A stretch of 64,000 nucleotides of DNA from Aromatoleum evansii (GTDB lineage Bacteria; Pseudomonadota; Gammaproteobacteria; Burkholderiales; Rhodocyclaceae): positions 1 to 64,000 of the forward strand of contig NZ_WTVK01000030.1 in the NCBI RefSeq assembly GCF_012910805.1. Direction: 5' to 3'. Shown one piece after another: positions 1-64,000 of this stretch. The stretch's first letter is position 1, and each line of letters starts with the position of its first letter. The position numbers were made by a program, and so were the translations under genes. A model generated the notes under the pieces. That model was not told the origin of the DNA. It ran no database searches and worked only from the letters and a program-made list of their open reading frames with translations.

Positions 1-38
1 CCCCCCAACACCCCTTTCAGGAAAATCCGTCTGTCCAT
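1..38 (-). CDS. Start of a Tat-exported protein, truncated by the window edge (possibly pchF)
   Basis: Only the first dozen codons are inside the window. They read MDRRIFLKGVLG, a textbook twin-arginine signal start (R-R-x-F-L-K), so the product is probably a folded cofactor protein sent to the periplasm. A GGAG ribosome site overlaps the end of pchC, and the start lies only a few bases after the pchC stop, so the two genes form one operon. The expected partner of PchC is the FAD subunit PchF, and export of a flavoprotein by Tat would fit. The well-known Pseudomonas PchF has no such signal, so another exported redox protein is possible. The identity is inference from context. Confidence 0.5.
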   Translation of the reverse strand, partial: MDRRIFLKGVLG

Positions 39-44
39 GACGCA

Positions 45-344
45 TCACTCCTGCGCAAGCGCCGCACTACCGCTGACCCGCCGCGCCACGTCCGCCAGCG
101 TCGCCTCGTCGATCTCGCTCGGCCGGAACGCAGGCATCGCGCGGTTGCCCATGCGCACCACCCGCTGGATGTACTCCACCGGCAAGGCACGCCCCTTCAG
201 CACCGGCCCCACGTTCGCCTCGTGGCAATAGCGGCACACCTTGTCGTACACCTCGCCACCGTCCCGCCACGCCGCCTGCGCCCCGCCCGCGGCCACCAGC
301 GCCGCCACGCTTCCCAGGCAAACGGCCAATCTCCTTGCGTACAT
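45..344 (-). CDS. pchC: p-cresol methylhydroxylase, cytochrome c subunit
   Basis: This 99-residue protein is a small periplasmic c-type cytochrome. It accepts electrons from the flavoprotein subunit that hydroxylates the methyl group of p-cresol to 4-hydroxybenzyl alcohol and then 4-hydroxybenzaldehyde. A signal peptide ends near residue 24 (AQA/AW). The haem site is CRYCH (Cys37, Cys40, His41) and the likely axial Met is Met70 in RAMPAF. The motifs VYDKVC, GPVLKGRALP and RAMPAF match my memory of Pseudomonas PchC. I chose the ATG at 344 because AGGAGG precedes it at the right distance; an upstream ATG at 404 lies inside the promoter. It is followed at once by a Tat-signal gene. A sigma-54 promoter lies upstream. 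The family assignment is strong. Confidence 0.86.
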   Translation of the reverse strand: MYARRLAVCLGSVAALVAAGGAQAAWRDGGEVYDKVCRYCHEANVGPVLKGRALPVEYIQRVVRMGNRAMPAFRPSEIDEATLADVARRVSGSAALAQE

Positions 345-394
345 CTCGGTCTCCTCCTGATTGTTGGCCTTCCAACTTGTTCGGACGAGACAAC

Positions 395-409
395 GCAAGA
401 GCAATGCCC
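395..409 (-). promoter_or_regulatory. Sigma-54 (-24/-12) promoter of pchC
   Basis: The minus strand reads GGGCATTGCTCTTGC. This keeps the invariant GG and GC spaced by ten bases and both cores (GGCA and TTGC) of the consensus TGGCAC-N5-TTGC. Transcription would start near 383, about 40 bases before the pchC ATG. A sigma-54 activator is encoded at 9462-10826. Confidence 0.75.
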
Positions 410-497
410 GTTTTGCACGGAGCCACTCTTCTTATTTATTTACAAACACTTGGGATTAATGAGCGGTCGATCGCGCCGCACGTCAAAGCCGGGGAGC

Positions 498-516
498 GTG
501 TCTGAAATACAGACAC
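498..516. promoter_or_regulatory. Dyad, candidate enhancer (UAS) for the sigma-54 activator
   Basis: GTGTCTG-AAATA-CAGACAC is a perfect inverted repeat with 7-base arms and a 5-base spacer. It lies about 90 bases upstream of the -24 box of pchC, where NtrC-type activators usually bind. A related site is at 591-601. Confidence 0.5.
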
Positions 517-590
517 CTCCGCAACGGGGCAGCCCCACCTCGCTACCGTGACGCCGGCCGCAGCCGCAATCGCGCCCGATTCGCAAATCC

Positions 591-601
591 AGACACTGTC
601 T
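591..601. promoter_or_regulatory. Second dyad sharing the CAGACAC half-site
   Basis: AGACACTGTCT is a perfect palindrome; with its flanking C it contains CAGACAC, the same half-site as the dyad at 498-516. It lies about 185 bases upstream of the pchC -24 box, just past the end of the integron integrase gene. It may be a second activator site. The rest of 345-629 shows no gene. Confidence 0.4.
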
Positions 602-629
602 AGAATTGCGACATCGCCATTGACCCGAA

Positions 630-1640
630 CTAACCCACCCGGTCCAGCGGGCTCACGACGCCCCGACCGCCGCGATTGAGCACGTGCGTGTAGATCATCG
701 TCGTCGCCACATCCGCATGCCCGCGCAACTCCTGCACGGTACGGATGTCGTAGCCCGCATCCAGGACGTGAGTCGCAAATGAATGCCGCAAGGTGTGCGG
801 ACTCACCGGCTTAACGATCCGCGCCCGCACCGCAGCCGCCTTCACAGCCCGCTGCACACGCTTCTCATCAACATGATGCCGCCGCACCGCCCCCGAACGC
901 GGATCCACCGACAGTCCAGCCGCGGGAAACACATACTGCCAACCCAAGGACCTCGCGGCGGCTGGATACTTCGTCGCCAACGCATGCGGCAGCCACACCT
1001 CCCCACGGCTCGCCTGCAATTCGGCCGCATGCAGCGCACGCACCACTGACAGCTGCGCGCGCAACCGCTCGGCCAGGCTCGCCGGCAACATCGTCACGCG
1101 ATCCTTGTCGCCCTTCCCCTCGCGCACCACGATCTCGCCGCGCCCGAAGTCGACATCCTTCACCCGCAGCCGCAATCCCTCGAGCAGTCGCATCCCGGTT
1201 CCATACAGCAGCGCGACAATCAGGCTCACCAGTGGATCGTCCACCGCCGCAATCAGCCGCTGCACTTCCTCGCGCGACATCACCGACGGCAAGCGCGCGG
1301 GCCGCTTCGCCCGCGTCACCTCATCGAGCCACGGCAAGGGCTGCTCCAACACCTCCCTGTAAAGGAACAGGATCGCCGACAAAGCCTGCCCCTGCGTCGC
1401 CGCACTCACGTCGCGCTCGACAGCGAGAGAGGTCAAGAATGCCTCAACCTCCCGCTTTCCCATGTCCGTCGGATGGCGCCGACCCTGATGAATGATGTAT
1501 CTTTTGATCCAAACAACATACGCCTGCTCGGTACGCAGACTGTAGTGCTTGAGCCGCAGCCGATCCCGAACAAGATCGAGCAAGCGCGGCGCAGTCGAAC
1601 CGACAGAAGGAAGGTCTTGATCCATGTTATCGGACAGCAT
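630..1640 (-). CDS. intI: Integron integrase (tyrosine recombinase)
   Basis: This 336-residue site-specific recombinase inserts and excises gene cassettes at attI and attC. The catalytic set is complete: Arg151 (GTGMRLLEGLR), the GKGDKDR lysine loop near 176-180, His282-x-x-Arg285 (HTLRHSFATH), His308 (GHADV) and Tyr317 (TMIYTHV). An extra segment at about 218-238 (LPHALATKYP and SLGWQYVFP) is the insertion that separates integron integrases from ordinary XerC/D-like enzymes. The gene points away from the cassette array, as in all known integrons. A LexA-like box abuts the ATG at 1640; another in-frame ATG at 1625 is possible, and neither has a good ribosome site. The coding frame is intact, so the enzyme could be active. 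Confidence 0.92.
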   Translation of the reverse strand: MLSDNMDQDLPSVGSTAPRLLDLVRDRLRLKHYSLRTEQAYVVWIKRYIIHQGRRHPTDMGKREVEAFLTSLAVERDVSAATQGQALSAILFLYREVLEQPLPWLDEVTRAKRPARLPSVMSREEVQRLIAAVDDPLVSLIVALLYGTGMRLLEGLRLRVKDVDFGRGEIVVREGKGDKDRVTMLPASLAERLRAQLSVVRALHAAELQASRGEVWLPHALATKYPAAARSLGWQYVFPAAGLSVDPRSGAVRRHHVDEKRVQRAVKAAAVRARIVKPVSPHTLRHSFATHVLDAGYDIRTVQELRGHADVATTMIYTHVLNRGGRGVVSPLDRVG

Positions 1641-1641
1641 G

Positions 1642-1657
1642 CTGTATGGATATACAC
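1642..1657 (-). promoter_or_regulatory. LexA-like (SOS) box at the integrase start
   Basis: CTGTATGGATATACAC fits CTGT-N8-ACAG except for the last base and has the AT-rich centre of good LexA sites. It directly abuts the integrase start and overlaps the likely -10 region (TATATC on the minus strand). SOS control of integrase genes is known from other integrons. Confidence 0.55.
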
Positions 1658-1758
1658 ATCATACCTGCTAGACCAATGACTTGCCAGCCGTGGCCGGTTT
1701 ATCCGCCATGTCCAATAACACTCTTACGCCGACACTTTGTGTCGACCATACGTTAGAG
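1658..1758 (+). other. attI region with recombination core
   Basis: This non-coding stretch lies between the divergent integrase and the first cassette. It ends in GTTAGAG at 1752-1758, close to the core consensus GTTRRRY where cassettes join attI. The first cassette gene starts 6 bases later. The exact left limit of attI and its integrase-binding sites cannot be fixed by eye. Confidence 0.55.
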
Positions 1759-1764
1759 CGCCGA

Positions 1765-2283
1765 ATGATCATCGCCCACGCTCCTTCCGGTTACATTCTG
1801 GCAACTTCGATCATAGGGCGGATCGCCTGCGTTGCGGTTTCTTCAAAGGCAATAGTTGCAGCCGGAATCGTTGGTGCATTGGCGCCAGACTTCGACATGT
1901 TGTATTTCCACCTTATCGACAATAGACAGACCCACCATCACAAGTACCTGTCGCATTGGCCAATCATTTGGATAACGTTGGCCACGGCCTCTGCATTGTG
2001 GTTCGGGTACGCCAGACAGTCGAAGGCCGCCATCCTGTTGCTGGTTTTTTGCGTGGGCGGTGTGTTGCACATAGTCCTCGACTCCTTTGTAGGAGACATA
2101 TGGTGGTTTGCGCCATTTATTGACCAGCCGTACGCCATGTTCACGGTGCCTGCAAGGTTCAAACCATGGTGGCTGAGCTTTATCCTGCACTGGTCGTTTG
2201 CAGTCGAGCTAGCAATCTGTATTTGGGCGCTTCTCATATACCGAGGGCGCTCTAACCACTCGCTGCAGGCTCGACGGCCCTGA
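1765..2283 (+). CDS. Cassette 1: DUF457-like membrane-bound metal-dependent hydrolase family protein
   Basis: The 172-residue product has several hydrophobic segments and the pattern of the YdjM/DUF457 family: GALAPDFDMLYFH near the N-terminus, a His cluster (THHHKYLSHW), and LHIVLDSFVGD further on. Asp and His residues in these motifs are the presumed metal ligands. The true substrate of the family is unclear. The ATG at 1765 is chosen because the cassette begins at 1752 and upstream starts would lie in attI. The stop codon lies inside the attC site, a hallmark of cassette genes. It is visibly less GC-rich than the flanking chromosome. Confidence 0.65.
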   Translation: MIIAHAPSGYILATSIIGRIACVAVSSKAIVAAGIVGALAPDFDMLYFHLIDNRQTHHHKYLSHWPIIWITLATASALWFGYARQSKAAILLLVFCVGGVLHIVLDSFVGDIWWFAPFIDQPYAMFTVPARFKPWWLSFILHWSFAVELAICIWALLIYRGRSNHSLQARRP

Positions 2284-2313
2284 CGGGCCGCAGCCAGAGC
2301 TCAAACGTTAAGT
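2250..2313 (+). repeat. attC site 1
   Basis: It starts with R'' CTCTAAC (2250-2256) and ends with R' GTTAAGT (2307-2313), which fits GTTRRRY exactly. Between them CGGCCC-TGA-CGGGCCG forms the expected folded stem. About 64 bases, separating cassettes 1 and 2. Confidence 0.8.
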
Positions 2314-2317
2314 GATC

Positions 2318-2629
2318 ATGACGTATCAATTTACTCTGGCACTCATCCTCATGTTCGCGGGGCCTTCATTGGCGCAAGAAAGCTACCCAACAGAGGTCGC
2401 GGAGTACATCGAAAACCGCGAAATATGCAAGCATTTCCGCCAAGAGCCATGGCCGGAGGGCTCCTCGAACGAGGAAAAGGAACGACGATCATTCCTCGCT
2501 GCCCAATCCGAGCGTTACTGCAAGGGTTCTGATCAAGCTATACGAGAGTTAAAGAAAAAATACAAAAACAACAAGCGCGTGACTGAACGGCTGGAAACAT
2601 ACGAAGAGAGCATTGAAATCAAGCAGTGA
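2318..2629 (+). CDS. Cassette 2: small exported protein of unknown function
   Basis: I do not recognise this 103-residue product. Residues 1-20 form a signal peptide (hydrophobic LALILMFAG, cleavage likely at SLA/QE), so it is probably periplasmic. The mature part is hydrophilic and charged, with two Cys residues (in EICKHF and RYCKG) that could form a disulphide, and a Lys-rich helical tail (KKKYKNNKR). A GTG at 2312 is an alternative start but lies within the attC site. It is the only gene of its cassette, bounded by attC sites 1 and 2. Function cannot be inferred. Confidence 0.6.
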   Translation: MTYQFTLALILMFAGPSLAQESYPTEVAEYIENREICKHFRQEPWPEGSSNEEKERRSFLAAQSERYCKGSDQAIRELKKKYKNNKRVTERLETYEESIEIKQ

Positions 2630-2654
2630 GCAAATCATATTCTGACCAGCCCTC

Positions 2655-2747
2655 ACCTAACCCGGCAGTCGAGGGGACAGCCAAAAGCTACGCTTTTGGT
2701 CCCCTCCGCGCTTCGCGCTCCGGCTGCCCCTCACTTCTACGTTAGCC
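2655..2747 (+). repeat. attC site 2
   Basis: R'' ACCTAAC (2655-2661) and R' GTTAGCC (2741-2747) bracket a long imperfect palindrome. The arms include GGGGACAGCCAAAAGC with CTTTTGGTCCCC, and GGCAG with CTGCC. About 93 bases, longer than site 1. Confidence 0.85.
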
Positions 2748-2760
2748 ATTTGGAGTACTG

Positions 2761-3789
2761 ATGAGCAAGAAATACCAAGTATTCATTAGCTCGACCTACC
2801 AAGACCTGAAAGACGAGCGCGAGCAGGTCATTAAAGCTGTACTCGAAATGGGTCATATCCCTGTTGGCATGGAAATGTTCAGCGCTGCTGACGAAGAGCA
2901 ATGGAAGATCATCGCTCGGCAAATCGACGAAATAGACTACTACGCGATCATCGTAGCGCATCGGTATGGCTCAGTTACGCCTGAGGGCCTCAGTTTTACC
3001 GAGAAGGAATACGACTATGCAGTCGGCAAAGGAGTCCCCGTTCTTGGGTTCGTTATTGACGACTCAGCAGCGTGGCCGAAGAACAAACACGAAGAAGATA
3101 GCAAGAACCAAAAACGTCTCACAGAATTTAAGAAGAAGATCAAGAATCGCCTCATTCAATTCTGGAAGAACAAGGAAGATCTGCATGGAAAGTTCTCGAT
3201 ATCGCTCATGAAAGCAATTACGGGAAATCCTCGGACAGGTTGGGTACGAGCAAGTGATGTCGCGGGCCCAGAAGTCACAAAGGAATTGACAAGACTGAGC
3301 AGTGAAAACGCTACTCTGCGAACTCAGATAGATTCGCTTCTGCGTGCCGGCGAGGGCCATCAAGACGAGGTCCGTTCAGCCATAAAAATACTGTCGAACA
3401 ATGCGCGCACCTTTTCAGTACGAAAAACAAATAAGTGGGACGAGGCAACGTCATATGACTGCTCTCTTGCCGACGTCTTTCACTTTAGCGCGCCCAATCT
3501 CATAACAGAGAATACAAGCCTTGGGGTTGCACACAATATTGCTCTTGGGCTTGCTGGTACTGGATATTTTACAAATTGGCCAATTGGGAAAAATATAGTC
3601 TCCGACATGATTGCCGACCTAGCCGCGCTGGACCTTATTGAGCCCTCGAAGAAGAAGCATTCAGTTAGCGATATAGACAACTACTGGTCACTCACTAAGC
3701 TCGGTAAGCAGGTGCTGAAAGAGTTCCGGCGAGTTCGGCTTGAGGAAGGTCTTAAGTCCGTGGCTGAACCGCCATCCGAAAATGGCTAA
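2761..3789 (+). CDS. Cassette 3: DUF4062 domain protein
   Basis: The 342-residue product opens with the diagnostic DUF4062 pattern: VFISSTYQDLKDER, then GHIPVGMEMF, then YYAIIVAHRYGS and SFTEKEYDYA, ending near residue 100. This fold is related to TIR and nucleoside deoxyribosyltransferase domains and often forms the N-terminus of large defence or signalling proteins. Here it is followed by a Lys-rich helix, a short coiled coil around residues 170-200 (LTRLSSENATLRTQID) and a C-terminal part that looks like a winged helix (YWSLTKLGKQVLKEF). No NTPase domain is present. A GGAG ribosome site precedes the ATG. The stop lies in attC site 3. A role in phage defence is only an inference from the domain. 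Confidence 0.8.
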   Translation: MSKKYQVFISSTYQDLKDEREQVIKAVLEMGHIPVGMEMFSAADEEQWKIIARQIDEIDYYAIIVAHRYGSVTPEGLSFTEKEYDYAVGKGVPVLGFVIDDSAAWPKNKHEEDSKNQKRLTEFKKKIKNRLIQFWKNKEDLHGKFSISLMKAITGNPRTGWVRASDVAGPEVTKELTRLSSENATLRTQIDSLLRAGEGHQDEVRSAIKILSNNARTFSVRKTNKWDEATSYDCSLADVFHFSAPNLITENTSLGVAHNIALGLAGTGYFTNWPIGKNIVSDMIADLAALDLIEPSKKKHSVSDIDNYWSLTKLGKQVLKEFRRVRLEEGLKSVAEPPSENG

Positions 3790-3849
3790 CCCATCATTCC
3801 ACCGGGCCTACGCGAAAAGCCGCGCAGGCCGCTCACTTCCACGTTATAC
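3784..3849 (+). repeat. attC site 3
   Basis: R'' GGCTAAC (3784-3790) contains the stop codon of the DUF4062 gene. R' GTTATAC (3843-3849) fits GTTRRRY. GGCCTACGCG...CGCGCAGGCC forms the central stem. Confidence 0.82.
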
Positions 3850-3860
3850 AGATTGATCCT

Positions 3861-4703
3861 ATGCCCAGCGCAACGATAAAAATCTTCCTCGTCCACGGCG
3901 ATGCAAAGAGGCTCAGGACCGCCGAGATTTCGAACTGGACAGGAAAGGCTATTGCTGGACCGCGGAGCGAGTTTGACAGCATGCTTGGGCGTGACGAGGC
4001 TCAAAACTCGGGGGTCTATTTCCTGACCGGCAGCGATCCAGAAAGTGGAAAAAATGCAGTGTATGTCGGGGAGGCTGAGTCGATACGTGATCGCCTCAAG
4101 AGTCACCTTGAAAAAGACTTCTGGAACCATGTGGTCTTCTTCATCAGCAAAGATGAGAACCTGACGAAGGCTCACATTCGGTATCTTGAAGGTCGGCTGA
4201 TCGAACAAGCAAAGCAGGCAGGCCGGGCAATCGTGAAGAACGGTCAGAACAGTGGAGCCAAACTGCCGGAATCAGACCGCGAAGATATGGAAATTTTCTT
4301 GGAAAAAATTCATCAGCTCATGCCTGTTCTGGGGGCTGATTTCTTGGTTCCTCCCCCGTCGTCCATCTCCGCAGCCCCGCAAGAAGTTCTTGTGTGCGAA
4401 ATCAAAGGGCATAAGGCCACGGGAAGTCTTAGCTCAAATGGCTTCATTGTGTTCAAAGGTTCGCATGCGTCATTGGAACAACGGCCATCGGCACACAAGT
4501 ATCCGTGGGTCGTTAATCTGCGCCAGCGGTTGCTCGAAGAAAAGGTGTTGGTTCCTGAAAACGACGTACTTGTGTTCACCCAGGATACCGAGTTTCCGAG
4601 TCCAAGTTCAGCCGCAACGGTAATTCACGGAGGCACGGCAAATGGCCTCACCGCGTGGAAAAACAAGAGCGGCAAGACGCTGAAGGAGCTCGAATCTGTA
4701 TAA
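3861..4703 (+). CDS. Cassette 4: GIY-YIG-like nuclease with C-terminal DUF4357-like domain
   Basis: The 280-residue protein has a GIY-YIG-like N-terminal half: SGVYFLTG (about residue 50) for GIY, AVYVGEAESIRDRLKSH for YIG plus the following Arg, and HIRYLEGRLIEQA (about 105-117), whose Glu would bind the metal. The C-terminal end (GTANGLTAWKNKSGKTLKELE) resembles DUF4357, which is often attached to such nucleases and to restriction enzymes. The middle region is unassigned. It is alone in its cassette, with its TAA stop inside R'' of attC site 4. DNA cleavage and a defence or restriction role are inferences. Confidence 0.72.
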   Translation: MPSATIKIFLVHGDAKRLRTAEISNWTGKAIAGPRSEFDSMLGRDEAQNSGVYFLTGSDPESGKNAVYVGEAESIRDRLKSHLEKDFWNHVVFFISKDENLTKAHIRYLEGRLIEQAKQAGRAIVKNGQNSGAKLPESDREDMEIFLEKIHQLMPVLGADFLVPPPSSISAAPQEVLVCEIKGHKATGSLSSNGFIVFKGSHASLEQRPSAHKYPWVVNLRQRLLEEKVLVPENDVLVFTQDTEFPSPSSAATVIHGGTANGLTAWKNKSGKTLKELESV

Positions 4704-4787
4704 CACTCCGGTCAACCTGACAACCGTAAGCGGGGCGCTCTCCGAACGATCCGCCTCGCGCGGTTGCAGGTCACCTTAACTTTAGGC
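4698..4787 (+). repeat. attC site 4, with a changed R' core
   Basis: R'' is GTATAAC (4698-4704). The right end reads TTTAGGC (4781-4787), one base away from GTTAGGC: the G next to the cleavage point is changed to T. The arms GGTCAACCTGACAACCG and CGGTTGCAGGTCACC still pair well, so the site is recognisable but possibly inactive. Confidence 0.65.
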
Positions 4788-4794
4788 AAGCTGC

Positions 4795-5085
4795 ATGACT
4801 AAAATCCCACCTGTCGCTGATCAAAAGTGCCCCAATTGCGGAGGCGTCTTACATAGCTCCGTAAAGCATAGGTACTGCATTACCGACATGGTTGGAGCGG
4901 CGCTGGCCGGCGTGCCATTATTGTTATTCATCGGCTTCATTTTTTTTGAATCAAGCGGGCCTGCAACCAGATTTATTGTGTTGATCGCGGGCTTTCTTGT
5001 TTTTGGCCTCTACCACATGATCGGACGAAAGAACGAGAAGCTTGCGCGGTGTCTGAAATGCGGGAAAAGCCATGACGTTCGATAA
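4795..5085 (+). CDS. Cassette 5: small zinc-ribbon membrane protein
   Basis: This 96-residue product has one CPNCGG motif near residue 13 and one CLKCGK motif near residue 88, which together can form a four-Cys zinc ribbon. Between them are two hydrophobic segments (AALAGVPLLLFIGFIFF and FIVLIAGFLVFGLYHMI), so the two half-ribbons would meet on the same side of the membrane. I do not recognise a named family. It starts 8 bases after attC site 4 and is followed by a partial attC. Confidence 0.55.
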   Translation: MTKIPPVADQKCPNCGGVLHSSVKHRYCITDMVGAALAGVPLLLFIGFIFFESSGPATRFIVLIAGFLVFGLYHMIGRKNEKLARCLKCGKSHDVR

Positions 5086-5088
5086 TTC

Positions 5089-5110
5089 GCCTAACCCTAC
5101 AATGCACCGG
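5089..5110 (+). repeat. Partial attC (R'' half only)
   Basis: GCCTAAC at 5089-5095 followed by CCTACAATGCACCGGAC looks like the left half of an attC. No GTTRRRY core is found before the next start codon at 5154, so the right half seems lost or strongly diverged. Confidence 0.45.
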
Positions 5111-5153
5111 ACTATTCAACGCAGCACATAGCAGTCACGGCTACCTCACCATC

Positions 5154-5684
5154 ATGAGTCTGAAATGGAATCGCAATTTCAATGGCGGCGAGATCCGCCA
5201 CACTGAGCGGGCTTTATGCCTTGCATTCACACCACTTTCAGTCGCATTTTTTGCCTACCTCTTTGAGTTCGTATGGAATTTGATGACGAGAAAGACGGGA
5301 GGATTCGGCGCGATTCCAGGTGTGGAGAAGGCATTGCTGATATTTTTCGGATTTTCTCTTTTTCTGGCACTACTGATCACGATGTTCGCCCTCGTATATT
5401 TGCCAGCCACTTTGTCGATCCGCAGCGACGGAACGGTGACGCGAGAAGTTCTCGGGATTTCGTTGAGAACGAGAGTCGGTACGCCATATTTTTTCGATAT
5501 TCGCGAATACACCCGTGCGAACGCCTTTAAGAACATCAGTTACTTTGATCTCCATCTACGTGGACCCGCAGGTTCGCATCTTGTCACCATGCGTGGAGAT
5601 CCTGAGAACTTTCACGCATTGTCGAAGCTTGCCCGCATCCCCCTCGTGACTGACGGGAAGGACCGGACGCAAAGACAAAAATAA
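5154..5684 (+). CDS. Cassette-region protein with two membrane segments, unknown function
   Basis: The 176-residue product has two hydrophobic helices, at about residues 22-45 and 62-87 (LLIFFGFSLFLALLITMFALVY), followed by a soluble beta-rich domain (LSIRSDGTVTREVLGISLRTRVG) that looks like the PH-like sensor or scaffold domain found after two membrane helices in many small bacterial proteins. I do not recognise a specific family. It lies in the degraded part of the integron, where no complete attC follows it. It is AT-richer than the chromosome around the integron. Confidence 0.5.
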   Translation: MSLKWNRNFNGGEIRHTERALCLAFTPLSVAFFAYLFEFVWNLMTRKTGGFGAIPGVEKALLIFFGFSLFLALLITMFALVYLPATLSIRSDGTVTREVLGISLRTRVGTPYFFDIREYTRANAFKNISYFDLHLRGPAGSHLVTMRGDPENFHALSKLARIPLVTDGKDRTQRQK

Positions 5685-5838
5685 GGGCAGACTACTATTT
5701 CCTGCGCGTCATAAGGTGGCTCTGGAACCGTAATCCGGGAGGCCGCAGGGCGGACTGAATTATTGAGCAAATGGAATAACACAAATGACTCGACATGCAG
5801 CCCATTCTTGGCCCAAGGTACGGTAGCGCTCTTTTCCT

Positions 5839-6345
5839 ATGACTCTGACTATCCGCTCTGAAACACCTGCCGACGAGACTTCAATTGAACAGCTCACTCG
5901 GCGAGCCTTTCTCTCTCATCCGTACAGCCATCAAACGGAGCAGTTCATCATCCGTGCCCTGCGGGCCGCTGATGCACTTGCCGTCTCGCTCGTTGCCGAA
6001 GACGGTGGTCGCATCCTCGGGCATGTCGCGCTCTCTCCAGTAAGCGTGAGTGATGGCGCCGTTGGCTGGTACGGGCTCGGCCCCATTTCGGTGGAACCGG
6101 AGTACCAGCGCCGAGGCATCGGGCGGGCGCTGATGGAAGCGGGCCTTGCCGAACTCCGGAGGATCGGTGCAAGTGGGTGCGTGCTCGTAGGCGACCCTGC
6201 GTTCTATCGGCATTTTGGATTTGAGAGCAATCCTGCCCTGACCGTTGATGGCGTGCCCCAGGAGTTTTGCCTGTCGCTCGCGCTCGGTGCTTCGTCAGCT
6301 CGCGGCAATGTTCAGTTTCATCCTGCATTCCAGGCCGAGGGCTAA
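5839..6345 (+). CDS. Cassette-type GNAT N-acetyltransferase (YhbS-like)
   Basis: The 168-residue protein is a GNAT-fold acetyltransferase that transfers acetyl from acetyl-CoA to an unknown amine. Beta-strand 4 and the acetyl-CoA loop read GPISVEPEYQRRGIGRALM (R-x-x-G-x-G), and LVGDPAFYRHFGF is typical of the YhbS subgroup. The TAA stop lies inside GGCTAAC (6340-6346), an attC R'' sequence, which indicates cassette origin, although no right half follows. The 150 bases upstream (5685-5838) show no complete attC. Acetyltransferases are common integron cargo, but nothing points to a drug substrate here. Confidence 0.75.
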   Translation: MTLTIRSETPADETSIEQLTRRAFLSHPYSHQTEQFIIRALRAADALAVSLVAEDGGRILGHVALSPVSVSDGAVGWYGLGPISVEPEYQRRGIGRALMEAGLAELRRIGASGCVLVGDPAFYRHFGFESNPALTVDGVPQEFCLSLALGASSARGNVQFHPAFQAEG

Positions 6346-6346
6346 C
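6340..6346 (+). repeat. Orphan attC R'' motif at the end of the GNAT gene
   Basis: GGCTAAC carries the gene's stop codon exactly as in attC site 3. The sequence to the IS21 end at 6434 has no GTTRRRY partner and no folded stem that I can see. The right half may have been lost before or by the IS insertion. Confidence 0.4.
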
Positions 6347-6433
6347 ACTGCGTCTATGGCCTCGCTCGCGCGAACGATCGACTTCGACTCCGGCCTTGAT
6401 AAGGACGAGCGGGGCAAACCGGATTGCTCCATG

Positions 6434-6485
6434 TGTCAAGGGCAACCGAATTTTCCCCAGAGTGGTAATTCAAATTTCCCCACCC
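6434..6485. repeat. IS21 left terminal inverted repeat
   Basis: TGTCAAGGGCAACCGAATTT followed by CCCCAGAGTGGTAATTCAA and CCCCACCC. It matches the reverse complement of 8741-8792 with one gap and a moderate number of mismatches. Confidence 0.8.
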
Positions 6486-7306
6486 GGTTGAGATTGGTCG
6501 TCGAATGACCGGACGAGGCCGGACTTGAGTTTCTCCTTCAGGCGATACGAGTTGCCCCGGATGTTGAGCGTCACGGCGTGATGCAGCAGGCGATCGAGGA
6601 TCGCGGTGGCGATCACGCGGTCGCCGAACACCTCGCCCCAGGCGCCGAAGCTCTGGTTGCTGGTGAGAATCATTGGACCGCGCTCATAGCGGCGGCTGAT
6701 GAGCTGGAAGAAGAGGTTCGCGCCGACCCGGTCGATCGGCAAATAGCCGATTTCGTCGATGATCAGCAGACGCGGGGTCGTGTAGAACTTGAGCTTCTCG
6801 TCCAGGCGGCCTTCGCCGAGGGCCTTGGTGAGGGTCGCGATCAGCTGCGCGGCCGACGTGAAGAGCACGCGGTAGCCGGCCTCGATGGCCTTGATCCCGA
6901 GCGAAACGGCGAGATGCGTCTTGCCGACGCCGGGCGGGCCCAGCACGATGACGTTGTCGCCATGCTCGATGTACTGGCAGCCTGCCAGGGTCAGCACCTG
7001 CCGCTTGTCGATCGACGGCTGATAGGCGAAATCGAAGGTCTCCAAGGGCTTCACGAAGGGGAAGCGCGCCATCGCGGTGCGCATCGAGATGTTCTTCGCG
7101 GTCTTGGCGGCCACTTCCTCGCCCAGCACTTGTTCGAGGAAATCGGCGTAAGGCAGATCCTGGGCGGCAGCCTGTTGCAACAGTGCCTCCAGGCGTTCGG
7201 CGCTCTTCTGCAGCCGCAGCTTGTGCAGATGCTCGCCGAGGCGTTCGAGCTGCGCCGGTGTGGCCACCGCCGCGCCAATCGCGGTGGAAGTCGTCTTGGC
7301 CATCAT
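6470..7306 (-). CDS. istB: IS21 helper ATPase IstB
   Basis: This 278-residue DnaA-like AAA+ ATPase loads the IstA transposase onto target DNA. Walker A is [11 protein letters not shown], Walker B is [11 protein letters not shown], and [16 protein letters not shown] is the conserved sensor region. The start ATG at 7306 overlaps the istA stop (ATGA) and has AGGAGG in front, so the two are translationally coupled. The reading frame stays open far upstream, but that extension is an artefact in the istA antisense frame. The stop codon lies within the inner repeat of the left end. Confidence 0.93.
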
Positions 7307-8718
7307 GCCACCTCCTGTTGTCCGTCGGGGCACGCCCCCGTCTGGAACAGACTGTCGTAGAGCGCCAGGTCGCGTACCTCGACCGCGAGGTCGTCGGGCA
7401 CGGCCCACAAGCCGTTGTCGCCTCCGCTTGCGGCCGGGCGGCCTGCATGGCGCTGGCGCGCGTTGCGCATCGCGGCGCCCGGGCCGTGCTGCGGGCAGAC
7501 CGACAGCTGAGCCCGCCCGGCGAGCACCGGATGTTCGGCAACCAGCCGCCCGCGGTGGCGGATCAGCCAGCTGCCTCCGACGCGGACGACTTCGACCGTC
7601 TGGCCGATGAGGCCGAAGGGCACCGAGTAGCGGTTGCCGTCGATCGAGACCAGCCAGTCGTCGGCCACCACGCGCGAACGGACCATCGCCTGCAGGAAGC
7701 TCGCCTGCCCGGCAGTCGGTACCAGGGCCGGCGCCTCGTCGGCGAATCGGTCGATCGGCCGCTGGTGCGTCGTGCCATGGATCCGCAGGTCGGCGATGTC
7801 GGCCTGCCACAACGCCAGCTGCCGGTTGAAATCGTCCAGGTCGGCGAAGGTCCGGCCGGGGACGAAGTTGCGCTTGACGTACTTCACCCCGGACTCGACC
7901 TTGCCCTTGGTCTGGGCGCGATATGGCCGGCACAGGCGCGGCACAAAGCCCCAGTAGTCGGCGAAGGCGGCAAAGGTCGCATTCAGGCGGGGACGCCGCT
8001 CGCCATCGGCGTCGCTCTCGGTGCCGAGCACGACCGTGCGCATGCGGTCGTAGAGCAGGCACTCGCAGCGCCCGCCGAAATGGGCGAAAGCGTGTTCGTG
8101 CGCGGCGAGCAGATCGCCCATGCGCTCGTGCACGAAGCCCTCGGCATAGGCTCGCCGGCTGTAGCCTAGGGTCATGACTAGGACGTGCACCTTGGATCGC
8201 TGCCCACCCAGCTGCACGGTGATCTGGCCCCAGTCGACCTGCGCCTGCTCGCCGGGCGCCGTTTCAAAGCGGCACTGCGTCAGCGCGGCGAGGCTGGCCT
8301 GCGCCCGCAAGGGCCGCACGGCGAGCTTGACGGTCTCGTAGCTGCCGGCGAAGCCGCGCTGCGCGCACAACTCCTGGTACAGAATGCGCGCCGAATACCG
8401 CACCTGCGGCGCCCGCTCGAGGAGCCACGCACGATGGGCGTCAAGCACCGTCTCCGCGCTCTTCTCGCGCCGGTACGGGCGCCAGGCATGCTGTCGCAGA
8501 CAGCCCCGCACCGTCTTTCGATCCAGGTCGAACTCGCGGGCGATGGCCGACACGCTCACCCCCTCCGTTCGCCGCGCATGAATCGCGTTCCATTGTTCGC
8601 GTCCGATCACGTCGCCCTCCGTGCCCGGTTTCAACCCGGACACGGTAACGCCGATGCGGTGCAGGGCCCGCGGGCCCTGCACCGCATCCCCATCGGACAC
8701 CACTGCCTCCCTTTCCAT
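7303..8718 (-). CDS. istA: IS21 transposase IstA
   Basis: This DDE transposase cuts and joins the element ends. A helix-turn-helix ([21 protein letters not shown]) lies near residues 55-75. The catalytic triad is visible as Asp in QVDWGQ, Asp in [10 protein letters not shown] and Glu in [15 protein letters not shown]. Two starts are possible: ATG at 8718 with AAGGAG (471 residues) and GTG at 8610 with GGAGGG (435 residues). The region between them contains a perfect 36-bp palindrome, which would code for [11 protein letters not shown] if translated. Because the HTH family usually begins close to IGREQW, the GTG start is at least as likely. Confidence 0.92.
8653..8688. repeat. Perfect 36-bp palindrome in the istA leader
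   Basis: GATGCGGTGCAGGGCCCG and its exact reverse complement lie back to back with no loop. It sits between the two candidate istA starts, 43 bases before the GTG start and its ribosome site. In RNA it would form a very stable hairpin that could control transposase translation. Confidence 0.8.
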
Positions 8719-8740
8719 CTCGCTCTCCTTTAGGTCGATG

Positions 8741-8792
8741 GGTGGGGAAAATTCGATTACCGCAGGTGGGGATTATTGGATTACCGCTGACA
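8741..8792. repeat. IS21 right terminal inverted repeat
   Basis: It contains two tandem units, TGGGGAAAATTCGATTACCG and TGGGGATTATTGGATTACCG, and ends in TGACA. It mirrors 6434-6485. Confidence 0.8.
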
Positions 8793-8956
8793 CCATGGGT
8801 TTCGGGCGCAAGGCGGGATGCGGGAATAGCGTGGATCGTGACGATCCGGTCAGCCGGATGACCGAAATCGGATTGTTCTTGGTGCGAAGCGGGTCGCACG
8901 CTTGTCCGTAACGTACCGCGTCACGCCGCGCCGCCGACCATGCATGTCGATCGCCC

Positions 8957-8985
8957 TTCACGCGCCCTTTACACGGTTTTATAAT
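8957..8985 (+). promoter_or_regulatory. Sigma-70 promoter of the marR gene
   Basis: TTCACG (8957-8962) and TATAAT (8980-8985) are spaced by 17 bases, 31 bases before the GTG start. ATAAT...ATTAT half-sites flank the start region and might bind the regulator itself. The rest of 8798-8956 shows no gene or attC. Confidence 0.6.
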
Positions 8986-9016
8986 CAGCCGAGCTTATTA
9001 TCTCGACAACGACGCC

Positions 9017-9445
9017 GTGCCCCTCAGCGAAACCAGTTTCACCCTCCTGCTTGCCGACGCCGCCCGCCTGATGCGGCACGCTTTTGTCGCCACGCTTCAG
9101 GACAGCCCGCTGACGCTCGCGCGAGCGCGCGTGTTGATCCACCTGGAGCGCAACGAAGGAATCCGGCAGGTGGCGCTCGCGGAGCGGCTGGAGATTCAGC
9201 CGATGACCTTGGTGCGGATGATCGACCAACTCGCGAGCGAGGGGCTGGTCGAGCGGCGAGCGGATCCGGCGGACCGGCGGGCGCACCAGCTGTACCTGAC
9301 CGCGGCGGCGCGGCCGCAGTTGGAGATCATCGCGCAGACCGGGGTCGTCGTGCGGGAAAAGGCGCTCGCCGGCATGACCGAGGCGGAGCGGGCGCAGACG
9401 ATTGCGCTGCTCGAGCGGATCTGCCGCAACCTCGCGGCGGAGTGA
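9017..9445 (+). CDS. MarR-family transcriptional regulator
   Basis: The 142-residue protein has the MarR winged-helix fold: the recognition helices lie in VALAERLEIQPMTLVRMIDQLASEGLVERR (about residues 53-82) and the wing in RADPADRRAHQLYLT. It is expected to be a cytosolic dimer releasing DNA on binding a small phenolic ligand. It is between the IS21 element and the two-component genes, convergent with the response regulator gene, with only 16 bases between the stops. The GTG at 9017 is the best start for family length; the ribosome site is weak. Which promoter it controls is not evident, perhaps its own. Confidence 0.8.
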   Translation: MPLSETSFTLLLADAARLMRHAFVATLQDSPLTLARARVLIHLERNEGIRQVALAERLEIQPMTLVRMIDQLASEGLVERRADPADRRAHQLYLTAAARPQLEIIAQTGVVVREKALAGMTEAERAQTIALLERICRNLAAE

Positions 9446-9461
9446 GCGCCCTCCCCTTTTT

Positions 9462-10826
9462 CTATTCGACTGCCGCCGAGCGCATCACGCGATAGACGGT
9501 GGAGCGCGACACGCCGAGCGCCTGTGCCGCGGCGCTCACGTTGCCTCCGAGCTGCTCGAGCACCCAGGTGACGTAGTCGCGTTCGATGTGTTCGAGCGGC
9601 AGGATTTCCCCGAAGGTGGGCGCGGGCGACGGCTCCGGCGCGCGATTTTCGAGCGGCAGGCGCAGGATCGTGCAGACGCTGTCGTCGTCGATGATCGGGC
9701 CGTCGCTGAAGGCGACGAGTCGCTCGATGGCGTTACGCAGTTCGCGCACGTTGCCTGGCCAGCTGTAGGCACACAGGCGCGCAAGCGCACCGGGCGAGAG
9801 CCGGGGTGGCGCGGCGCCGCGTGCGCTGCGGCGGATGAGGTGGTCGACCAGCAGGGGGATGTCTTCGACGCGCTCGCGCAGCGGCGGCACGGGGATGTGT
9901 ACGACGTTGAGGCGGTACAGCAGGTCGTGACGGAACTTGCCTTCGGCGACGAGCGCGTCCAGGTCGCGGTGGGTGGCGGCGACGACGCGCGCATCGGTGC
10001 GGCGCAGCGCGGTGGCGCCGAGCTGGCGGAATTCGCCGGAGTCGAGCACGCGCAGGAGCTTGGCTTGACAGGCGGCGGGGAGTTCGCCGATTTCGTCGAG
10101 AAAGAGCGTGCCGGCGCTCGCGACGTCGAAAAGCCCTTCCTTGTCGGCGCTTGCGCCGGAGAACGCGCCGCGCTTGTGGCCGAAGAGTTCGCTTTCGACC
10201 AGGTCGTCGTCGAGCAGGCCGCAGTTGAGGGGGACGTAGGATTTCTGCGCCCGCGGGCTCCAGCGGTGCAGCAGGCCGGCGACGATCTCCTTGCCCGCGC
10301 CGCTCTCGCCGGTGATGAGCACCGGCATGTCGAGCGGTGCGGCGCGGCGCACGAGTTCCAGGGTGCGCCGCCACACTTCGCTCTCGCCGATCACGGCGGT
10401 ATCGTCGGCGCCGCGCAGGTGCGCGACTTCGGCGCTGAGGGCCGCGCAGCGGCGCGCGAGCATGCGCTTTTCCAGTGCGCGCTCGACGACGATGTCGAGT
10501 TCGGTGAGCTTGTACGGTTTGGAGAGGTAGTCGAAGGCGCCGAGCTTCATCGCCGCGATCGCGCTGTCGACGTTGCCGTGGCCGGTGAGGATCACGACTT
10601 CGACCTGTGGATCGAGCTGTTTCAGGCGCTTGAGGACTTCGATGCCGTCGATGCCGGGCATCTTGATGTCGACGAGCGCGAGATCGACGCCGCCGTGCTG
10701 CGCGCATTCGAGCGCGGCTTCGCCGTCGGCGGCCTCGCTCAGGCGGTAGCCGGCTCGCCCGAGGCGACTTGTGAGCAGTTGCCGGTACAGGGATTCGTCA
10801 TCGACGATCAGTACATGGCCTTTCAT
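9462..10826 (-). CDS. NtrC-type sigma-54 response regulator, probable alkylphenol-catabolism activator
   Basis: The 454-residue protein has a receiver domain (VLIVDDES, phospho-acceptor Asp53 in LVDIKMPG, Lys in LSKPY), an AAA+ sigma-54 interaction domain (Walker A GESGAGKE, Walker B LFLDEIGE, loop GAFSGA where most relatives have GAFTGA) and a C-terminal Fis-type HTH (NVSAAAQALGVSRSTVYRVM). The ATG at 10826 overlaps the kinase stop (ATGA) and has a GGAGG site, so the two are coupled. The sigma-54 promoter and dyads in front of pchC are its likely target. It resembles the PcrR-type regulators of p-cresol degradation in Aromatoleum, from memory. The Ser in GAFSGA is an accepted variant. Confidence 0.85.
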   Translation of the reverse strand: MKGHVLIVDDESLYRQLLTSRLGRAGYRLSEAADGEAALECAQHGGVDLALVDIKMPGIDGIEVLKRLKQLDPQVEVVILTGHGNVDSAIAAMKLGAFDYLSKPYKLTELDIVVERALEKRMLARRCAALSAEVAHLRGADDTAVIGESEVWRRTLELVRRAAPLDMPVLITGESGAGKEIVAGLLHRWSPRAQKSYVPLNCGLLDDDLVESELFGHKRGAFSGASADKEGLFDVASAGTLFLDEIGELPAACQAKLLRVLDSGEFRQLGATALRRTDARVVAATHRDLDALVAEGKFRHDLLYRLNVVHIPVPPLRERVEDIPLLVDHLIRRSARGAAPPRLSPGALARLCAYSWPGNVRELRNAIERLVAFSDGPIIDDDSVCTILRLPLENRAPEPSPAPTFGEILPLEHIERDYVTWVLEQLGGNVSAAAQALGVSRSTVYRVMRSAAVE

Positions 10827-12976
10827 TGCATGCATGCCTCGGCGCCCCCGTCGGCGCCCGCCTCGTCGGCGGGCAGATGGATGCGGAACCATGCGCCGCC
10901 TTCGGGACGGTTGCCGCATTCGATGCGCCCGCCAAGTTCGGACATGATTCCGTAGCAGATCGATAGGCCCAGCCCCGTGCCGCGCCCGGGCGCCTTGGTG
11001 GTGAAGAAGGGATCGAAGACGTGGTCGATGACGCCGGAGGGCAGACCGGGGCCTTCGTCGAGGACGTCGAGTTCGACCGCGGCGCTCGCCGGACGCAGCA
11101 CGACAAGAACCCGGCCCCGCCCGTCCATCGCGTCGCGGGCGTTCTTCACGAGGTTGCGCAGCACCTGGTCGAGCAGCGTGGGGTTGGTCGCGACTGGCGG
11201 TAGCTGCCCTTCACTGCACAGTTCGACGTCGAGACCGCGGGTCAGGCCGAGTTCTCGATATGACTCCAGGCGCTCGCGCACGAGCATCGAGACATCGACG
11301 ATTTCCAGCGGCACGGCCTGCTTGCGCGAGAACAGCAGCAGGTTGTCGGTGATGGCCTTGCAGCGCTGCGCCTGTTCCTGGATGGTGGTGAGCCCCTGGC
11401 GCAGGACGTCGAAGTCCGGGTTCGACTGCGCCCCGGGGATGGACTCCATCAGCGCCTGCAGTTCCTCGGCGAAGCCGGAGACGAGGCCGAGCGGGTTGTT
11501 GATCTCGTGTGCGATGCCGGACGCGAACTGCCCGAGCGCGCTGAGCCGGTTGGCCTGCGCGAGCTGGCGTTCCATCTCGCGCCGGGCGGTGATGTCGCGG
11601 GCGACGCCGATCACGCCTTCGGGGCGCTCGTCCGTCGACAGCACGGCCGAGCTGACTTCCAGCAGACGGTTCGGGGCGCCGCCCGGTGCGAGCATGATCT
11701 CGAACGGCGGCCCGCCCTCCCCCGACAGACGCCGCCGGAAGTCGCGCTCGACGCGCAATGCCGAGGAGTGCAGCATCAGCTCCGCGCAACTGCGGCCGAT
11801 CGCGCGATCCGCAGGCACGCCCAGCAGCTCGGCCATGCGTGCGTTGACGAAGCTGAAGCGCCCGTCGAGATCGAGGACATACACCGCGTCGTTGATGATG
11901 TCCTGGATCTGCTGCTCGCGGTTCTCGAGGCGCGCGGCGTACTCGGTGAGCTTGCGCTCGCGCTCCTGCTGCGCGGTGATGTCGATGGCGAGCCCGCTGT
12001 AGCCGACGATCTTGTCGTCCTTGAACACCGGCTCGACCTGCAGGCGCATCGGCACCGGCAGCCCGGCGGCGTCGCGCATGACGACGTCGAGCCGCGTAGC
12101 CGCGCGCGCGTTGGCGATGCTCTTGAGGAAGTTGGACGCCGCCACGTGGTATTCGGGCAGGACGAGGTCGCGCAGGCGCATGTTGGGCAGCTGCTCCGGC
12201 GTGATGCCCAGCCGCGTCCGCCCGGCCTTGTTGAGCTGCAGCATGCGGCCCGAGACGTGCAGCGCGAACACCATCTCGGGCAGGTCCTCGATGAGGTTGC
12301 GGTAGCGCTGTTCCGACGCTTCCAGCTCGCGCGTGCGCTCGTACACCTTGCCTTCGAGGACGTTGATGCGGTCTTTGATGTTGAGGGGCTGGAAATACTT
12401 GCGCAGGCCTTCGAATTCCGGCGCGCAGTCGGCGGCGTTCATCAGCGTCCACGAGCAGTGCTCGTCGCCGCGCCCTTCGCATTCGTGCTCGACGCAGATC
12501 ATGTCGGTCTGGAACACGTAGGACGCGAAGCCCGACGCGTAGCCGGCCAGCGTCCAGCACACCGCCTCGTCGGAGCGCCCGAAGAGCCGCAGGTGCTGTT
12601 CGGCCTCGTAGGAGCGGCGCCAGTTGCCGCTCATGCGGTAATGCCCGCGCTCGCGGTCGACCTCGACGCTATGCGTCTCGACCTCCGCGATGCCCGAGAA
12701 CATATGCACGCGCGGCCCGCCGCGGACGAACTCCTCCAGCGTGTCGGGGTGCATGAAGCCGGGCAGCAGGCCGGCGTCCTCGAAGCCGCAGCTGAAGCCG
12801 TAGCGGGTCAGGATGACTTTCGCGATGTCGGCGCCGAGCGTCTCGACCAGCTCCTTGCGCAGCGCCCCCATCGCGTCGGTGTGCAGCAGGATCGCGCGCC
12901 GACCACTGAACTGTATCGCCCCGCTGTCGGGCGAGAACTCCACCAGGGAGTAGAAATCCAGCTGATCGGCGCGCAT
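10823..12976 (-). CDS. Soluble aromatic-sensing histidine kinase (XylR_N/V4R-PAS-PAS)
   Basis: The 717-residue kinase has no membrane segment. Residues 1-100 match the XylR_N effector domain (FYSLVEFSPDSG, LGADIAKVILTRYGF). About 105-180 is a V4R domain with Cys161, Cys166 and Cys174, which may hold zinc. Two PAS domains follow (about 215-335 and 350-465). The phospho-acceptor is His490 in GIAHEINNP; the ATPase domain has KNARDA, DEGPGLP and GRGTGLGLS. XylR_N/V4R modules bind phenols or alkylbenzenes in the XylR, DmpR and PoxR activators; here the sensor is attached to a kinase instead of the activator. It is coupled to the response regulator gene and follows the permease gene by 67 bases. 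Phenolic sensing is inferred from the domains and neighbours. Confidence 0.85.
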   Translation of the reverse strand: MRADQLDFYSLVEFSPDSGAIQFSGRRAILLHTDAMGALRKELVETLGADIAKVILTRYGFSCGFEDAGLLPGFMHPDTLEEFVRGGPRVHMFSGIAEVETHSVEVDRERGHYRMSGNWRRSYEAEQHLRLFGRSDEAVCWTLAGYASGFASYVFQTDMICVEHECEGRGDEHCSWTLMNAADCAPEFEGLRKYFQPLNIKDRINVLEGKVYERTRELEASEQRYRNLIEDLPEMVFALHVSGRMLQLNKAGRTRLGITPEQLPNMRLRDLVLPEYHVAASNFLKSIANARAATRLDVVMRDAAGLPVPMRLQVEPVFKDDKIVGYSGLAIDITAQQERERKLTEYAARLENREQQIQDIINDAVYVLDLDGRFSFVNARMAELLGVPADRAIGRSCAELMLHSSALRVERDFRRRLSGEGGPPFEIMLAPGGAPNRLLEVSSAVLSTDERPEGVIGVARDITARREMERQLAQANRLSALGQFASGIAHEINNPLGLVSGFAEELQALMESIPGAQSNPDFDVLRQGLTTIQEQAQRCKAITDNLLLFSRKQAVPLEIVDVSMLVRERLESYRELGLTRGLDVELCSEGQLPPVATNPTLLDQVLRNLVKNARDAMDGRGRVLVVLRPASAAVELDVLDEGPGLPSGVIDHVFDPFFTTKAPGRGTGLGLSICYGIMSELGGRIECGNRPEGGAWFRIHLPADEAGADGGAEACMQ

Positions 12977-13043
12977 CTTGTCCCGGTTCTCACGACTCAG
13001 GTCGGATCATAGCCCGGTTATCGAGGCGGCAAGCAAAATGGGC

Positions 13044-14435
13044 TCAGTGGGCGCCCTGCACCTGCTCCTTGAGGTACAGCGCCTCCTCTTGCGGCGCCTG
13101 CGGGTGTTCGGGCGCGGTTTCCGGATGGAAGAACTGCTTGAGGATGAGCGCCGTCGTGGCCAGCAGGCCGGGGATGGCGACGACCATGAATACCTCGCTG
13201 AACCCGAGTTTCCGGCGTGCGAGCTCGGCCACCAGGAAGGAGCCGGCAATGCCGCCGAAGCGGCCGATCCCCAGCATCCAGGCAACGCCGGTGGCGCGGC
13301 CCTGGGTCGGATAGAAGGTGGCTGCGAGCGCCGGCATGGACACCTGGGCGGCGTTCATCATGGTGCCCGCGAGGAACACCACCACCACCAGCGCCCCGAC
13401 GTTGCCGACCACCTGCCCGATCGAATACACCGAGACCGCGGTGAGTGCGTAGGCGATGGCGACGATGCGGTTGCCGTTGAAGCGGTCCATCAGCCAGCCG
13501 ACGAACACTGCCGCGCAGCCGCCGAGCGGGAACAGCGCGGAGATCAGCGTGGCAGTTTTCGGATCGAGGCCGGCTTCCTTGAACAGGATGGGCATCCAGT
13601 TGATCAGCGCGTAGAAGATCACCAGCCCCATGAAATAGGCGAACCACAGCATCACCGACCCCACGATGCGGGAGCGCGACAGCACGACGCCCAGGCCGCT
13701 CTTGCCGTGCGCCACGGCGACCGTCTCCGTGAGCCTGAATGCGCTAGCGCCGGCAGCGGCGGCGGAGATGCGGCCGAGCACGGAACGGATCCGCTCGGTC
13801 GACACGCCCTTCGCCACCATGTAACGCACCGACTCCGGCAGCCACACCAGCATCGCCGCGAGCAACAGGATGGGAGCGACCCCGCCGAGCACCAGCACGC
13901 TGCGCCAGCCGAAATGCGGGATCATCCACGCCGCGAGGAAGCCGCCGAACGCCGCACCGAGGGGAAAGCCGGAGAACATCGCCGTGGTGATCAGCGCGCG
14001 CCGTTTCGTCGGGGAGAATTCGCTGATCAGCGTCACCGCGTTGGGCATCGCCGCGCCGAGGCCGATCCCGGTGAGGAAGCGCAGGACGGTGAGGCTCTGC
14101 AGATCGGAGGCGAATGCGGACACCAGGCTCGCGAGTGCGAACACCAGCACGGCCACATTGAGCACCAACCTGCGCCCCAGGCGGTCGGCCAGCGGGCCGG
14201 ACATCAGCGCCCCGCCTGCAAGCCCGAACAGCGCGGCGCTCAACACCGGCGCCAGGTCCGGTTTGGTGACGCCCCACTCCTGGATAAGCGACGGCGCGAT
14301 GTAGCCGATCGCCGCGGTGTCGAAACCGTCGAGCAGCACGATCAGGAAGCACAGGACGAAGACGAGCCACTGGAAGCCCGAGAAGGGCTGATGATCGATG
14401 AAGGACTGAACGTCGATGGCGTCTTTACTGGACAA
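13044..14435 (-). CDS. MFS aromatic acid:H+ symporter (PcaK-like, 4-hydroxybenzoate class)
   Basis: This 463-residue inner-membrane permease has 12 predicted helices and the hallmark of the AAHS family in helix 1, DGFDTAAIGYIAPSL, plus the MFS loop GPLADRLGRR. Family members import 4-hydroxybenzoate, protocatechuate or similar acids with protons. The frame begins with TTG at 14435, preceded by GAGGAGAC at good distance; no ATG fits. A 109-base gap separates it from the CoA ligase upstream, longer than the other gaps in this gene row. Its place beside an aryl-CoA ligase and a phenol-sensing kinase suggests 4-hydroxybenzoate or a related acid as substrate. Confidence 0.82.
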   Translation of the reverse strand: MSSKDAIDVQSFIDHQPFSGFQWLVFVLCFLIVLLDGFDTAAIGYIAPSLIQEWGVTKPDLAPVLSAALFGLAGGALMSGPLADRLGRRLVLNVAVLVFALASLVSAFASDLQSLTVLRFLTGIGLGAAMPNAVTLISEFSPTKRRALITTAMFSGFPLGAAFGGFLAAWMIPHFGWRSVLVLGGVAPILLLAAMLVWLPESVRYMVAKGVSTERIRSVLGRISAAAAGASAFRLTETVAVAHGKSGLGVVLSRSRIVGSVMLWFAYFMGLVIFYALINWMPILFKEAGLDPKTATLISALFPLGGCAAVFVGWLMDRFNGNRIVAIAYALTAVSVYSIGQVVGNVGALVVVVFLAGTMMNAAQVSMPALAATFYPTQGRATGVAWMLGIGRFGGIAGSFLVAELARRKLGFSEVFMVVAIPGLLATTALILKQFFHPETAPEHPQAPQEEALYLKEQVQGAH

Positions 14436-14544
14436 TGTTGTCTCCTCGGTGGCCGAATGGTTTGGCAGCTGCTGGGTGGCCTTCCCGCGACAGCCTTCTA
14501 TGCTTCAGTGGGCGGCCCGCAACCAGGCCACCCAATGGAGGTCG

Positions 14545-16041
14545 TCAGGCGGCGGCAGCGGCGTGGCGCTCGTGCAGCGCGCGCAGCCGGCCGCGCTGCA
14601 GCTTGCCGGTAGGCGTCAGCGGCAGCGCATCGACCCAGTGTACCCAGCGCGGACGTCGATGGCCCGGCAGTGCGCCAATGCCGTCCTCCAACCGCTGGCG
14701 CGCCTCGGCCCAGCGTCCCGGCGCGGCCACGACCAGCACCGCCAGTGCCGTCAGGCCGTCCGCCGAATCGACGCCGACTGCCGCGATCTGCTGCAGGGCG
14801 TCGCCGCAATGCGCCGCCAGCGCCTGCTCGACCCACAGCGTGCTTACCCACTGGCCGGCGATCTTCAGCATGTCGTCGTTGCGACCCGCGTATTCGAGAC
14901 GGCCATCCGCGTGGCGCAGGAACATGTCGCCGGGCGAGAACCAGCCGTTGTCGAAATCGACCTGCGCGTCGGGGCGCTTCCAGTAGCCGACCGCGACCGT
15001 GGTGTGACGCACCCAGATGCGCTGCGGCAGATCCGCATCGATGTCGGGATTGAAGCGCACCTCGGTCAGCGGCGTCGGGCGCATCAAGCCGGAGTCGTCG
15101 TCGCTGTAGAGCATCAGGCACAGCGTCTCGGAGGTGCCGTAGCCGCTGATCAGGCCGCATCCGGTCTGCTCGCGCCAGCCCTGGCGTATCGCAAGCGGCA
15201 GCGCCTCGCCGGCCGACACGAAATGGCGGATGCCGCGATCCGCGAGCCGTGCCGCCACACCCGTCTGCAGCATCTTGTTGTACAGCGTCGGGACGCTGAA
15301 GAGCAGCGTCGGGCGATGCTTCGCGACCATCTCCTCGACGCGCTCGGCCGTCGGCCAGTCGCGGTCGAGGATCACGGTGGCGCCGGCACGCAGGCCCGCG
15401 AACAGGCTGTTGCCGAGCGCGTAGGCGAAAAACAGCTTGGAGCTTGCATACAGCCGGTCCGCAGATGTCAGACCGGCGAGCTTACAGGCGAAGGAGTGGG
15501 CGTTGTCGACGACGCGCTGGACGTGGATCACCCCCTTGGGCGTGCCGGTCGTGCCGGAGGTGCCGATCCACAGGGCGGGCGCCTCGGCGTCGAGTTGCAG
15601 GGGCTCGACCTCTTCGGCACGTGCGAGCGCCTGCGTCCAGTCCCGGTCGGCGACGCCGCTGCCGACCACCGCGGGTGCACCGGGAAGGGTCGCGACCAGA
15701 CCCTGCAGGTCGTCCGCCTGCGCCGGCTCGCACCACACGAAGCGTGCCTCGCATTCCTTCAGGATGGGCGTGAGCTCAGCCATCGACAGCCGCGGATTGA
15801 CGCCGATGGCGACACCGCCGGCCCAGATCGCGCCGAGGTAGACCTCGACCCAGTCATCGCTGTCGGGCGCGAACACGACGACGCGCTCGCCGGGAGCGAG
15901 CCCCAGCGCCTGCCAGGCTCCGGCCGCGCGCCGCACACGCTCCCGCAGCTCGGCGTAGCTCACCCGCCGCTCGTCGCATTCGATGGCTATTGCGCCATCG
16001 GCGCCGACCGACAGCAGGATCTCAGCAGCATTCATTCGCAT
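14545..16041 (-). CDS. Benzoate/4-hydroxybenzoate-type aryl-CoA ligase
   Basis: The 498-residue protein belongs to the AMP-forming acyl-CoA synthetase superfamily and would activate an aromatic acid to its CoA thioester with ATP in the cytoplasm. The P-loop is IGTSGTTGTPKGV; later motifs are SGYGTSETLCLM, WFSPGDMFLRHADGRLEYAGRNDDMLKIAGQW in two parts, and the catalytic Lys in LPLTPTGKLQRGRLR. SKLFFAYALGNSLF is the substrate-pocket segment typical of benzoate-CoA ligases. The start is ATG 16041 or ATG 16035; the GGAG spacing slightly favours the latter. It follows the TRAP genes. 4-Hydroxybenzoate is the likely substrate given pchC and the AOR gene, but benzoate cannot be excluded. Confidence 0.82.
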   Translation of the reverse strand: MRMNAAEILLSVGADGAIAIECDERRVSYAELRERVRRAAGAWQALGLAPGERVVVFAPDSDDWVEVYLGAIWAGGVAIGVNPRLSMAELTPILKECEARFVWCEPAQADDLQGLVATLPGAPAVVGSGVADRDWTQALARAEEVEPLQLDAEAPALWIGTSGTTGTPKGVIHVQRVVDNAHSFACKLAGLTSADRLYASSKLFFAYALGNSLFAGLRAGATVILDRDWPTAERVEEMVAKHRPTLLFSVPTLYNKMLQTGVAARLADRGIRHFVSAGEALPLAIRQGWREQTGCGLISGYGTSETLCLMLYSDDDSGLMRPTPLTEVRFNPDIDADLPQRIWVRHTTVAVGYWKRPDAQVDFDNGWFSPGDMFLRHADGRLEYAGRNDDMLKIAGQWVSTLWVEQALAAHCGDALQQIAAVGVDSADGLTALAVLVVAAPGRWAEARQRLEDGIGALPGHRRPRWVHWVDALPLTPTGKLQRGRLRALHERHAAAAA

Positions 16042-16082
16042 CTCTCCATTCAAGGCGGACGCGGCAGCGCGCGTCCGCGGAT

Positions 16083-17402
16083 TCAACCGGTGTACTGGAC
16101 CAGGAACAGCGAAATCGGAGGGAAGAACACCAGCAACACCACGCGCAGGGCATCGGACGCCAGGAAGGGCACGATGCCGCGGAAGGTCGTCGCCATCGAG
16201 ACGTTCTTCGCGAGGCTGTTGATGATGTAGACGTTCATCCCAACCGGCGGCGTGATCAGGCCCACCTCGACCACCATCAGCGCGAGGATGCCGAACCAGA
16301 TCGCCTTGTCCGTCTGGTCGAGGCCCCAGAAATCCAGGCCCATGATCATCGGGAAGAAGATCGGGATGGTCAGCAGGATCATCGACAGGCTGTCCATCAC
16401 GCAGCCGAGGAAGACGTAGATCGTGATGATCGCGAACAGCACCACCAGCGGCGGCAGGCCCGACTGGGCGACCCACGCGGCGAGCTCGGCCGGCATCTGC
16501 GTGAGGGCGAGGAAGACGTTGAGCACGTCCGCGCCGAGCAGGATCAGAAAGATCATCGCCGTCGCCTCGGCGGCGCCGTAGAGGGCCTCCATCAGCCCGG
16601 CGAAGCGCATTCCCTTCGCCACGGCGAGGATGCCTGCGGCGATCGTCCCGACCGAGGCCGCCTCGGTCGGCGTGAAGAAGCCGCCGTAGATGCCGCCGAT
16701 CACGACGACGAAGATCGCCAGCACCGGCCAGACGTCGATCAGTGCCCGGAGGCGGACGCTCCACGGCTTGCGCTCGCCCGCAGGGCCGGCATCGGGCACG
16801 GCGCGGCAGTACAGCGCGATCACGAGCATATAGCCGATCGCGGCGAGGATGCCCGGCAGGAAGGCGGCGGCGAAGAGCTTGGAAATGTTCTGCTCGGTGA
16901 GGATCGCATAGATCACCAGCACCACCGACGGCGGAATCAGGATGCCCAGCGTCCCGCCGGCCGCCAGCGCCGCCGTGGACAGCGCGGGCGAATAGTTCAG
17001 TCGCCGCAGCTCCGGCAGCGCCACCTGCCCCATCGTCGCCGCCGTCGCGAGCGAGGAGCCGCAGATCGCACCGAAGCCCGCGCACGCGCCGACCGCCGCC
17101 ATCGCGACGCCGCCGCGGTAATGGCCGATCAGCGACTCGGCCGCGCCGAACAAGGCCTTCGACAAGCCGCCGCGCGACGCGAAGCCGCCCATCAGCAGGA
17201 AGAGCGGCACCACAGACAGGTCGTAGATCGAATAGCGTCCGTAGGCCGCGGTCTTGAGGTAGCTCAGCAGCGGGTCCCATCCCGCCAGCGTGACGTAGCC
17301 CGCCATGCCGGTGAGCAGCATGGAGATCGCGATGGGCACGCGCAGCGCCAGAAGCACCATCAGGATGCCGAAGAAGATGCCACCGATCGCGATGCCGCTC
17401 AT
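16083..17402 (-). CDS. dctM: TRAP transporter large membrane subunit
   Basis: This 439-residue DctM-type protein is very hydrophobic with about 12 segments and forms the sodium-coupled channel of a TRAP uptake system. Characteristic stretches are VPIAISMLLTGMAGYV, AVGACAGFGAICGSSLATAA and GGTLGILIPPS. The ATG overlaps the dctQ stop (ATGA). It works with DctQ and the periplasmic binder DctP encoded upstream. Neighbouring aryl-CoA ligase and MFS genes suggest that the imported solute is an aromatic carboxylate. Confidence 0.9.
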   Translation of the reverse strand: MSGIAIGGIFFGILMVLLALRVPIAISMLLTGMAGYVTLAGWDPLLSYLKTAAYGRYSIYDLSVVPLFLLMGGFASRGGLSKALFGAAESLIGHYRGGVAMAAVGACAGFGAICGSSLATAATMGQVALPELRRLNYSPALSTAALAAGGTLGILIPPSVVLVIYAILTEQNISKLFAAAFLPGILAAIGYMLVIALYCRAVPDAGPAGERKPWSVRLRALIDVWPVLAIFVVVIGGIYGGFFTPTEAASVGTIAAGILAVAKGMRFAGLMEALYGAAEATAMIFLILLGADVLNVFLALTQMPAELAAWVAQSGLPPLVVLFAIITIYVFLGCVMDSLSMILLTIPIFFPMIMGLDFWGLDQTDKAIWFGILALMVVEVGLITPPVGMNVYIINSLAKNVSMATTFRGIVPFLASDALRVVLLVFFPPISLFLVQYTG

Positions 17403-17920
17403 GCGCCTTCTCCCCGGAATTTCGTCCGCGCCGTATAGAGGGCCGTCGCCGCCAGCAGCAGGAAGGACGGGGTCATGCAGGCGTAGGCGTACCAGATCGG
17501 CACGCCGAGCAGCATCGAGGTCTCGCCGCTGTCCTTCAGCCCGACGGTGCCGATCGCCATGCGCCAGGCGACGAGGCCCGCACAGGCGGCCAGCAGCAGC
17601 GCCCCGACGCCGTCCAGGCGTGCGCGCCAGCGCGGCGACACGCCGGTGGTGAAGAAGTCGACCAGCACGTGGCTGCTGCGCATCTGCCCCCACGGCAGGA
17701 AGGCTGTGACCGCGATCGCCGAGCCGATCTGGACGAGCTCGAAGTCACCCAGCAGGGCCGTGCCCACGAACACCCGGCTGCCGATGCTGGCGACGGACAT
17801 CACCGCCACCGACAGCAGGACCAGGCCACCCGCGCCCGCGAACGCCCGCGACAGGAAAAACAAGGCGCGCCCGACCGGATCCGGCGGCGCGCATACCGGT
17901 GTTGCGATGGGTTCCGACAT
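17399..17920 (-). CDS. dctQ: TRAP transporter small membrane subunit
   Basis: The 173-residue product has four hydrophobic helices and the DctQ pattern RSSHVLVDFFTTGVSPRWR in the cytoplasmic loop. DctQ scaffolds the large subunit and contacts the substrate-loaded binding protein. The start MSEPIAT is chosen because the in-frame upstream extension is Arg-rich and lacks membrane character. It lies between dctP (121 bases) and dctM (4-base overlap). Confidence 0.87.
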   Translation of the reverse strand: MSEPIATPVCAPPDPVGRALFFLSRAFAGAGGLVLLSVAVMSVASIGSRVFVGTALLGDFELVQIGSAIAVTAFLPWGQMRSSHVLVDFFTTGVSPRWRARLDGVGALLLAACAGLVAWRMAIGTVGLKDSGETSMLLGVPIWYAYACMTPSFLLLAATALYTARTKFRGEGA

Positions 17921-18041
17921 GTGCGGGCACTCCCGTGAGATGGGGCGCCGGACGGCAGCCCGGATCGGCTGCGGTCGAACGACGCCCGGAAAAGTGCGTG
18001 CGGCGGATGACGCCCGCAGGCGCATCCGCCCTGCTCGACAC

Positions 18042-19100
18042 TCAGAGCGGGTCGTATTTCCCGACCAGCGTCTGCGCGCTCTTCAGCAGCGCCTTGCCGT
18101 CGTAGCCCTTGCCCGACACCTCGGAGACCCACGAGTCGTACACCGCCTGCCCCGCCTTCTCCCAGGCCTGGAGCTCGACTGCCGGGACGACGTTGAACTG
18201 GTTGCCGCGGTCGGAGGCGAGCTTGCGCGCGTTGGCCGCCGACTCGTCCCACACCTTGCCGACCCAGGCCGACGCCTCGGCACCGCCGTTGGCATCGATC
18301 ACTGCCTTCAGGTCCGCAGGCAGCGACTGGTACTTCGCCTTGTTCATCGCAAAGATGAAGGCCGTCGTGTACAGCGCGCGCGCCTTCGCATCGCCCTCGC
18401 TGTGGAACTTCACGAGCTCCTGCGCCTTCACCGCCGGCACCACTTCCCACGGCAGCATCGCGCCGTCGATCACCCCCTTCGACAGCGCCTCCGACACCTG
18501 CGGCACGGGCATGCCGACCGGTGTCGCACCCAATGCGGCAAGGAACTTGTTGGTCTGGCGCGTCGGCGCCCGCAGCTTCAGGCCGCGGAAGTTCGCCAGC
18601 GTCGTGATCGGCCCCTTCACCAGATGCAACTGTCCGGCGTCATGCACATGGAACAGGATCGGATGCACGTCCTTGAACTCGATCTGGTCGAGCTTGTTCT
18701 CGTGCACGTACTCCCACAGCGCGCGGCTCGACGCCTCTGCCTTATTGATCATGAAAGGCAGCTCGAACACCTCGACGGCCGGGAAGCGCCCCGCGCTATA
18801 GCCGGGCAGGGTCCACACGATGTCGGCGACACCGTCGCGCACCTGGTCGATCAGCTGCGGCGGCGTGCCGCCGAGCTGCATCGCCGGGTAGATCTGGCAT
18901 TTCAAGCGCCCCGCGGACTCCTTGTTGATCTTGTCGCACCACGGCGTGATGAACTTCGCGTGGGCCGTCGAGCCCGGCGGCAGGAAATGCGCGACCTTCA
19001 GCGTCACCTCCTGCGCGCCGGCCACGCCACACACCGCCGCCAGCAGCCCGCCAGCGAGAACCCCGAAAATCCTTCTTGCCTTCCCGATACGTGTGCTCAT
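18042..19100 (-). CDS. dctP: TRAP transporter periplasmic solute-binding protein
   Basis: The 352-residue DctP-family binder has a signal peptide (FGVLAGGLLAAVCGVAGAQE, cleaved after AGA). The mature protein shows VTLKVAHFLPPGST, the GRLKCQIYPAMQLGG region, LKLRAPTRQTNKFLAALGATPVGMP (the segment with the carboxylate-binding Arg) and DGAMLPWEV. AGGAGGAGA precedes the ATG. It is the first gene of the minus-strand row dctP-dctQ-dctM-ligase-permease-kinase-regulator and is divergent from the AOR gene. An organic acid ligand is certain from the family; an aromatic one is inferred from context. Confidence 0.9.
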   Translation of the reverse strand: MSTRIGKARRIFGVLAGGLLAAVCGVAGAQEVTLKVAHFLPPGSTAHAKFITPWCDKINKESAGRLKCQIYPAMQLGGTPPQLIDQVRDGVADIVWTLPGYSAGRFPAVEVFELPFMINKAEASSRALWEYVHENKLDQIEFKDVHPILFHVHDAGQLHLVKGPITTLANFRGLKLRAPTRQTNKFLAALGATPVGMPVPQVSEALSKGVIDGAMLPWEVVPAVKAQELVKFHSEGDAKARALYTTAFIFAMNKAKYQSLPADLKAVIDANGGAEASAWVGKVWDESAANARKLASDRGNQFNVVPAVELQAWEKAGQAVYDSWVSEVSGKGYDGKALLKSAQTLVGKYDPL

Positions 19101-19447
19101 TTGTCTCCTCCTCCTGCTGCGTCTGTCGGCAACTGGTTGTTGCGCACAATAGGTCCGTGGCGACGGGCCCACAATACGCCAGGGGAACTTTCTCCACCTG
19201 ATTTGATGGATGTCAAATTATCTTGCAGTGCACGAAAACCCGCTGCCGGCAATTTCCCGACGCCGGCCGAAGTGCATCCTGCGCCGCGCCTTGAATCCGC
19301 TCCGAATCCGCCAGACCGCCCCTCCTTCACGCCCCGCCAACCGAGACGCGCCGCCTCCCCCTGCAAAAAGACCATCCCTTTTTTGTTTGACTTCAAACTG
19401 TTTTAAAGCCACACTACATCCAGCCAACAGGAAAACAGGAGACAGTT
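19101..19447. other. Divergent intergenic region dctP / aldehyde oxidoreductase
   Basis: This 347-base gap carries the promoters of both divergent units. On the minus strand a weak -24/-12-like element is at 19167-19182. On the plus strand TTGACT at about 19389 precedes the AOR gene, without a convincing -10. AGGAGA stands in front of the AOR ATG. I see no gene and no clear copy of the CAGACAC dyad found at pchC. Confidence 0.5.
19167..19182 (-). promoter_or_regulatory. Possible sigma-54 promoter of the dctP row
   Basis: CTGGCGTATTGTGGGC keeps GG and GC at ten-base spacing (TGGCGT-N5-GGGC). The -12 core GGGC differs from TTGC, so it is weaker than the pchC element. It lies 67 bases from the dctP ATG. 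Confidence 0.35.
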
Positions 19448-21772
19448 ATGGGGATCAGGGACAAGGTCGAACAACTGTGGGCACGCCTGCACGACACACC
19501 GCAGTACGATACTCAGGGCGCTGTCCTGTTCGTCGACCTCGAAAAGCGCGAAACGCAGCGCAAGTACCTGCCGCTAGAAGTGTTGCGCACCTACCTCGGC
19601 GGACGCGGCGCCAATATGTATCTGCTGTACAACCTGCTGCAGGACGGACGCGAAGCCCTCGACCCCGAGATCCCCCTGATCTTCGGCGCCGGCACCCTCA
19701 CCGGCGACATGCCGGCCGCCACCCGCGGCAACTTCACCAGCCGCTCGCCCGAGAGCGACGCGATCCTCGACACCAACGGCGGCGACTACTTCCCGTCCTT
19801 CGTCAAACGCCACGGCTACGACCACATCGTGCTGTACGGCCTGGCCCCGCAATGGACTTTGCTGCGCATCGCGCATGACGAAGTGCAGTTCATTGACGCG
19901 ACCCCCTATGTCGGCCTCGACAACCTCGACCTGCCCGGCGCCATCGAACGCGACTTCGAATGCACCGAGCGCAAGGACATGGCCCTCGCCCGCATCACCA
20001 CCGCGGGGGAGAACCTCGCGCTGTGCAGCGGCATCATGGGCGGGATCAAGGCGATCTGGGCGCGTGGCGGCGGCGGCGCGAAGATGGGTTCGCTGCGCCT
20101 GAAGGCCATCATGGTGCACGGCAAGCCGGACGAAGCGCCGAAGGTGGCCGAGCTCAAGGCGCACAACAAGGTGATCGGCAAGAAGATCACCTCGACCTCG
20201 GTGATCAAGAACGCCCTCAAGCAGGTCGGCACGCCCTTCCTGTACAAGCCCTCGCGCGTGCTGGGCGCGCTCGGTACGCTGAACAACCAGAAGACGGATT
20301 GGCACCCGACGCTCGACGCGGACAACTTCGACCCCTACCGCCCCGGCATGGACGGCTGCTTCAAGTGCCCGGTGCATTGCCGCAACCTCAACGACATGAC
20401 CCCCGAGGGCAAGGGCGGCTGGGGCTCGGCCGCGCTCAAGGGCCTGAAGGGCAACGCCAGCTACGACAAGGCCCAGGCCGACGTCGAGCACGGCAAGCAG
20501 CGCACCTACAACGGCATCCATGGTGACGGCAAGTTCGACCAGTACGACAAGGGCGACGGTCCCGAGTACGTCACCGTGGGCAAGTTCGGCCCGATGATCG
20601 GCCTGAAGGAGCCGGAGCACATCCTGCGCCTCAACAACATCCTCAACGACCTCGGCCTCGATTCGGCCTCGACCGGCAGCGCGATCGCCTGGGCGATGGA
20701 GCTGTGGCAGCGCGGCATCATCGACGCGAGCCACACCGGCGGGCTGGACCTGTCCTGGGGCAACTACGAGACGGTCGAGAAACTGCTGTTCATGACCGCG
20801 AAGCGCGAAGGCTTCGGCGACACCATCGCCGACTCCACCCGCGCAGTCGAGCGCGGCAAGTACCCGGCCGCAGCCCTCGACTACCGCATGGCGGTGAAGG
20901 GCCTGTTCCAGTCGGACCCGCACGACGCCCGCATCCTCAAGGCCTTCGCGCTGGGCCTGTCAGTCGCCACGCGCGGCATGGACCACCTCAGGAACCGCGT
21001 CACGCTGGAGATCAACGCCCGCATCAACGACGACGCCCCGTTCAAGACCGAACTCTACGGCGGCACCGTCGCCGCCGAGCCGAACCGCTACGACGGCAAG
21101 GAATTCGCGGTGCGCCGCTGCGAGAACACCTTCGCCGTCGGCGACTCGGTGGGCATGTGCCGTTTCAACACCAAGCTGTTCAACTCCCCGACCACCCCCG
21201 ACTGCGGCGACTTCGCGACCCAGCTGACGACCGCCACCGCGCACGAATTCACCGGCGAGCAGCTCAACGAGATCGGCCGCAACATCACCGGCCTGGAGCG
21301 CCTGATCAACTTCCGCCTCGGCCTGCGCGCCAAGGACGACACCCTGCCGAAGCGCTGGTTCGAGGAAGAGATCGAGGTCGGCCCCTTCAAGGGCGAGAAG
21401 GTCGATCGCAAGGAATTCGAGGCGATGAAGGCGCGCTTCTACGAAGTCACCGGCCTGAACGCCGAAGGCGTGCCCAAGGCGGACTGGCACGAGCAGCTCG
21501 CCGCGGCCACCACCGGCTTCGCGGTGAGGGTCGAACTGCCGCAGGTGCTGCCCGGCGCGCCGGAAAAGGCGATCGTGATCGACGAACCGGTCGCCAACGT
21601 CGTCGCGCTGCGCGACGCACTGGCCCGCCGCCTGCCCGAAGCCCGCGAGGCGCTCAACGACCACTCGTGGAACATCGCGGTCAACGGTCACATGGTGCTG
21701 GCAGGCGAGCGCGACACTGCCCTGCACCACGGCGACCGCGTGGCCTTCGTGCCGATCATCGCCGGAGGCTGA
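19448..21772 (+). CDS. Aldehyde:ferredoxin oxidoreductase with fused C-terminal MoaD/ThiS-like domain
   Basis: This 774-residue tungsten (or molybdenum) bis-pterin enzyme would oxidise an aldehyde, probably 4-hydroxybenzaldehyde from p-cresol, to the acid. Residues 1-690 are the AOR fold: LGGRGANMYLLY, GAGTLTGDMPAATRGNF, CFKCPVHC with Cys304, Cys307 and Cys311, and the fourth [4Fe-4S] ligand Cys571 in DSVGMCRF. Usual AORs end near 600-650 residues. Here residues about 693-774 form a beta-grasp domain (SWNIAVNGHMV, LHHGDRVAFVPIIAGG) ending in Gly-Gly, as in MoaD, the sulphur carrier of pterin cofactor synthesis. No ferredoxin or FAD subunit gene is adjacent. AGGAGA precedes the ATG. Substrate is inferred from context. 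Confidence 0.88.
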   Translation: MGIRDKVEQLWARLHDTPQYDTQGAVLFVDLEKRETQRKYLPLEVLRTYLGGRGANMYLLYNLLQDGREALDPEIPLIFGAGTLTGDMPAATRGNFTSRSPESDAILDTNGGDYFPSFVKRHGYDHIVLYGLAPQWTLLRIAHDEVQFIDATPYVGLDNLDLPGAIERDFECTERKDMALARITTAGENLALCSGIMGGIKAIWARGGGGAKMGSLRLKAIMVHGKPDEAPKVAELKAHNKVIGKKITSTSVIKNALKQVGTPFLYKPSRVLGALGTLNNQKTDWHPTLDADNFDPYRPGMDGCFKCPVHCRNLNDMTPEGKGGWGSAALKGLKGNASYDKAQADVEHGKQRTYNGIHGDGKFDQYDKGDGPEYVTVGKFGPMIGLKEPEHILRLNNILNDLGLDSASTGSAIAWAMELWQRGIIDASHTGGLDLSWGNYETVEKLLFMTAKREGFGDTIADSTRAVERGKYPAAALDYRMAVKGLFQSDPHDARILKAFALGLSVATRGMDHLRNRVTLEINARINDDAPFKTELYGGTVAAEPNRYDGKEFAVRRCENTFAVGDSVGMCRFNTKLFNSPTTPDCGDFATQLTTATAHEFTGEQLNEIGRNITGLERLINFRLGLRAKDDTLPKRWFEEEIEVGPFKGEKVDRKEFEAMKARFYEVTGLNAEGVPKADWHEQLAAATTGFAVRVELPQVLPGAPEKAIVIDEPVANVVALRDALARRLPEAREALNDHSWNIAVNGHMVLAGERDTALHHGDRVAFVPIIAGG

Positions 21773-21782
21773 GCGGGGAACA

Positions 21783-21808
21783 CGGACGGGGAACCTTTCC
21801 CCCGTCCG
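21783..21808 (+). terminator. First hairpin after the AOR gene
   Basis: CGGACGGGG-AACCTTTC-CCCCGTCCG, a 9-bp stem 11 bases after the stop. It has no T-run of its own and may act with the terminator just after it. Confidence 0.5.
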
Positions 21809-21822
21809 AGCAGGACGAAACG

Positions 21823-21855
21823 AAAACGGCGGACGATCCTCTCGTCCGCCGTTTT
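21823..21855. terminator. Bidirectional terminator between AOR and the RND operon
   Basis: AAAACGGCGGACGA-TCCTC-TCGTCCGCCGTTTT is a perfect 14-bp stem with a T-run on each strand. It separates two convergent transcription units. Confidence 0.85.
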
Positions 21856-21886
21856 GTCGTTTGCGCGCCTTCTCCGCGCGTCCCGC

Positions 21887-23281
21887 CTACTGCCAGCCCC
21901 CGCCCAGCGCCTTGTACAGCGCGATGCGATTGGCGGCATCCGACTGCCGCACCGCGATCAGGTCCAGCTCGGCCGCATAGAGACTGCGCTGCCCATCCAG
22001 CAGCCCGAAATAGCTGTCGACGCCCGCCTTGTAGCGCGCCTCGGACAGCTTGAAGCTTGCCTCGCTCGCCTCCACCAGCTTGCGCCGCGCGTCGAGCTGC
22101 TCGGCCAGCGTCGCGCGGTCGGCCAGCGCATCGGCGACTTCGCGGAACGCCGACTGGATCGCCTTCTCGTACTGCGCCAGCGCGATCTCGCGCTGCACCT
22201 TCGTCGCCTCCAGGTTCGCACTGAGTCGCCCGGCTTCGAAGATCGGCAGCGAGATCTGCGGCACGAAACTCCACGTCCCCGACCCCGCCTCGAACAGCCC
22301 GTCGAGCGTGCTGCTCGCCGTGCCCGCCGCGGCGGTCAGCGTGATGCGCGGGAAGAAGGCGGCGCGCGCCGCGCCGATGCTGGCGTTCGCCGCACGCAGC
22401 TGGCGCTCCGTCTGCAGGATGTCCGGACGGCGCGTCAGTACCTCCGAGGGCACGCCCGCAGGCAGCTCCGCCACCGACGTGATCGACTCCTCAAACCCCT
22501 GCGGCAGCAACGCGGACGGAACGTCCGTACCGACCACCAGCGCCAGCGCATTCCGGTCCTGCGCGACGAGCGCCGCGTAGCGGGCCGCATCGGCGCGCGC
22601 CCCTTCGAGCAGCGTCTGCGCCTGGCGCAGATCCAGCGCCGAGGTCGCTCCGACGTCGAAGCTGCGCTTCGTCAGCTCGTAGGACTTTTGCCGCGTCACG
22701 AGCGTGTTGTTCGCCAGTGTCTGCCGCTCACGATCCGCAGCCAGTCGCAGCCACGCATCGGCCACTTCGGCGACCAGGCTGATCTGCGCGCTGCGACGCG
22801 CCTCCTCGGTGCCGAGAAATTGTTCCAGCGCCTGCTCGTTAAGGCTGCGGATGCGGCCGAACAAGTCCAGTTCGTAAGCCGAGAAGCCCACTGTCGCGCT
22901 GTACTGACGCGACGTGCCCGCTTCGCCGGTCCTGCTCAGGTCGGCCGGCAGGCGCTGTGCGGTCTGGCTGCCGTTCGCGGAGATCGACGGGAACAGCTCC
23001 GCCCGCTGTATGCCGTATTGCACCCGCGCGCGCTCGATGTTGAGTGCGGCGATGCGCAGGTCGCGATTGTTCGCGAGCGCGAGCTCAACGAGCTCGCGCA
23101 GGCGGGGGTCGGCGAAATAGTCGCGCCACGCCGGCGCCTCGCTTGCGCTCGCGGTGCCCGCCGGCGCATCCGGGAACGCGGCCGGGACCGGCGCGGCGGG
23201 ACGCTCATAGGCGGGGATCAGCGAACACGCGCCCATGAAGGCGGCGGCCACGGCGACGACCAATGTACGGAGTTCGGTCAT
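21887..23281 (-). CDS. RND efflux outer-membrane channel lipoprotein (OprM/NodT type)
   Basis: The 464-residue TolC-family protein has a lipoprotein signal ending in the lipobox MGAC with the acylated Cys near residue 19. Two repeated outer-membrane-efflux domains follow; ARAAFFPRITLTAAAGTA and YKAGVDSYFGLLDGQRSLYAAE are typical. Three copies form the exit duct of a tripartite pump. The ATG shares one base with the stop of the pump gene (TGATG), so it is translated with it. It is the last gene of the operon and ends before the bidirectional terminator. Confidence 0.9.
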   Translation of the reverse strand: MTELRTLVVAVAAAFMGACSLIPAYERPAAPVPAAFPDAPAGTASASEAPAWRDYFADPRLRELVELALANNRDLRIAALNIERARVQYGIQRAELFPSISANGSQTAQRLPADLSRTGEAGTSRQYSATVGFSAYELDLFGRIRSLNEQALEQFLGTEEARRSAQISLVAEVADAWLRLAADRERQTLANNTLVTRQKSYELTKRSFDVGATSALDLRQAQTLLEGARADAARYAALVAQDRNALALVVGTDVPSALLPQGFEESITSVAELPAGVPSEVLTRRPDILQTERQLRAANASIGAARAAFFPRITLTAAAGTASSTLDGLFEAGSGTWSFVPQISLPIFEAGRLSANLEATKVQREIALAQYEKAIQSAFREVADALADRATLAEQLDARRKLVEASEASFKLSEARYKAGVDSYFGLLDGQRSLYAAELDLIAVRQSDAANRIALYKALGGGWQ

Positions 23282-26200
23282 CACTTGGTCTCCTGCACGG
23301 TCACGCCGGACGCTTCGTCCTGCGGCTTGCTCTTGAAAATTCGCTTGATCACGACGTAAAACAACGGAATGAAGAAGATGCCCAGCACGGTCGCTGCGAT
23401 GGTGCCACCGAGCACGCCGGTGCCGATCGCATTCTGGCTGCCGGCGCCCGCGCCTTTGGCGATCGCCAGCGGCAACACGCCAAGGCCGAATGCCAGCGAG
23501 GTCATCAGGATGGGCCGCAGCCGCATGCGCACGGCCTCCAGCGTCGCTGCGATCAGATCCTTGCCCTCCTTCTCCATCTGCGCCTTGGCGAACTCCACGA
23601 TCAGGATCGCGTTCTTCGCCGACAGGCCGATGGTCGCCAGCAGGCCGACCTGGAAATACACGTCGTTCGACAGCCCGCGCCCGGTCGCCGCCAGGATCGC
23701 GCCCAGCACCCCCAGCGGCACCACCAGCATCACCGCGAACGGCACCGACCAGCTCTCGTACAGCGCTGCAAGGCACAGGAACACCACCAGCAGCGACAAC
23801 GCGTAAAGCGCCGGAGCCTGTGCACCGGAACGGCGCTCCTCGTAAGAGGTGCCGGTCCATTCGTAGCCGATCCCCGCCGGCAGCTTGGCCATGATCTCCT
23901 CGACCGCAGCCATCGCATCACCGGACGATAGCCCCGGTGCCGCCTGGCCAAGAATCTCGATCGACGGCTGACCGTTGTAACGCTCGAGACGCGGCGAGCC
24001 ATACACCCAGCGTGCCGTCGTGAAAGCCGACAGCGGCACCATCTCGCCCTGTTTATTGCGCACGTACCACTTGCCGAGATCTTCCGGCGTCATCCGCGCG
24101 GGCGCATCCGCCTGCAGGTACACGCGCTTGATGCGGCCCCGGTCGATGAAGTCGTTCACGTACACGCCGCCCCACGCGGTGTTGAGCGTGTCATTGACGT
24201 CCGCGATCGATACGCCCAGCGCGCCCGCCTTGGCATGGTCGATGTCGAGCTGATACTCCGCGACGTCGTCCTGGCCGTTGGGCCGCACGGCAATCAGCCG
24301 CTTGTCCTGCGCCGCCAGCCCCAGGAACTGGTTGCGCGCACCGACCAGCGCATCGTGGCCGAGGCCCGCACGATCCTGCAGCATCAGGTTGAAGCCGTTC
24401 GAGGTGCCGAGTTCCAGCACCGCCGGCGGAACGAAGGCGAAAACCATTGCCTCGCGGATCTGCGAGAACGCCCCCATCGCGCGCCCGGCCACCGACTTCA
24501 CGTCGCGCCCCGGCTCGCGGCGCTCGCCCCAGTCACGCATGCCGACGAAGCCGAGACCCATGTTCTGGCCACTGCCGCCGAAGCTGAAGCCCGCCGCAGT
24601 GAAGATGGTGCGCACGCTGTCCTTCTCGGTCTCGAGGAAGTGCTGTTCGACCTTCTTCAGCACCTCGACCGTGCGCTCCTGGGTTGCACCCGCCGGCAGC
24701 GTGACCTGGGTGAACATCACGCCCTGATCCTCCTCCGGGAGGAAGGAAGTCGGCATGCGGGCGAACATCAATCCCAGCACAGCGATGATCGCGACATAGA
24801 TCACGAGATAGCGGAAGCTGCAATGCAGGATGCGGGCAACGGCCGACTCGTAACGATGCGTGTTGCGCGCGAACATCACGTTGAACCAGTGGAAGAAGCG
24901 GCCGAACATCCCGCCCTCGCCATGCTCGTGTCCTTTCTCCACCGGTTTCAGCATCGTCGCGCACAGTGCCGGCGTGAACACGATCGCGACCAGCACCGAG
25001 AGGCCCATCGCCGCGGCGATCGTGATAGAGAACTGGCGGTAGATCACGCCCGTCGATCCGCCGAAGAACGCCATCGGGATGAACACCGCCGACAGCACGA
25101 GGCCGATGCCGACCAGCGCGCCTGTGATCTGCCCCATCGACTTCTTCGTCGCCTCCTTGGGCGAAAGCCCCTCCTCCGTCATCACGCGTTCGACGTTCTC
25201 CACGACCACGATGGCGTCGTCCACGAGCAGGCCGATCGCCAGCACCAGGCCGAACATCGTGAGCGTGTTGATCGAGAAGCCGGCCGCCGCCATAACGCCG
25301 AAGGTACCGAGCAGCACCACCGGCACCGCGATGGTCGGGATGATCGTCGCGCGGAAGTTCTGCAGGAACAGATACATCACCAGGAACACCAGCGCGATCG
25401 CCTCGATCAGCGTCTGCACCACGCCCTGGATCGAGATCTTCACGAAGGGCGTCGTGTCGTAGGGAACCACGACCTCGATGCCGGCCGGGAAATAGGGCTT
25501 CATCTGTTCGATCTTCGCCCGCACCGCGGCCGCAGTCTCAAGCGCGTTGGCACCCGCCGCGAGCTTCACGCCGATACCGGCGGCCGGCTCCCCGTTGAAG
25601 CGACCGACGATGCCGTAGTTCTCGGCCCCGATCTCGATGCGCGCGACATCTCTGAGCCGCACCTCACCGCCCTGCGCGGAGCTGCGCAGCAGGATCTTTT
25701 CGAACTGCTCCACCGACTCCAGGCGGTTCTGTGCGGTGATCGTCGCCGTGAAGCCCTGCCCAGACACCGCCGGCACGCCGCCGAGCTGGCCGGCCGAAAC
25801 CTGGGCGTTCTGCGTGCGGATCGCCGCCTGCACGTCACCCGGCGTCAGGTGGTAGTTGTTGAGCTTGGCCGGATCCAGCCACACACGCATCGCGTACTGG
25901 GCGCCGAACACCTGCACTTCGCCGACCCCGGTCACGCGTGACAGCGGATCCTGCACGCTCGACACCAGGAAATCCGAGAGGTCGGCACGATCGAGATTCT
26001 TGTCCTTCGCAACGAAACCCAGCACCATCAGGAAGTTGCGCGTCGACTTGGCGACCTGCACCCCCTGCTGCTGCACCGCCTGCGGCACCAGCGGCAAGGC
26101 CAGCTGCAGCTTGTTCTGCACCTGCACCTGCGCGATGTCCGGGTTCGTGCCCGCATCGAAGGTCAGCGTGATCGTCGCGCGACCGAAGGAATCCGACGAC

Positions 26201-26439
26201 GAACTCATGTACAACAGGCCGTCGAGACCGGTCATCTTCTGCTCGATGACCTGCGTGACGGAGTCCTGCACCGTCTTGGCCGAAGCCCCGGGATAGGTCG
26301 CATTGATGACCACGGTCGGAGGCGCGATCGACGGATACTGCGCCACCGGCAGGCGCAGGATGGACAGCGCCCCGAACAGCATGATCACGATCGCGATGAC
26401 CCACGCGAAGATGGGCCGGTCGATGAAGAAACGTGCCAT
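23281..26439 (-). CDS. RND multidrug efflux pump, HAE1 (AcrB/MexB) family
   Basis: The 1052-residue inner-membrane pump has the normal AcrB length. The proton-relay pair is in [17 protein letters not shown] (Asp-Asp near residues 405-406), and the N-terminus [17 protein letters not shown] is classical. [17 protein letters not shown] and [14 protein letters not shown] are conserved helices. It exports amphiphilic compounds with the adaptor and channel encoded on either side. Close spacing (11 bases after the adaptor, 1-base overlap with the channel gene) shows one operon. In this locus it may protect against phenolic compounds, but that is conjecture. Confidence 0.95.
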
Positions 26440-26450
26440 TGTCCGCTACC

Positions 26451-27653
26451 TCAGTTGGCCGCCGCCGGGGCAGGGGCCGCCGCTGCGGGCGAACCCGCCG
26501 CACCGGCTTCCTGAGCCTGCACCGCCGCGCCCGGACGCACCTTCTGCAAGCCCTCGACGATCACGCGCTCGCCCGGCGCCAGCCCCTGCGTCACCACCCA
26601 CGCGTCCCCCTGCGACTGCGCCGTCGTGACGATGCGCGACTCGACCTTGCTCTCGCCATTGACCACCATCACTGTCGCGTTCCCGCGCGCATCGCGGCTC
26701 AGGGCCGCATGCGGAACGAGGATCGCATCACTATTCACACCCTGCGAGAGCCGGGCACGGACATACATGCCCGGCAGCAGCTCGCCCTTCGGGTTCGGGA
26801 ACACCGCGCGCAGCGTCACGCTGCCGGTGCCCTGATCGACGGTGATCTCGGAAAATTCCAGCTTACCCTCCGCCCCGTAGAGCGAGCCATCCTCGAGCAC
26901 CAGCTTGACCGGAACCGCATCGCCACCGGCACGCTTCAAGCGCCCGTCGGCAAGATCGCGGCGCAGCTTCAGCAGCTCGGCACTCGACTGCGTGACGTCA
27001 ACATAGATCGGATCGAGCTTCTGCACCGTTGCCAGCGCCGCCGCCTGATTGGCCGTCACCAGCGCGCCGGGCGTCACGGACGAACGGCCGATACGGCCAC
27101 TGATCGGCGAGCTCACGCGGGTGAAATCGAGATCGATCTTCGCCCGGTCGACCGCCGCCTTGGCGCTCGCCACCTCGGCCTGCGCCTGCTTGAGCGCCGC
27201 CGCCGCGTCGTCATTGGCCTGCTTGCTCACCGCCTCGATGCCGACCAGCTGGGCATAGCGCTCCGCCTTCAGCCGCGCCGCCTGGACATTCGCCTCGGCA
27301 CGGGCAAGGTTCGCCCTGGCGCTGTCGTAGGCAGCCTGATAGGTCGCCGGATCGATCTGGTACAGCACCTGCCCGGCCTTCACCTCGCTGCCTTCCGTGA
27401 ACAGCCGCTGCTTGACGATTCCGCCCACCTGCGGCCGCAGCTCCGCGATCAGATAGGGCGCGGTCCGGCCCGGCAGCTCCGACGTCATCGGAACCGCTTC
27501 CGTGCGTACCGAAACCACCGTCACGGCGGGCGCTCCCTGCCCCGCGCCGGGGCCCGTGGGCTGCGACTTGCCACCGCTGCAGGCGGATACGACAAATGCG
27601 CCAACGACCATGGTCATCAGGATGTTGAAACGCTGGCTGGGGTTTCTTTGCAT
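26451..27653 (-). CDS. RND efflux periplasmic adaptor lipoprotein (AcrA/MexA type)
   Basis: The 400-residue membrane fusion protein joins pump and channel. The lipobox VVSAC places the lipid on Cys25. The lipoyl halves (TAPYLIAELRPQVGGIVKQR, then FTRVSSPISGRIG) flank a helical hairpin, and VTLRAVFPNPKGELLPGMYV marks the beta-barrel. I chose ATG 27653 with GAGGCGAA in front; an ATG at 27671 is also in frame. It is the first gene of the operon, divergent from the TetR gene, with the operator between. The C-terminus is Ala/Pro-rich. Confidence 0.92.
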   Translation of the reverse strand: MQRNPSQRFNILMTMVVGAFVVSACSGGKSQPTGPGAGQGAPAVTVVSVRTEAVPMTSELPGRTAPYLIAELRPQVGGIVKQRLFTEGSEVKAGQVLYQIDPATYQAAYDSARANLARAEANVQAARLKAERYAQLVGIEAVSKQANDDAAAALKQAQAEVASAKAAVDRAKIDLDFTRVSSPISGRIGRSSVTPGALVTANQAAALATVQKLDPIYVDVTQSSAELLKLRRDLADGRLKRAGGDAVPVKLVLEDGSLYGAEGKLEFSEITVDQGTGSVTLRAVFPNPKGELLPGMYVRARLSQGVNSDAILVPHAALSRDARGNATVMVVNGESKVESRIVTTAQSQGDAWVVTQGLAPGERVIVEGLQKVRPGAAVQAQEAGAAGSPAAAAPAPAAAN

Positions 27654-27720
27654 GTTTCGCCTCGAAATCATCGCGCACCGCCGGTCGCAATGCGCTGAAC
27701 GGAATTCATTGTGCCAGAAT

Positions 27721-27756
27721 TAGAATGATCATTCTAGATTGAGCGCTCATTCTATG
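27721..27756. promoter_or_regulatory. Operator for the TetR repressor
   Basis: TAGAATGATCATTCTA (27721-27736) is a perfect 16-bp palindrome. Next to it AGATTGA-GCGC-TCATTCT (27735-27752) repeats the half-site TCATTCT with a four-base insert. The pair lies between the divergent adaptor and tetR genes, where repressor binding would silence both. Confidence 0.7.
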
Positions 27757-27776
27757 TTAGCCTTGGTCGCAGATCA

Positions 27777-28424
27777 ATGTTGCTGCAAACGCGTTACGAC
27801 CACGAGAACCGCCAGATGTGCCCCGAACCCGTCGAACATTCACGCGCCGAAGCGCGCCGCGCCCAGATCCTTGACGCTGCTGCCGACTGCTTCCGCCAGC
27901 ACGGATTCCATGGCGCCAGCATTTCGCAGATCTCGAAGGCGGCGGGTATGAGCCCGGGGCATATCTATCACTACTTCGAAAACAAGGAAGCGATCATCTC
28001 GGCAATCGTCGCGAGCGACCTCGAACGCTTCCTCACCCTCACGGCCGAAATCAGGTCCGCGTGCAACGTGCGCGAAGCCATGCTCGCCCGCGTGGCCGAA
28101 GGCATCGACCAGTGCCTGGACCCGCTGACTGCAGGTCTGAAGCTGGAAATCGTCGCGGAAGCCTCACGCAACCCCCATGTTGCCGAAATCGTGCGCGCGG
28201 CCGACCAGGTCTGCCGCGAGAGCCTCATGCTGACGATACGGGACGTGCGCGGCGCAGCCGGTCACGAGGACGACGACGCAAAGCTCGCCGCGATGGTCGA
28301 GGTCTTGGTCACGATGTTCGAAGGGCTGCAGATCAGGACGATCCGCAACGAGAACATCGATCGCAACGTCGTGATTCCCCTGTTCCAGAACGCCCTGCGC
28401 AACCTGCTGGACAACACGCCCTGA
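27777..28424 (+). CDS. TetR/AcrR-family repressor of the RND pump
   Basis: The 215-residue protein (or 202 from the ATG at 27816) has the TetR HTH in FHGASISQISKAAGMSPGHIYHYFENKEA, preceded by RRAQILDAAADCFRQHGF. The C-terminal domain would bind pump substrates and release DNA. It is divergent from the efflux operon and next to a clear dyad operator, so control of the pump and of itself is very likely. Both possible starts have weak ribosome sites. Confidence 0.88.
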   Translation: MLLQTRYDHENRQMCPEPVEHSRAEARRAQILDAAADCFRQHGFHGASISQISKAAGMSPGHIYHYFENKEAIISAIVASDLERFLTLTAEIRSACNVREAMLARVAEGIDQCLDPLTAGLKLEIVAEASRNPHVAEIVRAADQVCRESLMLTIRDVRGAAGHEDDDAKLAAMVEVLVTMFEGLQIRTIRNENIDRNVVIPLFQNALRNLLDNTP

Positions 28425-28578
28425 GGCCACGGCCGGCTCCGCGCCCTGCTCACGCCTCACCGGCACACACGGCGAGCCGTGCTCTCGCAGCCCCGCTCGC
28501 CCCATTTATCCGCTCCTCCCGCCCCCGCGGACGCTGCCATGCAGCACTCCCGATGAAACCGGGGATATGCGCCTGCTT

Positions 28579-28607
28579 GTAACCTTTGCACGCGCCATCT
28601 CATCTAA
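28579..28607 (+). promoter_or_regulatory. ECF-type promoter upstream of the sigma factor gene
   Basis: GTAACC (28579-28584) and CATCTAA (28601-28607) are spaced by 16 bases, a typical ECF arrangement with the AAC core in the -35. It lies about 20 bases before the ATG, suggesting autoregulation. Confidence 0.45.
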
Positions 28608-28628
28608 TGGGCAAAACGGGAGCACGTC

Positions 28629-29354
28629 ATGACAACCGTCGCACGTACCGGATCCTCGCCCGAGTCGGACAGGGCCCTGATCGAAGGCATCCTCGCCGGC
28701 GAAGTCCTGGCCTTCGAGCGCCTGATGCGCCAGCACAATCGCCGCCTGTTCCGTGTCGCGCGCAGCATCCTGCGCGACGACGCCGAAGCCGAGGACGCCG
28801 TGCAGGACGGCTACATCGAAGCACACCGCGCCCTGCGCAACTTCCGCGGCGAGTCCCGCCTGTCCACCTGGCTCACGCGCATCGTCGTGAACCAGGCCCT
28901 CGCCCATCGGCGCGCACGCCGGTCGGCCGCTGATACCGATACCGATCTCGACACGCTCCCCGACCACGGCGACGACGACATCGCACGAACGCCGGAAACC
29001 CTGGCGATGCGGGCGGAACTGCTTCGCATCATCGAATCCTCCATCGACCGCCTGCCCGAAGCCCATCGCACGGTATTCATGCTGCGAGCGGTCGAAGGGC
29101 TCAGCGTCGACGAAACGGCCGCAGCGCTGGGCATCTCCGAAGGCAACACCAAAGTCCGCCTCCTGCGCGCCCGCGCGCAGTTGCGAGAATCACTCGGCCA
29201 GCACCTCGGCACGCTGCTCGAGGACGTATTCAGCTTCGACGGCGAGCGCTGCGACCGCATCGTTGCGCGCGTATGCGAACGCCTCGGCCTGACGCTCTCG
29301 GTGCCCCCCAACCATCCCGCTCAGGATGAACAGCCAGCCGGCCCTCGACACTGA
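28629..29354 (+). CDS. ECF-subfamily RNA polymerase sigma factor with C-terminal extension
   Basis: The 241-residue protein has sigma region 2 (FERLMRQHNRRLFRVARSIL, DAEDAVQDGYIEAHRALRNF, STWLTRIVVNQAL) and region 4 (LPEAHRTVFMLRAVEGLSVDETAAALGISEGNTKVRLLRAR). About 45 residues continue beyond region 4, with FSFDGERCDRIVARVCERLGL, a segment with two Cys residues. Most ECF factors are shorter. No anti-sigma gene is next to it; the following gene is def on the other strand. Either the anti-sigma factor is elsewhere or the extension controls activity. Confidence 0.88.
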   Translation: MTTVARTGSSPESDRALIEGILAGEVLAFERLMRQHNRRLFRVARSILRDDAEAEDAVQDGYIEAHRALRNFRGESRLSTWLTRIVVNQALAHRRARRSAADTDTDLDTLPDHGDDDIARTPETLAMRAELLRIIESSIDRLPEAHRTVFMLRAVEGLSVDETAAALGISEGNTKVRLLRARAQLRESLGQHLGTLLEDVFSFDGERCDRIVARVCERLGLTLSVPPNHPAQDEQPAGPRH

Positions 29355-29373
29355 GGTCGGACCTGCACTCCAC

Positions 29374-29913
29374 TCATTCTGCCCCCGGATCGTCTCCCGA
29401 ATCCGGGAACAACACGTCGGCAAAGCCGAACCTGCTCAAGTCGCGCATGCGCATCGGGTACAGCACGCCCGCTAGATGATCGCATTCGTGCTGCACGACC
29501 CGCGCGTGAAACCCGTCCACACTGCGGTCGATCCGGCTGCCGTCCGGCGCGCGCCCCTGGTAGCGGATACGCCGGTAGCGCGGCACCACCCCGCGCAACC
29601 CCGGCACGGACAGGCAACCTTCCCAGCCCTCCTCCTCGTCGCCGTCCAGCGGCGTGATGACCGGATTCACGAGGATCGTGCGCGGCACCGGCGGCGCCTC
29701 CGGATAACGATCGCTGTGCTCGAAGCCGAAGATCACCACCTGCAGCCCCACCCCGATCTGCGGAGCCGCCAGCCCGACGCCCCCCGCGGCGGCCATCGTG
29801 TCGAACATGTCGGCGATCAGCGCATCGAGTTCCCGCGTGGCGAACGCGCGCACCGGCTCGGCCGCCTGGAGCAGGCGCGGATCGCCCATGCGGAGGATGG
29901 ATCTGACTGCCAT
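29374..29913 (-). CDS. def: Peptide deformylase
   Basis: The 179-residue metalloenzyme removes the N-formyl group from new proteins. All three motifs are present: GVGLAAPQ (45-52), EGCLSVPG with Cys100, and QHECDHLAG with His142, Glu143 and His146. The insertion in [19 protein letters not shown] is normal for the family. It is not next to fmt here, so it may be one of two paralogues in the genome. It is convergent with the sigma factor gene. Confidence 0.93.
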
Positions 29914-30076
29914 GGATTACACGCTCCCGAACGGTTTCGACGTGATGGACGCCGGCCGCACGACCGCCGGCCCGCGCGCAATGGTACGACGAGCCCGATC
30001 CGCATCAAAGCCGCCTCCGCCCTCCCGGCCGCGGCTCCGACGGCGCGATCGCCCCGAATTGAGCGGTTTTCCCAAC

Positions 30077-30115
30077 GCTTATCGACGCAGCGACAGCCGC
30101 TTCGCGGCGATAAGC
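30077..30115. repeat. Inverted repeat before the 56-residue gene
   Basis: GCTTATCG (30077-30084) and CGATAAGC (30108-30115) are perfect arms around a second small hairpin (GCCGC-TTC-GCGGC). It could be a structured leader or an operator. The rest of 29914-30162 shows no gene. Confidence 0.4.
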
Positions 30116-30162
30116 TGATCCCATGTCCGAACCGTTTGGTACGAACGGACGAGGAGCCGAAG

Positions 30163-30333
30163 ATGGACATCGAATATCTGGAATACGACTGCGAGGTGAT
30201 CGACCTCGATGACAACCCCGCCCCCGGCCGCGAAGCACAGGCCGACGATGCCGCGGTCGAGGCTGTGTTTGCCAGCTGGTTCACCGACTGGCGCAACCGC
30301 AGCGCAGCCGACGCAGGGATCGGCGCGAACTGA
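30163..30333 (+). CDS. Small acidic protein of unknown function (56 residues)
   Basis: I do not recognise this protein. It starts MDIEYLEYDCEVIDLDD with a GAGGAG ribosome site at good distance, and contains 12 or so acidic residues and an aromatic stretch (ASWFTDWRN). It has no signal or membrane segment. It lies between def and alkB, in the same direction as alkB, with 76 bases between them. The good ribosome site and the conserved-looking aromatic motif favour a real gene. Confidence 0.5.
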   Translation: MDIEYLEYDCEVIDLDDNPAPGREAQADDAAVEAVFASWFTDWRNRSAADAGIGAN

Positions 30334-30409
30334 CCTTCTGCGCTACCATCGCCCACACCGATCAGCGGCGCCTGCGCGCAACCCCCGCGCTTCACGACGA
30401 ATCGTCCGG

Positions 30410-31063
30410 ATGACGCCCGACCTCTTCGATCATGGCGACGAAGCCCCCACCGGCCGCGAAGCGCTGGCACCGGGCGCGCTGGTGCTGCGCGGCTTCGCCC
30501 GCAACCAGGCCGAGGGCCTTGTCGCCGAGATCGACGCAATCTGCGCTCGCGCCCCGTTTCGTCACATGCTCACGCCTGGCGGTCAGCGCATGTCCGCCGC
30601 GATGACCAACTGCGGCCCGCTCGGCTGGGTATCGGACCGCCGCGGCTATCGTTACCAAGCCGTCGATCCCGACAGCGGCAAGCCTTGGCCGCCCATGCCC
30701 GGCGCCTTCCTCCGACTCGCCGCGGATGCCGCCGCCGAGGCCGGGTTTGCAGGATTCGTTCCCGACGCCTGCCTCATCAACCGCTACGAGCCCGGCGCCC
30801 GGATGTCCCTGCATCAGGACCGCGACGAACGCGACCTGTCGGCCCCCATCGTCTCGGTATCGCTCGGCCTGCCGGCGATCTTCCTGTTCGGCGGCCCGAA
30901 TCGCAGCGACCGCGCCGAACGCGTGCTCCTCCTGCACGGTGACGTCGTGGTGTGGGGCGGCCCGTCCCGGCTGCGCTTCCACGGCATCCTCCCCGTCAAG
31001 GAGGGCGCTCACGCACTGCTCGGCCGCCAGCGCATCAACCTGACCTTCCGCAAGACAGCCTGA
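30410..31063 (+). CDS. alkB: DNA oxidative demethylase AlkB
   Basis: The 217-residue Fe(II)/2-oxoglutarate dioxygenase repairs 1-methyladenine and 3-methylcytosine in DNA. Iron ligands are His135, Asp137 (LHQDRDE) and His191 (LRFHGI); 2-oxoglutarate is held by Arg208 and Arg214 (RQRINLTFR). Length and spacing match E. coli AlkB closely. The ATG at 30410 has a weak ribosome site but is the only start that gives the family N-terminus. No ada gene is adjacent. Confidence 0.95.
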   Translation: MTPDLFDHGDEAPTGREALAPGALVLRGFARNQAEGLVAEIDAICARAPFRHMLTPGGQRMSAAMTNCGPLGWVSDRRGYRYQAVDPDSGKPWPPMPGAFLRLAADAAAEAGFAGFVPDACLINRYEPGARMSLHQDRDERDLSAPIVSVSLGLPAIFLFGGPNRSDRAERVLLLHGDVVVWGGPSRLRFHGILPVKEGAHALLGRQRINLTFRKTA

Positions 31064-31187
31064 GCGGCCGCAACGTCGCGCGGAGCACCATCGACGCCGG
31101 GCACATCGAGCTTATCGGAGTACCGTCAGGTGTACCGGCACCGATCGCCCGCCAGGGAAATCCGCAACCACACCGCCAGACGTAAAA

Positions 31188-31218
31188 AAACCCGCCGGGC
31201 CTAAAGCCGAGCGGGTTT
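31188..31218 (-). terminator. Terminator of tRNA-Val
   Basis: AAACCCGC...GCGGGTTT forms an 8-bp stem on the minus strand followed by a run of seven T. It lies 34 bases after the tRNA. Confidence 0.8.
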
Positions 31219-31251
31219 CTCGTGCAGCTTGCCACCTGGTGGCTGATGTTC

Positions 31252-31327
31252 TGGTGGGTGCTAACGGGGTCGAACCGCTGACATCCTCCTTGTAAGGGAG
31301 GCGCTCTACCAACTGAGCTAAGCACCC
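31252..31327 (-). tRNA. tRNA-Val (anticodon TAC)
   Basis: The minus strand reads GGGTGCTTAGCTCAGTTGGT and folds as a full cloverleaf: acceptor GGGTGCT/AGCACCC, D arm GCTC/GAGC, anticodon arm CTCCC-TTACAAG-GGAG type loop with TAC, T arm with GGTTCGACCC, and an encoded CCA end. It lies 37 bases after hupB in the same direction. Confidence 0.96.
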
Positions 31328-31364
31328 GTACTGGACGGGTACTTGGCCCTTCCAGCAAAGTCCG

Positions 31365-31637
31365 TCAGTTTACTGCATCTTTCAGGGCCTTGCCAGCCCT
31401 GAATTTCGGAACCTTCGCCGCCTTGATCTTGATGTTCTTGCCGGTACGCGGATTCCGTCCGGTGCGCGCCGCACGCTCGCCAACATGGAAGGTGCCGAAC
31501 CCGACGAGGGTCACGGAGTCGCCCGCCTGAAGCGCGTCCTTGACCGCCGCAATCGCAGCATCGAGCGCCTTGCCCGCGGCCGCCTTCGACAACTCTGCTC
31601 CCGAGGCGATTTGGTCGATCAGTTCGGATTTATTCAC
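31365..31637 (-). CDS. hupB: HU-family DNA-binding protein
   Basis: The 90-residue nucleoid protein has the full HU fold: [18 protein letters not shown], then [22 protein letters not shown] with the DNA-intercalating arm ([12 protein letters not shown]), and [15 protein letters not shown]. It compacts and bends DNA as a dimer. It follows lon as in many Gram-negative genomes, with AGAAGGGG before the ATG. Confidence 0.96.
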
Positions 31638-31767
31638 TTAAGTCCCCTTCTGGATATGAGAGCGATGACCCGAAATGCGCAAACCCACAGCCGGAGCCGC
31701 ATTCAGGGCGATTCCAAATGCGTTGCGAGAAGCACGGCCTTTATATCGCGCGGTCTTCCGGGGTGTC

Positions 31768-31807
31768 AATACGCGCTGCAGCGATTTACATCGTTGCAGC
31801 GCGTATT
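31768..31807. repeat. Large hairpin between lon and hupB
   Basis: Two 18-base arms (AATACGCGCTGCAGCGAT and its near-complement, one mismatch) flank the loop TTAC. It is 33 bases after the lon stop. There is no T-run, so it may stabilise the mRNA 3' end rather than stop transcription. Confidence 0.65.
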
Positions 31808-31839
31808 CGACGCGGGACTCGGGGACCCGTCCCTCGCTC

Positions 31840-34260
31840 TCAGTGTGCGCGGACGGTCTTGCCGCTCGCGCTGCCCTCGGCGGAGTCCGCCGGCGGCGTC
31901 TCCTCGACCACGGCCTCGGGCAGGGGCTGAGGCGTGCGCTCGAGGGCATGCTCGAGCACCTGGTCGATCCAGCGCACGGGGATCACCTCGAGCGCGTTCT
32001 TGATGTTCTCGGGAATTTCCACGAGATCCTTCACGTTCTCTTCAGGGATCAGCGCCACGCGGATTCCGCCGCGCACCGCTGCGAGCAACTTCTCCTTGAG
32101 ACCGCCGATCGGCAGCACTTCGCCGCGGAGCGTGATTTCCCCGGTCATCGCAACGTCGCAACGCACCGGAATGCCCGAGAGCACCGACACCAGCGCGGAG
32201 CAGATCGCGATGCCCGCCGACGGACCGTCCTTCGGAATCGCGCCTTCCGGCAGGTGGATGTGGATGTCGCTCTTCTGGTAGAAGTCTTCCTGGATGCCCA
32301 GCGAGCGCGAACGCTTGCGCACCACCGACAGCGCCGCCTGGATCGACTCCTGCATCACCTCGCCGAGCTTGCCGGTCGTCATGACCTTGCCCTTGCCCGG
32401 CAGCGCGACTGCTTCCACGGTCAGCAGCTCGCCGCCGACCTCGGTCCAGGCTAGGCCCGTCACCTGGCCGATCTGGTTTTCCTTCTCGGCCATGCCGAAG
32501 GAGTACTTGCGCACGCCCAGGTACTTGTCGAGATTCTTCGCGTTGACGACCACCTTGCTGGTGCGCTTCTTCAGCACCAGCGACTTCACCACCTTGCGGC
32601 AGATCTTGGAGATCTCGCGCTCCATGCTGCGCACGCCCGCCTCACGGGTGTAGTAGCGGCACACGTCGCGCAGCGCTTCCTCGGTCACCGACAGCTCGTC
32701 GCGCTTGAGGCCGTTGTTCTTCATCTGCTTGGGCAGCAGATAGCGCAGCGCGATGTTGACCTTCTCGTCTTCCGTGTAGCCGGACAGGCGGATCACCTCC
32801 ATCCGGTCGAGCAGCGCCGCCGGGATGTTGAGGGTGTTCGCCGTCGCCACGAACATCACGTCCGACAGGTCGAAATCGACCTCGATGTAGTGATCCTGGA
32901 AGGTGTGGTTCTGCTCGGGGTCGAGCACTTCGAGCAGTGCCGAGCTCGGATCGCCGCGGAAGTCCATGCCGAGCTTGTCCACCTCGTCGAGCAGGAACAG
33001 CGGGTTCTTCACCCCGACCTTGCTCATGTTCTGCAGGATCTTGCCCGGCATCGAGCCGATGTAGGTGCGACGGTGGCCACGGATCTCGGCCTCGTCACGC
33101 ACGCCGCCCAGCGCCATGCGGATGAACTTGCGGTTCGTCGACTTGGCGATCGACTGGCCGAGCGAGGTCTTGCCGACGCCCGGGGGGCCGACGAGGCACA
33201 GGATCGGCGCCTTGACCTTGTCGACCCGCTGCTGGACCGCAAGATATTCGAGGATGCGTTCCTTCACCCGCTCGAGACCGTAGTGATCCTTGTCGAGGAT
33301 CTTCTCCGCCTCGGCAAGGTCGCGGCTCACACGCGACTTCTTCTTCCATGGCAGGCCGACCAGCGTGTCGATGTAGTTGCGCACGACGGTCGCTTCGGCC
33401 GACATCGGGGACATCAGGCGCAGCTTCTTGAACTCCGCCTGCGCCTTCGCGAGCGCCTCCTTGGGCATGCCCGCGGCCTTGATCTTCTTGTCCATCTCCT
33501 CGAGGTCGGCACCCTCCTCGCCTTCCCCGAGTTCCTTCTGGATCGCCTTGACCTGTTCGTTCAGGTAGTACTCGCGCTGGCTCTTCTCCATCTGGCGCTT
33601 GACGCGGCCACGGATGCGCTTTTCGACCTGCAGGATGTCGAGCTCGGTCTCGAGCTGGGACAGCAGGCGCTCCAGGCGATCGCCGGTGTCGGCCATCTCC
33701 AGCACTTCCTGCTTCTGCTCGAGCTTGAGCGGCAGGTGGGCGGCGATGGTATCCGCGAGCCGGCCGGCATCATCGATCCCGGACAGGGACGCAAGGATCT
33801 CCGGCGGGATCTTCTTGTTCAGCTTAACGTACTGGTCGAACTGGGCGATGATCGCGCGGCGCATCGCTTCGAGTTCGTTGTTGTCGGTCTCGGGCACCGG
33901 CACCGGGGTGACCTTGGCCACGAACACGCTGCGCAGGTCCTCGACCGAATCGACACGCGCCCGCTGCACGCCTTCGACCAGCACCTTGATGGTGCCGTCG
34001 GGCAGCTTGAGCATCTGCAGGATGTTGGCGATGCAGCCGATCTCGTAGAGGTCTTCGGCCGACGGCTCGTCCTTGGCGGCGGATTTCTGCGCCACCAGGA
34101 GGATGCCCTTGCCCGCCTCCATGGCGTTCTCGAGTGCCTTGATGGACTTGGGGCGACCCACGAAGAGCGGAATCACCATGTGCGGGAACACCACTACGTC
34201 GCGCAGCGGCAGCAGCGGCAGTTCCATTTGCTCGTGGGGGAGGTCAAGCGGGCCTGACAT
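31840..34260 (-). CDS. lon: ATP-dependent Lon protease
   Basis: The 806-residue LonA protease degrades misfolded and regulatory proteins in the cytoplasm. The N-terminal substrate domain starts [19 protein letters not shown]; the AAA+ module has [12 protein letters not shown] and [10 protein letters not shown]; the protease domain has the catalytic Ser in [11 protein letters not shown] and Lys in [11 protein letters not shown] chose the ATG at 34260, preceded by GAGGT; an upstream GTG in frame overlaps the promoter. The C-terminus extends about 25 residues beyond E. coli Lon. It follows clpX and has its own sigma-32 promoter. Confidence 0.96.
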
Positions 34261-34294
34261 GATTGTTTTTACCTCGAAAGGATTGGTCAGGCCC

Positions 34295-34323
34295 ACATGG
34301 GGGCCCGACCATGAAATATCAAG
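34295..34323 (-). promoter_or_regulatory. Sigma-32 heat-shock promoter of lon
   Basis: On the minus strand CTTGATA (34317-34323) is followed after 14 bases by CCCCATGT (34295-34302). The sigma-32 consensus is CTTGAAA-N11-16-CCCCATNT, so there is a single mismatch. Transcription would start about 25-30 bases before the lon ATG. Confidence 0.75.
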
Positions 34324-34347
34324 CGGCGCCTAGAACCGATTTCGGTT

Positions 34348-35616
<1,269 letters not shown>

Positions 35617-35633
35617 GGTCTTCCTCTCGTATG

Positions 35634-36272
35634 TCAGGCTTCGGAGCGGGTCGTCAGGACCTTGTCCACGATGCCGTACTCCATTGCATCCTTGGCCGAC
35701 ATGAAGTTGTCGCGATCCGTGTCCTTCTCGATCCGCTCGATGGCCTGCCCGGTGTGCTTCGCGAGCATTTCGTTGAGTCGAGCCCGGATGTTGAGGATCT
35801 CGCGGGCATGGATCTCGATGTCAGACGCCTGGCCCTGGAAACCACCCAGCGGCTGGTGAATCATGACGCGGGAGTTGGGCAGGCAGAAGCGCTTGCCCTT
35901 CGCGCCGGCGGCGAGCAGGAAGGAACCCATGCTCGCGGCCTGCCCGATGCACAGCGTGCTGACGTCGGGTTTGATGAACTGCATGGTGTCGTAGATCGCC
36001 ATCCCCGCCGACACCGAACCCCCGGGGGAGTTGATGTAGAAGAAGATGTCCTTGTCCGGGTTCTCGGACTCAAGGAAGAGCAATTGCGCCACGATCAGGT
36101 TGGCGGTGACGTCGTTCACCGGACCGACCAGAAACACCACGCGCTCCTTCAGGAGGCGTGAATAGATGTCGTAGGCGCGTTCGCCCCGACCGCTCTGTTC
36201 AACCACCATCGGAACCAGGCCGAGGCCGACCGGATCCCAGCTGCTGCCCGAATGTGGCGCCATGTTGCTCAT
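35634..36272 (-). CDS. clpP: ClpP, proteolytic subunit
   Basis: The 212-residue serine protease forms the ClpXP/ClpAP barrel. The catalytic Ser114 is in GQAASMGSF, His139 in [10 protein letters not shown], and the Asp lies in EKDTDRDNF. The first residues up to about 14 are a propeptide-like segment. It lies 19 bases after tig and 17 before clpX, the standard order. Confidence 0.97.
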
Positions 36273-36291
36273 TCCTTGGACCTTTGCGGCA

Positions 36292-37599
36292 TCAGGCCGC
36301 GTTGTTACCCATCAGTTCGTCGAACGAAACCGCGTTATCACTGGTCTGGGCCTGCGAGCTGACCCACTCGACCACGTTGTCCTCGATCACGACGGCCTCG
36401 GCCTGCGCGAGGCGCTCCGGCTGCGCGTAATACCAGCGTACCAGTTCCGACGGATCTTCGTAGCTCTGGGCCATCTCCTCGACCAGTGCGCGCACCTGCT
36501 CCGGCTTGGCGTAGAGTTCCTTCGCCTTCACGAGTTCAGCCATGATCAGGCCCAGTTTGACGCGGCGCACGGCCTGATCGGCAAACCAGGCGGGCTCGAC
36601 CGGGATGTCCTTGGTCTTCATGCCGCGCATCTCGAGGTCACGCTTGGCGTTCTCGGCCAGCTGACGGCTCTCGGCGTCGATCAGCGCCTTCGGCACTTCG
36701 ATCGGGTTGGCCGCCAGCAGCGCGTCCATGACCTGTTCCTTGATCTTGGCCTGGATGCGGCGCTTCACTTCGCGCTCGAGGTTGGCGCGCACTTCGTCGC
36801 GCAGCTTGGCGACGTCGCCGTCGGCAACGCCCAGCGCACGGGCGAGGTCGGCATCGACCTCCGGCAGCACGGCTGCTTCGACGCGCTTCACGGTGACTTC
36901 GAACTGGACCGTCTGGCCGGCGAGGTTAGCCGCGTGGTAATCCTCGGGGAAGGTCATGTCGAAAGTCTTGCTTTCGCCAGCAGCAAGACCGGTCACGGCC
37001 GTCTCGAAATCCTTGAGCATCGAGCCCGCGCCGATGACGAAGGGGAAGTCCTGCGCCTGGCCGCCGTCGAACAGCTCGCCGTCCTTGCGGCCGGCGAAGT
37101 CGATCACGACGCGGTCGCCGTCAGCGGCGGCGCGCTCGGCGGTCTCGAAACGGGTGCGCTGCTTGCGCAGCACTTCGATGGTCTTGTCGACTTCGGCATC
37201 GCCGACCGACAGCACCGGACGCTCGATCTTGCTCTGCGACAGGTCGCCCAGCTCCACCTGCGGATAGACTTCGAACACGGCGCTGAACGACAGCGTGCCC
37301 TCGGCCGCGGCGTCCTTCGGCTCGATGCGGGGGTAGCCGGCGACGCGCAGGTTCTGTTCGCGCACGGAGTCGCCGAACGCCTTTTCGACCGCAGCACCGA
37401 TCGCCTCCGAGCGCGCCTGCGACTCGTAGGTCTGGGCGACGATCTTGAGCGGCACCTTGCCAGGCCGGAAACCCGGCATCTTCACGGTACGCGCCATGCG
37501 CTTGAGGCGAGCGTCGACTTCCTTGTCGATCTCGGCCATGGACACGGACATGTCGATGCGGCGCTCCAGCGCGCCCAGCGTTTCCTGGTTGGTCTGCAT
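36292..37599 (-). CDS. tig: Trigger factor
   Basis: This 435-residue ribosome-bound chaperone meets nascent chains at the exit tunnel. The ribosome signature is [14 protein letters not shown] near residue 40; the FKBP-like prolyl isomerase domain covers about 155-245 ([23 protein letters not shown]-like [10 protein letters not shown]); the rest is the helical chaperone domain. It is the first gene of the tig-clpP-clpX row. Confidence 0.97.
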
Positions 37600-37870
37600 T
37601 AAGTAACGATCCCTGACAAGTCAAAGTTTGCTCACGGAGCACCCGCCGGATCCCGGCGAGGCCTGCCCGACCGAAACGGGCGAACGGAGCGCGTAAAAAG
37701 TAGGTTTTCGATTCTAGCACAGCAGGAGCCCCTTCCTTCCAGAGTCCTTAAGGCCGCAAAATGAAGCCTGAGAACTTGCGCATGGAATGAGAAAAACCAC
37801 GGAACTTGGGCCGGCGAGCGCCCTCTGACGGGTGTCGGCGAACGGCTTGACCCAGACAGGAGGAATCCAG
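37600..37870. other. Divergent intergenic region tig / prkA
   Basis: This gap of 271 bases holds the extended -10 box of tig (37709-37718) and, on the other side, AGGAGGAATCC in front of prkA. No gene is seen. A GG-N10-GC spacing in TTGGGCCGGCGAGCGC near 37808 could be read as a -12/-24 element for prkA but is likely chance in this GC-rich sequence. Confidence 0.45.
37709..37718 (-). promoter_or_regulatory. -10 box of tig (TGC-TAGAAT)
   Basis: The minus strand reads TGTGCTAGAATCG, an extended -10 element. No clear -35 is present. The same ten bases GCTAGAATCG occur before nnr, the HD-GYP gene and aceK. Confidence 0.5.
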
Positions 37871-39793
37871 ATGACGATCTTCAATGCCTATCAGGCCCGC
37901 TTCGAGGCGGCCCGCGAAGAGGAGATGTCCATCCAGGAGTACCTGGAGTTGTGCCGGTCGGATCGTTCGGCCTATGCAACCGCCGCCGAACGGATGCTGA
38001 TGGCGATCGGCGAGCCGGAACTGGTCGACACCCGCCTGGATCCCCGCCTGTCGCGCATCTTCTCGAACAAGGTGCTCAAGATCTACCCGGCCTTCCGCGA
38101 CTTCTACGGCATGGAGGAGGTCATCGAGCACATCGTCTCGTATTTCCGCCATGCAGCGCAGGGCCTGGAGGAGAAGAAGCAGATCCTCTACCTCCTCGGC
38201 CCGGTCGGCGGCGGCAAGTCGTCGCTGGCGGAGAAGCTGAAATCGCTGATCGAGAAGGTACCCTTCTACGCGATCAAGGGGTCGCCGGTGCATGAGTCGC
38301 CGCTGGGTCTGTTCGATCTGAACGAGGACGGCCGCCTGCTCGAGGATGATTTCGGCATCCCGAAACGCTACCTCAACACGATCATGAGCCCGTGGGCGGT
38401 CAAGCGGCTGCACGAGTTCGGCGGCGACATCACGAAGTTCCGCGTCGTCAAGCTGCGCCCGTCGGTGCTGAAGCAGACGGCGGTCGCCAAGACCGAGCCG
38501 GGCGACGAGAACAACCAGGACATCTCCTCGCTGGTCGGCAAGATCGACATCCGCAAGCTCGAGCAGTACTCGCAGGACGATCCGGACGCCTACAGCTATT
38601 CGGGTGGCCTGTGCCTCGCGAACCGCGGCCTGCTGGAATTCGTGGAGATGTTCAAGGCGCCGATCAAGGTGCTGCACCCGCTGCTGACTGCGACGCAGGA
38701 AGGCAACTACAAGGGCACCGAGGGTTTCGGCGCGATCCCGTTCGACGGCATCGTGATGGCGCACTCGAACGAGTCCGAGTGGGTCGCTTTCAAGAACAAC
38801 CGCAACAACGAGGCCTTCCTCGACCGCATCTACACGGTGAAGGTGCCGTACTGCCTGCGCGTGTCCGACGAGGTGCATATCTACGAGAAGTTGCTCGTCG
38901 AGAGCTCGCTGGCGGACGCGCCGTGCGCGCCCGACACGCTGCGCATGATGGCGCAGTTCGCCGTGCTGTCGCGCCTGAAGGAGCCGGAGAACTCGAGCAT
39001 CTACTCGAAGATGCGCATCTATGACGGCGAGAACCTCAAGGACACCGACCCGAAGGCGAAGAGCTTCCAGGAGTATCGCGACTACGCCGGTGTCGATGAG
39101 GGCATGACGGGGCTGTCGACACGCTTCGCCTTCAAGGCGCTGTCCAAGGTGTTCAACTTCGACCACCGCGAGGTGGCGGCGAACCCGGTGCATCTGATGT
39201 ACGTGCTCGAGCAGCAGATCGAGCAGGAACAGTACGCGCCGGAAGTCGAGGCGCGCTACATGGGCTACATCAAGGAGTTCCTCGCGCCCCGCTACGCCGA
39301 GTTCATCGGCAAGGAGATCCAGACGGCCTACCTGGAAAGCTACTCCGAGTACGGACAGAACATCTTCGACCGTTACGTGACCTACGCCGACTTCTGGATC
39401 CAGGACCAGGAGTTCCGCGATCCGAACACCGGCGAGATCCTCGACCGCTCGGCGCTCAACGACGAACTCGAGAAGATCGAGAAGCCTGCCGGCATCAGCA
39501 ACCCGAAGGACTTCCGCAACGAGGTGGTGAACTTCGTGCTGCGCGCAAGGGCGAAACACGACGGCAAGAACCCGAGCTGGACGAGCTACGAAAAGCTGCG
39601 CGGCGTGATCGAGAAGAAGATGTTCTCGAACACCGAGGAGCTGCTGCCGGTGATCAGCTTCAACGCGAAGGCGAGCGCCGACGAGCAGAAGAAGCACCAG
39701 GACTTCGTCGATCGCATGATCGATAAGGGATACACCGAGAAGCAGGTACGGCTGCTCTGCGAGTGGTATCTGCGGGTCCGCAAGTCGTCGTGA
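37871..39793 (+). CDS. prkA: PrkA/YeaG-type serine protein kinase
   Basis: The 640-residue protein has an N-terminal AAA+ domain (Walker A GPVGGGKSSLAEKL around residue 105) and a C-terminal kinase-like domain. ILYLLGPVGGGKSS and HSNESEWVAFKNNRNNEAFLDRI are typical of the family. In E. coli YeaG acts in adaptation to nitrogen starvation and stationary phase. I chose ATG 37871 with AGGAGG in front. It is the first gene of prkA-yeaH-spoVR, a conserved trio found together in many proteobacteria. Confidence 0.93.
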   Translation: MTIFNAYQARFEAAREEEMSIQEYLELCRSDRSAYATAAERMLMAIGEPELVDTRLDPRLSRIFSNKVLKIYPAFRDFYGMEEVIEHIVSYFRHAAQGLEEKKQILYLLGPVGGGKSSLAEKLKSLIEKVPFYAIKGSPVHESPLGLFDLNEDGRLLEDDFGIPKRYLNTIMSPWAVKRLHEFGGDITKFRVVKLRPSVLKQTAVAKTEPGDENNQDISSLVGKIDIRKLEQYSQDDPDAYSYSGGLCLANRGLLEFVEMFKAPIKVLHPLLTATQEGNYKGTEGFGAIPFDGIVMAHSNESEWVAFKNNRNNEAFLDRIYTVKVPYCLRVSDEVHIYEKLLVESSLADAPCAPDTLRMMAQFAVLSRLKEPENSSIYSKMRIYDGENLKDTDPKAKSFQEYRDYAGVDEGMTGLSTRFAFKALSKVFNFDHREVAANPVHLMYVLEQQIEQEQYAPEVEARYMGYIKEFLAPRYAEFIGKEIQTAYLESYSEYGQNIFDRYVTYADFWIQDQEFRDPNTGEILDRSALNDELEKIEKPAGISNPKDFRNEVVNFVLRARAKHDGKNPSWTSYEKLRGVIEKKMFSNTEELLPVISFNAKASADEQKKHQDFVDRMIDKGYTEKQVRLLCEWYLRVRKSS

Positions 39794-39853
39794 CGGATGC
39801 GCCGTCCGGACGACATGTCCGGGCGGCGCTGCGCATCCCTGCCGGAGACATAC

Positions 39854-41122
39854 ATGACGCGCATCATCGATCGACGGTTCGACAGCAAGAAGAAAAGCGC
39901 GGTCAATCGCCAGCGCTTCATGCGCCGCTTCAAGCAGCAGATTCGCCGCGCGGTGAACGACGCGATCCAGGATCGCTCGATCCGCGACCTCGACAACGGC
40001 GAGCAGATCACGATCCCGTCCAAGGACCTGAGCGAGCCGCAGTTCCAGCACGGCCGCGGCGGCATCTGGGAACAGGTCTTTTCGGGCAACGACCAGTTCG
40101 CCAGCGGCGACCTGATCAACCGCCCCCCATCCGGCGGTGGCGGAGGACGAGGCCAGGGCAAGGCGAGCAACGAGGGTGAAGGCGAAGACGATTTCGTGTT
40201 CCACCTGTCGCGCGAGGAATTTCTCGACATTTTCTTCGACGACCTTGCCCTGCCCAACCTGGTCCGCACCCAGCTCGCGCGCATCTCGGACTACAAGACC
40301 CAGCGCGCCGGCTTCACGTCGGACGGCTCGCCGATGAACATCAACATCGTGCGCTCGATGCGCGGCGCCCTGGGGCGCCGGCTGGCGCTCGGCTCGCCGT
40401 TTTCCGCGCGGCTGCGCGAGCTGCAGAAGGAACTGGACAGGGTCATCGAGGAGTCGGGCGAGGACTGCGAGGAAGCGCTGAACCTCAAGGACGAGATCGG
40501 GCGCCTGCGCGCGAAGATCGAGGCAATCCCCTTCATCGACAGCTTCGACCTGCGCTACAACAACCGCATCCGCGTGCCGAAGCCGACGACGCAGGCGGTG
40601 ATGTTCTGCGTGATGGACGTCTCCGGCTCGATGGACGAGGAGAAGAAGGCCACGGCGAAGCGCTTCTTCATGCTGCTGTACCTATTCCTCACACGCACCT
40701 ACGAACAGATCGAAGTCGTCTTCATCCGTCACCACACGGTAGCGAAGGAAGTGGACGAGGACGAGTTCTTCCATTCGCGCGAGTCCGGCGGGACGGTGGT
40801 TTCGAGCGCATTGAAGCTGATGCACGAGGTGATTGCCGAACGCTACGCGCATGGCACATGGAACATCTACGGCGCGCAGGCCTCGGACGGCGACAACTGG
40901 GACAACGACTCCCCGATCTGTCGCGAACTGCTGGGCTCGCAGATCCTGCCGTGGTGCCAGTACTTCGCGTACATCGAGATCACCCCCGGCGAACCGCAGA
41001 ACCTGTGGCGGGAATATGAGAAGCTGTCGGGCGAGCACAAGAACTTCGCCCTGCAGCGCATCGAGGAACCGGCCGACATCTATCCGGTGTTTCGCGAACT
41101 CTTCAAGAAGAATTTCGTATGA
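39854..41122 (+). CDS. yeaH: UPF0229 (YeaH) family protein
   Basis: The 422-residue protein has a Gly-rich linker (about 95-120) and a VWA-like domain with the metal site in VMDVSGSMDEEKKA near residue 255, followed by RRHHTVAKE-like FIRHHTVAKEVDEDEFFH. It is thought to work with the PrkA kinase, possibly as a target or partner, in stress adaptation; the biochemical role is unknown. It lies between prkA (60 bases) and spoVR (ATGA overlap). Confidence 0.92.
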   Translation: MTRIIDRRFDSKKKSAVNRQRFMRRFKQQIRRAVNDAIQDRSIRDLDNGEQITIPSKDLSEPQFQHGRGGIWEQVFSGNDQFASGDLINRPPSGGGGGRGQGKASNEGEGEDDFVFHLSREEFLDIFFDDLALPNLVRTQLARISDYKTQRAGFTSDGSPMNINIVRSMRGALGRRLALGSPFSARLRELQKELDRVIEESGEDCEEALNLKDEIGRLRAKIEAIPFIDSFDLRYNNRIRVPKPTTQAVMFCVMDVSGSMDEEKKATAKRFFMLLYLFLTRTYEQIEVVFIRHHTVAKEVDEDEFFHSRESGGTVVSSALKLMHEVIAERYAHGTWNIYGAQASDGDNWDNDSPICRELLGSQILPWCQYFAYIEITPGEPQNLWREYEKLSGEHKNFALQRIEEPADIYPVFRELFKKNFV

Positions 41123-42657
41123 AGCGCGCCACCTCAAAGAAGGTCAAGCAGCTGCCGGCGACGTCCGAGTGGACGTTCGAGGCCATCGACGCCTACCACA
41201 CCGAGATCGCGCGCGTGGCGGCGAATTTCGACCTGGACACCTATCCGGCACAGATCGAGCTGATCACCTCGGAACAGATGATGGACGCCTACGCCTCGGT
41301 GGGCATGCCGGTGAACTACCACCACTGGTCCTTCGGCAAGCATTTCCTGTCGACGGAAAAGAGTTACCGGCGCGGCCAGATGGGGCTCGCCTACGAGATC
41401 GTCATCAACTCGAACCCCTGCATCGCGTACCTGATGGAGGAGAACACGCTGACGATGCAGGCGCTGGTGATCGCGCATGCGGCCTACGGGCACAACAGCT
41501 TCTTCAAGGGCAACTACCTCTTCCGCACCTGGACGAACGCGGACGCAATCATCGATTATCTGGTGTTCGCGCGGAACTACATCGCGCAGTGCGAGGAGCG
41601 CTACGGCGAGGAGGAGGTCGAGTTGCTGCTCGACTCCTGTCACGCGCTGATGAACCTGGGCGTGGATCGCTACAAGCGCCCCCCGAAGCTGTCGCTGGCA
41701 AAAGAGAAGCTGCGCCAGGCCGAGCGCACGGAGTACCTGCAAAGCCAGGTCAACGAGTTGTGGCGGACGCTGCCGGCCCACGACGCCAAGCCGGGAAAGA
41801 TCGCCGCTCCCCGCTTTCCGCCCGAGCCCGAGGAGAACCTGCTTTACTTCGTCGAGAAGCACGCGCCGCTGCTGGAACCCTGGCAGCGCGAAGTCGTGCG
41901 CATCGTGCGCAAGATCGCGCAGTACTTCTTCCCGCAACGCCAGACCCAGGTCATGAACGAGGGCTGGGCGTGCTTCTGGCACTACACCCTGATCAACAAG
42001 CTGTACGACGAGGGCCTGCTGGCGGACAGCTTCATGCTGGAGTTCCTGCAGTCGCATACCAACGTGGTGTACCAACCTTCGTACAACGATCGCTGGTATA
42101 GCGGCATCAACCCCTATGCGCTGGGATTTGCGATGTGGCAGGACATCAAGCGCATCTGCGATGACCCGACGGAGGAAGATCGGGCCTGGTTTCCCGACAT
42201 CGCGGGCAGCGACTGGCGCGAGACCTTCGATTTCGCGATGAAGAACTTCAAGGACGAGAGTTTCGTCGCTCAATACCTGTCGCCCAAGATCATGCGCGAT
42301 TTCCGCATGTTCGCGATCCTCGACGACGAACACGAGGCGAAGCTCAAGGTCTCGGCGATCCACGATGAGACGGGCTACCGCCGAGTGCGCGAGATCCTTT
42401 CCGACCAGTACAACCTGGGCAGCCGCGAGCCGAACATCCAGGTGTGGAACGTGGACCTGCGCGGCGACCGCTCGCTGACGCTGCGTCACCAGCAGTACCG
42501 CAAGCGCCCCCTGGGCGGGAACATCGACGAGGTGATGAAGCACATGGCGCGACTGTGGGGCTTCACGGTACGACTCGAGAGCCAGCATGAGGACGGAACG
42601 GTGGAGCTGGTGCAGGAGACGCGCCTCGAGAAGCGACGCGGGCAGGCCGAAAACTAG
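41119..42657 (+). CDS. spoVR: SpoVR (YcgB) family protein
   Basis: The 512-residue protein matches the SpoVR/YcgB family over its length: YHHWSFGKHFLSTEKSYRRG, INSNPCIAYLMEEN, NEGWACFWHYTLINKLYDEG and NPYALGFAMWQDIKRICDDP. Several His and Glu residues suggest metal binding, but the activity is not known. In Bacillus the homologue affects spore cortex; in proteobacteria it belongs to the PrkA stress group. Its start overlaps the yeaH stop, so it is translationally coupled. Confidence 0.93.
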   Translation: MKRATSKKVKQLPATSEWTFEAIDAYHTEIARVAANFDLDTYPAQIELITSEQMMDAYASVGMPVNYHHWSFGKHFLSTEKSYRRGQMGLAYEIVINSNPCIAYLMEENTLTMQALVIAHAAYGHNSFFKGNYLFRTWTNADAIIDYLVFARNYIAQCEERYGEEEVELLLDSCHALMNLGVDRYKRPPKLSLAKEKLRQAERTEYLQSQVNELWRTLPAHDAKPGKIAAPRFPPEPEENLLYFVEKHAPLLEPWQREVVRIVRKIAQYFFPQRQTQVMNEGWACFWHYTLINKLYDEGLLADSFMLEFLQSHTNVVYQPSYNDRWYSGINPYALGFAMWQDIKRICDDPTEEDRAWFPDIAGSDWRETFDFAMKNFKDESFVAQYLSPKIMRDFRMFAILDDEHEAKLKVSAIHDETGYRRVREILSDQYNLGSREPNIQVWNVDLRGDRSLTLRHQQYRKRPLGGNIDEVMKHMARLWGFTVRLESQHEDGTVELVQETRLEKRRGQAEN

Positions 42658-42830
42658 ACGAGCCTGCCCCGTGCAGGGCTCGGCGAGGCGCCCTTCCCTC
42701 ACGAGGAAGCGCGGGCATCGACGTCCGCATGCAGGGAGAACGCGATTGGCGGCTGCTTGCGCACGCGCTCCCATGACGCCTTTTTACCCGCCATTGCCGA
42801 TTGCACATTGACGTCATAAATCCGACTGGG

Positions 42831-42840
42831 GCTAGAATCG
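42831..42840 (+). promoter_or_regulatory. -10 box upstream of nnr
   Basis: GCTAGAATCG with TTGACG 19 bases before the hexamer TAGAAT. It lies about 30 bases before the nnr ATG. The rest of 42658-42867 shows no gene. Confidence 0.45.
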
Positions 42841-42867
42841 GGCATTTCCCTTCCCGTCGGAGGCTCC

Positions 42868-44373
42868 ATGTTCCTGCCGCCCAAACCGATCTACCCGGTA
42901 GACGGCATCCGTACGATCGAAGCACTGGCCGCACCGCACGCGCAACCTAGCCTGATGGAGCGTGCCGGCCGCGTCGCAGCGGAGGAAGCGGTGCGGCTGA
43001 CGCAGGATCGCGCTGGCCATGTGCTGATCGCTTGCGGCCCCGGCAACAATGGCGGCGACGGCTTCGTGATGGCGCGCCGGCTGCTGCAGGCCGGACGCAA
43101 TGTCACGGTCGCCTTTGCCGACGACGCGGCGAAGCTGCCCCGCGACGCTGCGGCTGCCTTTGCAGCATGGCGCGCGGCCGGAGGCGAGACGGTCTCGGAC
43201 TTCCCCGCGGCACCGGCGAATGGGTGGGCGCTCGTGGTCGACGCCCTGTTCGGCATCGGACTGCGCAGCCCGGTCACCGGACGGCATGCCAAATGGATCG
43301 ATGCGCTCAACGCACAGCACGCCCCCCGGCTGGCGATCGACATTCCGAGCGGACTGGATGCCGACACGGGCCGGGTGCTGGGCACGGTCTTCCATGCGAC
43401 GACGACGCTCACCTTCCTGGCCCTAAAACCGGGACTTCTCACACACGACGGCCCGGACATCGCCGGCGTCGTCAATGTGCACCGACTGGACATCGATCCG
43501 CCGAACTACCTGCCGCCCATGGGGCTGCAGATCCAGCCGGGCATCCTCAGGCCCTTCCTGAAACAGCGCCTGCAGAACACCCACAAGGGGTGTTATGGCG
43601 ACGTCGGCATCATCGGCGGCGCGCGGGGCATGACCGGCGCGGCCCTGCTCGCAGGACGCGCGGCGCTAAAACTGGGCTGCGGGCGCGTGCTCGCGGGATT
43701 GGTGGACGACGCGGCCCCTGCGGTCGACTTCACCCAGCCCGAGCTGATGCTGCAGCGTCCGGACGACGTCATCGAGCACGCAACCGTTCTCGCGCTGGGG
43801 CCGGGACTGGGTGACGGCGAGGTCGCCGCCACTCTGCTTGAGCGGGCGATCCGGCAAGCGCGCCCCGTGATACTCGACGCCGACGCCCTCAACATCGTCG
43901 CCGCCTCGGAGAACCTGCGTTCGCTCGTCGCTGCACGCGAGGCGCCCACGCTGATGACGCCACACCCGGGCGAGGCAGGACGCCTGCTGCGCTCGGACAC
44001 TGCCGCCGTCCAGAGCGATCGAGTGGCGAGCGCACTGGATATCGCCCGGACCTTCAATGCGGTGGTAGTCCTGAAGGGCAGCGGGAGCGTGATCGCGACG
44101 CCGTACGGCCGCTGGCTTATCAACAGCACGGGCCATCCCGGCATGGCCAGCGCCGGCATGGGCGACGTCCTCACCGGGCTGATCGCGAGCCTCGTCGCGC
44201 AAGGGTGGCCGGCCGAGTCCGGCCTCATCGCCGCAGTACACTTGCATGGCGCAGCGGCCGACAGGCTCGCACGCGAAGGCATCGGCCCGGTGGGCCTGAC
44301 GGCAAGCGAGGTCGCGGAGGCTTCGCGCGGCATCTTCAATGCGTGGACTATCCAGGCGACCAAGGGGCTCTGA
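42868..44373 (+). CDS. nnr: Bifunctional NAD(P)HX epimerase / ADP-dependent NAD(P)HX dehydratase
   Basis: The 501-residue enzyme repairs hydrated NADH and NADPH. The N-terminal half is the YjeF_N epimerase (ACGPGNNGGDGFVMARRLL, VDALFGIGLRSPVTG). The C-terminal half is the ribokinase-like dehydratase (GDVGIIGGARGMTGAALLAG, MTPHPGEAGRLL and GHPGMASAGMGDVLTGLIA). GGAGGC precedes the ATG. It stands alone between spoVR and the HD-GYP gene. Confidence 0.95.
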   Translation: MFLPPKPIYPVDGIRTIEALAAPHAQPSLMERAGRVAAEEAVRLTQDRAGHVLIACGPGNNGGDGFVMARRLLQAGRNVTVAFADDAAKLPRDAAAAFAAWRAAGGETVSDFPAAPANGWALVVDALFGIGLRSPVTGRHAKWIDALNAQHAPRLAIDIPSGLDADTGRVLGTVFHATTTLTFLALKPGLLTHDGPDIAGVVNVHRLDIDPPNYLPPMGLQIQPGILRPFLKQRLQNTHKGCYGDVGIIGGARGMTGAALLAGRAALKLGCGRVLAGLVDDAAPAVDFTQPELMLQRPDDVIEHATVLALGPGLGDGEVAATLLERAIRQARPVILDADALNIVAASENLRSLVAAREAPTLMTPHPGEAGRLLRSDTAAVQSDRVASALDIARTFNAVVVLKGSGSVIATPYGRWLINSTGHPGMASAGMGDVLTGLIASLVAQGWPAESGLIAAVHLHGAAADRLAREGIGPVGLTASEVAEASRGIFNAWTIQATKGL

Positions 44374-44447
44374 GTGCGCGGCACAGCACGGGCGGTGATT
44401 TTCCACGAACAACCGGGGGTCTCCGCCCATCATCGCCCGATTGGGCT

Positions 44448-44457
44448 GCTAGAATCG
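44448..44457 (+). promoter_or_regulatory. Extended -10 box of the HD-GYP gene
   Basis: CTGCTAGAATCG contains TGC-TAGAAT, 26 bases before the ATG at 44483. There is no clear -35. Confidence 0.45.
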
Positions 44458-44482
44458 CCGGATCCGATTTTGTAACAGAGCA

Positions 44483-45730
44483 ATGCCGCGAATCAGCGTC
44501 GACCGTCTCCGGCCGGGCGTATTCATTTCCCTGGTCTCCCTCGGCTGGATGGGACACCCTTTCCTGCTCAACCGCTTTTGCGTGTCGAGCGAGAAGCAGA
44601 TCCAGGCGCTGCGCGAGATGGGCATCACGGAGATCGAATGGGATCCGGCACGCAGCACAGCGGAGCCCCTCCCGCCGCGCGCGGCGAACCTTCCCGCTCC
44701 CGAACCGGACTTCGGCACCGCCGCCCTCGCCGGCATGCAGGACGAGAAGCGCGCGCGCATCGAGCGGGTGCGCGAACAGCGCGAGGGTCTCGCACGCCGC
44801 GAACGCCTGTTCGAGCAGCAGGCGGTTGCCGCCGGGGATGTGTTCCGGTCGCTGCTGAGCCGGCCGCAGGATGCACAACGGCAGGCCAATGCCCTGGTCG
44901 GCAGCCTGGTGGAGAATCTGCTGGGCAACGACAGCATGGTGATCCATCTGGTCAACCAGAAGAGCCGCGAAGGCGGACTGGCCTTCCATGCGCTCAACGT
45001 CATGGCCTTGTCGCTGATGCTGGGGAAGACGCTGGGTCTGTCGGAAGAGGAGATGCGCCACCTGGGGCTCGGCGCCCTGCTCCACGACATCGGCAAGCAG
45101 GAGATCCCGCCGCGCATCCTGCGCAACGCCAGGCGTACGGGTCCGGAGGAGGATTTCTACCGCGCCCATGTCGGCTACGGGATCAAGGCGGTCAGCAACA
45201 TGCGCGACCTTCCCGTGCCGGTGCGCAACGTCATCGCCTGCCATCACGAGTTCTTCGACGGCAGCGGCTTTCCCAACCGGCTCGCCGGCGAGAAGATCCC
45301 CCGCCTCGCCCGCATCGCAGCGATCGCGAACCGTTACGACAACCTGTGCAACCCCTTCGACCTGCGCGAGGCCAAGGCGCCGGCCGAGGCGCTGCGCCAG
45401 ATCTTCCGCGCCGAGAGCAAGCACTACGATGAACAGCTCGTGCAATTGTTCATCAGGACGCTGGGGGTGTATCCGCCGGGAACCTTCGTGGCGCTGTCGA
45501 ACGGCGGCGTCGGCATGGTGGTCGAAACCAACCCGGCGAACCTTCTTCATCCTCTCGTGATGCTGCATGACCCGGACATCCCACGCTCGGAAGCCATGCT
45601 GGTGGACCTGCGCGATGCCGACCTGAAGGTGGAAGCGGCACTGAGCCCGGCGACACTGCCGGTCGAAACCGTCGAATACCTCGCACCGCGCGGGCGGCTC
45701 GATTATTTCGTGGACGGCAGCAGGAACTGA
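44483..45730 (+). CDS. HD-GYP domain protein, putative cyclic-di-GMP phosphodiesterase
   Basis: The 415-residue protein has a DUF3391-like N-terminal domain (about 1-135, starting MPRISVDRLRPGVFI) and an HD-GYP domain. The metal motifs are LLHDIGKQEIPPRIL, FYRAHVGYGIKAV, CHHEFFDGSGFP and ARIAAIANRYDNL. The GYP motif reads GFP, a conservative change. It would cleave cyclic-di-GMP in the cytosol and affect motility or biofilm. It forms a single-gene unit, convergent with the EamA gene (27 bases apart). Confidence 0.9.
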   Translation: MPRISVDRLRPGVFISLVSLGWMGHPFLLNRFCVSSEKQIQALREMGITEIEWDPARSTAEPLPPRAANLPAPEPDFGTAALAGMQDEKRARIERVREQREGLARRERLFEQQAVAAGDVFRSLLSRPQDAQRQANALVGSLVENLLGNDSMVIHLVNQKSREGGLAFHALNVMALSLMLGKTLGLSEEEMRHLGLGALLHDIGKQEIPPRILRNARRTGPEEDFYRAHVGYGIKAVSNMRDLPVPVRNVIACHHEFFDGSGFPNRLAGEKIPRLARIAAIANRYDNLCNPFDLREAKAPAEALRQIFRAESKHYDEQLVQLFIRTLGVYPPGTFVALSNGGVGMVVETNPANLLHPLVMLHDPDIPRSEAMLVDLRDADLKVEAALSPATLPVETVEYLAPRGRLDYFVDGSRN

Positions 45731-45757
45731 GCTGCGTTCGCGCCGCGCGCAGTGCGT

Positions 45758-46654
45758 TCAGCCACGGCTCCGCGCGACATCCGGTCGACGCGGCAGGCGG
45801 ATGGCGCCCGTGGCGAGCCCCGTGCCGGCGAGAATCACCGCGCATCCGGCGAGCATGTTCGAGGTGATCTCCTCGTCGAGCAGCATCGCCCCCCACAACA
45901 TGCCGAAGACGGGGATCAGGAAGGTGACCGCGATCGCACGCGCCGGCCCGATGTGGGCGATGAGGCGGAAGTACATGACGTAGGCGACGCCGGTGCACGC
46001 GAAGGCGAGCAGGAGCACCGCGATCCAGGCTTCGCGCGCCGGCATTGCCTGCGGCCACAACCACACGGCGAAGGGCGCCAGCACGAGGGCTGCGTAGAGC
46101 TGGCTGCCGGTGGCGATGGCCATCGGATCCACGCCCGACAGGTAGCGCTTGGTGAAATTGGCCGCGATGCCGTAATTCAGCGTCGCCGCCAGGCAGGCGG
46201 CCACCGCCCAGCCCGAGCCGCCGGCCTGGAACGAGGCCTTGCCCCACACGAGGATCACGACCCCGAGCAGGCCGAGCAGCAGGCCGACGGTCGCCGCCGC
46301 CGACAGGCGGTCCTTGAGCCACACCCAGGCGACCAGCGCCGCGAACAGCGGCGACGTGGCATTGACGATGGAGGCAAAACCGGCGGTGACCGACAAGGCC
46401 GCCCACGCATACAGCACGAAGGGCAAGGCGGAGTTGGTCAGCCCGACAAACAGCAGGGGCCCGGCCTTGCGCCACAAGGGGGCGAGCTTGCCACGCCACG
46501 CGAGCACGGGCAGCAGCAACAGGGCTGCGAGGCCCACCCGGAGCTCGATCAGGGCGGCCGGACCGAATTCCGGGGCCGCGACGCGCATGAAGAGGAACGA
46601 CCCGCCCCACAGGGCGGCGAGGATCAGCAGTTCGGTCAGGTCGCGCGCTCGCAC
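45758..46654 (-). CDS. EamA/DMT-family transporter
   Basis: The 298-residue inner-membrane protein has ten hydrophobic helices in two EamA repeats (LLILAALWGGSFLFMRVA and, in the second half, AVAACLAATLNYGIAANFTKR). Such proteins export metabolites or amino acids; the substrate cannot be told. PVFGMLWGAMLLDEEIT is the conserved C-terminal repeat end. It is divergent from nadC, with about 100 bases between. Confidence 0.88.
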   Translation of the reverse strand: MRARDLTELLILAALWGGSFLFMRVAAPEFGPAALIELRVGLAALLLLPVLAWRGKLAPLWRKAGPLLFVGLTNSALPFVLYAWAALSVTAGFASIVNATSPLFAALVAWVWLKDRLSAAATVGLLLGLLGVVILVWGKASFQAGGSGWAVAACLAATLNYGIAANFTKRYLSGVDPMAIATGSQLYAALVLAPFAVWLWPQAMPAREAWIAVLLLAFACTGVAYVMYFRLIAHIGPARAIAVTFLIPVFGMLWGAMLLDEEITSNMLAGCAVILAGTGLATGAIRLPRRPDVARSRG

Positions 46655-46755
46655 TTCGACTCCTGTTATCGCCGCACGGCGTTCAGGGCACGCTTGCCCC
46701 GGCCCCCGGCGGAACGGCTAAAATTTCTGTTTAATCATACCGAGCTGTGCCCGCC

Positions 46756-47604
46756 ATGAACCTGTCACAACAACTGCGCATCGAAATTCAGCGCAATGTC
46801 GCCGCATCGCTGGCCGAAGACGTCGGCACCGGTGACCTGACCGCACGCCTGATCGCCGCCGACACCGACGCCCGCGGCCGCGTAATCACGCGCGAGGAGG
46901 CCATCGTGTGCGGTACGGCCTGGTTCGAGGCCGCCTTCGCCGCGCTGAGTCCGGCAGCCACGATCATCTGGCATGTGCGCGACGGCGATCGCGTCGAGCC
47001 GGGCCAGGTGCTGTGCGACGTCGTCGCCAACGCACGCGTACTGCTCACTGCCGAGCGCACCGCGCTCAACTTCCTGCAGCTGCTGTCGGGCACCGCCACC
47101 GTCACCCGCCGCTTCGTCGACGCGGTTGCGGGCACCGGCGCGAAGATCGTCGACACGCGCAAGACCTTGCCCGGGCTGCGCCTGGCGCAGAAGTATGCCG
47201 TGGCCGTGGGCGGCGGCACCAACCACCGCGTCGGCCTCTACGACGGCATCCTGATCAAGGAAAACCACATCATCGCGGCGGGCAGCATCGCCGGCGTGCT
47301 GGAGGAAGCGAAGAAGATCGCCCCCTCCAACGTGTTCATCGAGATCGAGGTCGAAAGCCTCGAACAGCTCGAGGAAGCGCTGGCTGCCGGCGCGAAGATG
47401 ATCCTGCTCGACAACATGGATCTCGCGACGATGCGCGAGGCGGTGCGCATCACCGCCGGCCGTGCCGAACTGGAAGCCTCGGGCGGCGTGAACCTGGAGA
47501 AGGTCCGCGCGATTGCCGAGACCGGGGTGGACCGCATCTCCATCGGCAGCCTGACCAAGGACGTCCGCGCCCTCGACCTGTCGCTGCGCCACACCGAAGA
47601 GTAA
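46756..47604 (+). CDS. nadC: Nicotinate-nucleotide pyrophosphorylase (quinolinate phosphoribosyltransferase)
   Basis: The 282-residue enzyme makes nicotinate mononucleotide from quinolinate and PRPP in NAD synthesis. Motifs are EDVGTGDLTA, ERTALNFLQLLSGTATVT, DTRKTLPGLRLAQKYAV, GGGTNHRVGLYDGILIKENH and LEASGGVNLEKVR with TGVDRISIGSLTKD. ATG 46756 is preferred to the GTG 9 bases upstream. TAAAAT lies about 35 bases upstream as a -10. Confidence 0.95.
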   Translation: MNLSQQLRIEIQRNVAASLAEDVGTGDLTARLIAADTDARGRVITREEAIVCGTAWFEAAFAALSPAATIIWHVRDGDRVEPGQVLCDVVANARVLLTAERTALNFLQLLSGTATVTRRFVDAVAGTGAKIVDTRKTLPGLRLAQKYAVAVGGGTNHRVGLYDGILIKENHIIAAGSIAGVLEEAKKIAPSNVFIEIEVESLEQLEEALAAGAKMILLDNMDLATMREAVRITAGRAELEASGGVNLEKVRAIAETGVDRISIGSLTKDVRALDLSLRHTEE

Positions 47605-47611
47605 GCCGCTG

Positions 47612-47642
47612 GCGCGAGGCCGGCACGAAGCCGGCCCCGCGC
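47612..47642. terminator. Hairpin between convergent nadC and thrC
   Basis: GGCCGGC-ACGAA-GCCGGCC with outer GCGCG/CGCGC pairs. It lies in the 43 bases between the two stops and has no T-run on either strand. Confidence 0.5.
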
Positions 47643-47647
47643 GTACG

Positions 47648-49093
47648 TCAGGCCTCCAGGTGCTCGACGATGAAGCGCTTGACCGCCTCGACGTCCGGCG
47701 CCATGACCTCGACCCGCTGCGGCAGCGCCTCGATGCCTTCGAGCTCGGCGGGACGCTCCGGCTCACGCCCGAGGGCCTCGCGGATCGTTTCGGCAAACTT
47801 GACCGGCAAGGCGGTCTCGAGCACCAGCAGGGGTACACCCGCGGGCACCGAGTCGGCACAGTCCCAGGCGACCTTGACGCCGTCGGCGGTGTGCGTGTCG
47901 ATCATCGTGCCGTAGGTGTCGAACACCTGCCTGATGGTCGCAAGCCGGTCGGCATGGGTGCTGCGGCCGGAGATGAAGGCGTAATTCAGGATGTCGGCAA
48001 ACTCGCCGCTGGCAGCGAGATCGAACGCTCCGCCGGCATCGACCGACTTCCACAGCTCGGCGACGCGCTGCGGGTTGCGGCCGACCAGATCGAAGATGAA
48101 GCGCTCGAAGTTCGACGCCTTGGAGATGTCCATCGACGGGCTGGAGGTGACGTGCGTCTCCGCGGCCTTGCGCGGACGATACACGCCGGTGTGGAAGAAC
48201 TCGTCGAGGACGTCGTTCTCGTTCGTCGCGAGGATCAGTTTCGCCACCGGCAGGCCCATCTGGCGTGCGATGTGGCCGGCGCAGATGTTGCCGAAGTTGC
48301 CCGAGGGCACGCAGAACGCGACCTGCTCGTCGTTGGACTTGGTTGCGGCGAAATAGCCCTTGAAGTAATACACGATCTGGGCCGCGACACGCGCCCAGTT
48401 GATCGAATTGACCGCACCGATCTTGTACTTCGCCTTGAATGTGGCGTCGTTCGAGACGGCCTTCACGATGTCCTGGGCGTCGTCGAACATGCCGGTGACG
48501 GCGATGTTGTAGATGTTCGCGTCCTGCAGCGAGTACATCTGCGCGCGCTGGAAGGCGCTCATCTTGCCGTGCGGCGACAGCATGAACACGGTCACGCCGT
48601 GCTTGCCGCGCATCGCGTACTCGGCGGCCGAACCGGTGTCGCCCGAGGTCGCACCGAGGATGTTGATCGTCTCGCCGCGCTTGTCGAGCACGTACTCGAA
48701 CAGGTTGCCGAGGAGCTGCATCGCCATGTCCTTGAACGCCAGCGTCGGGCCGTTCGACAGCTCGAGCAGGCCGAAGCGGCCCGGTTCCAGCCAATGCACG
48801 GGCGTGATGTCGGCCGCGCTGTCACCGGGACGGACGAAGCGATAGACGTCGGCGGTGTAGGTCTTGTCGCAGATCGCCTTGAGGTCGCCCGCGGGGATGT
48901 CGGTGATGAATTTCGACAGGATCGCGAAGGCGAGATCGGCGTAGGACAGGCCGCGCCATGCGTCGAGTTCGGCGCGCGTCACCTGCGGGTAGGTCTCGGG
49001 CAGGTACAGGCCACCGTCGGGCGCGAGGCCGCCCAGCAGGATGTCGCAGAACTCGGGACGGGCGGCGTGGCCGCGGGTGGACAGGTACTTCAC
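47648..49093 (-). CDS. thrC: Threonine synthase
   Basis: The 481-residue PLP enzyme converts O-phosphohomoserine to threonine. The PLP Lys is in GPTLAFKDMAMQLLGN, the phosphate loop in ILGATSGDTGSAAEYAMRGK, and the start MKYLSTRG is typical. It is the last gene of alaA-hom-thrC and lies 130 bases after hom, in the same direction. Confidence 0.96.
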   Translation of the reverse strand: MKYLSTRGHAARPEFCDILLGGLAPDGGLYLPETYPQVTRAELDAWRGLSYADLAFAILSKFITDIPAGDLKAICDKTYTADVYRFVRPGDSAADITPVHWLEPGRFGLLELSNGPTLAFKDMAMQLLGNLFEYVLDKRGETINILGATSGDTGSAAEYAMRGKHGVTVFMLSPHGKMSAFQRAQMYSLQDANIYNIAVTGMFDDAQDIVKAVSNDATFKAKYKIGAVNSINWARVAAQIVYYFKGYFAATKSNDEQVAFCVPSGNFGNICAGHIARQMGLPVAKLILATNENDVLDEFFHTGVYRPRKAAETHVTSSPSMDISKASNFERFIFDLVGRNPQRVAELWKSVDAGGAFDLAASGEFADILNYAFISGRSTHADRLATIRQVFDTYGTMIDTHTADGVKVAWDCADSVPAGVPLLVLETALPVKFAETIREALGREPERPAELEGIEALPQRVEVMAPDVEAVKRFIVEHLEA

Positions 49094-49223
49094 GGGCAGA
49101 TCCTTGGATTGATGTGTTCGTCAAAGGACGAAAGGCACGGCGCCGCGGAGGCTTCCGCATGCGGCCGTGCCTGCCGTCATGCCCGCGCCCCGGAAGGTCG
49201 GCGCACGGGTCCGCACAGGGCGA

Positions 49224-50534
49224 TTACTGCAGGCTTTCCATGCGCAGGCGCGTGATCCTGCCCTGCACGACGGGGAGCGCCTCGATCTTGGCGATCGCTG
49301 CGTTGGCGTTCTTCTCTACCGTCTCGTGCGTCAGCATGATGATGTCGGTCTGGGATGCGCCCTCGGGGGCTTCCTTCTGGATCATCGCCTCGATCGAGAT
49401 GCCGCTGTCGGCGAGGATGCGGGTGATGTCCGCGAGCACGCCCGGCTTGTCCTCGACGCGCATGCGCAGGTAGTAGGAGGTGATGACCTCGTCGATCGGC
49501 AGCACCTTCAGGTCGCGCACCTGGTCGGGCTGGAACGCGAGGTGTGGCACACGGTGCTCGGGGTCGGCCGTGTGCAGGCGGGTGACATCGACGAGGTCGG
49601 CGATCACGGCGCTGGCCGTCGGCTCGGCGCCCGCGCCCTTGCCGTAATAAAGGGTCGGGCCGACGGCATCGCCGAACACCACGACCGCGTTCATCGCGCC
49701 CTCGACGTTGGCGATCAGGCGCTTGGCGGGGATCAGGGTCGGATGCACGCGCAGCTCGATGCCTTCCGGACGCATGCGCGAGATACCCAGCAGCTTGATG
49801 CGATAGCCCAGTTGTTCGGCATAGGTGATATCCACGCTGTCGAGCGCGGTGATGCCCTCGACGTGGGCGGCGGAGAACTGCATGGGCACGCCGAACGCGA
49901 TCGCGCTCATGATCGTGGCCTTGTGCGCGGCGTCGATGCCTTCGATGTCGAAGGTCGGGTCGGCCTCGGCGTAGCCGAGCGCCTGCGCTTCCTTGAGCAC
50001 CTCGGCGAAGGGCAGGCCCTTGTCGCGCATCTCGGACAGAATGAAGTTGGTCGTGCCGTTGATGATGCCGGCGAGCCACTGGATGCGGTTGGCCGAGAGG
50101 CCTTCGCGCAGCGCCTTGATGATGGGGATGCCGCCCGCGACCGCCGCTTCGAAGGCGACCATCACGCCCTTCTTCTGCGCCGCGGCGAAGATCTCGTTGC
50201 CGTGCACCGCGAGCAGCGCCTTGTTGGCGGTGACGACGTGCTTGCCGTTCTCGATCGCCTTGAGCACCAGTTCCTTCGCGACGCCGTAGCCGCCGATCAG
50301 CTCCACGACGATGTCGATCTCGGGGTCGGTGACGACGGAGAAGGCGTCGTCGGTGAGGCGCGGCCCTTCACCGGCCACCTTGCGCGCGAGTTCGAGGTTC
50401 TTGTCGGCCACTGCGGTAATGCGGATCGGGCGACCGGCGCGACGGGTGATTTCCTCCTCGTTGCGTTTCAGAACGGTGAAGGTACCGCCACCGACGGTAC
50501 CGATGCCCAGCAGGCCAACATTGATCGCTTTCAT
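49224..50534 (-). CDS. hom: Homoserine dehydrogenase
   Basis: The 436-residue enzyme reduces aspartate semialdehyde to homoserine. The nucleotide site is VGLLGIGTVGGGTFTVL, the catalytic region GIINGTTNFILSEM and EADPTFDIEGIDAAHKATIM, and a C-terminal ACT domain (about 350-436, RMRVEDKPGVLADITRILAD) allows feedback by threonine. It lies 45 bases after alaA and upstream of thrC, the usual betaproteobacterial order. Confidence 0.96.
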   Translation of the reverse strand: MKAINVGLLGIGTVGGGTFTVLKRNEEEITRRAGRPIRITAVADKNLELARKVAGEGPRLTDDAFSVVTDPEIDIVVELIGGYGVAKELVLKAIENGKHVVTANKALLAVHGNEIFAAAQKKGVMVAFEAAVAGGIPIIKALREGLSANRIQWLAGIINGTTNFILSEMRDKGLPFAEVLKEAQALGYAEADPTFDIEGIDAAHKATIMSAIAFGVPMQFSAAHVEGITALDSVDITYAEQLGYRIKLLGISRMRPEGIELRVHPTLIPAKRLIANVEGAMNAVVVFGDAVGPTLYYGKGAGAEPTASAVIADLVDVTRLHTADPEHRVPHLAFQPDQVRDLKVLPIDEVITSYYLRMRVEDKPGVLADITRILADSGISIEAMIQKEAPEGASQTDIIMLTHETVEKNANAAIAKIEALPVVQGRITRLRMESLQ

Positions 50535-50579
50535 AAGAACTCGTTGAGTTATGTCTTCAAATGGGTGAAACGGGGTGCT

Positions 50580-51902
50580 TCAGGTGCCGTGACGCTTGCG
50601 ATAGCTTTCGAGGAAGCGCGCGACCCGTCCGATCGCGTCGCGCAGGTCATCCTCGTGCGGCAGGAATACGAGGCGGAAGTGGTCCGGGTGCGGCCAGTTG
50701 AAGCCGGTGCCCTGCACCAGCAGCACGCGCTCCTGCTCGAGCAGTTCGGCGATGAAGGCCTGGTCGTCCTCGATCGGGTAGATCCTGGGATCGAGCTTCG
50801 GGAACATGTACAGCGTCGCCTTCGGCTTGACGCAGCTGACGCCGGGGATCGCGGTGATCAGCTCGTAGGCGAGGTCGCGCTGGCGGCGCATGCGCCCGCC
50901 CTCGGCGACCAGATCGTCGATGCTCTGGTAACCGCCCAGCGCAGTCTGGATCGCATACTGCCCGGGCACGTTCGCGCACAGGCGCATCGAGGCGAGCATG
51001 TTGAGCCCCTCGATGTAGTCCTGGGCGTGGCGCTTGTCGCCGCACACGACCATCCAGCCGGCGCGGTAGCCGCAGGAGCGGTAGTTCTTCGACAGGCCAT
51101 TGAACACGATGGTCAGCACGTCTTCCGACAGCGCGGCCATGGAAGTGTGGGTGACGCCATCGTAGAGAACCTTGTCGTAGACCTCGTCGGCATAAACGAT
51201 CAGGCCGAATTCACGCGCCAGATCGATGATGCCGCGCAGGATCTCGTCCGGATACAGCGCGCCGGTCGGGTTGTTCGGGTTGATGACGACGATGGCGCGC
51301 GTGTTCGGGGTGATGCGCGCGCGCATGTCGTCGAGGTCGGGCAGCCAGCCGTTGGCCTCGTCGCACAGGTAATGCACGGGACGGCCGCCCGACAGGCTCA
51401 CTGCGGCGGTCCACAGCGGGTAATCCGGCGCCGGGACGAGCACTTCGTCGCCGACGTTGAGCAGCGCGTTCATCGCCATCACGATCAGCTCGGACACGCC
51501 GTTGCCGATGTAGATGTCCTCGATCGTCACACCCTTGATGTGTTTCTGCTGGGTGTAGTGCATCACCGCCTTGCGCGCCGCGAAGATGCCCTTGGAATCC
51601 GAGTAGCCCGCCGAATTCGGCAGGTTGCGGATCATGTCCATCTGGATCTCTTCGGGGGCGTCGAAGCCGAACGCGGCGAGGTTGCCGATGTTCAGCTTGA
51701 TGATCTTGTGGCCCTCGTCTTCCATCTGCTTGGCGCGGGTGAGGACCGGGCCACGGATGTCATAGCAGACGTTGGCGAGCTTGGCGGACTTGCGAACCTG
51801 CGGGAGCCGCGGGGCTTCAGCCTGCCCCTTCGTTTGTTCGGGCGGGACAGCAACCCGCAGTTTCGGCTCGACGCTCATCGCACTCTGTCCTTTCTTTCGC
51901 AT
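50580..51902 (-). CDS. alaA: Class I aminotransferase, AlaA type (glutamate-pyruvate)
   Basis: The 440-residue PLP enzyme closely resembles E. coli AlaA/YfbQ: KSAKLANVCYDIRGPVL, LNIGNLAAFGFDAPEEI, PAPDYPLWTAAVSLSGG, VINPNNPTGALY, and the PLP Lys in TIVFNGLSKNYRSCGYRAGW. It makes alanine from pyruvate, or may act on aspartate in this setting. About 30 residues extend beyond the AlaA start, and an internal ATG at 51878 is possible; GGAG before 51902 supports the longer form. Placed before hom and thrC, it may share their regulation. Confidence 0.88.
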   Translation of the reverse strand: MRKKGQSAMSVEPKLRVAVPPEQTKGQAEAPRLPQVRKSAKLANVCYDIRGPVLTRAKQMEDEGHKIIKLNIGNLAAFGFDAPEEIQMDMIRNLPNSAGYSDSKGIFAARKAVMHYTQQKHIKGVTIEDIYIGNGVSELIVMAMNALLNVGDEVLVPAPDYPLWTAAVSLSGGRPVHYLCDEANGWLPDLDDMRARITPNTRAIVVINPNNPTGALYPDEILRGIIDLAREFGLIVYADEVYDKVLYDGVTHTSMAALSEDVLTIVFNGLSKNYRSCGYRAGWMVVCGDKRHAQDYIEGLNMLASMRLCANVPGQYAIQTALGGYQSIDDLVAEGGRMRRQRDLAYELITAIPGVSCVKPKATLYMFPKLDPRIYPIEDDQAFIAELLEQERVLLVQGTGFNWPHPDHFRLVFLPHEDDLRDAIGRVARFLESYRKRHGT

Positions 51903-52043
51903 GTTCCACTCCGCGCCGGACTCCCGGCGCGCCGTCGCCCCCGGACCGCACGGGCATGCCGCTGCCGGTGGGCCGGAAAACCAAAAGAATGTATCTTATC
52001 CAAGCCTGTATCCCCCGGCAATTTTGCCGACCGAGCGAATCCA

Positions 52044-52421
52044 ATGAAGCTGAACCTCCAACAGAACGCAGACCTCAACGTCCTGACCGGCTACGGCACG
52101 GACCACCTCATGATCAACAAGGAACGGCACGACGGAAATACGCTGGTCGCCGCCGACCGTATCGTTGCTGGCTGGGCGCCGGGCGGTTTCGAAGGCCTGA
52201 GCGCCGACGATTTCACGGTGGTGTGCGAGATGCGGCCCGAAGTGGTGCTCATCGGCACCGGCAGCCGCCAGCGCTTCCCCGCGCCGCAGGTGCTGCGCCC
52301 GCTGATCGAGGCGCGAATCGGCTTCGAGATCATGGACTTGCCGGCGGCCTGCCGCACCTACAACATCCTCGCGACCGAGGGCCGCTCGGTCGTCGCGGCG
52401 CTGCTCTTCGACCCGGCCTGA
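52044..52421 (+). CDS. Mth938-domain (DUF498) protein
   Basis: The 125-residue protein matches the Mth938/NDUFAF3-like family: NVLTGYGTDHLMIN, AGWAPGGFEGLSADDF, PEVVLIGTGSRQRFPAPQ and MDLPAACRTYNILATEGRSVVAALL. The mitochondrial relative helps assemble complex I; the bacterial role is uncertain. It is divergent from alaA across 141 bases and precedes bcp by 113 bases. The ATG lacks a strong ribosome site but is the family start. Confidence 0.85.
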   Translation: MKLNLQQNADLNVLTGYGTDHLMINKERHDGNTLVAADRIVAGWAPGGFEGLSADDFTVVCEMRPEVVLIGTGSRQRFPAPQVLRPLIEARIGFEIMDLPAACRTYNILATEGRSVVAALLFDPA

Positions 52422-52534
52422 GGACGAGGGCGCGGCCGGAACACCGCCGGCTGCGCCGTCCGCATCACGCAGCCGTTGTCATCCCCCCGGCTCCTCCGCT
52501 ACGCTGATCGCGACAACCGACAACGGAGAGCCCC

Positions 52535-52999
52535 ATGAACACGACAAACACGGCTTCCGCGGCCGACTTCACCCTGCCCGCGACCGGCGGCGCGAGCATC
52601 ACCCTCTCGGCCCTGCGCGGGCGCAAGCTCGTGCTGTACTTCTACCCGAAGGACAACACACCCGGCTGCACCAACGAAACCGCCGACTTCCGCGACCACC
52701 ACACGGCATTCCAGGCCGCCGGCTGCGAGGTGTTTGGCATTTCGCGCGACAGCCTGAAGTCGCACGAGAACTTCAAGGCCAAGCTCGGCCTTCCCTTCGA
52801 GCTGATCTCCGATCCCGAGGAAGTTGCCTGCAACGCCTTCGGCGTCATCAAGATGAAAAACATGTATGGGAAACAGGTGCGCGGCATCGAGCGCAGCACC
52901 TTCGTCATCGACGCCGACGGCGTTGTGCGCCGCGAGTGGCGCGGCGTCAAGGTGGCCGGCCATGCGCAGGAAGTGCTGGATTTCGTGAACAGCCTGTAA
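52535..52999 (+). CDS. bcp: Thioredoxin-dependent peroxiredoxin (Bcp/PrxQ)
   Basis: The 154-residue thiol peroxidase reduces hydroperoxides. The peroxidatic Cys is in KDNTPGCTNETADFRD and the resolving Cys five residues after it is replaced (T-N-E-T-A), so a later Cys in AAGCEVFGIS may resolve. VLYFYPKDN and GIERSTFVIDADGVVRREW are typical. It precedes phoH by 40 bases. AACGGAGAG stands before the ATG. Confidence 0.92.
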   Translation: MNTTNTASAADFTLPATGGASITLSALRGRKLVLYFYPKDNTPGCTNETADFRDHHTAFQAAGCEVFGISRDSLKSHENFKAKLGLPFELISDPEEVACNAFGVIKMKNMYGKQVRGIERSTFVIDADGVVRREWRGVKVAGHAQEVLDFVNSL

Positions 53000-53039
53000 C
53001 TCCCCCGTTCAACCTGACGACCCGAGCTTCAACCACGCC

Positions 53040-54446
53040 ATGACCAAACGCGCGCCCCGCAGCCGGAACACCAAGCTCTTCGTCCTCGACACCAACGTGC
53101 TGATGCACGATCCCACCAGCCTGTTCCGCTTCGAGGAGCACGACGTGTTCGTGCCGATCATGACGCTGGAGGAACTGGACAACAACAAGAAGGGCATGTC
53201 CGAAGTCGCCCGCAACGCGCGCCAGGCGAGCCGCACGATGGACGAGATCGTGAGCTCCTGCCCGGCGGACATCGCCGACGGCATCGACCTCAAGGCGCCC
53301 TCGCGGGAGCTTGCGACGGGCAAGCTCTTCCTGCAAACAGAGGCGATCAACCTGGCCCTGCCGGCGGCCCTGCCGACCGCGAAGGGCGACAACCAGATCC
53401 TCGCCGTGGTGATGCATCTGGCCGAGCGCTTCCCCAAGCGGCCGGTGATCCTGGTGTCGAAGGACATCAACATGCGCATCAAGGCCCGCGCGCTGGGCCT
53501 CGACGCGCAGGACTACTTCAACGACAAGGTGCTGGAGGATACCGACCTCCTCTACACCGGCTGGCGCGAACTGCCGGCGGACTTCTGGGACACCCATGGC
53601 AAGGGGATGGAGTCCTGGAAGGAGGAAGGACGGACCTACTACCGCATCAAGGGTCCCCTCGCGACGAGCATGATGGTCAACGAGTTCGTCTTCCAGGACG
53701 GAGAATCGCCGCTGCAGGCGTGGGTGAAGGGGCGGGACGGGCGCAGCGTCCTGATCGAGACGCTGGTCGACTACGCGCACAACAAGAACAACGTGTGGGG
53801 CATCACGGCGCGCAACCGCGAACAGAACTTCGCGCTGAACCTGCTGATGAATCCGGAAATCGACTTTGTCACCCTGCTCGGCCAGGCAGGCACCGGCAAG
53901 ACGCTGCTGACGCTCGCCGCCGCCCTGACGCAGGTGCTCGAAGCCAAGCGCTACTCCGAGATCATCATGACCCGCGTGACCGTTCCCGTCGGCGAGGACA
54001 TCGGTTTCCTGCCGGGCACGGAGGAAGAGAAGATGGCGCCGTGGATGGGCGCGCTCGAGGACAACCTCGACGTGCTCAACGGCACGACGGGCGAAGGCGG
54101 CGACTGGGGCCGCGCAGCGACACGCGACCTGATCCGCTCGCGCATCAAGATCAAGAGCCTGAACTTCATGCGCGGACGCACCTTCATCAACAAGTTCCTG
54201 ATCATCGACGAGGCGCAGAACCTGACGCCCAAGCAGATGAAGACGCTGATCACGCGCGCCGGCCCCGGCACCAAGGTGGTGTGCCTCGGCAACATCGCGC
54301 AGATCGATACGCCCTACCTCACCGAAGGCAGCTCCGGTCTCACCTTCGTCGTCGACCGCTTCAAGGACTGGCCGCACTCCGGCCACATCACCCTGCAACG
54401 CGGCGAGCGCTCGCGCCTGGCCGACCACGCCGCCGAAGTGCTCTGA
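53040..54446 (+). CDS. PhoH-family protein with N-terminal PIN domain
   Basis: The 468-residue protein combines a PIN nuclease fold (KLFVLDTNVLMHDP, then DNQILAVVMHLA and LVSKDINMRIKARALG) with a PhoH ATPase (LLGQAGTGKTLLTLAAAL, IIDEAQNLTPKQMKTLITRAG and VVCLGNIAQIDTPYL). Such PIN-PhoH proteins have RNA helicase and RNase activity in other bacteria. The acidic PIN residues Asp18 and nearby are present. It lies in the same direction as bcp and may share its transcript. Confidence 0.92.
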   Translation: MTKRAPRSRNTKLFVLDTNVLMHDPTSLFRFEEHDVFVPIMTLEELDNNKKGMSEVARNARQASRTMDEIVSSCPADIADGIDLKAPSRELATGKLFLQTEAINLALPAALPTAKGDNQILAVVMHLAERFPKRPVILVSKDINMRIKARALGLDAQDYFNDKVLEDTDLLYTGWRELPADFWDTHGKGMESWKEEGRTYYRIKGPLATSMMVNEFVFQDGESPLQAWVKGRDGRSVLIETLVDYAHNKNNVWGITARNREQNFALNLLMNPEIDFVTLLGQAGTGKTLLTLAAALTQVLEAKRYSEIIMTRVTVPVGEDIGFLPGTEEEKMAPWMGALEDNLDVLNGTTGEGGDWGRAATRDLIRSRIKIKSLNFMRGRTFINKFLIIDEAQNLTPKQMKTLITRAGPGTKVVCLGNIAQIDTPYLTEGSSGLTFVVDRFKDWPHSGHITLQRGERSRLADHAAEVL

Positions 54447-54518
54447 CACCAGCCGGGGCGGGGCATCCGCCCGCCCCCGTCGATACCCACACGCCACGCA
54501 TGGAATTTGCCCTGGATC

Positions 54519-54536
54519 ATCCCGGCCAGCCGGGAT
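54519..54536. promoter_or_regulatory. Palindrome just upstream of the -10 box
   Basis: ATCCCGGC-CA-GCCGGGAT has perfect 8-base arms and ends 6 bases before the TATAAT hexamer at 54543-54548. It covers the -35 position, so a protein bound there could block the promoter. Confidence 0.4.
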
Positions 54537-54542
54537 GCATCC

Positions 54543-54548
54543 TATAAT
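54543..54548 (+). promoter_or_regulatory. -10 box of the CBS/DUF294 operon
   Basis: A perfect TATAAT, 30 bases before the ATG at 54578. The -35 position holds TCCCGG inside the palindrome, so an activator or weak promoter is likely. Confidence 0.5.
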
Positions 54549-54577
54549 GCGCAGGTTTTTTGCCTGCAAAAGCCCTC

Positions 54578-56476
54578 ATGCCCGCTGCCGCCTCGGAAAT
54601 GCTGGTCGGAGCCAGTTCGGACTTCCTCACGCGCTTCTCCCCGTTCAACCGGATGGAGCCGGAGGCGCTCGGATTCCTCGCCGAGCGCGCGACCCTGGCC
54701 TTCCACTCACGCGGCAGCGAGATCCTGACCCCGGAGATGGGGCAGCCGACGCACTTCCACATCGTGCAGCGCGGCAAGGTGCAGGCCCGCCAGCTCGGCC
54801 CGACAAGCGTCACCGACTACGCCGCGATGACGCTCGGACCGGGCGAATGCTTCCCGATCGGCGCGATCTCCGCGCAGCGCCCCTCGACCAACGCCTATGT
54901 GGCCGTCGAGGACAGCTTCGTATTCCAGTTGCCGGCGGAAGACTTCCTCAAGCTCATGCAGATGAGCCCTGTCTTCCACGTCTTCTGCACCCAGTACATC
55001 GCCAGCCTGCTCAACCAGTCGCGCCAGCAGCTGCAGAGCACCTTCGCGCAGCGTGCCGCGGAACAGCAGACAATGACGACGCCGCTCGGCCAGCTGGTGA
55101 AGAAGGAGCCGATCTTCGTTGCGCCCGACAGCTCGATCCGCGCAGCGCTCGAGAAGATGTCGGAGATGCGCATCGGCTGCATGGTGATCGCCGACGCCGA
55201 GCACAAGCCGATCGGCATCCTCACGCAGAGCGACCTGCTGCCCCGCGTCGTGCTGCCGGGCATCGACCTCCAGCGCCCGATCTGCGACGTGATGACCGCG
55301 ACGCCGCACGTGATGTCCGCGTCCGATTCGGCCTACGATGCCGCCCTCGAGATGGCAACGCACGGCGTGCGCCATCTGCTGGTGGTCGATTCGGAGGGGC
55401 GGCTGAAGGGAGTGGTGTCGGAGCGCGACCTGTTCACGCTGCAGCGCATCGGCTTGCGCCAAGTCCGCTCCAGCATCGAAGGCGCGGACGACCTCGAAGC
55501 CCTGCAACGCGCCAGCCGCGACATCCGCCAGCTCGCGCTCAACCTCATCGCCCAGGGCATCGGGGCGGAGCAACTGACGCAATTCATCTCGGCGCTCAAC
55601 GATGCGCTGACCTGCCGCATCATCGACCTCGCGCGCGCGCGACACGAGCTTTACGGCATCGACTACGCCTGGCTGGCCTTCGGCTCGGAAGGCCGCCACG
55701 AGCAGACCCTGTCCTCCGACCAGGACAACGGCATCATCTATGTCTGCCCCGAAGGCGCGGACCAGGACGCGCTGAAGAACCGCCTGCTGGCCTGCGCGAA
55801 AGAGGTGAACGAGAACCTCGCCGCCTGCGGCTTCCCGCTGTGCAAGGGGAACATCATGGCGAGCAACCCCGAGCTGTGCCTCACGCTCGAGGAATGGAAG
55901 GGACGCTTCGGCGACTGGATCCGCGAACCGGACCCGCAAGCCCTGCTCAATGCGACGATCTTCTTCGACTACCGTGTGCTGTGCGGAAATGAGCGCCTCG
56001 GCGACCAGCTGCGCGCGTGGCTCAACCGCACCGCCAAGGCCTATTCCAATTTCCTACGCCTGATGGCGTCGAATGCGCTGCAGGTCGCGCCGCCACTCGG
56101 GCGCATCCGCGATTTCGTCGTCGAGGAAGACGGCACCATCGATCTGAAGAAGTCGGGGGCACGCCTGTTCGTCGACGTCGCGCGCATCCTCGCGCTGCGC
56201 GCCGACGTCGCCTCGAGCAGCACCGTGCAGCGCCTGCGTCAGGCGGGCACCCGCATGGGCATGCCGGCCGAGGAGATCGCCGCGCTGATCGACGGCTTCC
56301 ACTTCATCCAGCTGCTGCGCCTGCGCTCGCAGCACCTCGACACCGAACACGACGCCCCGGGTGACAATCGCATCAACCCGGACGCACTCAACGAACTCGA
56401 CCGGCGCATCCTCAAGGAAGCGTTCCGGCAGGCCCGCAAGCTGCAACTGCGGCTGAAGCTCGACTACCAGCTATGA
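54578..56476 (+). CDS. cNMP-binding/CBS/DUF294 putative nucleotidyltransferase
   Basis: The 632-residue protein has a cyclic-nucleotide-binding-like domain (about 15-140, TLAFHSRGSEILTPEMG), two CBS domains (about 165-295, KKEPIFVAPDSSIRAALEKM and DVMTATPHVMSASDSAYDAA), a DUF294 nucleotidyltransferase domain with AWLAFGSEGRHEQTLSSDQD (both acidic residues present) and a DUF294_C domain. The N-terminal modules probably sense nucleotides and tune the transferase; the target is unknown. The ATG at 54578 is chosen over a TTG at 54560. Its stop overlaps the start of the DnaQ-fold gene (ATGA), so they are co-translated and may act together. Confidence 0.88.
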   Translation: MPAAASEMLVGASSDFLTRFSPFNRMEPEALGFLAERATLAFHSRGSEILTPEMGQPTHFHIVQRGKVQARQLGPTSVTDYAAMTLGPGECFPIGAISAQRPSTNAYVAVEDSFVFQLPAEDFLKLMQMSPVFHVFCTQYIASLLNQSRQQLQSTFAQRAAEQQTMTTPLGQLVKKEPIFVAPDSSIRAALEKMSEMRIGCMVIADAEHKPIGILTQSDLLPRVVLPGIDLQRPICDVMTATPHVMSASDSAYDAALEMATHGVRHLLVVDSEGRLKGVVSERDLFTLQRIGLRQVRSSIEGADDLEALQRASRDIRQLALNLIAQGIGAEQLTQFISALNDALTCRIIDLARARHELYGIDYAWLAFGSEGRHEQTLSSDQDNGIIYVCPEGADQDALKNRLLACAKEVNENLAACGFPLCKGNIMASNPELCLTLEEWKGRFGDWIREPDPQALLNATIFFDYRVLCGNERLGDQLRAWLNRTAKAYSNFLRLMASNALQVAPPLGRIRDFVVEEDGTIDLKKSGARLFVDVARILALRADVASSSTVQRLRQAGTRMGMPAEEIAALIDGFHFIQLLRLRSQHLDTEHDAPGDNRINPDALNELDRRILKEAFRQARKLQLRLKLDYQL

Positions 56477-57117
56477 ACTGGCTCACCCGCCTGCTCAGCA
56501 ACCGCACGGACACGGCCACGCTCGACGTCGCGCTGCGCGACGCCATTGCGAACTGGGAGGCGCTTGCCGCACCGGACTTGGGTACTGCCCACTTCGAGAC
56601 CCGCTACGTCGTCATCAACACCGAAGCGAGCGGACTGGACCTGGACAAGGACCGCCTGCTCGCAGTCGCCGCGATCGCGATCGACCGCGAACACCTCTCG
56701 CCGCACGACAGCTACTACGCGCCGCTGGAACCCGATGCGGCAACCGCGCTGACGAACCTGCTGACGTTTGCCGGCAAGGGCCCGGTCGTGGTCTTCAACG
56801 CGTCGTTCAACCGCAGCCTGCTCGAACGCGCGCTAGACGAGCACCTCCGCCTTACCCCGGACTGGACCTGGCTGGATCTGCACTGGATCCTGCCCGCCCT
56901 CTACGACGAACACATCGACAGACCGGCCCGCCTTGGCGACTGGATGAAGGCCTTCGGCATCGAGACCTTCCAGCGCCACCACGCGCTGGGCGACGCCTGG
57001 GCGATTGCACAGCTGATGCTGGCCGCACAGGCGCGCGCACGCACTCTCGGTCTGAACACCCCACGCAGCCTGGCGGATCTGGAACACAGCCGTCGACAAC
57101 TGAGGCGCCACGGATGA
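56473..57117 (+). CDS. DnaQ-fold 3'-5' exonuclease-like protein with substituted catalytic residues
   Basis: The 214-residue protein has the DEDDh exonuclease layout, but two of the acidic motifs are changed. Motif I reads VVINTEASGLD, where the first Asp of D-x-E is Asn49 (codon AAC). Motif II reads VFNASFNRSLL, where the Asp is Asn113 (AAC). Motif III HHALGDA (His169, Asp174) is intact. Glu51 remains. With two metal-binding Asp residues missing it is probably catalytically dead or very weak and may serve as a nucleic-acid or nucleotide binder. It overlaps both neighbours by 4 bases, so it is held in a tight operon. Confidence 0.82.
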   Translation: MNWLTRLLSNRTDTATLDVALRDAIANWEALAAPDLGTAHFETRYVVINTEASGLDLDKDRLLAVAAIAIDREHLSPHDSYYAPLEPDAATALTNLLTFAGKGPVVVFNASFNRSLLERALDEHLRLTPDWTWLDLHWILPALYDEHIDRPARLGDWMKAFGIETFQRHHALGDAWAIAQLMLAAQARARTLGLNTPRSLADLEHSRRQLRRHG

Positions 57118-57692
57118 ATCGTTATTCTCCCGCACGACCCATGCATCAACGCCTGACAAGCCTTCTGATCATTTTTTTCGCCACAGCAACCCTGCTGATC
57201 ACGCCCCCAGCCGGCGCAGTCGAGACACCTGCATCCGCTGACCGGCCCACCGAGGAGTCCTCGTCGCTGGGCAGCTACGGTACGGCGGCGCAGAACCTCA
57301 TCAACCAGGGTATGGAGTACCTCGGGATCCGTTATCGCTTCGGCGGCAGCTCGCCCGAGACCGGCCTCGACTGCAGCGGACTCGTCCAGAACGTCTTTCG
57401 CAACGCCCTCGGCCTCGACCTGCCGCGCGCTGCGCGCGACATGGCCAAAGTCGGCGACAAGGTCGGCATCAAGGAACTCAAGCCGGGCGACCTGGTGTTC
57501 TTCAACACGATGCGCAAGGCTTTCTCGCATGTCGGCATCTACGTCGGCGACGGCCGTTTCCTGCACGCCCCTTCGAGCGGCGGCGAAGTGCGCATCGACG
57601 AGATGAGCCAGAGCTACTGGGCCAAGCGCTTCAACGGCGCGCGCCGTATGGTTCCGGAAGGCGGCGACCTGCATCTGCCACAGGCCAACTGA
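57114..57692 (+). CDS. NlpC/P60-family cell-wall peptidase
   Basis: The 192-residue protein has a signal peptide (LIIFFATATLLITPPAGAVE, cleaved near residue 36) and a C40 peptidase domain. The catalytic Cys is in GLDCSGLVQNVF, His in SHVGIYVGDG, and a third polar residue in FLHAPSSG. It would cut murein peptides in the periplasm, like Spr/MepS. No lipobox is seen. The ATG overlaps the stop of the DnaQ-fold gene, an unexpected operon partner. Confidence 0.9.
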   Translation: MNRYSPARPMHQRLTSLLIIFFATATLLITPPAGAVETPASADRPTEESSSLGSYGTAAQNLINQGMEYLGIRYRFGGSSPETGLDCSGLVQNVFRNALGLDLPRAARDMAKVGDKVGIKELKPGDLVFFNTMRKAFSHVGIYVGDGRFLHAPSSGGEVRIDEMSQSYWAKRFNGARRMVPEGGDLHLPQAN

Positions 57693-57707
57693 ACTGCACG
57701 TTCTCGA

Positions 57708-57726
57708 CCGCTTGCGAAAGCGGCGG
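57708..57726 (+). terminator. Hairpin after the NlpC/P60 gene
   Basis: ACCGCTT-GCGA-AAGCGGC forms a 6-7 bp stem about 15 bases after the stop. It has no T-run. The rest of the gap to 57893 shows no gene. Confidence 0.35.
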
Positions 57727-57893
57727 GGCATCCCAAGCACGGACCCTCCACGAGGGCGATAGCGGCCCCGCATGATCAACAGCGGATTCGGCCTGCGTCC
57801 GATCTGCAAGGAAGAGGTTGACGGGAAGTCCCTTGGGGATCAACTTACGGCCGGACTTGCACCCGCAGGAGTGCGCCCATGCTGGGCGCACAC

Positions 57894-57926
57894 GAAAAAA
57901 AACCGCCCGCCTTGCGGCGAGCGGTT
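57894..57926 (-). terminator. Terminator of icd
   Basis: On the minus strand AACCGCTCGCC-GCAA-GGCGGGCGGTT is followed by a long T-run. It is 43 bases after the icd stop. Confidence 0.8.
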
Positions 57927-57968
57927 CTCGTCGGGTTGGATATTCGAGCCTGGCTCGAAATCGGTGGC

Positions 57969-59213
<1,245 letters not shown>

Positions 59214-59448
59214 GCCTACTCCCTCTTCGTGTGGATGTGTCTCGCTCTATTCAGCTCGTCGCTGAAAACCCTTGGCTTGCAGCTGGGGGGCATCTCGCAG
59301 GCCGGCCACCGAATCGCCCTGCCACGCGGACAAACCGCCCCAATCCAGCTGCCGATTATGGCGCAAAACCGCGCGGCACGTCCCGCAGGGCGGGTGATCA
59401 CGTGCACGTCATGCTGCGCCGGCGCGGCATCCGCGGATGCCGAAGGCA

Positions 59449-59479
59449 AAAAAAAACCAGCGCAGTGCGCTGGTTTTTT
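59449..59479. terminator. Bidirectional terminator between the two isocitrate dehydrogenase genes
   Basis: AAAAAACCAGCGCA and TGCGCTGGTTTTTT form a near-perfect palindrome with T-runs on both strands. It ends 48 bases after the stop of the upstream gene. The rest of 59214-59526 is icd promoter region with no gene. Confidence 0.85.
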
Positions 59480-59526
59480 CGCAGTGCCGGCCCGCCCGCT
59501 CGGGGCATGGCCGGCGCAAGCCGCCG

Positions 59527-61764
<2,238 letters not shown>

Positions 61765-61925
61765 GCATTTCTCCCGGATTATTTCTATTTGGCGCGAAGC
61801 CAGGCCGACCCTTGAACCGACCGAAGTACGCCCCTTCACTGGGGGATCGCACCCGGACCATTTAAGACAGTTGGTGATTATAAACCTGCCCCGCCAGCAG
61901 TTTGTCGCAAATCCGATAAAACAGG

Positions 61926-61937
61926 TCTTATATAAGA
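61926..61937. promoter_or_regulatory. TCTTATATAAGA palindrome, candidate operator
   Basis: A perfect 12-bp palindrome, within AGGTCTTATATAAGATAA, about 160 bases from either start. From memory it resembles sites of GntR-family regulators of central metabolism in Betaproteobacteria, but I cannot verify this. Confidence 0.4.
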
Positions 61938-62028
61938 TAAAAGATGTTTCAGATGCCTAACACACCGGACCAACACCAGCCGTTCCTGCCCGGGATTCGG
62001 CACGACGATGGCGCGGATTGACGGCCGC

Positions 62029-62038
62029 GCTAGAATCG
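62029..62038 (+). promoter_or_regulatory. -10 box of aceK
   Basis: GCTAGAATCG, about 50 bases before the aceK ATG. TTGACG lies only 7 bases before TAGAAT, too close for a -35. Confidence 0.4.
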
Positions 62039-62086
62039 AGGGCAGTTGTCCTGTTGCCACGCGGTGATCACCGTGACGAGGTAGCC

Positions 62087-63856
62087 ATGGAAGCTCCGAC
62101 GGGAGAAAACGTCCTTGCCCAGTCGATCGCGCAGGCCCTGATCGAGGGCTTCAACAAGCACTACCGCATCTTCCGCGAGACCTCCCGGCGCGCGAAGGAG
62201 AGCTTCGAGGCAGCCGAATGGCAGGCGCAGCTCGCCGCGGTGCGCGACCGCGTGCAGTTCTACGACGACCGCGTCGAAGAGACGGTACGCCGCCTGCACG
62301 AGGAGTTCGATGCCGACTCCGTCGATGACGACACCTGGCAGCAGGCCAAGCTCCACTACATCGGCATCCTCATCCGCCACAAGCAGCCGGAGCTCGCCGA
62401 GACCTTCTTCAATTCGGTGTGCTGCAAGATCCTGCACCGCACCTACTTCAACAACGACTACCTGTTCGCGCGCCCGGCCATCTCCACCGAATACATGGAA
62501 TCCTACCCGCCGGTGTACAGCAGCTACTACCCGCGCGATGTCGGCCTGCGCGCGACCGTGCGCCGCATCGTCGAAGACTTCGACTGGCAGCGCCCGTTCG
62601 AGGACCTCGACCGCGACATCGACCTGATCCTGCACACGGTGCACCGCCATCTCGGCGAGTGGCCGGACATGGAGGTCAACTGCCAGATCCAGGTCCTGTA
62701 CTCGGCCTTCTACCGCAACAAGACCGCCTACATCATCGGCAAGGGCATCAACGGCTACCAGGAATACCCGTTCGCGATCGCCGTACGTCACAACGCCTCG
62801 GGACGGCTCGAGATCGACACCATCCTGCTCGACCCGTGGCGCATCTCGGTGCTGTTCTCGCTGTCCCGCGCCTACTTCCTCGTCGACATGGAAGTACCGT
62901 CAGGCTACGTCCAGTTCCTGCGCTCGATCATGCCCAACAAGCACCGCTCGGAGCTCTACACCATGCTGGGGCTGGGCAAGCAGGGCAAGACGATGTTCTT
63001 CCGCGACCTCATCGCGCACCTGCGCCACTCCAACGACCAGTTCGTGATCGCGCCGGGCATCCGCGGCATGGTGATGCTCGTCTTCACGCTGCCCTCGTAC
63101 CCATACGTTTTCAAGGTCATCAAGGACGTGTTCGGTTCCGCGAAGAACACGGACCGCACGACCATCAAGCGCAAGTACCTGATGGTCAAGCGTGTCGACC
63201 GCGTGGGCCGGATGGCCGACACGCTGGAGTTCTCCAACGCGGCCCTGCCGCTGGCGCGCTTCCATCCCGAACTGCTCGAGGAGCTGCGCACCCTGGCACC
63301 GACGACCTACGAGATCGACGGCGATTCGGTGATCATCAAGCACCTGTACATCGAACGCCGCATGACCCCCCTCAACATCTACCTTGAGCGCTCCAGCGAC
63401 GAGCAGGTGGAAGACGCGGTGCGCGAGTACGGCAACGCGATCCGGGAGATGGCGACGGCGAACATCTTCCCGGGCGACATGCTGTGGAAGAACTTCGGCG
63501 TCACGCGCTACGGCCGGGTCGTGTTCTACGACTACGACGAGATCGAGTACATGACGGATATGAACTTCCGCCATATCCCGGAGGCGCCCTATCCGGAGAT
63601 GGAGATGTCGAGCGAGCCGTGGTACTCCGCCGGCCCGATGGACGTCTTCCCCGAGGAATTCGCGACCTTCCTGCTAGGCGCACCGCGCGTGCGCCAGGCC
63701 TTCCTGAAACACCACCGCGACCTGCTGACGCCGGCCTTCTGGCAGCGCACCCAGGCGTCGATCCGCAGCGGTCACGTCGAGGATTTCTTCCCTTACCCCG
63801 AAGAGCTGCGCTTCTGCCACCAGCACGCTGCGCAAGAGCGCAGCAGCGCCGCCTGA
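62087..63856 (+). CDS. aceK: Isocitrate dehydrogenase kinase/phosphatase
   Basis: The 589-residue enzyme switches the dimeric Icd off by phosphorylating its active-site Ser and on by removing the phosphate, steering isocitrate to the glyoxylate shunt. Motifs are VYSSYYPRDVGLRATVRRIV, APGIRGMVMLVFTLPSYPYV, YVFKVIKD with the ATP Lys, and DMLWKNFGVTRYGRVVFYDYDE. I chose ATG 62087 with GAGGT in front. aceBA is not here, unlike in E. coli. Confidence 0.95.
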   Translation: MEAPTGENVLAQSIAQALIEGFNKHYRIFRETSRRAKESFEAAEWQAQLAAVRDRVQFYDDRVEETVRRLHEEFDADSVDDDTWQQAKLHYIGILIRHKQPELAETFFNSVCCKILHRTYFNNDYLFARPAISTEYMESYPPVYSSYYPRDVGLRATVRRIVEDFDWQRPFEDLDRDIDLILHTVHRHLGEWPDMEVNCQIQVLYSAFYRNKTAYIIGKGINGYQEYPFAIAVRHNASGRLEIDTILLDPWRISVLFSLSRAYFLVDMEVPSGYVQFLRSIMPNKHRSELYTMLGLGKQGKTMFFRDLIAHLRHSNDQFVIAPGIRGMVMLVFTLPSYPYVFKVIKDVFGSAKNTDRTTIKRKYLMVKRVDRVGRMADTLEFSNAALPLARFHPELLEELRTLAPTTYEIDGDSVIIKHLYIERRMTPLNIYLERSSDEQVEDAVREYGNAIREMATANIFPGDMLWKNFGVTRYGRVVFYDYDEIEYMTDMNFRHIPEAPYPEMEMSSEPWYSAGPMDVFPEEFATFLLGAPRVRQAFLKHHRDLLTPAFWQRTQASIRSGHVEDFFPYPEELRFCHQHAAQERSSAA

Positions 63857-63858
63857 AG

Positions 63859-64000
63859 CTACGTGACGCGAATGGTGTCGCTGCGCGTACCGCCGAGGTT
63901 GTCGCGCCAGCTCACGACGATCTCGTCGCCCGGCGCACCGCCGGCGATGCTGAAGGCCAGATAGGGATTCGTCGACACCGAAGGACCGAAATCAGCCTCC
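63859..64000 (-). CDS. soxZ: SoxZ, sulphur-compound chelating protein (3' end only)
   Basis: The minus strand from the window edge to the TAG at 63859 encodes a 46-residue C-terminus containing NPYLAFSIAGGAPGDEIVVS and WRDNLGGTRSDTIRVT. This is the conserved end of SoxZ, which with SoxY carries the thiosulphate intermediate in the periplasm. The rest of the gene and probably the sox operon lie beyond the window. It is convergent with aceK, two bases from its stop. Confidence 0.82.
   Translation of the reverse strand, partial: EADFGPSVSTNPYLAFSIAGGAPGDEIVVSWRDNLGGTRSDTIRVT

Follow-up and report, generated by a model that had tools for sequence, protein, structure and literature searches.

A gene at 19448–21772 on the forward strand of the window (the whole stretch of DNA analysed, 64 kb of Aromatoleum evansii, assembly GCF_012910805.1, contig NZ_WTVK01000030.1, positions 1 to 64,000) encodes an AOR/WOR-family enzyme with a ThiS/MoaD tail and Gly-Gly at its exact end. 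The fusion is real and conserved, and it has been noted before in print. In our judgement the chances are about even that the tail is a client-dedicated sulfur carrier, serving the metallopterin cofactor of its own enzyme. MoaD-like helper genes are frequent neighbours of tungsten-enzyme genes, and the fusion offers a simple way to test how such a helper serves one particular enzyme – being natural, it makes the carrier-to-client question a one-gene experiment.

The AOR-MoaD architecture has been known since 2006. Iyer, Burroughs and Aravind (PMC1779556) noted the fusion of Azoarcus in a remark in the text ('might be fused'), in one of their tables ('In Azoarcus, the MoaD is fused carboxyl-terminal') and in Figure 3. 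The order is the same, with MoaD C-terminal to AOR, the genus is related, and the Azoarcus fusion probably belongs to the same orthologous group as the window gene. These passages of PMC1779556 carry no analysis of distribution, GG conservation, origin or active site, all of which are given here. New are the kinship of the tail with WorX, a GG that is free without cutting, and the replacement of the residues at the Glu313, Tyr427 and Tyr452 positions. No experimental study or biochemistry of the fused protein was found in the open-access literature, subscription papers lying mostly outside the search.

The fused protein and its tail

The ORF is intact and encodes 774 amino acids, with the stop codon counted in its coordinates. 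AFOR_N (residues 25–225, 19520–20122, Pfam 1.7e-44) and AFOR_C (residues 241–684, 20168–21499, Pfam 3.3e-89) are both present, the domain pair by which the family was collected according to the text of PMC13328260. They are followed by a MoaD/WorX-like beta-grasp domain (residues 693–774, 21524–21769), recognised by Pfam, AlphaFold2, Foldseek and a sequence profile of the tail. The Pfam match is to ThiS (residues 710–774, 4.6e-09, 37.1 bits against a cut-off of 22.5) and reaches the last residue; the final Gly773-Gly774 lies at 21764–21769. The closest named relatives are Aromatoleum/Azoarcus proteins, at 97% identity.

With 33 aligned fused sequences as input, AlphaFold2 produced a model with a pTM of 0.87 and a mean pLDDT of 78.9. 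Residues 693–769 are modelled as strand-strand-helix-helix-strand-strand-strand (86–94 pLDDT per block), inside a stretch (661–770) with a pLDDT of 86–96 per ten-residue block. The last block (771–774) has a pLDDT of 47, and the GG end is predicted to be flexible or disordered. In Foldseek, the whole model matched nine AOR-family chains at E < 0.001, and after these MoaD, MPT-synthase and CysO chains (E 0.009–0.19, probability 1.00). The MoaD chains 1nvi_D and 1fm0_D had a probability of 1.00, a TM by target of 0.76–0.77 and an rmsd of 2.6–2.7, with 29–30% identity over 85 columns and an E of only 0.009–0.027, and the MoeB-bound MoaD 1jwb_D had a TM of 0.68 (E 0.11).

The Foldseek table for the whole model gives no query ranges, and the AOR N-terminal module itself has beta-grasp folds (PMC1949818). 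What ties the MoaD matches to the tail is its own sequence profile, which retrieves the same MoaD chains. At 2e-5 to 3e-4, this profile matched 4n6e_B (CysO), M. tuberculosis CysO and E. coli MoaD; E. coli ThiS (1f0z) followed at 0.0016. The fused protein scored 23.4 bits against the MoaD equivalog TIGR01682, below the curated 66.15. Assignment to the ThiS type or to the MoaD/CysO type is not clear-cut: the matches to solved structures are mostly to MoaD, MPT-synthase and CysO, but E. coli ThiS is among them and the highest-scoring other Ubl of the A. evansii genome is ThiS-type.

All 38 complete fused proteins found end exactly in GG, and 3 further fused homologues are cut by contig ends. A chance event or assembly artefact is ruled out, since the 38 complete fused genes come from separate assemblies and every one ends in GG. 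With a predicted beta-grasp fold and a free C-terminal Gly-Gly, the tail has the features expected of a ThiS/MoaD carrier. The preliminary description of this DNA had proposed a C-terminal beta-grasp domain ending exactly in GG, staking the proposal on the predicted fold of residues 693–774 and on conservation of the GG in homologues; the proposal is borne out on both counts.

Conservation outside the GG is much lower in the tail. In an alignment of 33 of the 38 complete fused proteins (five near copies excluded), 5 of 82 tail positions are invariant (P698, N746, G762, G773 and G774), against 206 of 686 positions in the enzyme part. When eight Aromatoleum-type genes were compared with the window gene, dN/dS was 0.105–0.259 for the tail and 0.054–0.144 for the enzyme part, and the tail had the higher value in all eight comparisons. 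The tail evolves faster than the enzyme part, yet under purifying selection.

The two parts meet without a long linker at residues 687–692 (...TTGFA, 21506–21523). The junction motif is TGF or TGY in 37 of the 38 fused proteins and RGF in one, and the blocks 681–690 and 691–700 have pLDDT values of 96 and 94. The junction and the order of the domains leave the GG free without cleavage. A cut near residue 690, which the preliminary description had raised and which would release the tail as a free carrier, is highly improbable. Unfused relatives do carry the same carrier as a free protein, and the A. evansii genome has two Prok-JAB matches, one of them in a Ubl-ThiF cluster (C324). Against this, the junction is short, conserved and well predicted, it lacks a GG, and a C-terminal carrier exposes its GG uncut. 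In the text of PMC8832034, JAMM cleavage is reported for MoaD-MoaE fusions; there too a carrier is joined to an enzyme, but it is N-terminal and must be cut free.

Distribution and origin of the fusion

The wider search for AOR-MoaD fusions that the preliminary description had called for returned a clade of 38 complete fused members, 3 cut members and 8 unfused members. In a class-wide sample of 369 genomes, 52 had any match at E 0.001 (one of these to the tail only), and 9, including A. evansii itself, had the clade – 8 at full length and 1 cut by a contig end. The order sample yielded 3 of 300 genomes at E 1e-100, again including A. evansii; at E 1e-80, A. evansii was the sole genome matched among the 398 of the phylum sample. 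For the phylum of the Acidobacteriota locus the count was 9 of 347 at E 1e-60, made up of 8 clade members and 1 more distant relative. Samples around two other loci (L068 and L067) gave 1 of 195 and 1 of 329, only the source genomes themselves. A scan of genome contigs found 31 loci (28 complete fused, 2 cut and 1 unfused). AOR relatives occur in 85 plasmid records, all at less than 60% identity; among the 30 of these 85 that were listed, only that of Thermovirga (H4) extends to residue 774, and it does so over two annotated genes.

All eight unfused members are from Acidobacteriota, and in every one the enzyme gene is followed downstream by a separate MoaD-like (WorX) ORF with the same orientation. 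This ORF adjoins the enzyme gene in seven, either overlapping it slightly or leaving a gap of up to about 50 bases, and lies about 0.4 kb off in the eighth (L094). A genetic tie between carrier and large subunit, like that of WorX to worL, is therefore found throughout the clade, as a fusion in 38 members and as a linked gene in all 8 unfused ones. The idea that the MoaD-like gene is separate in relatives holds for these eight, as it does for the classical aor cluster in A. evansii, but not for the 38 complete members from Pseudomonadota and Myxococcota, which are fused. Six of the eight separate WorX proteins end exactly in GG. The other two, encoded in L069 (9456–9722) and L099, have two residues past the GG (AL, RP), implying a trimming step or a tolerated extension.

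With the tail profile (HMMER), the eight separate WorX proteins scored 43–82 bits and seven other Ubls of the A. evansii genome 6–25 bits. Judged by these scores, the closest kin of the tail are the separate WorX/MoaD genes of the eight Acidobacteriota relatives. Among the A. evansii Ubls, a ThiS-type protein was highest (25.0 bits), ahead of AorD (17.6) and MoaD (16.0), so the tail's kinship is no specific pointer to the MoaD pathway. The comparison leaves out one further Ubl-type match in this genome (L012, 22.4 bits), which lies inside a 767-aa open frame that we take to be a RelA/SpoT-type protein. Derivation of the tail from the host's own MoaD is disfavoured by the 16.0 bits of that protein against 43–82 for WorX.

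Enzyme distances and tail or WorX distances are correlated (r = 0.92, 46 members). Without the eight Aromatoleum-type near copies the value is 0.89 over 38 members, and none of 2000 permutations was as high. Such a correlation is expected for inherited neighbours and shows linkage, not function. On the enzyme tree the fused state requires two changes, and one change sufficed in 1% of 200 bootstrap trees; a single fused clade had an AU p of 0.048, which is borderline, with long branches. At the junction, however, the two fused lineages have the motif [TR]G[FY] in common. Given the two-change tree and the common motif, the sequences are compatible with two fusions and with one fusion and one split, and both histories remain.

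Sulfur carriers and possible roles of the tail

The A. evansii genome has a MoeB-type ORF of 258 aa (C133), named from its ThiF match, four additional ThiF-family matches, and a single MoaE match, beside the housekeeping MoaD (C77). It also has an aorA-aorB-aorC-like cluster (C44; L073 10279–14335) whose MoaD-like gene stands apart and encodes a protein ending in GG; this cluster provides a natural internal control within the same genome. A TupB-like permease near these classical aor genes scored 161 bits, below the cut-off of 320. A further locus (C324; L009 1073–2937) encodes a JAB-family ORF of 138 aa followed by a 538-aa ORF with a Ubl domain (internal ...VPAVAGGAGG) and ThiF, together a compact Ubl/E1/protease set; part of the 538-aa ORF is presumably rhodanese-like.

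As a dedicated carrier, the tail would make the protein a stand-alone metallopterin enzyme of the WOR/AOR family joined by gene fusion to its own WorX. The free C-terminal Gly-Gly would be adenylated by MoeB and then thiocarboxylated, and the thiocarboxylate would give sulfur for the dithiolenes of the metallopterin, with its putative metal, bound by the same polypeptide. Docking of the tail on MoaE would be the simplest route. The fusion would fix one carrier to each enzyme and bring cofactor synthesis to the client, and the attached enzyme would retain the product.

Of the three roles that the preliminary description offered for the tail (sulfur supply for the dithiolene, a cis chaperone for cofactor insertion, and clipping), sulfur supply is best supported and clipping is disfavoured. 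The domains and the predicted fold, with matches that include MoeB-bound MoaD, are consistent with sulfur supply by a dedicated carrier, as is a GG kept in 38 of 38 proteins in an otherwise variable tail. The WorX profile kinship, the distance correlation, purifying selection on the tail, and the MoeB-type and MoaE genes also argue for it. Several observations argue against: the single MoaE adjoins the housekeeping MoaD and has no tie to the tail; dN/dS is higher for the tail than for the enzyme part in all eight comparisons; the ThiS-type Ubl outscores AorD and MoaD; and two of the eight separate WorX proteins run two residues past the GG.

Published systems bear on the question from several sides. 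WorX is described in the text of PMC13328260 (2026) as a separate protein beside Class I and IV WORs, and a role in pterin synthesis for the separate carrier gene is predicted both there and in the 2006 text of PMC1779556. The main text of PMC13328260 has no terms beginning with 'moa' and no 'fusion', and uses 'fused' once, for ModBC. Like the tail, WorX and the AorD/AorE of PMC6365974 are ThiS/MoaD-like carriers genetically tied to a WOR large subunit; unlike it, they are separate genes. The AOR of A. aromaticum was purified without its MoaD-like AorD/AorE, as reported in the text of PMC6365974, and a lasting link to the carrier is therefore not needed in general. Growth of T. kodakarensis that depends on the tungsten enzyme GOR requires UblB, including its GG; the text of PMC11323500 calls the mechanism linking carrier to target unknown. 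An actinobacterial sulfite reductase with a fused ThiS-like domain, mentioned in PMC1779556, resembles the window protein in having a sulfur carrier joined to an enzyme.

The fusion might do no more than ensure equal synthesis of the two parts, with the tail standing in for MoaD in supplying the general MPT pool and not favouring the enzyme it is joined to. According to the text of PMC11323500, AOR and FOR of T. kodakarensis can be served by each of its three Ubls, and one MoaE match has to suffice for all the carriers in the A. evansii genome. We nevertheless hold this to be unlikely: a canonical MoaD already stands beside MoaE in the genome, and the tail has diverged in step with the enzyme, a pattern that inherited linkage would produce by itself. 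Conjugation of T. kodakarensis Ubls to target proteins is also described in the text of PMC11323500, and the Ubl-ThiF/JAB cluster of A. evansii would be in keeping with a tail that is a docking or folding domain, or whose GG allows the enzyme to be attached to other proteins in the manner of ubiquitin. An invariant GG would be superfluous in a pure docking domain, and a role of this kind is very unlikely.

A bolder reading than the client-dedicated carrier dispenses with MoaE. The thiocarboxylate would pass its sulfur directly to an enzyme-bound precursor or metal centre, in its own or a partner subunit. Permanent one-to-one attachment and the flexible GG end in the AlphaFold2 model would suit such sulfuration on the enzyme. 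A beta-grasp domain has its N-terminus at one end and its C-terminal tail at the other. Since the enzyme is attached at the N-terminus, the GG is expected to point away from the attached enzyme, barring a swing of the domain or service to a different subunit, and direct transfer is rather unlikely. Sulfite reductase, the partner of the fused ThiS-like domain mentioned above, itself produces sulfide.

The enzyme part and its gene neighbourhood

The residues expected of the AOR/WOR family are conserved. The predicted [4Fe-4S] ligands are the CxxCxxxC cysteines C304, C307 and C311 (20357–20380) and C571 (21158–21160), which align with C288/C291/C295 and C494 of P. furiosus AOR (PfAOR), presumably the ligands of its [4Fe-4S] cluster. 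These four cysteines are kept in all 46 clade members (38 fused and 8 unfused) and in all 23 other AORs compared (the AorB of A. evansii and 22 loci), as are D405 and D566, two conserved Asp to which we assume roles in AOR/WOR enzymes.

The second shell of the active site is different. The residues given for aldehyde oxidoreductases in the text of PMC12096430 and PMC13328260 are Thr243, Glu313, Tyr427 and His448 (PfAOR numbering, used here also for Tyr452). All 46 clade members retain equivalents of Thr243 and His448, and none of them has Glu at 313 or Tyr at 427. The place of Glu313 is taken by V375 in the window protein (20570–20572), with V in 44 clade members, S in 1 and T in 1, against E in 22 of the 23 other AORs. 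H492 (20921–20923) stands at the place of Tyr427, with His in 46 of 46, against Y in 22 of 23; a single outgroup sequence (L102) is the lone exception among the other AORs in both columns. At Tyr452, all 46 clade members have Arg, and 22 of the 23 other AORs have Tyr, the remaining one having Arg. In the text of the 2025 review PMC12096430, Glu313 is the proton acceptor of the proposed aldehyde mechanism and one characterised AOR has His for Tyr427.

Replacement of the residues at the Glu313, Tyr427 and Tyr452 positions in all 46 members makes it probable that the enzyme is something other than an ordinary aldehyde oxidoreductase. This weakens the functional name 'aldehyde oxidoreductase' used in the preliminary description, and only 'AOR/WOR family' is kept. 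A clade without the Glu of the proposed mechanism may hold a tungsten or molybdenum reaction outside those assigned. Taking this further, the protein could be a self-sulfurating metalloenzyme, in which the thiocarboxylate on each or a partner chain makes or repairs the pterin dithiolene or a metal-sulfur ligand in place, on an enzyme performing chemistry beyond plain aldehyde oxidation; we regard this as improbable.

Confidence in the model is low over the catalytic half, with pLDDT below 50 at residues 251–280, 294–314, 323–350, 371–374, 491–494 and 503–522, so no active-site geometry is claimed and the residue comparisons rest on sequence alignments. The AORs of A. aromaticum (8c0z) and P. 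furiosus (1aor) share with the window enzyme a common fold, the cluster cysteines and the Thr243 and His448 equivalents, at 24% and 27% identity in the Foldseek alignments. They differ from it at the Glu313, Tyr427 and Tyr452 positions and by an insert of about 50 residues (317–366, 20396–20545), which follows the cluster cysteines of the window protein. Across the alignments, the insert is present in the 31 Pseudomonadota sequences among the 33 aligned fused proteins. It is 50 residues long in the window, L018 and L019, and 56 in the unfused Acidobacteriota L094; the same region has 9–16 residues in two fused Myxococcota proteins, the other seven unfused members and the A. evansii AorB. BamB and YdhV have an extra Cys ligand to the metal (Cys322 and Cys336, text of PMC12096430). 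In the alignment of 33 fused proteins, only C304, C307, C311 and C571 are invariant Cys, with C558 nearly so; BamB aligned (HMMER) over its N-terminal part only.

The fused gene appears to stand alone, with no AorA- or AorC-like gene seen beside it within the 64-kb window. No Moco/Tuco riboswitch was found between 17000 and 24000, where three matches to other families all fell below their gathering scores. Divergent TRAP-transporter genes (DctM, DctQ and DctP; 16083–19172, reverse strand) lie upstream and serve as context. DctP is supported by TRAP_S1 (95.5 bits, above the cut-off of 50), DctQ has a weak match only (27.6 bits against a cut-off of 260), and the DctM stretch, without an NCBIfam match, is named from its place and sequence. 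A benzoate/3-hydroxybenzoate-CoA ligase-like gene (14545–16140, reverse strand), also context, has HbdA as its top NCBIfam match (356.6 bits, below the cut-off of 1000). Downstream of the fused gene are long ORFs on the opposite strand, which look to us like an RND efflux operon.

Neighbours were surveyed at 48 loci with a crude gene caller, some loci being short-flanked and one representative being annotated per cluster. The recurring neighbours were MarR (16 loci), two kinds of TRAP component (12 each) and CoA ligases of two families (11 each). A 2-oxoacid:acceptor oxidoreductase is encoded near the fused gene, with the alpha subunit at 15 of the 48 loci and the beta subunit at 9, hinting at a ferredoxin-linked electron supply. 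The loci with an alpha-subunit gene include L052, L053, L057, L058, L113, L114, L117 and L118. At six of the eight unfused loci there are proline-racemase-family and ornithine-cyclodeaminase-family genes. The neighbours, going by their family assignments, point to aromatic-acid and amino-acid catabolism rather than to one single substrate.
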